Positions 1 to 32,721 of a stretch of 32,721 nucleotides of DNA are shown in pieces; positions within the stretch are counted from its first letter, which is position 1, and each line of letters starts with the position of its first letter. Origin of the DNA: Candidatus Kerfeldbacteria bacterium. GTDB lineage: Bacteria > Patescibacteriota > Patescibacteriia > UBA9570 > XYC2-FULL-38-9. The notes beneath the pieces are model-generated. The model did not search any database. It saw nothing but the letters and a program-made list of their open reading frames with translations, and was not told the origin of the DNA. A program made the position numbers and the translations under genes. Location: NCBI GenBank assembly GCA_018500015.2, contig JAHBAR020000030.1, positions 1-32,721 on the forward strand. The letters run 5' to 3'.

Positions 1-2
1 AG

Positions 3-68
3 AAGCTGATTACAGCCCTTCTTCTCAACTCTTCTACTGCACTGAAAGATCCAAGACGCTCTCAGTAG
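3..68 (+). CDS. Possible C-terminal tail of a gene entering from the left edge
   Basis: Frame 3 is open from the window edge to a TAG and would give about 21 residues ending LKDPRRSQ. It is followed at some distance by a hairpin that could terminate transcription in both directions. The fragment is too short to identify, and another frame is also open here, so this may not be coding. Nothing else is supported between the edge and the terminator. Confidence 0.2.
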   Translation, partial: KLITALLLNSSTALKDPRRSQ

Positions 69-126
69 TCTCTGTAGGTGATATGGGGAGCTATATGCCT
101 CGAATCCCGCTCACACACCAGCAGAT

Positions 127-165
127 AAAAAGAAACACCGCCCACATGGGGCGGCATTTCTTTTT
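127..165 (-). terminator. Rho-independent terminator after tRNA-Ser, possibly bidirectional
   Basis: A perfect 6-bp GC stem, CCGCCC (138-143) with GGGCGG (149-154), has a 5-nt loop. It is flanked by A-rich sequence on the left and a T-rich run on the right. Read on the minus strand it follows the tRNA directly and ends in TTTCTTTTT. Read on the plus strand it also has a T-tail, so it could end a transcript entering from the left. Confidence 0.8.
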
Positions 166-169
166 AATG

Positions 170-256
170 CGGAGAGGGCGGGATTCGAACCCGCGGTTCC
201 TTTTACAGAACGCCTCGTTAGCAGTGAGGTGCTTTCGACCACTCAGCCACCTCTCC
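170..256 (-). tRNA. tRNA-Ser (anticodon GCU)
   Basis: The minus strand folds as a class II tRNA. The 7-bp acceptor stem is GGAGAGG/CCTCTCC, the D-arm follows, and the anticodon loop is CTGCTAA with anticodon GCT, which reads AGC/AGU. A long variable arm typical of tRNA-Ser follows, and the T-arm is GCGGG-TTCGAAT-CCCGC. The discriminator base is G, as expected for serine identity. The lowest anticodon-stem pair is an A-C mismatch. The 3' CCA is not encoded and must be added enzymatically. A terminator follows closely. Confidence 0.95.
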
Positions 257-466
257 ATGAGAAATCGCAAAACATTTTTTGCTCGGCAATACTAGCACCG
301 TTTTTTCATCGGCGCAATTCATGTTATCCGCGTCATCGGTGTAACCAAGGCTGGTAAGGTCGGTGCTATTGCACGGCGCTGTGATACAACGAGTGCCGTT
401 TTCAGTCTCTATTTCTAATGGGACAGTATTTTGATACAGTTCTGTTATATTTTATTCACCCTCTGT
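257..466. other. Non-coding stretch upstream of tRNA-Ser; no gene supported
   Basis: This stretch separates the tRNA on the minus strand from the next gene on the plus strand, so both promoters should lie here. Read frames on both strands are open for about 40-80 codons but none has an ATG, GTG or TTG start in a sensible place. A TATATT hexamer at 446-451 lies 15 nt before the ATG at 467 and could be that gene's -10 element. I see no repeat or stable hairpin. Confidence 0.4.
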
Positions 467-1405
467 ATGCGAAGAGTACGTTTTGAAAGAACACGACACC
501 AACCTCATCAGGAGTTTGTTTTAACCCCTGAAGAGAAAGATCTCATACGTCAGTTCGACGTTATGTTTAACAATGTGCTCACTGCTCTCAAAGGCGCACT
601 TGATTTTTGGTTGGAAGGTACAGAGCCGGGGAGCGAAGGAATGCGAGACGCCGGAGTAAGAGTGTTTGAAAAATCCGCTGCTCGCATTTCAAAACGGATT
701 GAAATGATAGAAAGGGCGCTTCCACAGCTCAGAAGCTATCCAAAATCAGAAATAGCCAAACTCTATCCGTTATTTGAAAACTCTCTCGAGATTTTACATC
801 AAGTACAGGCAACCAACACCACTGCTCGTTCCATTTTTTCTACTGATCAACACACACGACTTGCTGCCGCACTTGCATACAGAGATCGGTTGTCGGAATT
901 TCTTTTCACGCTCAATGTGCCAATAGAGAAGCTCATGGTTGTGCAGCGCGACCCCATCTTGCGAGCGAAAACCATTGAAATCCTCGCGAGAGATCATCGT
1001 CGTATGTTGCCAATGCACTCTGTGGAGCAAGAGGTACAAGCTATGCAAGTCGCTGATCCTGACAAAGCCTACAGAGCTCTCGTTTCTTTTTTGGAGTATG
1101 AACGATCTGCTCGCATTCTTCAACCCGACAGCCCTGATCTGTTAGAGCAAATCCAAGAGATTTGGACAAGAGAGCGCGATGAACAACAGCGTGTTATACG
1201 CGCACTACACAGCCCGCACCCTGAAGTCACTATAGAAGGAACGCGACCTATTATGCGCACGGTGCAAGAAGATCTTTCGGTTGCAGAAATTCGTATGCAT
1301 CCGGTGAGCGAAGGTATTCGCGTACACCCCGCATACCTTGCCTATCGCGCGGCGACAAACGAGCTCGAACGAAAAGAGGCGGTTGAAGCTGACATGCCAA
1401 ACTAA
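467..1405 (+). CDS. Hypothetical protein, mostly alpha-helical, 312 aa
   Basis: I do not recognise this protein. The ORF track starts at a TTG at 431, but I prefer the ATG at 467. The TTG start would place the probable -10 box (TATATT, 446-451) inside the coding region, and the ATG has the T at -1 seen in nearly every gene here. The product has no signal peptide or membrane segment. It is rich in charged residues and looks helical throughout, with stretches such as KSAARISKRIEMIERALPQL and long Arg/Glu-rich helices. No catalytic motif is visible. A second unknown gene starts 7 nt after the stop, so the two probably share a transcript. It is probably cytosolic. Confidence 0.75.
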   Translation: MRRVRFERTRHQPHQEFVLTPEEKDLIRQFDVMFNNVLTALKGALDFWLEGTEPGSEGMRDAGVRVFEKSAARISKRIEMIERALPQLRSYPKSEIAKLYPLFENSLEILHQVQATNTTARSIFSTDQHTRLAAALAYRDRLSEFLFTLNVPIEKLMVVQRDPILRAKTIEILARDHRRMLPMHSVEQEVQAMQVADPDKAYRALVSFLEYERSARILQPDSPDLLEQIQEIWTRERDEQQRVIRALHSPHPEVTIEGTRPIMRTVQEDLSVAEIRMHPVSEGIRVHPAYLAYRAATNELERKEAVEADMPN

Positions 1406-1412
1406 GTGCGCT

Positions 1413-1826
1413 ATGAACACAACATTACTAGACACCCTAATCAAAAAACACAAAGCGCAACCTGTTGCACGCGGGTATGCCGACATTATTGTTTCTCGCG
1501 ATACCTATAAGGATTTTGTATCCGCTCTTGTGACACATAATTTTAACATTAAACACATCAGTTGGTGGGAATGGTGTGCCGAAAAAAAGAACAGCGTTTA
1601 CGGACTTGGCGGACCAAAAAGTATTTTTTACAATGGTTGGTTTTTAGAAGTCCCTGTTGAAGATGATCATATTTATTTTGCCATGGGCATATCTCATGAC
1701 CAAGCTATTGCGGCAGTTGTTAACACAATCGAATCAAAAGCAATTACACTCTCAGATAAGACCGTGACATTTAGCACGAGCACATGGCTGACTCCGGGAA
1801 TTGGGTTAGATGTTTCAGAAGAGTAG
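1413..1826 (+). CDS. Hypothetical protein, 137 aa
   Basis: I do not recognise this protein. The ORF track opens at 1338 inside the previous gene, but the likely start is the ATG at 1413, just after the upstream stop and with T at -1. The product is small and soluble-looking, with an aromatic-rich centre (SWWEWC, FYNGWFLEVPV) and no signal peptide or transmembrane helix. The length and alternating hydrophobic pattern suggest a compact alpha/beta domain. The tight spacing suggests co-transcription with the preceding helical protein. No function can be assigned. Confidence 0.7.
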   Translation: MNTTLLDTLIKKHKAQPVARGYADIIVSRDTYKDFVSALVTHNFNIKHISWWEWCAEKKNSVYGLGGPKSIFYNGWFLEVPVEDDHIYFAMGISHDQAIAAVVNTIESKAITLSDKTVTFSTSTWLTPGIGLDVSEE

Positions 1827-1864
1827 CAAATACCAGTGCTCTGTTATATTTTTCTATTTCGCGC

Positions 1865-1882
1865 TATGATGTTCTATATCAT
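1865..1882 (+). promoter_or_regulatory. Candidate -10 region and small inverted repeat before the SIMPL gene
   Basis: TATGAT at 1865-1870 matches a -10 hexamer and would give a leader of roughly 18 nt. ATGAT and ATCAT (1866-1870 and 1878-1882) form a short inverted repeat over the predicted start of transcription. No good -35 is visible. Confidence 0.3.
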
Positions 1883-1894
1883 TAAAATACATAT

Positions 1895-2644
1895 ATGATC
1901 CCAGATTCTCTTATCGCGCCGGTGCGGTTTACGCTAGCACTTGTCGCACTTTTTTTGTGCGTGTCCATTGCAGACACATCCATCACTATGGTGCAAGATG
2001 CGCACAAGCTGAAAGGTGAGGCCCCAGCTCGCACCGTTACATTGAGTGGCACCGGAACTGTTGAGGCAACTCCTTCTGAGGCAAGCATCATCATCTCTGT
2101 AGTCACAGAAGGTGAACAGCAGGCCAGCGTACAAAGCGAAGGCAATGCCACAATGACTGCTGTGCAAACGGCAGTGAAAGAGCTTGGCATTGAAGATGCT
2201 GATATTCAAACCAACGGCTACTCTTTGAACCCGCAATACGACTACACCTCAAGCGAAAGAACGGCAACAGGGTATGAGCTTTCGCAAAGCATTGAAGTAA
2301 CCATTCGTGATGTTGATACTGTGTCTGATGTTATTGATGCTGCAACAGCTGCTGGGGCAAATTCTGTGAGCACACCACAGTTTTCTATAGAAGATGAAGA
2401 GGTGTTGAAAGACGAAGCTCGCGCCAAAGCTGCTGAAGCGGTTGCCGCACAGTATGCATCGTATGAAAATACGCTAGGGGTTGCTCTCGGCGACATTGTA
2501 AGCATTCAAGAATTAAGCGGAGGTGAAACGCCAATCTTTTACGCACTTGGTGCAGCGGAGAAAGATACTTCCTCATCTACACCAATTGCCACAGGTTCAA
2601 ACGAAGTGTCAGTAACACTTTCTGTTACCTACGGTCTACGTTAA
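1895..2644 (+). CDS. SIMPL-domain (DUF541, YggE-like) protein, 249 aa
   Basis: The N-terminus has one hydrophobic segment (about residues 8-28, FTLALVALFLCVSIA) that should act as a signal or membrane anchor. The rest matches the SIMPL domain: it starts with RTVTLSGTGTVEATPSEA, continues with a region like TNGYSLNPQYDY, and then YELSQSIEVTIRDVDTVSDV and the helix DEARAKAAEAVAAQYAS. SIMPL proteins such as YggE sit outside the cytoplasmic membrane and have been linked to oxidative stress, but their biochemical role is poorly defined. The ATG at 1895 has no Shine-Dalgarno sequence and has T at -1. A clear terminator follows, so the gene ends its own transcript before the RND transporter. Confidence 0.85.
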   Translation: MIPDSLIAPVRFTLALVALFLCVSIADTSITMVQDAHKLKGEAPARTVTLSGTGTVEATPSEASIIISVVTEGEQQASVQSEGNATMTAVQTAVKELGIEDADIQTNGYSLNPQYDYTSSERTATGYELSQSIEVTIRDVDTVSDVIDAATAAGANSVSTPQFSIEDEEVLKDEARAKAAEAVAAQYASYENTLGVALGDIVSIQELSGGETPIFYALGAAEKDTSSSTPIATGSNEVSVTLSVTYGLR

Positions 2645-2656
2645 CCATTGCACACA

Positions 2657-2685
2657 AAACACCCGACAACGGGTGTTTTTTTATT
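2657..2685 (+). terminator. Rho-independent terminator after the SIMPL gene
   Basis: A perfect 6-bp stem ACACCC/GGGTGT (2659-2664 with 2671-2676) is followed by a run of seven or more T. It lies 13 nt after the stop codon. Confidence 0.9.
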
Positions 2686-2696
2686 CCAAAACATGC

Positions 2697-2702
2697 TACA
2701 CT
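2697..2702 (+). promoter_or_regulatory. Candidate -10 box of the RND transporter gene
   Basis: TACACT lies just downstream of the terminator and only 9 nt before the ATG at 2712, so the transcript would begin almost at the start codon. The -35 region is T-rich and not close to consensus. Confidence 0.4.
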
Positions 2703-2711
2703 CGGCGCAAT

Positions 2712-5700
2712 ATGAACGAACAAACACTTTCTATTCACACACGTATCACGCGTTATTTTTTGAACAATAAACGTCTCACGATTCTCACATTTTTGTTTCT
2801 TGTGGGCGTTGGTGTTATGAGTGTTTTCTCATTGCGCACAACTGGCTTTCCAAGCGCTGAGATCAAATTTGTGCTTGTGCAATCAGTGTACCCCGGCGCA
2901 TCTGCAGATGCCATGGTAAAAGAGGTTGTACAACCGCTTGAAGGGGCGATTAAAAATATCGCAGGTATTGAAACCTACACATCACAGAGCTTCAATTCAT
3001 TCTCAAGCATCTCTATTCAAGTTGCGCAAAATGTTAGCACCGATTCCGTGAGATCGCAGATAGACAGCGCTGTGCGCAGCGTTGAACTTCCTGATGGTGT
3101 AACGCCGACGGTTATTTCTCCTGATTTTAACAACCCCGACCTTGTACTTTCTGTTGTAGCGGAGTCGAACGAAGCTATGTATGAACTAACGCAGCGATTA
3201 ATTGGGGACATACAAGAACTTCCGGAGACGCGCTCTGTTGAGCAATATATCGAACTCCAAAAGCAGCTGAAAGTCACTGTAGATGCTGATGCAGCACAAC
3301 GGCAGGGTGTCACTGTTGCGGCTGTGCGCACCGCGCTCTCGACAATTGGAGAGCTGTTACCTGTAGCTTCTGATCTCACTATTGATACTGAAAATCAATC
3401 GTTGGTGACTACAGCGCCAACCACAACTCAACAAGACATCTTAAATCTTCCTGTCGTTTCAATCAGTGGCGCGGCGGTGAAATTGTCGGATGTTGCTACA
3501 CTGGATGTTCAATATGCATTTGCTGGTGGGCAAGAGTCGGTTATTGGTGTGCGTGACCATTCCGGTGATTCGGCAGTTGTGTCAGCTGTAACAGTGTTTA
3601 TCAAAACCGTTAAAGATATTGATCAAACCGCATATGTCCATGCTGTACATGACAGCATCAATGGATACGCAGATGCGAAATTGATCTTGCCGGGCGAAGA
3701 AACAACCGACCGCTCAACAGCGTGGGTCGTTCAACATTATTCATCCAACACGTTTAATCAAAATCAGGTGAAAGAGGTCGTTGGCGGGCTTATTGGTGCA
3801 CCGCTCGAAACATCTTCTCCGCTCAAATACGCTGGTTGGATTTTGGGCGGCATACAGCTCGTCTTTCTCGTGATGCTTGCATTTGTTTCATGGCGCGCAG
3901 CACTCATCGCCGCCATCGCGATACCATTGAGTTTAATGTTCTCAACGATCTACATTTATTTGATCGGCGAGCAGCTCAACACACTTGTGCTCTTTTCCCT
4001 TGTTCTCGTTATTGGTTTGGTTGTGGACCCTGCACTTGTGATTCTCGAAAGCATTCAGCGCAAAATTGATGCCGGTGTACGTGGCAAAGCGGCAGCCATC
4101 GCAGCAATGGAAGATGTAGGTCGTGGTTTGTTCATGGCAACACTCACAAATATCATCGTCTTTTTGCCGTTTGGTTTAATCTCTGGCTTCTTAGGAAAAT
4201 TTTTCATCTTTATTCCGTACACCATCATTCCGGCAACAATCGGCTCGTATCTTGTGCCAGTCATTTTCCTCGCATGGCTTGGCGGGCTCTTTTTACGCAA
4301 AAATAAAAAAGCAGTTGATGATGAAGAGAAAAATTTGTGGCCTCTTGCACAATGGATCATACGCACCAACGAACGTATTTTGCGTTCAAGTATCTGGATG
4401 CGCATGGCATTTCTTGTGGTCGCATTCGCCATTCCTATAACGGTTGCGGGGGCACTGTTTGCCATGGGTAACATAAAAGTTGTGCAGTTTGCATCATCAA
4501 GCGATCCAAATTTTTTGAACATTTCTGGCGAATATCTTCCTTCGGCAACGTTAGCGGCGCGCAACGCAGATACACGCGCAATGATTACAGAAGCTGTTGC
4601 GCATGACGGCGTGGAGCAAATTTACCCACTGCAAAATGGAATGTTCTACTTTGTAAATCTTGCACACGCCTCACATCGTGATATGACATCTCCAGAAATT
4701 GCCGACGCAATTCAGGAAAAGATCGCCACATTACCAGCATTCTTCGATATTAAAACGCGCATTGACAAAGTGGGTCCACCTCAAGCCGATTATGAAGTGT
4801 CACTCTCTATAAAGGTCAACGATCAAGCCGAAGCCAAGCTCCACGCACAGAAATTAGGAGCGGCGATGCAGAACGTGTGTTTGGTTGACGGAAAAGTAAT
4901 GGTAAAAGAAGAGGGGTGTGAAGGAGATCTTCAGCTCATCACAAAAGTTGACGATGGTTTTACGAACAAAACTCAGCATACTGTTGCCGTTTCTCTCGAT
5001 CGAGAAAAGCTGCAAGCGCTCCAGCTCACTCTACCAAATGCGCCCGTGTCAGCTATTGTGAATCGTTTACTACGAGATACCTTCCTCACAGGTGATGATG
5101 CCGAGGTGAAAAATGTTGCTGTTGATGGCGCTGAATATCTACTCACCCTTGGCAGTACAACACATGCTCCAAGCACTATTGATGAGATAAAAAATCTTGT
5201 GGTGATTGCTACAGCTCAAGGTGTTGTGCGTCTTTCCGACATTGCTGTGGTCACAGCGGTTGATTCACCGGCAAGTATTTTGCGTGTCAACGGTCAAACA
5301 CTCGCACTGGTGCAAGGTCGTCTTGATACCGCGCACAACGATCAACAAACCGCAGCAGCAGTGACAAGCGCAATTGTTGACTACGGGCAGTCACAAGAAG
5401 AAGGGATTTTAACTGTGTCTGCATATAGCGAAGGCTCAACAGCAGAAAACGCAAAATCTTTTCAAGATTTATTCATCACACTCCTTGTTGCCATTGTTCT
5501 CACATATGTTGTGCTTGCCGTATTCTTTGAGTCGTTCACGCAACCGATTGTCATCCTCTTCACCATTCCGCTCACATTTCTTGGTATCTTCCCGGGGCTG
5601 ACATGGTTTGTCGGTGGACAGTTTGGTTTCTTGGAAATCATCGGTCTCATCATCTTGGTTGGCATTGTCGAAAACGTTGCCATCTTCTTAATCGATGCAG

Positions 5701-5984
5701 CGCGTCAAAAAATCGAACTTGAAAAGTGGGACGACGTGCGCGCAATTTCCTATGCTGCCGGTGTGCGCTTCCGCCCAATCTTACTCACCAAGTTCACCGC
5801 GATCGCATCACTCGCACCACTGGCTATCTTCAGTGAAATATATCGCTCAATCGCAATTCTTATCATGTTTGGCTTGCTGACATCGGGCTTTACCTCGCTC
5901 TTCACAACGCCAATTCTCTTCATTTTTTTCCGTAGACTTTCTAAAAAATTCTGGGGAATGAAGCTATTCCGTGGTACTGAATAG
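2712..5984 (+). CDS. RND-superfamily efflux transporter (AcrB/CusA-like), 1090 aa
   Basis: This is a full-length RND permease: a membrane segment near residues 20-40, a large extracytoplasmic loop, a membrane bundle from about 373, a second loop, and a final bundle ending in RPILLTKFTAIASLAPL. Such proteins use ion gradients to export or move small or hydrophobic molecules. The start is the ATG at 2712, not the TTG at 2673, which overlaps the terminator. The helix-4 relay motif, usually VDDA in HAE-type pumps, reads VVDPALVILES with Asp439 followed by Pro. In helix 10 the HAE lysine position reads Glu987 (GIVENVAIF). One acidic residue in each helix resembles the heavy-metal CusA branch more than AcrB. 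No membrane-fusion or outer-membrane partner is next to it. The substrate is unknown. Confidence 0.9.
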   Translation: MNEQTLSIHTRITRYFLNNKRLTILTFLFLVGVGVMSVFSLRTTGFPSAEIKFVLVQSVYPGASADAMVKEVVQPLEGAIKNIAGIETYTSQSFNSFSSISIQVAQNVSTDSVRSQIDSAVRSVELPDGVTPTVISPDFNNPDLVLSVVAESNEAMYELTQRLIGDIQELPETRSVEQYIELQKQLKVTVDADAAQRQGVTVAAVRTALSTIGELLPVASDLTIDTENQSLVTTAPTTTQQDILNLPVVSISGAAVKLSDVATLDVQYAFAGGQESVIGVRDHSGDSAVVSAVTVFIKTVKDIDQTAYVHAVHDSINGYADAKLILPGEETTDRSTAWVVQHYSSNTFNQNQVKEVVGGLIGAPLETSSPLKYAGWILGGIQLVFLVMLAFVSWRAALIAAIAIPLSLMFSTIYIYLIGEQLNTLVLFSLVLVIGLVVDPALVILESIQRKIDAGVRGKAAAIAAMEDVGRGLFMATLTNIIVFLPFGLISGFLGKFFIFIPYTIIPATIGSYLVPVIFLAWLGGLFLRKNKKAVDDEEKNLWPLAQWIIRTNERILRSSIWMRMAFLVVAFAIPITVAGALFAMGNIKVVQFASSSDPNFLNISGEYLPSATLAARNADTRAMITEAVAHDGVEQIYPLQNGMFYFVNLAHASHRDMTSPEIADAIQEKIATLPAFFDIKTRIDKVGPPQADYEVSLSIKVNDQAEAKLHAQKLGAAMQNVCLVDGKVMVKEEGCEGDLQLITKVDDGFTNKTQHTVAVSLDREKLQALQLTLPNAPVSAIVNRLLRDTFLTGDDAEVKNVAVDGAEYLLTLGSTTHAPSTIDEIKNLVVIATAQGVVRLSDIAVVTAVDSPASILRVNGQTLALVQGRLDTAHNDQQTAAAVTSAIVDYGQSQEEGILTVSAYSEGSTAENAKSFQDLFITLLVAIVLTYVVLAVFFESFTQPIVILFTIPLTFLGIFPGLTWFVGGQFGFLEIIGLIILVGIVENVAIFLIDAARQKIELEKWDDVRAISYAAGVRFRPILLTKFTAIASLAPLAIFSEIYRSIAILIMFGLLTSGFTSLFTTPILFIFFRRLSKKFWGMKLFRGTE

Positions 5985-5989
5985 GCTCT

Positions 5990-6020
5990 AAAGAGGCATG
6001 CCGCAGCTTGCCTTTTTTGC
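5990..6020 (+). terminator. Rho-independent terminator after the RND gene
   Basis: AAAGAGGCA pairs with TGCCTTTT around a 10-nt loop, and the run CCTTTTTTG provides the T-tail. It lies directly after the stop. Confidence 0.65.
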
Positions 6021-6029
6021 CAAAGCGTG

Positions 6030-6035
6030 TATACT
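6030..6035 (+). promoter_or_regulatory. Candidate -10 box (TATACT) of the Rel/Spo-like gene
   Basis: A perfect TATACT lies 15 nt before the chosen ATG, between the upstream terminator and the gene. This predicts a leader of about 8-9 nt. Confidence 0.5.
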
Positions 6036-6050
6036 CTCGCGCGTATTCTT

Positions 6051-7454
6051 ATGAAGAACAATGACAGACGACCAGATCTATTCTCAAGTGATGTAGGGGT
6101 ATTACGAAGAAATGTAGAACGGTTTAGGCGTTTTCAAGGTATATTGAGTTATGCTGAAAGTGCGCCTCCTGTACAATTTCGGGCTGCAATTGTTCGCGAG
6201 TTTGCTCGATATGTTGATGTACAATTGAGCAACGATGAGAATGTAGATAATGAACGCCTTGCTGGTGAGTATGGACGAATAGAGCGTGCTATTGCTTCAG
6301 CCCACAGCTCACTCGCAGGTTTTGTGAAGGATATTGCTCTTGCCGATCTTGCGCAAGGTATTGAACCAATCAATGAAATTGCGCGTGTTAATGACCCAGC
6401 GATTTTGCTTTCCGCGATGCTTGGTTCACGTGAAGGCAATGTCGGTTTTGAGGCGCGACGCGCACTGTGGCTTGGTGGATTTTTTTGGAAATTTGAACGC
6501 GAGATTGGTTGCGTCGAAGATTTGCAAGACGCATTACGTTCATTGGAATTCTATCTTGATGCGCGTTTAGGTATTACCTCAACCCCACGCAACGTGACGA
6601 TGTTCCATGAAATGCATGTTGACGAATCAGGCAAGCCGATTGTTTCTGGTGTCCGCATTCCAACTTTTGATGGTTCATCGGATAATCGTATCAATGGAGA
6701 GAATATGGTATATATCTCGATGCGTGCAATGCCGCATCCGAAAGATCCGTCACGGCAGATATATTTTACACTTCGTGCTCGACCAAAATCTCGTTTTTCT
6801 GCATTGATGAAGTCGATCCGTAAGAATCAACCTTTAGGTAATCTTAATGATATTCTTGGAATTACATTTTCTGTCTACCAGCGTCATGGTGATGAACTAC
6901 AGGCAGTTGTTGAAGCGGTAGATGGTCTTTTTGAGTTTGATGTTCCATCGCGCGAAGTTCATCCGTTGCGTGGTACACATACACAGCGCGTGTCAAATGC
7001 AAATCGAGATGAACTTTTTCAAGCGGAAAAAGCAATAACCAAGTGGAGCATGGATGATATAGCGTCATACGATGAACTACTGGCCACAGCTCTTCATAGA
7101 ATATTTCCAAACCCTTTTGTTCTGCGTAATATGCAAGAAGCGCGTGCACGCTTGGCTGGCAGGCGTTTTTCACTTGAAGTTCAAGCGATGACAATGGAAG
7201 ATATGGTGCTTGGAAAATTTGCTGATGCCGACGTGAACCATGCAATTTATGAAACTAGAAGAGCATCAAGGCCTGTGGATGGCGATCATATGCATGAAAA
7301 AACTTCACTTGAATTGCTGTTTCCAGAGGATCACTATGGTATCCCGTGGGGAGCCCCACATATTCAGCAAGCTATTCGTGCAAAACAGTTAGCAACACTT
7401 GGTTTGACACGTAAAATTTTGGATCGGTTTGGACCTACCCCAATTGCAAAATAG
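6051..7454 (+). CDS. RelA/SpoT-like nucleotidyltransferase-fold protein, degenerate, 467 aa
   Basis: The start is the ATG at 6051, 15 nt after a TATACT box. Residues 1-200 are mostly helical and unassigned. From about residue 240 the motif order follows the (p)ppGpp synthetase domain. RPKSRFSALMK (244-254) fits R-x-K-x3-S-x3-K. DILGIT (267-272) fits DIxGxR except that the Arg is Thr. LEVQAMTMEDM (from 375) fits ExQxRT except that the Arg is Met. A clear Y-x-S-x-H strand is missing. There is no HD hydrolase domain before it and no TGS or ACT domain after it. Rel/Spo proteins transfer pyrophosphate from ATP to GDP/GTP; the changed residues argue for lost or altered chemistry. An ECF sigma gene follows at a short distance. 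I am fairly sure of the fold but not of any activity. Confidence 0.5.
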   Translation: MKNNDRRPDLFSSDVGVLRRNVERFRRFQGILSYAESAPPVQFRAAIVREFARYVDVQLSNDENVDNERLAGEYGRIERAIASAHSSLAGFVKDIALADLAQGIEPINEIARVNDPAILLSAMLGSREGNVGFEARRALWLGGFFWKFEREIGCVEDLQDALRSLEFYLDARLGITSTPRNVTMFHEMHVDESGKPIVSGVRIPTFDGSSDNRINGENMVYISMRAMPHPKDPSRQIYFTLRARPKSRFSALMKSIRKNQPLGNLNDILGITFSVYQRHGDELQAVVEAVDGLFEFDVPSREVHPLRGTHTQRVSNANRDELFQAEKAITKWSMDDIASYDELLATALHRIFPNPFVLRNMQEARARLAGRRFSLEVQAMTMEDMVLGKFADADVNHAIYETRRASRPVDGDHMHEKTSLELLFPEDHYGIPWGAPHIQQAIRAKQLATLGLTRKILDRFGPTPIAK

Positions 7455-7514
7455 TGTTATTGTTTGTACATGAAAGAAAGTGAGGAGTGTTCGCGTACTA
7501 TAAAAGTGCAGCCT

Positions 7515-8069
7515 ATGACTGAAATCTCAGACCACGATCTGGTTGTGCTCGCACGCTTTGATCCTGAGGCGTTTGCCGGAATTGTGAATCGCTATTCCGG
7601 GAAGCTCAAACGGTATATTCATCGACTTTCTCGCGTTTCGTCGGAGGAGGGCGAAGATATAGTGCAGGAAATTTTTATCAAAGCGTATCTGAATTTGAAT
7701 AGCTATGATGATCGACTGCCGTTTTCGTCGTGGATGTATCGTATTGCGCACAACGAATGCATTAGTCAATTTCGAAAACGCCGCGCGCGCGGTATCGACG
7801 AGCAGTATGATCTTGATAACGATGCCGTGCAACGTTTGATCTCTGATCTTTCGCCTGAGCGCGACATCGACAATCTGTTACGAAAAGAGTTCGTCGCGCA
7901 AATTCTCGACAAACTTCCCGATAAGTACAAATCTGTTCTCGTGCTCCGGTACCTTGAAGATAAATCCTACGAAGAAATTGCAGACATCTTGGAAAAAAAT
8001 CCAAAAACCGTTGCCACACTTCTCAATCGAGCCAAAAAAATGTGTCATTCACTCATTACACACGTATGA
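7515..8069 (+). CDS. ECF-type RNA polymerase sigma factor (sigma70 family), 184 aa
   Basis: Region 2 is clear: FAGIVNRYSGKLKRYIHRL, then EDIVQEIFIKAYLNL and FSSWMYRIAHNECISQFRKR, which bind the core enzyme and the -10 element. After a linker, region 4 has LPDKYKSVLVLRYLEDKSYEEIADIL and the recognition helix NPKTVATLLNRAKK. No region 1 or 3 is present, so it is of the ECF type. I prefer the ATG at 7515 to the ATG at 7470 because it has the T at -1 typical of this window, sits 10-14 nt after a TACTAT/TATAAA sequence, and places region 2 at the usual distance. The longer start would add 15 residues. The stop overlaps the next start (ATGA), so the membrane protein that follows is translated with it. 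Confidence 0.9.
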   Translation: MTEISDHDLVVLARFDPEAFAGIVNRYSGKLKRYIHRLSRVSSEEGEDIVQEIFIKAYLNLNSYDDRLPFSSWMYRIAHNECISQFRKRRARGIDEQYDLDNDAVQRLISDLSPERDIDNLLRKEFVAQILDKLPDKYKSVLVLRYLEDKSYEEIADILEKNPKTVATLLNRAKKMCHSLITHV

Positions 8070-8830
8070 ACTCTCCACATCCTACAACTGAACACACAAC
8101 AACGAGCGATGCGGTGATGACGCAGATCAAGCAAAAGCATCTCGCTCCAATTCCACGATGGCGATTTGTGTTGCTCAATATTGGTTTGTGGGCAAGTGGT
8201 GTTGCCGCGGCGATTGTTGGCGCGCTTGGTGTGTGTATGATCATTGTTGTGCTCAAAGATTCGCAGTGGCAACTGCTTAGCACGCGTCCGCATTCTGGTG
8301 CGCTCATTATTCGTACATTGCCGTATCTGTGGATCCTTCTTCTTGTGGTATTTGTGTACCTCGCTCACAAACTTGTGCGTCATACTCGCTACGGATACAC
8401 ATACGCGCCGCTGTATATCCTTGTCATTTCTTTGTGTGTCAGCGCTGTCGGCGGAGGCGTGTTATATGTGAGTGGTATAGGGAATGCGTTTGTGTCATTC
8501 ATCGACGATCATCGTCCACCATTTCACGCAATGTTTATTCCGCAGTACGCAATTTTTGAAGATTCAGCAGAGGGGTTGTTGCGTGGGCGCGTTACAAAAA
8601 TTATTTCAAGCAAGGAATTTGATTTAAAAGATCCGCGTGGTGAAGAGTGGGTTGTTGATATTTCTAATGCGAGCATCACTGGCAACATTGTCGAGAATGC
8701 GATTGTGCACGCAGCCGGTGAACCAGAAGAAGGACGCGTATTCCGCGCTGATGTTGTGCTTGTGATGCCTGGTGAGCGCGGTTCACGCATGATGGGTGGC
8801 CCAGGGATTATGTACTTCCAGGCACGTTGA
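8066..8830 (+). CDS. Membrane protein coupled to the ECF sigma factor, putative anti-sigma, 254 aa
   Basis: The gene overlaps the sigma factor by 4 nt (ATGA). A soluble N-terminus of about 33 residues is followed by three hydrophobic segments (about 34-64, 86-102 and 114-140). A C-terminal domain with a beta-rich pattern (LLRGRVTKIISSKEFDLKD, then EEWVVDIS and VFRADVVLVMP) resembles OB-like domains and would lie outside the membrane. ECF sigma factors are commonly paired with a membrane anti-sigma encoded directly downstream, and the topology and overlap fit this. I do not see a zinc-binding HxxxCxxC anti-sigma motif or another recognised anti-sigma domain, so the role is inferred from position only. 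Confidence 0.65.
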   Translation: MNSPHPTTEHTTTSDAVMTQIKQKHLAPIPRWRFVLLNIGLWASGVAAAIVGALGVCMIIVVLKDSQWQLLSTRPHSGALIIRTLPYLWILLLVVFVYLAHKLVRHTRYGYTYAPLYILVISLCVSAVGGGVLYVSGIGNAFVSFIDDHRPPFHAMFIPQYAIFEDSAEGLLRGRVTKIISSKEFDLKDPRGEEWVVDISNASITGNIVENAIVHAAGEPEEGRVFRADVVLVMPGERGSRMMGGPGIMYFQAR

Positions 8831-8858
8831 AAGAAAATATGTGAGTCTTGCGTATAAA
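8827..8858 (+). promoter_or_regulatory. Possible promoter of the small secreted protein gene
   Basis: TTGAAA (8827-8832) and TATAAA (8853-8858) flank a 20-bp spacer, longer than ideal for sigma70. CGTATA directly at the -10 would also suit some ECF promoters. The call is weak. Confidence 0.25.
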
Positions 8859-8861
8859 GAG

Positions 8862-8899
8862 ATGAAGTTCGCGAAGCTTCTGTAATTATTAAACTTCAT
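8862..8899 (+). repeat. 8-bp perfect inverted repeat in the leader of the secreted protein gene
   Basis: ATGAAGTT (8862-8869) is the exact complement of AACTTCAT (8892-8899), with 22 nt between them. The second arm ends 4 nt before the ATG at 8904. It could form a leader hairpin that limits access to the start codon, or be a protein-binding site. Confidence 0.45.
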
Positions 8900-8903
8900 T
8901 ACT

Positions 8904-9329
8904 ATGAAAACTCTCAAAACTCCACTGATGCTTGGTCTCGTCAGTCTCGGGATGGTTGGTGGTGCTGCAACTGCACTCATAAGCAATAATGCATTTGCTG
9001 CAGATGATACAACCACTACAACAATCACAGCTCAAGACGCTGATCGTGAAGCGATGAAAGCATTGCGCGAAAAAGCAGAAGCAGCAATTACGTCAGGCGA
9101 CTACAGCACATGGGCGGCAACGATGAATGAAATCAACGACACCATGTACGAAAAAATGAAATCGGGAATTACTGAATCCAACTTTTCGCTCCTACAACAA
9201 ATTCAAACCGCGAAAGACAATGACGACATGGAAACTGTCCGTACACTTTCTCAGCAGCTGACACTTCCAATGCCAATGCATGGCGGCATGGGTGGTCATC
9301 ACGGTCCACGCCCAGGCGACAATCAATAA
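8904..9329 (+). CDS. Small secreted protein with His/Met/Gly-rich tail, 141 aa
   Basis: The N-terminus is a typical signal peptide: MKTLK, a hydrophobic core MLGLVSLGMVGGAATALI, and a likely cleavage site near NAFA-AD (about residue 32). The mature part has a Thr-rich start, then about 80 helical residues (REAMKALREKAEAAITSGDYS) and the tail MPMHGGMGGHHGPRPG. The tail could bind metal ions such as copper or nickel, and the overall plan recalls small periplasmic metal- or stress-response proteins. I cannot assign a family with certainty. It sits between the sigma/membrane pair and the ferric-reductase-like gene, so it may belong to the same response. Confidence 0.8.
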   Translation: MKTLKTPLMLGLVSLGMVGGAATALISNNAFAADDTTTTTITAQDADREAMKALREKAEAAITSGDYSTWAATMNEINDTMYEKMKSGITESNFSLLQQIQTAKDNDDMETVRTLSQQLTLPMPMHGGMGGHHGPRPGDNQ

Positions 9330-9342
9330 CACGTTCATGTGA

Positions 9343-9348
9343 TATACT
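9343..9348 (+). promoter_or_regulatory. -10 box (TATACT) of the flavin electron-transfer operon
   Basis: TATACT, with a TG two bases upstream, lies 36 nt before the ATG at 9385. The next feature, a 10-bp inverted repeat, begins inside this box. Confidence 0.5.
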
Positions 9349-9378
9349 GCCTCCAGACACTCCACTGGAGGCAGTTTT
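9347..9378 (+). terminator. 10-bp perfect hairpin followed by TTTT; terminator or 5' leader hairpin
   Basis: CTGCCTCCAG (9347-9356) pairs exactly with CTGGAGGCAG (9365-9374) around 8 nt, followed by TTTTG. It can end transcription from the secreted-protein gene. Because it overlaps the -10 box and covers the predicted transcription start of the next operon, it could also act as an operator or a 5' stem on that mRNA. Confidence 0.6.
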
Positions 9379-9384
9379 GCTGAT

Positions 9385-10695
9385 ATGCGCTACTACAAAC
9401 CCATTATCCTCACTCTCATTACGTTGACGACACTTCCGTTTTGTTTGGTCTTTCTCAATCTTGACTTGTCAGTGTACTCAGCATTCCCAAAACTGTTTTG
9501 GCTCCAGCTCTTTGGAGTTATCGGGAGCGTTACTGGATTGATTGGTATTGTGCTGTGCTTCTGGCAAGTGCTGCTTGGTTCGCGTTGGATCACCAAACAT
9601 ATCACCAACGATTTATTGTGGATCAACCGCGAGCATCAACGGCTCGGAATTTACGGCGGCATGTTCGTTCTTGTGCACCCGTTTTTTCAAATGTATGCAT
9701 ACGGTGAGTCGTGGCTCTTTCTGTTTTTTCCGTACATCGATACACACTTTAATACACAAATTACCTTTGGTCGCATCGCATTCCTCCTTTTTGCTGTTGT
9801 GTGGGTGACGAGTGCTGTTATACGTGGAAAAATCAGCTATCGTCCGTGGTTGTATTTGCACTACTTTGCATACGGTGTGTTGATCTTTGCTGCGCTTCAC
9901 ATTCGTGAAATTGGTTCTGTGCTTGCACACTATGAATGGTTGCGCACATTGCTGACAGCAATTTTTCCAATCACACTTGTGCTGCTTATTGTTCGTCTTC
10001 TTTACGCATGTGGAGCGCTGCAGTATCGGTATTGCGTTGTGGCCGTGCATCGCGTTGGTCAAGTGGTGGTGTTTCGTGTGATGCCGCAAACACAACATAA
10101 AATTTTTCCACGCGCAGGACAATTCTGTTACGTGCAATTGAAAAAACTCAGTGAGTCGCATCCATTTTCTGTTATGGATGTTGATGAGCGTACAGGTGAA
10201 CTCACATTCGGTATCAAATCTTTCGGAAAATATTCCAAGCGCGTATTCGACATTGCAGTGGGTGCAGAAATTTTTCTTGATGGTCCGTTTGGAGTGTTTT
10301 GCGAAGAAGGGCGTAACGCACAACCAAAAGTGCTGATCGCTGGTGGCATCGGTATCACGCCGCTCTATCATGTTGTGCGCAAATATTCGAGCGAGCACAC
10401 ATACATGATCAACTGCAACCGCACGTTGAGCGAAGCTGTTGGACGCATGCAACTGCAAGAACATCTTGGTGCGCGCTACACCGATGTGATTTCCAACGAA
10501 CAGATCGACGATCCGCACGTTGTGTGTGGCGCGCTTAACGAAGAAGTGCTGCGCCAACGTGTCCCTCAGGAAATATGGAAAAACGCAGAAATATTTTTCT
10601 GTGGTAATCCAAAATTTTACGCTGCGACACGTGTGATTCTCTTGCGTATGGGCATTCCCGCGAAGCGCATTCATTTTGAGGCGTTCTCGTTATGA
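9385..10695 (+). CDS. Ferric-reductase-like transmembrane flavoprotein (haem/FAD/NAD), 436 aa
   Basis: About six or seven membrane helices (residues 5-215) carry two His pairs, His84/His98 and His159/His172, with the 13-14 residue spacing of transmembrane haem ligands in the ferric reductase/NOX family. The C-terminal half is a ferredoxin-NADP reductase-like unit. It has SHPFSVM at about 258-264 for FAD, GGIGITP at 320-326 for the nicotinamide nucleotide, and FCGNPKFYAA near 405, ending in FEAFSL. The protein should take electrons from cytosolic NAD(P)H through FAD and haems across the membrane. The stop overlaps the ApbE start (ATGA), and an FMN-binding anchored protein follows, so the likely electron acceptor is encoded in the same operon. 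The final substrate is unknown. Confidence 0.9.
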   Translation: MRYYKPIILTLITLTTLPFCLVFLNLDLSVYSAFPKLFWLQLFGVIGSVTGLIGIVLCFWQVLLGSRWITKHITNDLLWINREHQRLGIYGGMFVLVHPFFQMYAYGESWLFLFFPYIDTHFNTQITFGRIAFLLFAVVWVTSAVIRGKISYRPWLYLHYFAYGVLIFAALHIREIGSVLAHYEWLRTLLTAIFPITLVLLIVRLLYACGALQYRYCVVAVHRVGQVVVFRVMPQTQHKIFPRAGQFCYVQLKKLSESHPFSVMDVDERTGELTFGIKSFGKYSKRVFDIAVGAEIFLDGPFGVFCEEGRNAQPKVLIAGGIGITPLYHVVRKYSSEHTYMINCNRTLSEAVGRMQLQEHLGARYTDVISNEQIDDPHVVCGALNEEVLRQRVPQEIWKNAEIFFCGNPKFYAATRVILLRMGIPAKRIHFEAFSL

Positions 10696-11597
10696 AATCT
10701 CTACTCGACGCATTTCCAGGGTTGGGCACGTTGTGGTGGATTGATGTTGAGGATGCGCTTTCACATGAGCGCATGGTCATGCTTAAAGGGTTGGTCATCG
10801 CTCAGATGAAAAATTTCGAAGAGACCTATTCGCGTTTTAAAGAAACATCTTTGCTCTCAACACTCAATCGTGAAAAATTCATCGAAGATGCGCCAGATGA
10901 ATTTATCGACATGCTCATGCGTTCGCAGCGCTACGAGCGCATGACGCGCGGTTTGTTTTCGATTGCCGTTGGCGGCGTGCTTGAGCGTCTCGGCTACGGA
11001 CTCACAGGCGACACGACACTTCCACTCCCGCAGCAGCTTCCATCGATCGAGTCGTTTCTGACAATCGATCATCACACTGTGCGCATCGACAACAGCATCC
11101 GCATCGATCTTGGTGGCATCGGCAAAGCGTATCTTATTGAGCGACTCGCAGACTCTATTCGTTCAAACGGTGTCAAAGAATTTCTCATCAACGGTGGCGG
11201 CGACATTTTGGTGGAAAGTAGCACAGAGCTTCACATTGAAATCGAACATCCTACGAATCCTGAGCTCAGCATCGCATCAATCCCCATCACGCACGGTGCG
11301 ATCTGTACCTCATCGCCGTTCAAGCGAGCGTGGAAAGGGGAGGGCAACATCAAGAGACAGCACATTATCCATCCGCATCACACACAAGAAACAGCTGATA
11401 CCTTTCAAGAAAGTGCGACGGTGCGCGCGCCAACCACCGTTGATGCCGATGTCTTTGCAACAGTGTGCGTGCTCTTAGGTTCGAAGAGGTGGGATGAGAT
11501 CGCAGAGCTCGCTCCACTCTTTCACGCCGACGTGCTACTCTGCTCAGGTGCTGGAATCGCACATGCATCAGAGAACATTCATTCAACTATTCATTAA
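10692..11597 (+). CDS. apbE: ApbE-family FAD:protein FMN transferase, 301 aa
   Basis: ApbE transfers FMN from FAD to a Thr of exported proteins. Family motifs appear in order: ETYSRFKETSLLSTLNR near 40, DLGGIGKAYLIERLAD near 140 (usual DLGGIAKGYA), NGGGDI near 165, HGAICTS, HIIHPHHTQ (usual HIIDPRTG, here with His for Asp), and TTVDADVFATVCVLLG near 255. I see no clear lipobox or long signal peptide, and the first 20 residues are only moderately hydrophobic, so export is uncertain. The start overlaps the ferric-reductase-like stop by 4 nt, indicating translational coupling. The FMN-binding gene 6 nt downstream is the obvious substrate. Confidence 0.9.
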   Translation: MKSLLDAFPGLGTLWWIDVEDALSHERMVMLKGLVIAQMKNFEETYSRFKETSLLSTLNREKFIEDAPDEFIDMLMRSQRYERMTRGLFSIAVGGVLERLGYGLTGDTTLPLPQQLPSIESFLTIDHHTVRIDNSIRIDLGGIGKAYLIERLADSIRSNGVKEFLINGGGDILVESSTELHIEIEHPTNPELSIASIPITHGAICTSSPFKRAWKGEGNIKRQHIIHPHHTQETADTFQESATVRAPTTVDADVFATVCVLLGSKRWDEIAELAPLFHADVLLCSGAGIAHASENIHSTIH

Positions 11598-11603
11598 ATC
11601 TAT

Positions 11604-12125
11604 ATGAACACAAAAGCTTTTGTAGGAGCAGGCGTTGGTGTCATTGTTGTTGGTAGCGGCGTTATCGCGTACCAAGTATCAAAACCCACTGAAACCGAAA
11701 CTCCAACGAACACAAACGTTGTTTCGACAAACACGAACACACGCACAAATGCAAACACTGTTCGTACAAACATAAACACTTCGACAACAAACGCAAACAC
11801 TAGTGTAGCAAAGAACACAAATACGAACGTATCATCAGGTGCAAACGGAACGTTTTCCGCAACAGTTTCATATCAAGCACCAAACGAGAGTAACACAATC
11901 ACTGTTTCTGTGACCATCGCAAACGATATTGTTCAATCAACAACACTCAGCAGCCAGCCGGGCGGCGCGCAGTCAGCACAATACCAAGCCGCATTTAAAG
12001 CCGCGTACACAAGCAAAGTAGTTGGTCAAAATATCAACACCTTAAATTTGTCGCGTGTTGGTGGAGCGACGCTTACTACGCAAGCGTTTAATAACGCTAT
12101 CGCTCAAATCAAGAACCAGTTGTAG
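11604..12125 (+). CDS. Membrane-anchored FMN-binding domain protein with flavinylation site, 173 aa
   Basis: Residues 5-24 form one uncleaved-looking membrane anchor (FVGAGVGVIVVGSGVIAYQV). An Asn/Thr-rich linker of about 55 residues follows (repeated TNTN, TNAN), then a domain from about 82. This reads like the small FMN-binding domain of NqrC/RnfG/PplA-type proteins: GTFSATVSYQAP, VTIANDIVQSTTLS, and the motif VGGATLTTQAF near the C-terminus. Thr156 in GGAT is the expected site of phosphoester-linked FMN. The usual D-x-x-S-G-A-T is relaxed here to S-R-V-G-G-A-T. With ApbE just upstream and the haem/FAD protein before that, it should carry electrons outside the membrane. Its stop overlaps the end of the convergent gene by 17 nt. 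Confidence 0.85.
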   Translation: MNTKAFVGAGVGVIVVGSGVIAYQVSKPTETETPTNTNVVSTNTNTRTNANTVRTNINTSTTNANTSVAKNTNTNVSSGANGTFSATVSYQAPNESNTITVSVTIANDIVQSTTLSSQPGGAQSAQYQAAFKAAYTSKVVGQNINTLNLSRVGGATLTTQAFNNAIAQIKNQL

Positions 12126-12561
12126 AGCGTTCTTTTTTCGACTTCAGAAAAAAGATAAGCGCGAGAATGAGTTCTATAGCGCCCGCGAGCCCAAACATCA
12201 TTGGACCAAACCACAAGCTCACAAATGAGTTCAGTATTCCTTGATCAGGATGTTGTGGATTGTAGTACACACTTACTGTGCCGCCAACAGGAGCAATGGC
12301 AGGTGATTGAGCGCTGACTGCACGAAAAGTGTGCACAGAATTTTGTGCATCAATATACATCACTGTTGGTGAGTACCCGCGTCTTTTTTGTCTGAGTTCA
12401 GTGACTGTGCCTGTTGTTTGTGTCCATGTGTGCACACGTTGCCACGAAAGTATGTACCACGCAGCGCTTGCAAGCACAAAAAGAATGCCGAGCACGCACA
12501 AAATGCGCGCAGCAATTTTTGGATTGTGTCGACGCCCTGATGTAACTACCACCATACGCAT
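12109..12561 (-). CDS. DUF3592-like membrane protein, 150 aa
   Basis: There are two hydrophobic helices, about residues 18-38 (ILCVLGILFVLASAAWYIL) and 115-138 (WFGPMMFGLAGAIELILALIFFL). Between them lies an extracytoplasmic beta-rich domain with TTGTVTELRQKRRG, PTVMYIDAQNS and GGTVSVYYNPQHPDQGIL, the pattern of DUF3592 proteins, whose function is unknown. The ORF track starts at a TTG at 12600, but that codon lies against a TATAAT (12592-12597), so transcription must begin downstream. I chose the ATG at 12561, with T at -1; the ATG at 12555 is equally possible. The gene converges on the FMN-binding gene and overlaps it by 17 nt, so the two mRNAs are antisense at their ends. Confidence 0.75.
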   Translation of the reverse strand: MRMVVVTSGRRHNPKIAARILCVLGILFVLASAAWYILSWQRVHTWTQTTGTVTELRQKRRGYSPTVMYIDAQNSVHTFRAVSAQSPAIAPVGGTVSVYYNPQHPDQGILNSFVSLWFGPMMFGLAGAIELILALIFFLKSKKERSTTGS

Positions 12562-12591
12562 ATAGCGTAGCACATCCATTCTATTTTCGGT

Positions 12592-12597
12592 ATTATA
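12592..12597 (-). promoter_or_regulatory. -10 box (TATAAT) of the DUF3592-like gene
   Basis: A consensus TATAAT on the minus strand (TTGTATAATACC) lies 30 nt before the chosen start. I did not find a strong -35. Confidence 0.5.
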
Positions 12598-12689
12598 CAA
12601 CAGGTGAGTGGATGGTGTATTTGAACAGCGACTTTGTGAAACTAGGGCTTGTGCTCCAAAACAAAAATTGATACCATTTTCTTAGGTTC

Positions 12690-12726
12690 GACGTCCCACC
12701 ACATTCTTTGGGATGTCTTTATTTCT
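12690..12726 (+). terminator. Hairpin with T-rich tail in the leader of the lipoprotein gene
   Basis: GACGTCCC (12690-12697) pairs with GGGATGTC (12710-12717) with one G-T pair, followed by TTTATTTCT. It lies 17 nt before the lipoprotein ATG. No plus-strand gene precedes it except the distant FMN-binding gene, so it may act as an attenuator or as a late terminator for that operon. Confidence 0.5.
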
Positions 12727-12742
12727 AAAAAACATTTACCCT

Positions 12743-13354
12743 ATGAAATCAAAACTACTTCTTACAATTCCAGTTATCGCACTGGCAACAATCTTGACTG
12801 GCTGCACAATGACTGTAACCAACACAAACGCTAATTTCAATGCTGCTGCAAATACGAATGTTGCGGTAGAGAATACAAATACAGCGGTGAATGAGAATAC
12901 AAACGTTTCCACGACTAACACAAACACCTCAGCCCACGCGGACTGGAAAACATATACTGATCCCGAGAAAGATTATAGTTTCCAGTATCCCTCTGACTGG
13001 AACGTCAGAGTGTATCAAGAAGGTGATCCTGGAGAAATGGGCGTTAGTTTAGGAACTATTATTATTTCTTCGGATGTCTGTCGTATTTTTGGAAATACAA
13101 TGCGGGCAGGATCTATCGAAGATATTAAAAGTACCGCAACATCAGATCAGCAACTCTCTCCAGTGTATTCTGACTCTGAGGTTGAAGGTATTAAATACTA
13201 TACAACTGTAAATGAGTCTGGTGATAAGGCGTTCGTTTATGGTTTTGATATACATGGTTTAGAATTGGGTTTTAATTTAGTTGAAAATATTAACGACGAA
13301 CAATGTTCAAATATTTTTGACGAAATAATGATGACTTTAAGTGCACATTCCTGA
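12743..13354 (+). CDS. Lipoprotein with Asn/Thr-rich linker and PsbP-like domain, 203 aa
   Basis: The start is the ATG at 12743 (T at -1), not the ORF-track start at 12713. A lipoprotein signal MKSKLLLTIPVIALATILTGC ends in the lipobox LTGC, so Cys21 should be lipidated and the protein held on the outer face of the membrane. A linker of about 45 residues made of repeated NTN units follows, much like the linker of the FMN-binding protein one gene away. The folded part from about 76 begins WKTYTDPEKDYSFQYPSDWN, a pattern found in PsbP-like and similar surface domains, and contains two well-separated cysteines. The ligand or role is unknown. The stop lies in the first arm of a long inverted repeat. 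Confidence 0.8.
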   Translation: MKSKLLLTIPVIALATILTGCTMTVTNTNANFNAAANTNVAVENTNTAVNENTNVSTTNTNTSAHADWKTYTDPEKDYSFQYPSDWNVRVYQEGDPGEMGVSLGTIIISSDVCRIFGNTMRAGSIEDIKSTATSDQQLSPVYSDSEVEGIKYYTTVNESGDKAFVYGFDIHGLELGFNLVENINDEQCSNIFDEIMMTLSAHS

Positions 13355-13400
13355 GCTAGCACGCTCTCTTGAAATCTCTTCAGGAGAGAAGCTAGCTCAG
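13351..13400 (+). repeat. Long imperfect hairpin between the lipoprotein and M23 genes
   Basis: CTGAGCTAGC (13351-13360) and GCTAGCTCAG (13391-13400) are perfect 10-bp complements. Inside them CTCTC (13364-13368) and GAGAG (13384-13388) extend the stem. No T-run follows, so it is not a standard terminator. It marks the left edge of the GC-rich segment. A second inverted repeat, CTTTTGA/TCAAAAG (13412-13418 and 13439-13445), sits in the leader that follows. Confidence 0.65.
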
Positions 13401-13443
13401 GAGTAATAATGCTTTTGAGTCTAGGAACGTCAACACAGTCAAA

Positions 13444-13450
13444 AGAGGTG
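13444..13450 (+). promoter_or_regulatory. Strong Shine-Dalgarno site of the M23 gene
   Basis: AGAGGTG lies 4 nt before the ATG at 13455 and complements the anti-SD CACCUC. It is the only convincing Shine-Dalgarno sequence I found ahead of any gene in the window. Confidence 0.7.
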
Positions 13451-13454
13451 TGTT

Positions 13455-15056
13455 ATGAAGCGCGCTGCGCTCATCTTCATCGCGTTCATCATCGGGATGT
13501 TCGCTCACATCGGTTTGGCCTTCGCTGCCTCGCGTATGTACATCGTGCCCATCAACTCGACGGATTTCGATTACATCGCGCAGTACCCGGATCCGCACTA
13601 TACGGCGAACGCCGCATGCGGTAGCGAAACCTACGTGTACTACTCACAGCATGAAGGCATGGATTTCATCCTGCCCGAGGGTACACCGGTGTACGCAGCG
13701 GCTAGCGGAACGGTCACGAGGGCGAGTGAGTCGTGCAGCTCGGAATACTGTTACGGCAACTACCTCTACATCAACCACGGCAGCAACAACTGGACGCTCT
13801 ACGCGCACCTGAGTTCCTATGTGGTCAGTAGCGGGGCGTATGTGAGCCAGGGCGACCTGATCGCGTACTCGGGATCGACCGGAACGTCGACCCCTCACCT
13901 GCACTGGGAGGTTGTCACCGGAAGCAGCGCCGTCTCAGGTAGTCCCAACAATCCGTACTACTGCGACAACGAGTGGTTCACGACGAACCCTCCGACCTAC
14001 GCGGATCAGATGTGCACCGACCACACCTACCCCATCAACCTCCTCACGATCTCACAGAACAGCTCGACCTACGACTTCAACGGGTACTACACCGATGAGT
14101 CGGGAACGTCGATCGAGCTGTACGAACTGGAGAGCCTCATGGCAGATGACGTGGGTGCCATCACCAACCACAAGGGCTGGGCTTCCGGCGACGTGGATGG
14201 TGATTCCGACGACGACATCGTGGAAGTGCTCGACAACGGGAGCTACACGTACGTCTACGTCTACAAGAGTGACGGAACGGGCAGCTTCGGGTCACGTACG
14301 CAGTGGGCCAAGACCACGACCGGGGTGTTCACGTCGAGTACGTCTGGGGTTAACACCATCTTCCTCGAGGACATGGACAACGACTCCGACTCAGACCTCA
14401 TCATGGGGTGGAGGAACTCTGACAATACCATGAAGTGGAAGACGTACACGAGCACAGGTTCAAGCTTTGGTGGCACGACCAACGGAGTGATCTGGAGCTC
14501 GTCCTTCGGGAACTATCTGGATCTCTTCCAGATCGGTGACTACAAGGACAACGGCAAGGGTGAGCTGCTCTGCGGTCGGGAAGCCGACGGCACGAACAAC
14601 TACACCTTCTCGAGCGCCCTCACCTGGAAGCGGTTGTCGAGCACCGGTGGCGTCACGACCGTCGCGACTGGCTATGGCTACTCGGGCGATGCCTTCTTCT
14701 CGGTCGATGTCAACAGCGACGACCCAGAGGATCTCGTGCGAGTCGATCTGTATGACTCGACGGTGTCGGTGTACATGGAGCAGTACTCGAGCTCTTCTTC
14801 CGCCTTCGGCTCTGCGAGCAAGCTTGCTACCGATGTCGGCGGAACGGATGGGAGTTACTTCTTCTACCCACTCAACTCCAGCGACAGCTACCCGGATCTG
14901 ATGAGGCTCAACACCTCTGGTGAACTCTACCTGAGTCTCAACGCCTCAGGCAGCTCGCTCACCACCCAGAGCCTTGAGTACACGGTCATAACTGGAATGC
15001 CGACGAGTGATGCCTACCTCTTCGGCGACTTCGGCACCACCACGGTCTGCGAGTAG
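13455..15056 (+). CDS. Secreted M23 (LytM-type) peptidase with FG-GAP/VCBS-like repeats, 533 aa
   Basis: A signal peptide (residues 1-24, IFIAFIIGMFAHIGLAFA) leads to an M23 zinc peptidase domain at about 30-170. The ligand motifs are complete: HEGMD (His66, Asp70) and HLHWEV (His150), with His118 in YAHL as the catalytic His. M23 enzymes cut peptidoglycan cross-bridges or Gly-rich peptides. From about 235 come repeated acidic blades like those of FG-GAP/VCBS domains: GDVDGDSDDDIVEV, EDMDNDSDSDLIMGW, GDYKDNGKGELLCG and VDVNSDDPEDLVRV. These usually bind calcium and form beta-propellers. The gene is GC-rich (one 60-nt line counts 62% against about 35% in the gene before it), uses C/G-ending codons, and has a real Shine-Dalgarno site. 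All three differ from its neighbours, which suggests transfer from another lineage or an assembly join. Confidence 0.92.
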   Translation: MKRAALIFIAFIIGMFAHIGLAFAASRMYIVPINSTDFDYIAQYPDPHYTANAACGSETYVYYSQHEGMDFILPEGTPVYAAASGTVTRASESCSSEYCYGNYLYINHGSNNWTLYAHLSSYVVSSGAYVSQGDLIAYSGSTGTSTPHLHWEVVTGSSAVSGSPNNPYYCDNEWFTTNPPTYADQMCTDHTYPINLLTISQNSSTYDFNGYYTDESGTSIELYELESLMADDVGAITNHKGWASGDVDGDSDDDIVEVLDNGSYTYVYVYKSDGTGSFGSRTQWAKTTTGVFTSSTSGVNTIFLEDMDNDSDSDLIMGWRNSDNTMKWKTYTSTGSSFGGTTNGVIWSSSFGNYLDLFQIGDYKDNGKGELLCGREADGTNNYTFSSALTWKRLSSTGGVTTVATGYGYSGDAFFSVDVNSDDPEDLVRVDLYDSTVSVYMEQYSSSSSAFGSASKLATDVGGTDGSYFFYPLNSSDSYPDLMRLNTSGELYLSLNASGSSLTTQSLEYTVITGMPTSDAYLFGDFGTTTVCE

Positions 15057-15069
15057 ACCACTGGTGCCT

Positions 15070-15107
15070 CTGCGTTTACTCTCACGAGTGAGCGCAGTCT
15101 TTTTTAT
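15070..15107 (+). terminator. Rho-independent terminator after the M23 gene
   Basis: CTGCG (15070-15074) pairs with CGCAG (15093-15097), with an inner ACTC/GAGT extension, followed by TCTTTTTTATT. It lies 13 nt after the stop. Confidence 0.8.
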
Positions 15108-15122
15108 TGTTACTGGAAAAAC

Positions 15123-15131
15123 TTATCCACA
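15123..15131 (+). promoter_or_regulatory. DnaA box TTATCCACA
   Basis: An exact match to the high-affinity DnaA box. A second match to TTATNCACA lies 137 bp downstream on the other strand, with an AT-rich tract between. Confidence 0.5.
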
Positions 15132-15182
15132 GGGTAGGGGAAAGGCAAAATATACGGTTTTTTAGGGACAATTCATAAAAAA

Positions 15183-15208
15183 TAGCTAAAGTTAGCTACA
15201 TTTATAAT
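15183..15208 (+). promoter_or_regulatory. Operator-like palindrome next to TATAAT (possible second promoter)
   Basis: TAGCTAA and TTAGCTA (15183-15189 and 15192-15198) form a perfect 7-bp inverted repeat with a 2-bp centre. A consensus TATAAT starts 5 bp later (15203-15208). The palindrome covers the place where a -35 would be, so it could be a repressor or activator site. No -35 hexamer is evident. Confidence 0.4.
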
Positions 15209-15267
15209 TCTAATGGGATGCTCACTTGCTTTTTTAACTCTAAAATGTCGTAGTAGAAGCAGAAATC

Positions 15268-15276
15268 TGTGCATAA
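15268..15276 (-). promoter_or_regulatory. DnaA box TTATGCACA (minus strand)
   Basis: The plus strand reads TGTGCATAA, the complement of TTATGCACA, which fits TTATNCACA exactly. It sits 10 bp upstream of the tuf -35 element, so bound DnaA could also affect that promoter. Confidence 0.45.
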
Positions 15277-15285
15277 AAATACCCC

Positions 15286-15314
15286 TTGACAGTAGTATAT
15301 GAAACGAATATGCT
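15286..15314 (+). promoter_or_regulatory. sigma70 promoter of tuf and the ribosomal operon
   Basis: A perfect -35 TTGACA (15286-15291), a 17-bp spacer and TATGCT (15309-15314). This is the best promoter in the window and suits the most highly expressed genes. Transcription should begin near 15321, giving a leader of about 117 nt. Confidence 0.85.
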
Positions 15315-15331
15315 TATCGTTGCGCTTTTTG

Positions 15332-15389
15332 GAGCCCATTCCAGCCATTCTTTATATGGCTTAAATGAAAGAATTTTTGGGATAGGCTC
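15332..15389 (+). promoter_or_regulatory. Structured leader of the tuf transcript
   Basis: An outer stem pairs GAGCC-C-ATTCC (15332-15342) with GGGAT-A-GGCTC (15379-15389), 10 bp with one mismatch. Inside it, AGCCAT/ATGGCT (15343-15348 and 15356-15361) form a 6-bp hairpin. A competing pairing ATTCTTT/AAAGAAT could replace the inner hairpin. There is no T-run terminator. It may be a protein-binding leader for feedback control. No known riboswitch was recognised. Confidence 0.5.
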
Positions 15390-15437
15390 TAAACAACAGG
15401 CAGTATCAATTAATTTATTAGCCAACTAAACATTTGT

Positions 15438-16631
15438 ATGGCAGACAAGTTTAATCGTTCCAAACCTCATGTGAACGTCGGTACCATTGGTCACGTCGAT
15501 CACGGAAAAACAACCCTCACCGCAGCTTTGTTGACTGTTGGTGCAGCTATGGGCAACATGGCTCAATCTAAATCAGTGGATGAAATCGATAACGCCCCTG
15601 AAGAAAAGGCTCGCGGTATTACGATTAACACTTCACACGTTGAGTACGAGACAGCTGCTCGCCACTACGCACATGTCGACTGTCCAGGACACGCAGATTA
15701 TGTGAAGAATATGATCACTGGTGCTGCTCAGATGGATGGCGCTATCCTCGTTGTGTCTGCTACAGACGGCCCAATGCCTCAAACAAAAGAACACATCCTC
15801 CTTGCTCGCCAAGTTGGTGTGCCTTCTATCGTTGTGTTCTTGAACAAATGTGATCAGGTTGATGACGAAGAGTTGTTGACTCTCGTTGAAGTTGAAATTC
15901 GCGACCTCCTCAACAAATACGAATTCCCTGGCGATACAACTCCAATCATTCGTGGTTCAGCTCTCAAAGCTCTCGAAAATCCAAACGATCCAGAGGCTTC
16001 AAAAGGCGTTCGCGAATTGCTCGCAACCCTCGACACCTATATTCCACAACCACAACGTGAAACAGACAAACCATTCTTGATGCCTATTGAAGACATCTTT
16101 ACAATCGAAGGTCGTGGTACAGTGGTGACTGGTCGTATCGAACGCGGCATGGTCAAAATCAACGAAGAAGTTGAAATCGTCGGTCTCAAAGAAACTGCAA
16201 AAACAGTTGTTACTGGTATCGAAATGTTCAACAAGCAACTTGATGAAGGTATGGCTGGCGACAACGCAGGTCTTCTCCTTCGTGGTATCAAGAAAGAAGA
16301 TGTTGAGCGTGGTCAAGTGCTCGCAAAACCAGGCACAATCACTCCTCACACTGAATTTGAAGCTGAAGTCTACATTCTTTCCAAAGATGAAGGTGGTCGT
16401 TCAACTCCATTCACAAACGGTTACAAACCACAGTTCTACATGCGCACAACCGATGTGACAGGTGATGTGACTCTTGCTGCAGGAACAGAAATGGTCATGC
16501 CAGGCGACACAGTCAAAGGCATGAAAGTGAAACTTCTCAAAGCAGTTGCTATGGAAGAGAAACAACGTTTCGCTATCCGTGAAGGTGGCCGCACAGTTGG
16601 TGCAGGTGTCATTACAAAGATTATTGCCTAA
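15438..16631 (+). CDS. tuf: Translation elongation factor Tu, 397 aa
   Basis: EF-Tu delivers aminoacyl-tRNA to the ribosome and hydrolyses GTP. The G motifs are intact: [11 protein letters not shown] (G1), [15 protein letters not shown] (G2), [12 protein letters not shown] (G3) and NKCDQVDD (G4). Domains II and III follow, with [17 protein letters not shown] and [12 protein letters not shown] at the end. The length is normal. The ATG at 15438 is preceded by an AT-rich leader without a Shine-Dalgarno sequence. tuf stands alone ahead of rpsJ here; rpsL, rpsG and fusA, which usually precede it in the str operon, are not in the window. Confidence 0.99.
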
Positions 16632-16636
16632 TATAG

Positions 16637-16687
16637 ATGAACAGATAGCCCGTTTTCTTTCTGAGAACTCGGGCTATCACTGTTCAT
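16637..16687 (+). repeat. 16-bp stem-loop between tuf and rpsJ
   Basis: ATGAACAGATAGCCCG (16637-16652) pairs fully with CGGGCTAT (16670-16677) and CTGTTCAT (16680-16687), with only a 2-nt bulge and a 17-nt loop. It is not followed by a T-run, so it is more likely an RNA processing, stability or regulatory element than a terminator. It begins 6 nt after the tuf stop and ends 16 nt before rpsJ. Confidence 0.7.
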
Positions 16688-16703
16688 TGTTCTTTCAACC
16701 CAC

Positions 16704-17042
16704 ATGTCTACACAGAAAAAATCTGAAACCCCGACTCTTACGAAAGTTCGCGTGAAAATCCGCGCGTACGATCACAAGATCATCGATCAATCGACAAAAA
16801 CGATTATCGACACAGCTACGAGAACTGGTGCGACTGTCGCAGGTCCAATCCCTCTGCCTACAGAGAAATCTCGCTACACCGTGTTAAAATCAACGTTCGT
16901 CCACAAGAATGCTCGTGATCAATTCGAGATTCGCGTGCACAAACGCTTGATCGACATCGTGAACCCAACAGCGAAGACTGTGGACGCTCTCTCGAACCTC
17001 AATCTCCCCGCAGGAGTTGACATCGAGATCAAAATGATGTAA
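16704..17042 (+). CDS. rpsJ: 30S ribosomal protein S10, 112 aa
   Basis: S10 is part of the 30S head and also takes part in NusB-dependent antitermination. Typical sequences are [34 protein letters not shown] and the C-terminal [13 protein letters not shown]. It is about 10 residues longer than usual because of a short polar N-terminal extension. The ATG at 16704 has C at -1 (one of two exceptions among the genes from tuf to the WecA/MraY-family gene). It is separated from tuf by a long stem-loop and from rplC by a 223-nt leader-like gap. Confidence 0.98.
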
Positions 17043-17046
17043 ATTC

Positions 17047-17132
17047 CGTAAGGTTTTACGCCATTTCGAAGGTAACACTTCAACTCTTCCCTCATTTCGA
17101 CGGCAGTGATCGCTGAGCGCAATGCTCGCGAT
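17047..17132 (+). repeat. Two small hairpins in the rpsJ-rplC gap
   Basis: CGTAA/TTACG (17047-17060) forms a short hairpin just after the rpsJ stop. ATCGC-t-GAGC (17109-17118) pairs with GCTC-GCGAT (17124-17132) with one bulged base, a 9-bp stem. They precede the attenuator-like hairpin and may be parts of one folded leader. Confidence 0.45.
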
Positions 17133-17191
17133 ATCAATCGTCAAACGGAAAAACGCAAGTTTAGAGAAGAGATAATTATAACTTAATAAAG

Positions 17192-17250
17192 AGACCGTGC
17201 TTTAACACTATGAACGCTTTGCTCGCGTTCCAATGGTCAGCGGTCTTTTT
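17192..17250 (+). terminator. Attenuator-like terminator just before rplC
   Basis: AGACCG (17192-17197) pairs with CGGTCT (17241-17246), which runs into TTTTT. Inside lies a perfect GAACGC/GCGTTC hairpin (17212-17217 and 17225-17230). It sits in mid-operon 15 nt before the rplC ATG, so full termination here would silence L3-L15. That is why I read it as a regulated attenuator or a partial terminator. Confidence 0.6.
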
Positions 17251-17265
17251 GTGTGAACTACTGCT

Positions 17266-17874
17266 ATGAAATTCATTATCGCGAAGAAAATCGGAATGAG
17301 CCAAGTATTTGCTCAAGACGGAACAGTCATCCCAGTGACTGTGCTTCAAGCTGGCCCACTCACCGTGACTCAGGTCAAAACTGTAGAAAACGACGGGTAC
17401 CAAGCTGTCCAGGTTGGTTTTGGTTCGAAGAAAGCAAAACACACCACCAAACCTATGCAAGGTCATTTGAAAGACCTCGGTTTGTTTTCAGTTATTAAAG
17501 AGTTCCGCACCACAGACACCTACGAACGCGGTCAAAAACTCACTGTCGAGCAATTTACAGCAGGCGAGAGCGTTGACGCAACAGGCGTTTCAATCGGTCG
17601 TGGTTTTGCCGGCGTTGTGAAGCGTCATGGTTTCCATGGTTCTCCTGCAACTCACGGTCACAAAGATCAGCTCCGCATGCCTGGTTCGCTGGCTTCAAAG
17701 CGCCAAGGTCCAGTTGCTAAGGGCAAGCGCATGGGCGGCCACATGGGCGTCGATCGCGTCACCATCAAAAATCTCACAGTGGTTGAAATCGATACTGCCA
17801 ACAACATCTTGAAAGTGAAGGGTGCGGTTCCAGGAGCAACAGGTGCGATTGTTACAGTTAAAACGTCTAAGTAA
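17266..17874 (+). CDS. rplC: 50S ribosomal protein L3, 202 aa
   Basis: L3 is an early assembly protein near the peptidyl transferase centre. It begins MKFIIAKKIGMSQVF and contains the conserved VKRHGFHGSPATHG and GSLASKRQGPVAKGKRMGGHMG, with the Gln that is methylated in some bacteria. Its length is normal. The start has no Shine-Dalgarno sequence and follows an attenuator-like hairpin. rplD follows after 11 nt. Confidence 0.98.
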   Translation: MKFIIAKKIGMSQVFAQDGTVIPVTVLQAGPLTVTQVKTVENDGYQAVQVGFGSKKAKHTTKPMQGHLKDLGLFSVIKEFRTTDTYERGQKLTVEQFTAGESVDATGVSIGRGFAGVVKRHGFHGSPATHGHKDQLRMPGSLASKRQGPVAKGKRMGGHMGVDRVTIKNLTVVEIDTANNILKVKGAVPGATGAIVTVKTSK

Positions 17875-17885
17875 GCGAAACGAGT

Positions 17886-18515
17886 ATGGCAAAAGTTCCA
17901 GTATACAATTTTGAAGGCAAAGAGCTTGAAAAAATCGACGTCGCAGACGCAGTCTTTGCAGTTGAAGTCGATCCAAAGCTCGTTCAATTCGTCAATGCAG
18001 CACAACGTTCAAACGCTGCACATCCATATGCTCACACGAAAACTCGTGGCGAGGTGTCTGGTGGTGGTAAGAAACCATGGAAGCAGAAAGGCAATGGCCG
18101 CGCTCGCCAAGGTTCGATCCGCTCTCCACAATGGAAAGGCGGCGGTGTCGTGTTTGGTCCTAGAAACTCAAAAAATCCAGAGAAGAAAGTCAACGTGAAA
18201 ACACGTCGTCTCGCAATCCGCATGGTGCTCTCTGACAAACTCGCTGACAACAAACTCGTTGTCGTCGACTCTCTTGCGAAGTGCGAAGGCAAGACAAAAG
18301 CGTTGTACACTGCATTGGGCAAACTTCCAACCGGTCACAAATCTTCGTTGATCGCAGTCGGTACAAAATCCGCTGAAGTCACTCGCGCAGCACGCAATAT
18401 CCAAAAGGTGAACACCGTGCTCGCTGATTCCATCAACGTTGGCGATTTGGTGAAGCATCAATACCTTGTTGTTGATCGCGCTGGCATCGAGAAATTATCA
18501 ACCCACTTTGCATAA
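17886..18515 (+). CDS. rplD: 50S ribosomal protein L4, 209 aa
   Basis: L4 lines the exit tunnel and in gamma-proteobacteria represses its own S10 operon through the leader RNA. The tunnel loop is clear: NAAHPYAHTKTRGEVSGGGKKPWKQKGNGRARQGS followed by SPQWKGGGVVFGPR. The length is normal. Whether it controls the hairpins upstream of rplC is open. rplW follows after 5 nt. Confidence 0.98.
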   Translation: MAKVPVYNFEGKELEKIDVADAVFAVEVDPKLVQFVNAAQRSNAAHPYAHTKTRGEVSGGGKKPWKQKGNGRARQGSIRSPQWKGGGVVFGPRNSKNPEKKVNVKTRRLAIRMVLSDKLADNKLVVVDSLAKCEGKTKALYTALGKLPTGHKSSLIAVGTKSAEVTRAARNIQKVNTVLADSINVGDLVKHQYLVVDRAGIEKLSTHFA

Positions 18516-18520
18516 CCCTT

Positions 18521-18907
18521 ATGAGTATTTTTAACCGCAAAGAAAAAACAGCTGCAGCGCCAAAAGCGACCAAAGCAGCAGGGGAGAAGAAAGCAAATGC
18601 AAAATCTGTTGTGACTTCAGCTGCCAAGATCGTTGGCTCACGCACACTTCTTCGTCCTGTCATCACCGAAAAGAATACACTCAATGGCACGTACGCATTC
18701 CAAGTTGCACCAACTGCAAACAAGAATGAAATTATGAAAGCTGTTGAATCGCTCTATGGTGTTGCTCCAGTATCAGTTCGCATCATTAACGTGATCGGCA
18801 AAACAGTGCGCTCTGCAAAAACAGGTGAAGGCAAACGCCGAGATTGGAAAAAAGCAATCGTACGCTTTGAAGCCGGCAAGACTATTAATGTGTATGAAGG
18901 AATCTGA
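18521..18907 (+). CDS. rplW: 50S ribosomal protein L23, 128 aa
   Basis: L23 sits at the tunnel exit and docks SRP and trigger factor. The core begins at about residue 43 (GSRTLLRPVITEKNT) and includes YAFQVAPTANKNEIMKAVESLYGV and KKAIVRFEAGKTINVYEGI. The first 40 residues are a Lys/Ala-rich extension absent from most L23 proteins. It ends with TGA, used here as a stop. rplB starts 7 nt later. Confidence 0.97.
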   Translation: MSIFNRKEKTAAAPKATKAAGEKKANAKSVVTSAAKIVGSRTLLRPVITEKNTLNGTYAFQVAPTANKNEIMKAVESLYGVAPVSVRIINVIGKTVRSAKTGEGKRRDWKKAIVRFEAGKTINVYEGI

Positions 18908-18914
18908 ACCACGT

Positions 18915-19757
18915 ATGGCTATTAAACAACATCGTCCAACTTCAGCAGGCCGTCGCATCTCTTCTTCAGATGCATTTGCTGATGTGACAAAAACAACTCC
19001 AGAAAAACGTTTGACCACGCACTTGAAAAAGCACGCTGGTCGTAACAACTCAGGTAAGATCACTGTTCGTCATCATGGCGGCGGCGTGAAGCGTCGTTAT
19101 CGCATCGTTGATTTTATGCAAACTCGTTTTGATATGCCTGCGAAAGTTGTTGCGATCGAATACGATCCAAATCGTTCTGCTCGCATCGCTCTTGTTGAAT
19201 ACTCCGACAACACTCGCGCATATATTCTTGCACCAGACGGCTTGACCGTTGGTCGCACAGTGCTTTCAACTCAGGGAAAAGGTGAGGTTGAGGTTGGTAA
19301 TCGCATGCCATTGAAACATGTTCCAACAGGCGTGATGGTATACAATATTGAATTATTTCCGGGCCGTAAAGGTTCTGTTGTTCGCTCAGCTGGTAATAGC
19401 GCCATCGTCATGGCACAAGACGAAGGATTTGTGCAACTCAAACTTCCATCCACAGAAGTGCGTCGTTTTGATGAGCGCTGTCTCGCATCTATTGGCACTG
19501 TTTCAAACGCTGACTGGATGAACATCCGTTGGGGTAAGGCAGGCCGCATGCGTTATCGCGGCGTTCGTCCAACCGTTCGTGGTAAAGTCATGAACCCAGT
19601 CGATCACCCTCATGGTGGTGGTGAAGGCGCTCAGTCAATCGGTCTTACACATCCGAAGACACCTCAAGGTAAGCCAGCTCTCGGTGTGAAGACACGACGT
19701 CAGAAAAAACAATCGAGCCGATACATTGTCAGCTCACGTAAGAAACGCAACGATTAA
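18915..19757 (+). CDS. rplB: 50S ribosomal protein L2, 280 aa
   Basis: L2 is needed for subunit association and supports peptidyl transfer. The conserved core includes [38 protein letters not shown] and the highly conserved [11 protein letters not shown] with its critical His. The ORF track begins 30 codons early, inside rplW. The correct start is the ATG at 18915 ([14 protein letters not shown]), which has T at -1. The length is normal. Confidence 0.98.
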
Positions 19758-19762
19758 CGCCT

Positions 19763-20098
19763 ATGTCACGCAGTCTTAAAAAAGGACTCTTCGTCCACCC
19801 ATCCATTCTCAAGAAAATTTCTGCAATGAATGCGTCTGGAAAGAAAACTCCTATCAAAACATGGTCTCGTTCATCCATTATTACTGACGAAATGATCGGT
19901 CACACATTCCAAGTGCACAACGGTAAAACATTCAAAGATGTGTACGTGATTGAAAACATGGTTGGTCATAAACTTGGAGAATTTTCTCCAACACGCACAT
20001 TCCGCGGTCATGGCGGTAAGATGGCAAAAGATCAAGCAGCGGCAGCTGCAGCAGCTGGCAAAGCCGCAGTGGCAAAAGCTCAAGCTGATACTAAATAA
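19763..20098 (+). CDS. rpsS: 30S ribosomal protein S19, 111 aa
   Basis: S19 binds the 16S 3' domain in the 30S head with S13. It begins [19 protein letters not shown] and has [24 protein letters not shown] and [16 protein letters not shown]. After the usual end at about residue 92 it carries an Ala/Lys-rich tail ([15 protein letters not shown]), one of several such tails in this operon. Confidence 0.98.
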
Positions 20099-20107
20099 GC
20101 ACACCGT

Positions 20108-20539
20108 ATGCAAACTCAGGCAACAGCAAAATACATCCGCATCGCTCCTCGCAAGGTTCGCCTTGTTGTGGATATGGTGCGTGGTCTCACGGTCGCTCAA
20201 GCAGAGCCAATATTACAGTTTTCCAAAAAAAGTGCTGCAGAACCAGTATGGAAGCTCATTAAATCCGCAGCAGCTAATGCGAAGCAACAGTATAATCTTG
20301 AATACGATCAACTCAAAATTGCTCAGATTTATGCTGACGAAGGTTTTGTGATGAAGCGTTTTAAAGCTCGTGCTTTTGGTCGCGCTGGTGGCATTATGAA
20401 ACGTACAAGCCATATCTCTGTCGTGTTAGCATCTCTTGAACAAGCAGCTCCTGCGCAAGCAAAGAAAGCAAAGGCTGTGAAAACTCCAAAAGCCGGAGCA
20501 AAGAAGGGTGAAACTGTAGAAGCTAAAAAGAACGACTAA
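20108..20539 (+). CDS. rplV: 50S ribosomal protein L22, 143 aa
   Basis: L22 lines the tunnel constriction with L4. The core reads TAKYIRIAPRKVRLVVDMVRG, then WKLIKSAAANAKQQY and the beta-hairpin FKARAFGRAGGIMKRTSHISVVL. A tail of about 33 residues rich in Lys and Ala follows the normal end. rpsC starts 1 nt after the stop, so translation is probably coupled. Confidence 0.98.
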   Translation: MQTQATAKYIRIAPRKVRLVVDMVRGLTVAQAEPILQFSKKSAAEPVWKLIKSAAANAKQQYNLEYDQLKIAQIYADEGFVMKRFKARAFGRAGGIMKRTSHISVVLASLEQAAPAQAKKAKAVKTPKAGAKKGETVEAKKND

Positions 20540-20540
20540 T

Positions 20541-21344
20541 ATGGCAACAAAAGTAAACCCACGTATTCATCGCATCAATACCACGTTTTCAAGCCCTGCA
20601 CGTTGGTATGCAAGCAAAAAGGATTTTCCAATCTTTTTGCATCAAGATATTAAATTGCGCAAACTTATCAAAACGCAATTCAAGACAGGTGGTATTTCTC
20701 GTATTGAAATCGAGCGTTCAGCAAGCGAACTTAATCTTCGCATCTACACTTCTAAGCCGGGCGTCATTATCGGCCGTGGAGGTGCTCTCATCGAAGAGTT
20801 GAAGAAGAAAATCAAAAAGGATTTTTTTGGAAGTCAGAAGATGAAAGTCAACATTTCTATTCAAGAGGTGGCAAACCCTGACACCGATGCTGAGATCATC
20901 GTGCAAAGCGTTCGCGATCAACTCGAACAACGTTTGCCTTTCCGTCGCGCTCTCAAACGCGGTGTCGAACAAGTGATGCGCGCAGGGGCAAAGGGGTGCA
21001 AAATCCAAGTGTCTGGTCGCCTCAACGGTGCTGACATCGCTCGCACAGAGAAATTTGCTCAAGGTCGTCTTCCTCTGCAAACACTCCGTTCTCAAATTGA
21101 TTACAGCCGTGGCATCGCTCAAACGACAATGGGCACGATCGGTATCAAGGTGTGGATCTATAAAGGTGACGTGTTTGAAGATGATAAGAATGCGGCACCT
21201 GTCCAAGAAGAGCGTCGAACGCCAAATCGAAGCACCGGCCCTCGTCGTCGTAAGCCAATGACTTCTGGCGGTAAAACGGTGTTGCGCAAAAAGGCAGACA
21301 TCGAAGCAGCTAAACAACCAGCGGTCGTTGAACCTGCTCAATAG
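20541..21344 (+). CDS. rpsC: 30S ribosomal protein S3, 267 aa
   Basis: S3 lies at the mRNA entry site and helps unwind mRNA. The KH domain is intact ([19 protein letters not shown]), and the C-terminal domain has [36 protein letters not shown]. The basic tail [14 protein letters not shown] and a further Ala/Glu end make it about 35 residues longer than in E. coli. rplP follows after 11 nt. Confidence 0.98.
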
Positions 21345-21355
21345 AATTCACACGT

Positions 21356-21769
21356 ATGCTTACTCCAAAGAAAGTTAAACATCGCAAGTGGCACAATCAG
21401 CCGATTCCAAAAGTGCCTCAAGTGGCCTCACGCAAAATCTCTATTGCATTTGGTGACTTTGCTCTAAAGTCAACTGAGAGCTCATGGATTACCGCTCGTC
21501 AGATCGAAGCTGCGCGCAGAGCTATGACACGTTTCGTTCAGCGCGGCGGAAAAATCTGGGTGCGCATTTTCACACAACGCCCGGTCACACTCAAAGGTGG
21601 TGAAATCCGCATGGGTGGTGGTAAGGGTGCTGTCGATCACTACATCGCAGTGGTGAAGCCGGGAGCAATTTTGTTCGAAATTGCTGGCGTTACTGAAACA
21701 GATGCTCGCGAAGCATTTCGTCTGGCGGCTCACAAGCTTCCAGTCAAAACTAAATTCGTGAAGAAATAG
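21356..21769 (+). CDS. rplP: 50S ribosomal protein L16, 137 aa
   Basis: L16 supports the A-site tRNA elbow. It begins [14 protein letters not shown], with [31 protein letters not shown] and [20 protein letters not shown]. The conserved Arg before MGGGKG is present. The region after residue 14 differs from the common GxMxG form. rpmC follows after 3 nt. Confidence 0.98.
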
Positions 21770-21772
21770 TGT

Positions 21773-21988
21773 ATGGAAATGCAAGAACTCCTCAAAAAGA
21801 CTGACGCAGAACTTCGCGATATGCTTGATGCACATGTTGTGCAGCTCCAAGAACTCCGTTTCAAAGCAGCAAACCTCCAACTCAAGGAAGTCCGCAAACT
21901 TCGCGAGATGCGTAAAGAGATCGCTCGCATCCAAACAGCGCTCTCACAACGAGTGCTCGCTAAACAAGCTTCTCAAGTGAAGAACTAA
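21773..21988 (+). CDS. rpmC: 50S ribosomal protein L29, 71 aa
   Basis: L29 is a two-helix protein near the tunnel exit beside L23. The typical pattern is ELLKKTDAELRDMLDAHVVQLQELRFKAAN, then LKEVRKLREMRKEIARIQTALSQR. The length is normal. rpsQ starts 1 nt after its stop. Confidence 0.96.
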   Translation: MEMQELLKKTDAELRDMLDAHVVQLQELRFKAANLQLKEVRKLREMRKEIARIQTALSQRVLAKQASQVKN

Positions 21989-21989
21989 T

Positions 21990-22247
21990 ATGGAAGAAGA
22001 GAAAAAAATGCATCGCGAACTCACTGGCGTAGTGACTTCGGACAAGATGAATAAAACAATCGTCGTCGAGGTTACTCGTAACCTTCGTCACGAAGTGTAC
22101 GGAAAACTCTACAAGCGCTCACGCAAGTTTCATGTGCATGATGAAAAGGAGCAGTATGGAGTAGGGGATGTAGTCACATTTGTTGAATGTCGCCCTCTGA
22201 GCAAGACAAAGAAGTGGCGCGTGGTGTATCAAGATCAAGGTAAATAG
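21990..22247 (+). CDS. rpsQ: 30S ribosomal protein S17, 85 aa
   Basis: S17 is an OB-fold protein that binds the 16S 5' domain early in assembly. It has LTGVVTSDKMNKTIVVEVTR, YKRSRKFHVHDE and VGDVVTFVECRPLSKTKKWRVV, all typical. The length is normal. rplN follows after 7 nt. Confidence 0.98.
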   Translation: MEEEKKMHRELTGVVTSDKMNKTIVVEVTRNLRHEVYGKLYKRSRKFHVHDEKEQYGVGDVVTFVECRPLSKTKKWRVVYQDQGK

Positions 22248-22254
22248 ACGATAT

Positions 22255-22623
22255 ATGATTCAAGAAGGAACACGTCTGCGTGTGGCTGATAACACCGGCG
22301 CACAGATCGCAAAGGTCATTCAGGTGATGAAAGGCTACAAGCGTAGATACGGTTACTTGGGCGATGAGATGGTAGTGGTTATTAAGCAAGCACAACCTCA
22401 TGGCCTCATCAAGAAAAGCGAAGTCTGCCGTGCTGTGCTCGTGCGCCAGTGCAAGGAATACCGCCGAAAAGACGGTACATACATTCGCTTCAGCGAGAAC
22501 GCTTGCGTAATTATTGATAAGAACGGAGAGCCAAGAGGCACGCGTATCTTTGGTCCGGTTGCTCGCGAAGTGAAATTCGCCGGCTACCCAAAGATCGCCT
22601 CATTAGCACCTGAAGTGTTATAA
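22255..22623 (+). CDS. rplN: 50S ribosomal protein L14, 122 aa
   Basis: L14 sits at the subunit interface and forms bridges to the 30S. It begins MIQEGTRLRVADNTGAQIAKVIQV and has VRQCKEYRRKDGTYIRFSENACVIID and GPVAREVKFAGYPKIASLAPEVL. The length is exactly usual. rplX follows after 4 nt. Confidence 0.99.
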   Translation: MIQEGTRLRVADNTGAQIAKVIQVMKGYKRRYGYLGDEMVVVIKQAQPHGLIKKSEVCRAVLVRQCKEYRRKDGTYIRFSENACVIIDKNGEPRGTRIFGPVAREVKFAGYPKIASLAPEVL

Positions 22624-22627
22624 GACT

Positions 22628-22963
22628 ATGAGTACAGTACATCTCAAAATCAAATCCGGTGACACTGTTAAAGTGTTGCGTGGCAAAGATAACGGCAAGA
22701 CAGGCAAGGTCACTCAGGTCTTCCCACGTTTGGGTAAGCTCGTTGTTGATGGTGTGAACAAAACTATTCGCCACCTCAAATCACAGCGAAAAAGTGAAAA
22801 AGGTCAACGTGTCGAATTTTTTGCTCCGATTGCAGCATCTTCAGTTCTTCTTGTGTGTCCAAAATGTCAAAAGCCAACACGCGTTGGTGCGTTGATCACT
22901 AAAGGACAAAATGGTGAAGTGCAGAAATCTCGCCAATGCAAGAAGTGTAAAGAAACGATCTAA
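22628..22963 (+). CDS. rplX: 50S ribosomal protein L24 with zinc-ribbon tail, 111 aa
   Basis: L24 starts 50S assembly. The KOW motif is clear (KSGDTVKVLRGKDNGKTGKV, then VFPRLGKLVVDGVN). The C-terminus holds two Cys pairs, CPKC and CKKC, which should form a zinc ribbon; this form occurs in some bacterial lineages but not in E. coli. rplE follows after 9 nt. Confidence 0.97.
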   Translation: MSTVHLKIKSGDTVKVLRGKDNGKTGKVTQVFPRLGKLVVDGVNKTIRHLKSQRKSEKGQRVEFFAPIAASSVLLVCPKCQKPTRVGALITKGQNGEVQKSRQCKKCKETI

Positions 22964-22972
22964 AGACTGCAT

Positions 22973-23518
22973 ATGATGATTCAAGAACGCTATAAAGAAA
23001 TTGTGCCAGAGCTTATTAAAGCTACTGGTCGCAACAATGTAAATGCCATTCCGCGCATTCAGAAGGTGGTCATTAATGCTGGGCTTGGTCGCTCTATCAA
23101 CGACCCTTCATACGTTGAAGCGGCAGTTTCTGTGCTCCAACGCATCTCCGGCCAGCAGCCAGTGAAGACCAAAGCAAAGAAGTCTATTTCGAATTTCAAG
23201 ATCAAGCAAGGCATGGTTGTCGGCGCAAAAGTCACGCTCCGCGGCCAACGCATGAATGATTTTTTGAACAAGCTCATCACCGTCGCTCTTCCTCGTGTTC
23301 GCGACTTCCGCGGCATCGATCGTGATGGCTTTGACGGTCATGGTAACTACTCTCTCGGTTTCCCTGAACACATCGTCTTTCCAGAAATCTCAACAGACGA
23401 AATCGAAAAGATTGTTGGCTTGGAAATCAATATCGTGACTTCTGCAAAAAATGATGCAGAAGGTCTCATGTTGCTCGAAAAGCTTGGCTTCCCATTCAAG
23501 AAAGTTGATCAGAAATAA
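22973..23518 (+). CDS. rplE: 50S ribosomal protein L5, 181 aa
   Basis: L5 binds 5S rRNA and contacts the P-site tRNA. It includes [50 protein letters not shown] and [26 protein letters not shown]. The gene opens ATGATG; I take the first ATG (T at -1), and the second would shorten the protein by one residue. rpsN starts 2 nt after the stop. Confidence 0.98.
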
Positions 23519-23520
23519 GT

Positions 23521-23724
23521 ATGGCAAAGACCTCAAGAAAAATTCGTACAAAACGCTCACGCGCGTCAGCTCAACATCGTAAATTTTCAACACGTATTGA
23601 GCGCCGTTGTCTCAAATGCGGTCGCAACCACGGCTACATGCGCGACTTCGAACTGTGCCGCATCTGTTTCCGCGAACTTGCAAACAGTGGACACATTCCG
23701 GGTATTCGTAAAGCTAGCTGGTAA
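23521..23724 (+). CDS. rpsN: 30S ribosomal protein S14, zinc-binding type, 67 aa
   Basis: S14 is a late-assembling protein of the 30S head. This is the short zinc form: [20 protein letters not shown] supplies the four zinc-binding Cys. The C-terminus [18 protein letters not shown] is typical. At 67 residues it is slightly longer than the usual 61 because of a basic N-terminus. Confidence 0.98.
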
Positions 23725-23734
23725 CCAATATTTT

Positions 23735-24127
23735 ATGATGACAGACCCAATTGCAGACATGCTCACACGATTACGTAATGCCCAAATGGTTCGCATTACA
23801 GATATCGTTCTCCCATACTCAACTCTCAAACATCGCCTTGCAGAAATTCTTGCAAAAGAAGGCTATGTGACTTCAGTTTCCACTGCAGAAACTGATGGCA
23901 AAAAAGAGTTGAAAGTTGCGCTCAAGTACAGCGCAAAAGAACCAGCAATCCACGAAATTCGTCGCATCAGCAAACCTGGTCGTCGTGTATACGTGGGTGC
24001 AAAACGCTTACCGTATGTCTTTGACGGCATGGGTATCGCGATCATCTCAACCTCAAAAGGTTTGATGACCAACAAGCAAGCTCGCGAGCAAAAGCTTGGT
24101 GGCGAAGTAATTTGTGAAGTGTTCTAA
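23735..24127 (+). CDS. rpsH: 30S ribosomal protein S8, 130 aa
   Basis: S8 binds the central domain of 16S rRNA and in E. coli represses the spc operon. The ORF track starts far upstream inside rpsN. The real start is the ATG at 23735 (MMTDPIADMLTRLRNAQ), or the second ATG 3 nt later. The first has T at -1 and gives the typical length. The C-terminal signature GIAIISTSKGLMTNKQAREQKLGGEVICEVF is intact. Confidence 0.98.
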   Translation: MMTDPIADMLTRLRNAQMVRITDIVLPYSTLKHRLAEILAKEGYVTSVSTAETDGKKELKVALKYSAKEPAIHEIRRISKPGRRVYVGAKRLPYVFDGMGIAIISTSKGLMTNKQAREQKLGGEVICEVF

Positions 24128-24132
24128 CGCAT

Positions 24133-24675
24133 ATGCCACGAATTGCAAAACGACCAATCACCATCCCACAAGGAGTCACCGTCACTATCTCTGAGACAGA
24201 GATCATTGTGAAAGGTGCAAAAGGGGAGTTGCGCCAACCACTTCCAGCATCTGTTGCTGTGGTGCAAAATGACAATACCCTTTCTGTCTCTGCAAAAGAC
24301 TTAAACGATCCTGAAGCAGTTGTGTTGTGGGGCACTGTTGCTTCACACATTAAGAACATGCTTGTTGGTGTCACCACAGGTTTCAAAAAAAGCCTCGCTA
24401 TTTCCGGCGTTGGTTACACATGGAACGTTTCTGGACAAAAACTCACGATCAAAGCTGGCTACTCACATCCTGTTGTTATGGAACTTCCTGTAGGTATCAC
24501 GGGCGCTGTAGAAGAAGGCATGCTCGTGCTTTCAAGCATCAATAAAGAACTGCTCGGCGAAACAGCAGCCAACATTCGTAGAGTGCGTGAACCAGAGCCA
24601 TATCAAGGTTCCGGTATTCGCTACTCCGACGAAGTCATTCGACGCAAAGTTGGTAAAGCTGCAGGCGCTGCATAA
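24133..24675 (+). CDS. rplF: 50S ribosomal protein L6, 180 aa
   Basis: L6 lies near the sarcin-ricin loop and factor-binding site. It begins MPRIAKRPITIPQGVTVTI and contains LVGVTTGFKKSLAISGVGYTWNVSG and the signature REPEPYQGSGIRYSDEVIRRKVGKAAG. The usual PEPYKGKGI reads PEPYQGSGI. The length is normal. Confidence 0.98.
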   Translation: MPRIAKRPITIPQGVTVTISETEIIVKGAKGELRQPLPASVAVVQNDNTLSVSAKDLNDPEAVVLWGTVASHIKNMLVGVTTGFKKSLAISGVGYTWNVSGQKLTIKAGYSHPVVMELPVGITGAVEEGMLVLSSINKELLGETAANIRRVREPEPYQGSGIRYSDEVIRRKVGKAAGAA

Positions 24676-24689
24676 TTGAACAAGAGACT

Positions 24690-25037
24690 ATGAATCGCAA
24701 TCAACAAAAAGCACAGGCACAGCAACGCCGCGCACGACGCACGCGTTCTAAAATTTTTGGAACAGCTGCACGTCCACGCCTTTCTGTACACCGTTCTCTC
24801 AAACATATCTCTGCTCAACTCATCAATGATGAGGCAGGTATCACTCTAGGCAGCGCAACTGACACAACATTCAAAGGCACGAAGACTGAAAAAGGCCTCG
24901 CTCTTGGCAAAGCTATTGCAGCTGTTGCAAAGGAGAAGGGGATCGCTGAAGTCATTTTTGATCGTGGTGCATTTTTGTACCATGGTCGTGTGAAAGCCGT
25001 CGCCGATGGTGCCCGCGAAGCTGGTTTGAAATTTTAA
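24690..25037 (+). CDS. rplR: 50S ribosomal protein L18, 115 aa
   Basis: L18 binds 5S rRNA with L5. Typical sequences are RARRTRSKIFGTAARPRLSVHRSLKHISAQLI and FDRGAFLYHGRVKAVADGAREAGLKF. The length is normal. The 14-nt gap before it contains no Shine-Dalgarno sequence. rpsE follows after 9 nt. Confidence 0.98.
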   Translation: MNRNQQKAQAQQRRARRTRSKIFGTAARPRLSVHRSLKHISAQLINDEAGITLGSATDTTFKGTKTEKGLALGKAIAAVAKEKGIAEVIFDRGAFLYHGRVKAVADGAREAGLKF

Positions 25038-25046
25038 TGTGCATAT

Positions 25047-25661
25047 ATGATGAATATAAACGAACAAGCAGAAACAACAACACCAGCTGCGCAGCCAACT
25101 GAAGCGACACAAGCAACACCAGCAGCTCAACCGCAGGGTAATGATCGTCGCGGTGGTCGCTCACAGGGCGGACGCGGTGGTCGTGGAGATCGTCGCGGTG
25201 GTAAAGGCAAGCGAGAAGATCGCCCTTCTGACGGCATCGACGCTCGCATCATCGACCTCGCTCGCGTTACGCGCGTGATGGCTGGTGGTAAACGTATGCG
25301 CTTCCGTGCGTGCGTTGTGGTTGGCGACAAAAAAGGTCGCATCGGTATGGCTGTGATGAAAGGTGCTGATGTCCAGTTTGCTGTCGCAAAAGCAACAGAG
25401 AAAGCAAAGCGTCACATGATCACTGTCCCAACAGTGAACGGTACAATTCCTCATCGCGTTCAGGTGAAATTCGGCAGCGCAGTGGTGTTGCTGAAATCAG
25501 CAAAACCGGGCACGGGTGTCATCGCTGGTGGTCCGGTACGCGTTATGATGGAACTTGCTGGCATTTCTAACATCGTTTCAAAAATGATGGGCTCAGGTAA
25601 CAAAATCAATAACGTTTCAGCAGTGATGGAAGCATTCCAGCTGTTGAAAGCTCGTAAATAA
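25047..25661 (+). CDS. rpsE: 30S ribosomal protein S5 with RGG-rich N-terminal extension, 204 aa
   Basis: S5 helps control decoding accuracy and mRNA unwinding. The normal S5 body begins at about residue 64 (DARIIDLARVTRVMAGGKRMRF) and runs through GKGxxG-like GDKKGRIGMAVMKGAD and SGNKINNVSAVMEAFQLLKAR. Before it are about 60 extra residues: a Thr/Ala/Gln-rich part, then an RGG-type stretch (RRGGRSQGGRGGRGDRRGG). RGG boxes bind RNA in other proteins. rplO follows after only 3 nt, so rpmD (L30), normally between them, is absent. Confidence 0.97.
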   Translation: MMNINEQAETTTPAAQPTEATQATPAAQPQGNDRRGGRSQGGRGGRGDRRGGKGKREDRPSDGIDARIIDLARVTRVMAGGKRMRFRACVVVGDKKGRIGMAVMKGADVQFAVAKATEKAKRHMITVPTVNGTIPHRVQVKFGSAVVLLKSAKPGTGVIAGGPVRVMMELAGISNIVSKMMGSGNKINNVSAVMEAFQLLKARK

Positions 25662-25664
25662 CGT

Positions 25665-26096
25665 ATGTTGACTCTCAACTCTCTCCCTGCATCAGGGAAT
25701 AAAAAAAATCGCCGCGTCGGTCGTGGTGCCGGCACGCGCCGAGGCACATACTCCGGTCGTGGTATCAAAGGTCAACGCGCACGCTCAGGCGGCAAGGGTG
25801 GTTTGAAGCTTCGTGGTTTGAAGCAAACATTCATGCATGTGCCAAAATTTCACGGCATGAAGCCTCGTTTTGAAGCTGCGCAAGTGGTAACGCTTGGTCA
25901 GCTCGAAAAGATCGTGAAAGCTGGAGAAACAGTGAATGCAGAATTTTTACTCAAGGCTGGTTTGATTGAACGTCCAAAGGCTCGCATTAAAGTGTTGTCT
26001 CGCGGAAAAATCACAAAGAACATCACAGTATCTGTTCCAGTTTCTGCAACTGCAAAATCCGCTATTGAAGCTGCCGGTGGTTCTGTGACCGCATAA
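25665..26096 (+). CDS. rplO: 50S ribosomal protein L15, 143 aa
   Basis: L15 is a late-assembly 50S protein. The basic Gly-rich N-terminus KKNRRVGRGAGTRRGTYSGRGIKGQRARSGG is typical, as are GLKQTFMHVPKFHG and the C-terminal KSAIEAAGGSV. The length is normal. It directly follows rpsE without rpmD and precedes secY by 22 nt, which contain a TATACT box. Confidence 0.98.
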   Translation: MLTLNSLPASGNKKNRRVGRGAGTRRGTYSGRGIKGQRARSGGKGGLKLRGLKQTFMHVPKFHGMKPRFEAAQVVTLGQLEKIVKAGETVNAEFLLKAGLIERPKARIKVLSRGKITKNITVSVPVSATAKSAIEAAGGSVTA

Positions 26097-26101
26097 TCTG
26101 G

Positions 26102-26107
26102 TATACT
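26102..26107 (+). promoter_or_regulatory. Possible internal -10 box (TATACT) before secY
   Basis: TATACT lies 11 nt before the secY ATG inside a small CTGGT/ACCAG inverted repeat. If active it would give secY-adk-map their own near-leaderless transcript. The -35 would lie in the end of rplO and is not obvious. Confidence 0.35.
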
Positions 26108-26118
26108 AACCAGGCTGT

Positions 26119-27405
26119 ATGCAGCTTCGAACTATTCTTTCCAAAACATTCAAGACAAAAGAGCTTCGCAAGAAGATCCTCTTTGTTATATTTCTTCTGG
26201 TGATATTCCGTATTGGTGCGCACATTTCTATCCCGGGAGTTGATGCTTCGCAACTCCAAGTGCTGTTTGACCAAAATCAAGCCCTTGGTTTATTGAATGT
26301 GTTTTCCGGTGGCGCACTGCAGAATTTTTCGATCATGATGTTGGGCGTTGGTCCATATATCACCGCATCGATTATTTTTCAGTTACTCCAAATGATCGTT
26401 CCTCGTCTTGAAGAAATGGCAAAAGAGGGTGGAGTAGGCCAACAAAAAATTCAACAATGGACACGTTGGCTCTCCGTTCCTCTTGCAGCAGCTCAAGGAT
26501 ATGCGACAATCAACTTGCTTCAATCAAGCGCAGGCAGCCAATCAATTTTAGCAGCCTTTAGTTTCATGGATTGGGTCGTGGCAATTACCGCTGTTGTTGG
26601 TGGTTCTCTATTCTTGATGTGGATCGGTGAGTTGATCTCTGAGCAAAAAATTGGCAATGGTGTTTCACTGGTGATTTTTGCCGGCATCGTGGCATCATTA
26701 CCTTCAATAGTACAGCAACTCCTTGTGAGCTTTGATTCATCGCAAATTCCATCCTTCTTAGGGTTTGCTGTCATCATGCTTGTGACCATCATTGCCGTCG
26801 TCTTTGTTACAGAGGCGTATCGTAATATCCCTATTTCGCATGCGCGTCATCACGCTCAAAATGGTCAACAAAATAGCCAGCTCCCATTGCGCGTGAATCA
26901 AGCCGGTGTGATTCCAATTATCTTTGCTGTCTCGTTGATTGTTATGCCGCAACTCGCTGCCCAATATGCGCTGCAAATGAATATCTTCCCAACACTCGCG
27001 AATGCATATAATAGCGTCATTTCATTCATGAACAACCAGTTTAATTACGGAGCAATATACTTCTTGCTTGTTGTTATCTTCACATACTTCTATACCGCGG
27101 TTGTTTTCCACCCTGATCGCATCGCAGAAAATTTACAACGTGGTGGTAGCTTCATTCCGGGTGTACGGCCGGGCAAGCAAACAGTTGAGTACCTCACTTT
27201 TATTTCAAATCGTATTGTTTTGGCAGGAGCTGTTTTCCTTGGCTTGATTGCTGTTTTGCCGATAGTCGTACAAGGTGCATTGGGTGGATCGTTTCAAAAT
27301 ATCGCGGTTGGCGGAACGAGTTTATTGATCGTTGTTTCAGTCGCGCTTGAAACCATCAAGCAGCTCGAAGCTCAACTCCTGTTGCGTAACTACGAATATC
27401 TTTAA
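26119..27405 (+). CDS. secY: Protein translocase subunit SecY, 428 aa
   Basis: SecY forms the membrane channel for Sec-dependent export and insertion. About ten membrane helices are visible. Helix 1 starts KKILFVIFLLVIFRIGAHISIPGVD, the plug region follows in the first external loop (GGALQNFSIMMLGVGPYITASII), and the cytosolic loop with HARHHAQNGQQNSQLPLRVNQAGVIPIIF and RPGKQTVEYL contacts SecA and the ribosome. The length is typical. It supports export of the secreted proteins seen upstream. Confidence 0.99.
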   Translation: MQLRTILSKTFKTKELRKKILFVIFLLVIFRIGAHISIPGVDASQLQVLFDQNQALGLLNVFSGGALQNFSIMMLGVGPYITASIIFQLLQMIVPRLEEMAKEGGVGQQKIQQWTRWLSVPLAAAQGYATINLLQSSAGSQSILAAFSFMDWVVAITAVVGGSLFLMWIGELISEQKIGNGVSLVIFAGIVASLPSIVQQLLVSFDSSQIPSFLGFAVIMLVTIIAVVFVTEAYRNIPISHARHHAQNGQQNSQLPLRVNQAGVIPIIFAVSLIVMPQLAAQYALQMNIFPTLANAYNSVISFMNNQFNYGAIYFLLVVIFTYFYTAVVFHPDRIAENLQRGGSFIPGVRPGKQTVEYLTFISNRIVLAGAVFLGLIAVLPIVVQGALGGSFQNIAVGGTSLLIVVSVALETIKQLEAQLLLRNYEYL

Positions 27406-27410
27406 TTCTC

Positions 27411-28061
27411 ATGAAAGAAGGTGTACCACACATCATTTGCCTCTTTGGTCCGCAAGGGTCAGGCAAAGGCACGCAAGCGGAGCGTTTGAGTGCATGGCTT
27501 GGTATTCCGCATATTTCACCGGGTAATATTTTTCGTAAAGCAATGGCTGACGAAACCGATCTTGGCAAACAAGTCGCCGACATCATCAACAGCGGTCATC
27601 TTGTGCCGGACGAAGTCACCAACACGCTCATGCGCGAACGCATTGAGCAAGAAGATTGTCTCATGGGGTTTGTGTTTGATGGCTATCCTCGTAATACAGC
27701 TCAGAACGATGCTCTACATGCAATGACTCAACTCACTCATGCTCTTGTCATTGATATTCCTGAAGAAGAGTCTCTCCATCGTATAGGTGAGCGTCGTGTG
27801 TGCTCACAATGTGGCATGACATATCATCTTACATTTAAACCTTCTAAAGTTACGGGCGTGTGTGATGTGTGCGGCAGCGCTCTTACTCATCGCGACGACG
27901 ATAAGCCCGATGCAATTCGTAAGCGCCTGGACATTTACCATACGAGTACCGAACCTCTGATTACAAGTTTTGAACAACGCGGCATCGTTCATCGTATTAA
28001 CGGCATGGGAAGCATTGATGATGTGTGGAAGCGCGTTCAAGAAGCAATTCAAAAAGAGTAG
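27411..28061 (+). CDS. adk: Adenylate kinase with zinc-binding LID, 216 aa
   Basis: Adk interconverts ATP+AMP and 2 ADP. The P-loop FGPQGSGKGTQAE lies near the N-terminus, GYPRN near residue 93 forms part of the AMP site, and RKRLDIYHTSTEPL follows the LID. The LID carries Cys131-x2-Cys134 and Cys151-x2-Cys154, the zinc-stabilised form also found in Gram-positives. The start has C at -1. The secY-adk-map order is classical for the spc operon. Confidence 0.98.
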   Translation: MKEGVPHIICLFGPQGSGKGTQAERLSAWLGIPHISPGNIFRKAMADETDLGKQVADIINSGHLVPDEVTNTLMRERIEQEDCLMGFVFDGYPRNTAQNDALHAMTQLTHALVIDIPEEESLHRIGERRVCSQCGMTYHLTFKPSKVTGVCDVCGSALTHRDDDKPDAIRKRLDIYHTSTEPLITSFEQRGIVHRINGMGSIDDVWKRVQEAIQKE

Positions 28062-28064
28062 TAT

Positions 28065-28811
28065 ATGGCAATAATCAAAACAAAGGCAGAAATCGCCATC
28101 TTACGTGAAGGCGGTCATATTTTAGCAGAGGCAATGCAGCATCTGTCCACTGCTGTGCGCCCCGGAGTGACTACGAACGATCTGGATAAGATGTTTGTTG
28201 AGTTCATTACAGCGCGTGGCGCAACAGCGTCATTTTTAGGGTATCATGGATACGCTAAATCAATTTGTACATCAATCAACGAAGAGGTTGTTCATGGTAT
28301 TCCATCAGATCGTATGTTGCAGGAGGGTGACATCATTGGTGTTGATATTGGCATTCGTTATAAAAAATTCTGTACTGACATGGCGCGCACTTTTGCTGTG
28401 GGCAAAATTTCCATGCCGGCACAACATCTCATTGATGTTACTCGCAACTCTTTGGATGAAGCAATCCCCGTATTGCGAGCAGGCAATACGATCGGTGATA
28501 TTGGCGCAACAATACAGCAGTGCGTTGAAGCGGAAAAATGTTCTATTGTTCGTGTGCTTGTTGGCCATGGCGTTGGTCAATCAGTGCATGAAGAGCCGCA
28601 AGTACCCAATTATGGTAAGCGCGGCAAGGGTCGTGTGCTAGAGGTGGGCATGGTGCTCGCTGTTGAGCCTATGGTGAATATCGGTAGCTCAAAAGTTGAG
28701 TTTGACGAAGATGATGGATGGACAGTGCGCACGGCTGACCGTTCGCTCTCCGCGCACTTCGAAGACACAATTGCTATTTTGGAGGATGGACCCGAAATTT
28801 TGACTCGTTAA
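28065..28811 (+). CDS. map: Type I methionine aminopeptidase, 248 aa
   Basis: Map removes the initiator Met from nascent proteins. All five metal ligands are present: Asp94 (GVDIG), Asp105 (TDMAR), His168 (GHGVG), Glu201 (VEPMV) and Glu233 (FEDTI). The catalytic His in GYHGYAKSICTSINEEVVHGIP is also visible. The length is normal and there is no N-terminal zinc finger. It starts 3 nt after adk. The infA-rpmJ-rpsM block that usually follows is absent. Confidence 0.98.
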   Translation: MAIIKTKAEIAILREGGHILAEAMQHLSTAVRPGVTTNDLDKMFVEFITARGATASFLGYHGYAKSICTSINEEVVHGIPSDRMLQEGDIIGVDIGIRYKKFCTDMARTFAVGKISMPAQHLIDVTRNSLDEAIPVLRAGNTIGDIGATIQQCVEAEKCSIVRVLVGHGVGQSVHEEPQVPNYGKRGKGRVLEVGMVLAVEPMVNIGSSKVEFDEDDGWTVRTADRSLSAHFEDTIAILEDGPEILTR

Positions 28812-28821
28812 CACACATCCT

Positions 28822-29217
28822 ATGAAATATCTTGGTATTGATTTTGGAACAAAGCGTACAGGTCTCGCCATTGCTCCAGATGGACGTGTGGCCGTGCTTA
28901 AAGAAACCATACGCTCCCAAAGTCAAAATGCAACAATCAAAAGAGTAAAAGAAATCGTTGAGAATGATGCTATTGAGTGTATTGTTGTTGGTCATCCGCT
29001 ACACCTTGACTCATCTCACACAGAGATGACCGAACAGGTTGAGCGTTTTGTTGAAAAGTTGCGTAATCATGTTTCTGTTCCGGTGCAATTGTTTGATGAA
29101 CGAATGACAAGCGAAATGGCTGCAACACTGCTGCGTGGTGTGAAAGATGCAGAGCGTGACCAAGTAGCTGCTCAGATTGTCCTGCAGAATTTTTTGGATC
29201 AGTTGCCAAAAGAATAG
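28822..29217 (+). CDS. ruvX: Putative Holliday junction resolvase / pre-16S rRNA nuclease YqgF, 131 aa
   Basis: The RNase H-like fold starts YLGIDFGTKRTGLAIA, with the first catalytic Asp, followed by IECIVVGHPLHLDSSHTEMTEQVERFVEKL and FDERMTSEMAATLL. A late Asp near the C-terminus (RDQVAAQIVLQNFLD) completes the site. YqgF proteins process the 5' end of 16S rRNA in E. coli and were first predicted as resolvases. The position after the ribosomal operon fits the rRNA role. The gap to map is 10 nt, and the next gene begins 1 nt after its stop. Confidence 0.93.
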   Translation: MKYLGIDFGTKRTGLAIAPDGRVAVLKETIRSQSQNATIKRVKEIVENDAIECIVVGHPLHLDSSHTEMTEQVERFVEKLRNHVSVPVQLFDERMTSEMAATLLRGVKDAERDQVAAQIVLQNFLDQLPKE

Positions 29218-29218
29218 T

Positions 29219-30301
29219 ATGTCGTTGCTGACCCTCATCAGCGTGATGGTTGTACCAATACTTTCAGTGTTGGTGACTGTTCGTGTGCGTAAAATTGCGC
29301 AACAGGTGCAAGTGCTTGACATTCCAACTGAGGAAAGCAAAAAAATTCATCGTACGCCAACCCCGCTTGCCGGAGGAGTCGCGGTTATCATTGCATGGTT
29401 GTGTGGAGTACTACTTGTGTGGCCGGAGATCACGAATGGGTATGTGCTGCCTAAGCATCTCGTTGGTATCATGATCGCGTCGTTGGTCATTGTTGTTGGG
29501 GGTGTTTGGGACGACGTAAAGAATCTCAAGCCTCATATGCAAATACTCGCGCCACTTACGGCAATCATTATTGTCATCATGAGCGGCATTGGCGTGAGTA
29601 CTCTTACTAATCCTTTTGGCGCACCGATTTCTCTTGAGGGGTATCGCGTTGTATTTTTTTCTATTCATGGCATTCCATATGGCATTTCACTTTTTGCTGA
29701 TCTTTTCACATTAGTGTGGCTGTTGGGCATGATGTACACTACAAAGCTTCTAGATGGAATTGATGGGCTGGTTTCGAGCATGGCTATTGTTGGTGCTTTA
29801 TTTTTAGCACTACTCAGTTTTACAACGCGCGTCAACCAACCCGAAACAGGAATTCTCGCACTTATGCTCGCTGGAGCATTTGCCGGATTCTTGATATTCA
29901 ATTGGCATCCCGCATCAATTTTTTTGGGAGAATCTGGCTCCTTGTTTGCTGGATTTTCACTTGGCGTTCTCTCTATTTTTTCAGGTGCAAAAATCGCGAC
30001 AACACTCTTAATTTTCGCATTACCTATTCTTGATGTGATGTGGGTTATTGGACGTCGTTTGTTTGTCGAAAAACGATCACCGTTTTCTGGTGACCGTTTA
30101 CACTTGCATCAACGCTTGCTTGATGCTGGATTTTCTCAACGCCAAACAGTTGTCTTTTTATTATCACTCACCGTTGCGTTTGGTTCATGTGGATTACTGT
30201 TCGAAACAAAACAAAAACTCATTGCGTTGACTGTCGCCGGTCTGTGCATGATTATGCTTGGCATCGCACTCTCATGGAAAAGAAAACAGCCCGTCGATTA
30301 A
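29219..30301 (+). CDS. WecA/MraY-family polyprenyl-phosphate sugar-1-phosphate transferase, 360 aa
   Basis: This is a polytopic protein with about 10-11 helices. Family members transfer a sugar-1-phosphate from a UDP-sugar to undecaprenyl phosphate and start cell-wall or surface glycan synthesis. Family marks are KIHRTPTPLAGGVAV at about residue 40, GGVWDD (Asp98, Asp99), LLDGIDGL (Asp179, Asp182), FLGESGS (Glu238) and the DRLHLHQRLLD loop. Two positions differ from the usual: Lys176 replaces the Asn of NxxDG, and Glu238 replaces the Asp of GDSGS. The histidine loop favours the WecA/TagO branch over MraY. I use the ATG at 29219. It overlaps the next gene by 28 nt. Confidence 0.88.
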   Translation: MSLLTLISVMVVPILSVLVTVRVRKIAQQVQVLDIPTEESKKIHRTPTPLAGGVAVIIAWLCGVLLVWPEITNGYVLPKHLVGIMIASLVIVVGGVWDDVKNLKPHMQILAPLTAIIIVIMSGIGVSTLTNPFGAPISLEGYRVVFFSIHGIPYGISLFADLFTLVWLLGMMYTTKLLDGIDGLVSSMAIVGALFLALLSFTTRVNQPETGILALMLAGAFAGFLIFNWHPASIFLGESGSLFAGFSLGVLSIFSGAKIATTLLIFALPILDVMWVIGRRLFVEKRSPFSGDRLHLHQRLLDAGFSQRQTVVFLLSLTVAFGSCGLLFETKQKLIALTVAGLCMIMLGIALSWKRKQPVD

Positions 30302-30741
30302 TCCTGTTCACATGCATCGCTCTGTGTGTGATTTGCGCTACGGTGGCACTGTTGTGGATTTCTCGCGCGCAGAAAAAAATAGTGAAAATTAATGATGCGA
30401 TATTTTATGTTGATGTTGCAGCGGATGATGCAGAGCGAGCGCGTGGGCTGCAGGGGCGAGACTCTTTGGCGCACAATGAAGGGATGCTCTTTGTTTTTCA
30501 GACACCGGAGAGATACGTATTTTGGATGAAAGACGTACGCTTTGATTTAGATATTATTTGGATACGTGATGGTCGCATTATCGATCTCACGCGCCATGCA
30601 CGCGCAGCTGATTCGTCAACTCCTGATGATGAACTTGAGCGTTTTATTCCAGCAGAGAACGTTGACAGCGTCCTCGAAGTTTCTGCCGGAACTATCGACA
30701 CCTATACATTCATGATAGGGGATAGAGTAGTGGTGGAATAA
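30274..30741 (+). CDS. Membrane-anchored DUF192 protein, 155 aa
   Basis: One N-terminal helix (LILFTCIALCVICATVALLWI, about 9-29) is followed by a DUF192 domain: VDVAADDAERARGLQGRDSL, GMLFVF, YVFWMKDVRFDLDIIWI and VDSVLEVSAGTID. DUF192 proteins are small extracytoplasmic beta-barrel domains of unknown function. The start is the ATG at 30274, within the end of the previous gene (28-nt overlap), which suggests translational coupling. It is the last plus-strand gene of the long run, and no clear terminator follows in the 17 nt before the convergent gene. Confidence 0.88.
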   Translation: MEKKTARRLILFTCIALCVICATVALLWISRAQKKIVKINDAIFYVDVAADDAERARGLQGRDSLAHNEGMLFVFQTPERYVFWMKDVRFDLDIIWIRDGRIIDLTRHARAADSSTPDDELERFIPAENVDSVLEVSAGTIDTYTFMIGDRVVVE

Positions 30742-30758
30742 AGACTAGAAAGGCTTGG

Positions 30759-31175
30759 TTATTCACTTTTTTTGGGAGATGTCTGCTGTTCTAGCAGTAA
30801 TTGCTTTTTTTCTATAGCATCTCGAATAGAACCAATGATAGCGTCAACTAGAGCAGCTCTTGATTTCAATTTCGTATCGTTTGGATCCCATCCGAATGCT
30901 TCAAAAACACGATTTCTTACATCAGCTAAAGCTGCTGCATCGTTAGTGCGTATGGCTTGCCGTATTGCATTACGGAGTTCCGGTGTGAGGCGATTTTTAT
31001 GCTCAACTACTTGTTCTTGCAGCAGTCGGCCTGTTGATCTGTCGAATCTTTGGCGTCCGCCTGCTGTATAATCAGATTCTGCACCGCTCTCTATTCCTCG
31101 AGTTCTACCCTTAGCCCAGTCCCAGTCTAAGGAGCGGGCAATCTCAGGGCTTCTAGTATTTCTTCTTTCTGTCAT
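30759..31175 (-). CDS. Hypothetical protein, 138 aa
   Basis: I do not recognise this protein. It is hydrophilic. The first half is Arg/Gly-rich and probably disordered (GRTRGIESGAESDYTAGGRQRF), and the second half is helical (LTPELRNAIRQAIRTNDAAALADVRNRVF, then RAALVDAIIGSIRDAIEKKQLLL). There is no signal peptide or membrane helix. The ATG at 31175 directly abuts a TATACT hexamer (TATACTATG), so either that hexamer is not its -10 or the real start is elsewhere. It converges on the DUF192 gene. Confidence 0.6.
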   Translation of the reverse strand: MTERRNTRSPEIARSLDWDWAKGRTRGIESGAESDYTAGGRQRFDRSTGRLLQEQVVEHKNRLTPELRNAIRQAIRTNDAAALADVRNRVFEAFGWDPNDTKLKSRAALVDAIIGSIRDAIEKKQLLLEQQTSPKKSE

Positions 31176-31219
31176 AGTATACGCATAAGTTGTTTAGCTG
31201 AAAAAAAGTTTAACACCGC

Positions 31220-32050
31220 CTATGTCGTTTCTGACAGCTCAACATCACCATCAACGAGTGATTTTCTGCGCACTAAAAAATCATCAAGTGCTGTTCTCTT
31301 TCCATAAAACTTGCCGCCTTTTCCAAAACTTGGTTCCAACGGTAGGTTAGGACATGGATCGGTTGTGAAGCCGTTTGGAGCACACGGCGCTGTGATGAGT
31401 AGGCCGCCCGGATGTAATAAGCGACATATTGCTTGTGCTGTTTTGAAATCTATTTTTCCGGTCTCTAGAGTTGTGAAGTCGACAAAGTGTGTTGCAGTAA
31501 TGACCGAGACGGGGAATAGTACGCCGCCTTGCTCAACGTATCTATTAATATTCCTGTGCGGGTCTGAGGCGACACCTTGGGTATCTATACTGAGCGCCGT
31601 TCCTCCCAACGAGTCCACTAAACGAGCGAAATTTTCAGTTCGTCCAGATCCCCAGTCATAGAGAGTGAGGCCTCGTAAAGGCTTTAAGCCGATAAGTTCT
31701 GCTTTACTCGTCCCATGTTGCAGCGCTTCATAGAGCAGGGCTCTTGCTCTTCCTCGTGTCGCGAAATGTAACAGTACTTGCAGCGTTCTATTATTGAAGC
31801 TCGAAAACTGAACGTCTGGCCTTCCACGCACTTGGTTGAGTGAAGTGGTTCCTCCGAAATATTTCTCAATGAGCTGATTCGCGTCCTGAGGCTTGTTTAG
31901 TTTTGTACCTGTAGGTGCTTCTGGATCTATGCTTAAAAACGGGTATTGCAAACGCTCTTGAACAGGTGGGAGCTCAAAGGATCTTTCCGGTTTAGGCGCA
32001 AATTCTGGTCTTTCCTGAGTAAACCTAGGATGGCGATCATAACGTAACAT
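31220..32050 (-). CDS. SAM-dependent methyltransferase-like protein, 276 aa
   Basis: The N-terminal 60 residues are Pro/Arg-rich and without a clear fold. From about 125 the pattern of a class I methyltransferase appears: GLTLYDWGSGRTENFARLV (motif I, with DWGSG in place of DxGxG), TALSIDTQG (the acidic end of strand 2), HFVDFTTL, and ICRLLHPGGLLITAP (post-motif typical of the fold). The C-terminus is basic. The substrate is unknown, and the deviating motif I leaves activity uncertain. The start ATG at 32050 has T at -1 and lies 15 nt after a TATACG sequence on the same strand. Confidence 0.6.
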   Translation of the reverse strand: MLRYDRHPRFTQERPEFAPKPERSFELPPVQERLQYPFLSIDPEAPTGTKLNKPQDANQLIEKYFGGTTSLNQVRGRPDVQFSSFNNRTLQVLLHFATRGRARALLYEALQHGTSKAELIGLKPLRGLTLYDWGSGRTENFARLVDSLGGTALSIDTQGVASDPHRNINRYVEQGGVLFPVSVITATHFVDFTTLETGKIDFKTAQAICRLLHPGGLLITAPCAPNGFTTDPCPNLPLEPSFGKGGKFYGKRTALDDFLVRRKSLVDGDVELSETT

Positions 32051-32065
32051 ATGGATATGTTAGCA

Positions 32066-32071
32066 CGTATA
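32066..32071 (-). promoter_or_regulatory. Candidate -10 box of the methyltransferase-like gene
   Basis: The minus strand reads GAGTATACG, with a TATACG hexamer 15 nt before the ATG at 32050. The spacing matches that seen before other genes here. Confidence 0.35.
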
Positions 32072-32147
32072 CTCTAATTTGCTAGTAGCCTACTCTATTC
32101 AGAATTTAAACCCCATCGTACAGGCATTGCGGGAATGGCAACAGGTT

Positions 32148-32720
32148 TTAACCAGTGGATATCTGGTTTTTTCGCCAGTTCTCATCCCAATCTTGAGCAG
32201 CACTAATGTAACAGCCAAATCTTGGTACACCGTCTGACAGGATGGCCAACCGATCTGGTTGAACTGACTGGGCAGTGATGCCGAGAATGATAGCTTGCTG
32301 TTCTATCTGTAATTGCCTTAAGACAGTCAATATGTGTTGAGCAGTTGGTACGAGCGTTTCCTGACTGACTGGTACCGTTTCAACTCTGAGATGGTAACTA
32401 GCCAGCTTCCCTAATGTTTCAGATACGATATCATTTACATCTCTCGGTCGTGGCATGGTGTCTGTATGATGAAGCAGCGCGCGCGATAATGCACCTACCA
32501 TTTGATCCCGTGCTGCTTTTGACCTAAGTATCTCTGCAGCTTCTGGCAACTGTCCAGGTGGAATGGCACCTTGGATTTCAAAACGTGCATCGCCAAGGTC
32601 TACCTGCTTAGTTACTAGCCAATATAAGGGAGCTTTCTCATAAACTGTATACTTATATGTATGAGCCCATTGGCTAGCATTCGGAAATTGTACAGTGCGA
32701 TGTGTGTACAAATTTACGCT
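32148..32720 (-). CDS. Hypothetical protein, probably cut by the window edge
   Basis: I do not recognise this protein. The ORF track begins at a TTG at 32711, but the frame is open to the window edge and no ATG lies near, while almost every other gene here uses ATG. The real start is therefore probably outside the window. The visible 190 residues are soluble-looking, with an aromatic start (WAHTYKYTVYEKAPLYWLV) and helical later parts (AAEILRSKAARDQMVGALSRALL, TVLRQLQIEQQAIIL). No motif points to a function. It lies on the same strand as the methyltransferase-like gene, 97 nt upstream. Confidence 0.55.
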   Translation of the reverse strand, partial: SVNLYTHRTVQFPNASQWAHTYKYTVYEKAPLYWLVTKQVDLGDARFEIQGAIPPGQLPEAAEILRSKAARDQMVGALSRALLHHTDTMPRPRDVNDIVSETLGKLASYHLRVETVPVSQETLVPTAQHILTVLRQLQIEQQAIILGITAQSVQPDRLAILSDGVPRFGCYISAAQDWDENWRKNQISTG

Positions 32721-32721
32721 G

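Follow-up and report, generated by a model that had tools for sequence, protein, structure and literature searches.

The 32.7-kb contig of a Candidatus Kerfeldbacteria genome analysed here (the window, 32,721 nucleotides) carries a tight operon for a NOX/ferric-reductase-type cytochrome (FRD), an ApbE and an FMN_bind protein, which we interpret, with a probability of roughly 70%, as a minimal transmembrane electron-export unit running from NAD(P)H to a flavinylated surface carrier and on to an external acceptor. The protein families, the cofactor residues, the operon and the CPR origin of the genome are established by sequence and comparison; haem binding, flavinylation of Thr156 and an outward flow of electrons are inferred from characterised homologues. 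CPR bacteria are ultra-small, and most descriptions have them fermenting and lacking a respiratory chain; a three-gene route from NAD(P)H to the surface with its cofactor residues intact gives one CPR lineage a testable means of shedding electrons or acting on its environment. The three-gene set itself is already known, and the interest lies less in it than in what is new: the apparent swap of outer carrier (cytochrome b5 versus FMN_bind), which makes it testable to what FRD-type cytochromes pass their electrons, the apparently repeated coupling of the genes, and the puzzle of a signal-less ApbE, which makes testable the membrane side on which ApbE acts. Searches of the same genome for TatC, FAD synthetase and ferrochelatase found none of the three.

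Operon layout and the FRD cytochrome

The three forward-strand ORFs (Table 1) lie exactly where the original prediction had placed them, with a 4-nt overlap (ATGA) between FRD and ApbE and a 6-nt gap between ApbE and FMN_bind. The hairpin in front of the operon was missed by a consensus terminator scan; it probably terminates the gene upstream, or else it belongs to the start of the operon.

Table 1. Features of the FRD-ApbE-FMN_bind module, in window coordinates
Feature	Position	Strand	Basis or remark
Hairpin, 11 bp, then TTTTG	9346..9375	+	Directly 5' of FRD start codon; RNA fold -23.4 kcal/mol, z -5.1 vs shuffles
FRD (436 aa), transmembrane cytochrome of the NOX/ferric-reductase type, FAD- and NAD-binding domains included	9385..10695	+	Pfam and AF2 model
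Codons H84 to H98, helix 3, first candidate haem-ligand set	9634..9678	+	Both invariant in 14 homologues
Codons H159 to H172, helix 5, second candidate haem-ligand set	9859..9900	+	H172 invariant, H159 in 13/14
HPFS, residues 259-262, FAD-binding motif	10159..10170	+	As HPFSV, fits the pattern H[PSA]F[TS][LIMV] published for NOX
GGIGITP, residues 320-326, nucleotide-binding motif	10342..10362	+	GIGITP in published NOX filter
ApbE (301 aa), signal-less FAD:protein FMN transferase	10692..11597	+	PF02424, 141.9 bits
ApbE catalytic residues S207, R212, H224, D253	11310..11450 (span)	+	Invariant in 12 CPR ApbEs
FMN_bind protein, 173 aa: N-terminal anchor, Asn/Thr-rich linker, C-terminal FMN-binding domain	11604..12125	+	PF04205
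Codon Thr156, predicted flavinylation site (SRVGGAT)	12069..12071	+	Ser/Thr in 30/30 aligned CPR homologues

The assignment of the first protein as a ferric-reductase transmembrane protein with FAD and NAD domains holds, since three Pfam families score over their cut-offs: Ferric_reduct PF01794 (31.2 bits, cut-off 28), FAD_binding_8 PF08022 (26.6) and NAD_binding_1 PF00175 (26.2, cut-off 22). In the AF2 model (pLDDT 82), six long helices are followed by a ferredoxin-reductase fold. The two His pairs that had been noticed are present at spacings of 14 (H84/H98) and 13 residues (H159/H172), as are the HPFS and GGIGITP motifs. None of the 14 FRD homologues of the same class departs from H259-P260 or from the GGIG.TP core, and a GQ, one Cys of the NAD domain and a C-terminal E.F are also conserved.

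Gene neighbourhoods and a possibly swappable outer carrier

Our survey sample comprised 381 genomes of the same class, with ApbE in 47 and FMN_bind in 37 of them. A single-sequence scan with the window FRD found no relative in the genome contigs, but an alignment-based scan did. Among the FRD matches listed, the window and one other genome, G053, are the only cases (2 of the 381) in which FRD, FMN_bind and ApbE genes adjoin, the gene order differing between the two, so that the synteny expected in related CPR genomes exists but is thin. Clusters of the same three genes also occur in records of Actinobacteriota, Chloroflexota and Dormibacterota; these and the G053 cluster, together with three family matches in one tight operon, rule out that the genes are chance neighbours. 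The pairing of FMN_bind with ApbE recurs across the class, where the other ApbE clusters are of an FMN_bind-ApbE-NqrB/RnfD type or of a split reductase-ApbE-6TM type.

The usual FRD partner in the class is a tethered outer redox domain. For the best 30 full-length FRD homologues, the neighbour is a membrane-anchored cytochrome b5 in 20 cases (as counted with a b5 profile seeded with six of these loci), FMN_bind with ApbE in two, and neither in eight. Of four b5 proteins scanned against Pfam, three exceeded the Cyt-b5 cut-off and one fell slightly short of it; in the window genome there was no Cyt-b5 match, and exactly one FMN_bind and one ApbE were found. Since b5 adjoins most FRDs of the class and FMN_bind with ApbE adjoins two, we read the outer carrier as swappable, and the arrangement looks like one cytochrome with an interchangeable partner. 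It is possible, although we offer it only tentatively, that the NOX-like core is a generic NAD(P)H export wire in these ultra-small bacteria. Its outer end would then have been exchanged on repeated, independent occasions, the options being a haem b5 on a tether, an FMN_bind domain carrying a flavin or, in the split versions, no more than a disordered tail with a flavin-tag-like motif at its end, and a cytosolic ApbE would attach the flavin before Sec export.

The neighbourhoods also bear on the unlikely alternative that the module is an assimilatory iron reductase feeding ferrous iron uptake. A VIT1 iron transporter is described from some MsrQ-like and NQR/RNF-like clusters in the literature, and in three of the eight partnerless FRDs, from same-order relatives, a Fur-family gene is next downstream. 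However, these Fur neighbours occur in relatives without FMN_bind or ApbE, and neither an iron transporter nor a Fur gene was recognised among the neighbour genes of the window module.

Electron export or superoxide production

The closest solved structure to FRD is SpNOX, both by profile (5e-70) and by fold (E 2.8e-17, TM 0.70/0.77). SpNOX is an NADPH oxidase that makes superoxide, so that oxygen has to be taken seriously as an alternative acceptor. FRD also passes the published filters for bacterial NOX (HPFSV, GIGITP and H84/H98/H159/H172), but at the level of sequence these do not tell NOX from ferric reductases. If FRD were such an oxidase, it would turn oxygen into superoxide at the outer face, with iron reduced secondarily and the flavinylated protein an accessory or part of another pathway. 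Six of the eight partnerless FRDs in the class are, Fur neighbours aside, without a visible outer carrier, which would suit an oxidase; most FRDs of the class, however, adjoin a tethered redox partner that would be superfluous for one, and we consider this reading unlikely.

The FMN_bind carrier and its putative flavinylation

For an electron-export unit the outer carrier is the third protein, and its identification as an FMN-binding domain is upheld by several comparisons. The PF04205 family, with a cut-off of 22 bits, scores 23.3 bits on the domain alone and 21.2 on the full-length sequence, and is matched by eight of 12 close relatives. The 12 window-type domains match 18 CPR domains of the NqrC/RnfG type in a profile comparison (96% probability), and a mixed profile that takes in the wider CPR set finds the solved FMN-binding domain 8p2a with 1.6e-12, against only 0.017 for the window-type profile alone. 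The AF2 model of the domain (pLDDT 92.6) consists of three strands and two helices and places Thr156 where the last helix begins. A Foldseek search with this model gave no significant match (best E 0.014, to IscU, and 0.063 to 8p2a), and the family placement of the carrier therefore rests on sequence profiles. By hydropathy, the protein has one hydrophobic N-terminal segment, at residues 5-23.

The conservation foreseen for Thr156 is also seen in the homologues, with a Ser or Thr always at the site (Table 1). In comparison with the consensus D-x-x-[ST]-G-A-[ST], the carrier motif keeps the Gly, Ala and Thr, whereas Ser replaces Asp and Gly replaces Ser/Thr; loss of the Asp is reported in the literature to have only minor effects.

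The second protein is, as had been proposed, an ApbE with an intact catalytic Ser/His/Asp (Table 1). By order and spacing, S207, H224 and D253 correspond to Ser241, His257 and Asp285 of V. cholerae ApbE, and R212 to Arg262 of Listeria FmnB. No hydrophobic N-terminus was seen by hydropathy, and the frame is closed four codons upstream of the ATG, so that there is no signal peptide; the N-terminal lipoprotein signal that is typical, though not universal, of extracytosolic ApbE is missing here. Nearly all of 55 ApbE matches scanned in clusters from CPR, Saccharibacteria, Chloroflexota and Actinobacteriota are signal-less (start codons in GC-rich loci being uncertain), locus L209 being the clearest exception. 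Since TatC was not found in the window genome or in 18 relatives either, the enzyme and its target may sit on opposite sides of the membrane, and this complicates the flavinylation of an externally anchored protein. Our preferred guess is that the flavin is attached in the cytosol before the carrier is exported.

A signal-less ApbE beside a membrane-anchored carrier with a deviating motif could also mean that the enzyme acts on a cytosolic substrate, the FMN_bind protein being unflavinylated or binding free FMN, so that the two would share an operon and the electron path would be separate. There is a precedent in Klebsiella, where a cytosolic ApbE serves a cytosolic fumarate reductase (PMC12052999). 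We nonetheless find this quite improbable, because the only FMN_bind found in the genome directly follows its only ApbE, and because FMN_bind-ApbE pairs recur in the class with the Ser/Thr kept and the ApbE nearly always signal-less. In one relative (locus L100) the FMN_bind protein has a lipobox-like N-terminus, so that export is to be expected.

Evolution and origin of the module

In a tree of 94 FRD proteins, the window FRD groups with a Saccharibacteria protein and a Streptomyces protein (support 97), the G053 FRD is placed inside a mainly-CPR b5 group, and the actinobacterial/chloroflexal set with FMN_bind and ApbE forms a third group. AU tests reject a grouping of the window FRD with the actinobacterial/chloroflexal set (p 1.5e-78) and with the G053 FRD (p 1.7e-5); for FRD, the idea that the sets in the window and in G053 share one origin is thereby rejected. 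These rejections suggest that the coupling of FRD, FMN_bind and ApbE arose repeatedly and independently; given the long branches, a 'quick' search and groups that were named after inspection of the tree, we regard this evidence as good but not final. In the ApbE tree, the G053 enzyme clusters with other CPR ApbEs (support 99) and that of the window is a long unplaced branch.

The window is one contig of a 1.07-Mb genome that is 98.8% complete, and it also encodes EF-Tu and the S10/spc genes L3, L2, S3 and SecY. Among the class relatives, one shares 4.3 kb of identical sequence with a Buchananbacteria record and another has about 80% identity to an Uhrbacteria record, which places the genome in the CPR/Patescibacteria, as had been proposed; going by these names, the class is probably ABY1. 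The right half of the contig is not a prophage but the ribosomal operon. Although the closest tree neighbours of FRD are the Saccharibacteria and Streptomyces proteins, contamination or a recent foreign import into a CPR bin is hardly credible and we reject contamination, given the ribosomal genes on the same contig, a module GC of 0.473 within the range of the other contigs (0.41-0.50), an equal tetranucleotide deviation in 20% of same-size genome pieces, and an identity of only about 33% between the window FRD and the Streptomyces protein. An older transfer of the module, as opposed to a recent import, may have taken place.

Proposed electron route

In the electron-export unit that we favour, cytosolic NAD(P)H would pass a hydride to the FAD of FRD, from which single electrons would cross to the outer membrane face through a stack of two b-type haems. 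ApbE would attach FMN to Thr156 of the membrane-tethered domain on its flexible linker, the outer haem would pass electrons to this FMN, and the tethered FMN could then deliver them to an external acceptor such as Fe(III), oxygen, or soluble quinones or flavins, a fermenter thereby shedding reducing power. The original prediction of a path from NAD(P)H through haem to a flavinylated surface protein thus has a route by homology (NAD(P)H > FAD > haem > surface flavin), but its flavinylation step is complicated by the signal-less ApbE. Neither FAD synthetase nor ferrochelatase was found in the window genome, so that the cell may have to scavenge or import both FAD and haem, unless unrecognised enzymes make them. 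The motif lacking two consensus positions, the signal-less ApbE without TatC found, these two enzymes not found and the weak Foldseek result all count against the export unit.

Comparison with known systems

The window module is a published type of flavinylation system, the MsrQ-like one, in a lineage where such a system is rare. As described, it combines apbE and FMN_bind with a PF01794 protein that in many cases carries PF00175 at its C-terminus (Meheust 2021, PMC8238504); it is broad in Actinobacteria and infrequent elsewhere, and NAD(P)H has been proposed as its donor (PMC8238504). The window has all of these in one cluster, the PF01794 protein with four conserved His (two predicted haem sites) and a C-terminal PF00175, but its FRD falls outside the actinobacterial/chloroflexal clade, as the AU test indicates.

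Extracytosolic flavinylation has been called strikingly underrepresented in CPR, from which the NQR/RNF-like type is already reported, and a 2025 study claimed flavin-based EET genes for CPR and DPANN, but no complete set (PMC12153355). We found no paper on Patescibacteria together with flavinylation, ApbE or ferric reductase in a literature search. The three-part set that had been called notable for CPR is rare in the class, but this kind of system is already published, and an incomplete flavin-based EET has already been claimed for CPR.

SpNOX (PDB 8qt6, 8qq7), the best solved match, has in common with the window FRD the FAD, NAD and four-histidine signature; however, it makes superoxide, and an SpNOX-related S. 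pneumoniae locus (L208) shows no FMN_bind or ApbE. The NQR/RNF-like clusters of CPR and Actinobacteria, several of them in the class, also combine FMN_bind and ApbE and have a fused membrane and NAD protein, but the membrane part is NqrB/RnfD-like, whereas that of the window is a Ferric_reduct four-histidine FRD. With the flavin-based EET of Listeria (Ndh2, EetA/B, FmnB, PplA) the window shares an ApbE-type enzyme (FmnB) and the idea of a surface flavoprotein; unlike there, the quinone step is unneeded, since an NAD(P)H domain is part of the window FRD itself. A limited literature search turned up nothing on the pairing of FRD with cytochrome b5 in CPR, and it is to such pairs within the same class that our last comparison refers: as in the window, a homologous FRD lies directly beside an anchored outer redox domain, but there the outer carrier is a haem b5 and ApbE is absent.

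Gene neighbourhood of the module

The gene directly before the module in the Candidatus Kerfeldbacteria contig encodes a small protein that looks secreted and has a tail rich in Met, His and Gly (MHGGMGGHHGPRPGDNQ). This protein has no family match, and metal binding is possible for it. Further upstream are genes for a SIMPL (DUF541) protein, an RND (AcrB-type) transporter and an ECF-type sigma factor, together with a 475-aa protein and a membrane protein, neither of a recognised family. A strong 11-bp hairpin and the short T run after it stop 9 nt short of the start codon of the NOX/ferric-reductase-type transmembrane cytochrome (FRD), with no obvious ribosome-binding site in between, and the hairpin could be either a terminator or an element regulating translation of the operon. 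The FMN_bind protein contains an Asn/Thr-rich linker, as does the product of a lipoprotein-like gene two genes past it; in a scan of 310 ORFs on 20 other contigs, such a linker turned up in only 1.

The genome, which is 98.8% complete and encodes flavin- and haem-dependent proteins, gave no match to FAD synthetase (PF06574), ferrochelatase (PF00762) or TatC (PF00902).

Features of the window and of the sampled loci (L)
Feature	Location
Upstream genes	1895-8830
Small Met/His/Gly-rich protein	8904-9329
Hairpin, T run and gap before the FRD start codon	9346-9384
Linker, FMN_bind protein	11673-11834
Linker, lipoprotein-like gene	12713-13354
FRD and Fur-family genes	L076:6574-8324; L077:5312-7031; L014:1405-3134
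Tail proteins	L070:7361-8383; L069:423-1550; L071:2613-3644; L075:1440-1877; L142:352-1440; L144:2432-3478; L143:990-1400; L203:4992-5987; L150:6158-6412

FRD partners and C-terminal tails in other loci

The usual arrangement in the CPR class of this genome is an FRD-type cytochrome followed directly by a membrane-anchored cytochrome b5 protein (L112, L120, L111, L113, L117 and L131, among others), and the same pair is present in a DPANN archaeon (Pacearchaeota, L151) and in Pseudomonadota (L166, L184, L189 and L199). In three relatives of the same order, the FRD gene is directly followed, 0 or 1 nt away, by a gene for a Fur-family regulator, an adjacency that hints at iron or peroxide control.

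In ApbE clusters lacking an FMN_bind gene, a Pro/Thr-rich, membrane-anchored tail has a conserved C-terminus (PRTTMS, PRTRLS, PRTSVS, PRTTVS, PRTRMS twice, PTTKVS, PRGGAS and VRTTGAS). Such an ending is found in about 10 of the 1211 ORFs of the sampled loci, the majority being these tails. The conserved end resembles the [ST]GA[ST] motif of ApbE targets, placed at the extreme C-terminus, and is a candidate for a natural flavin tag carried on a string-like tail.
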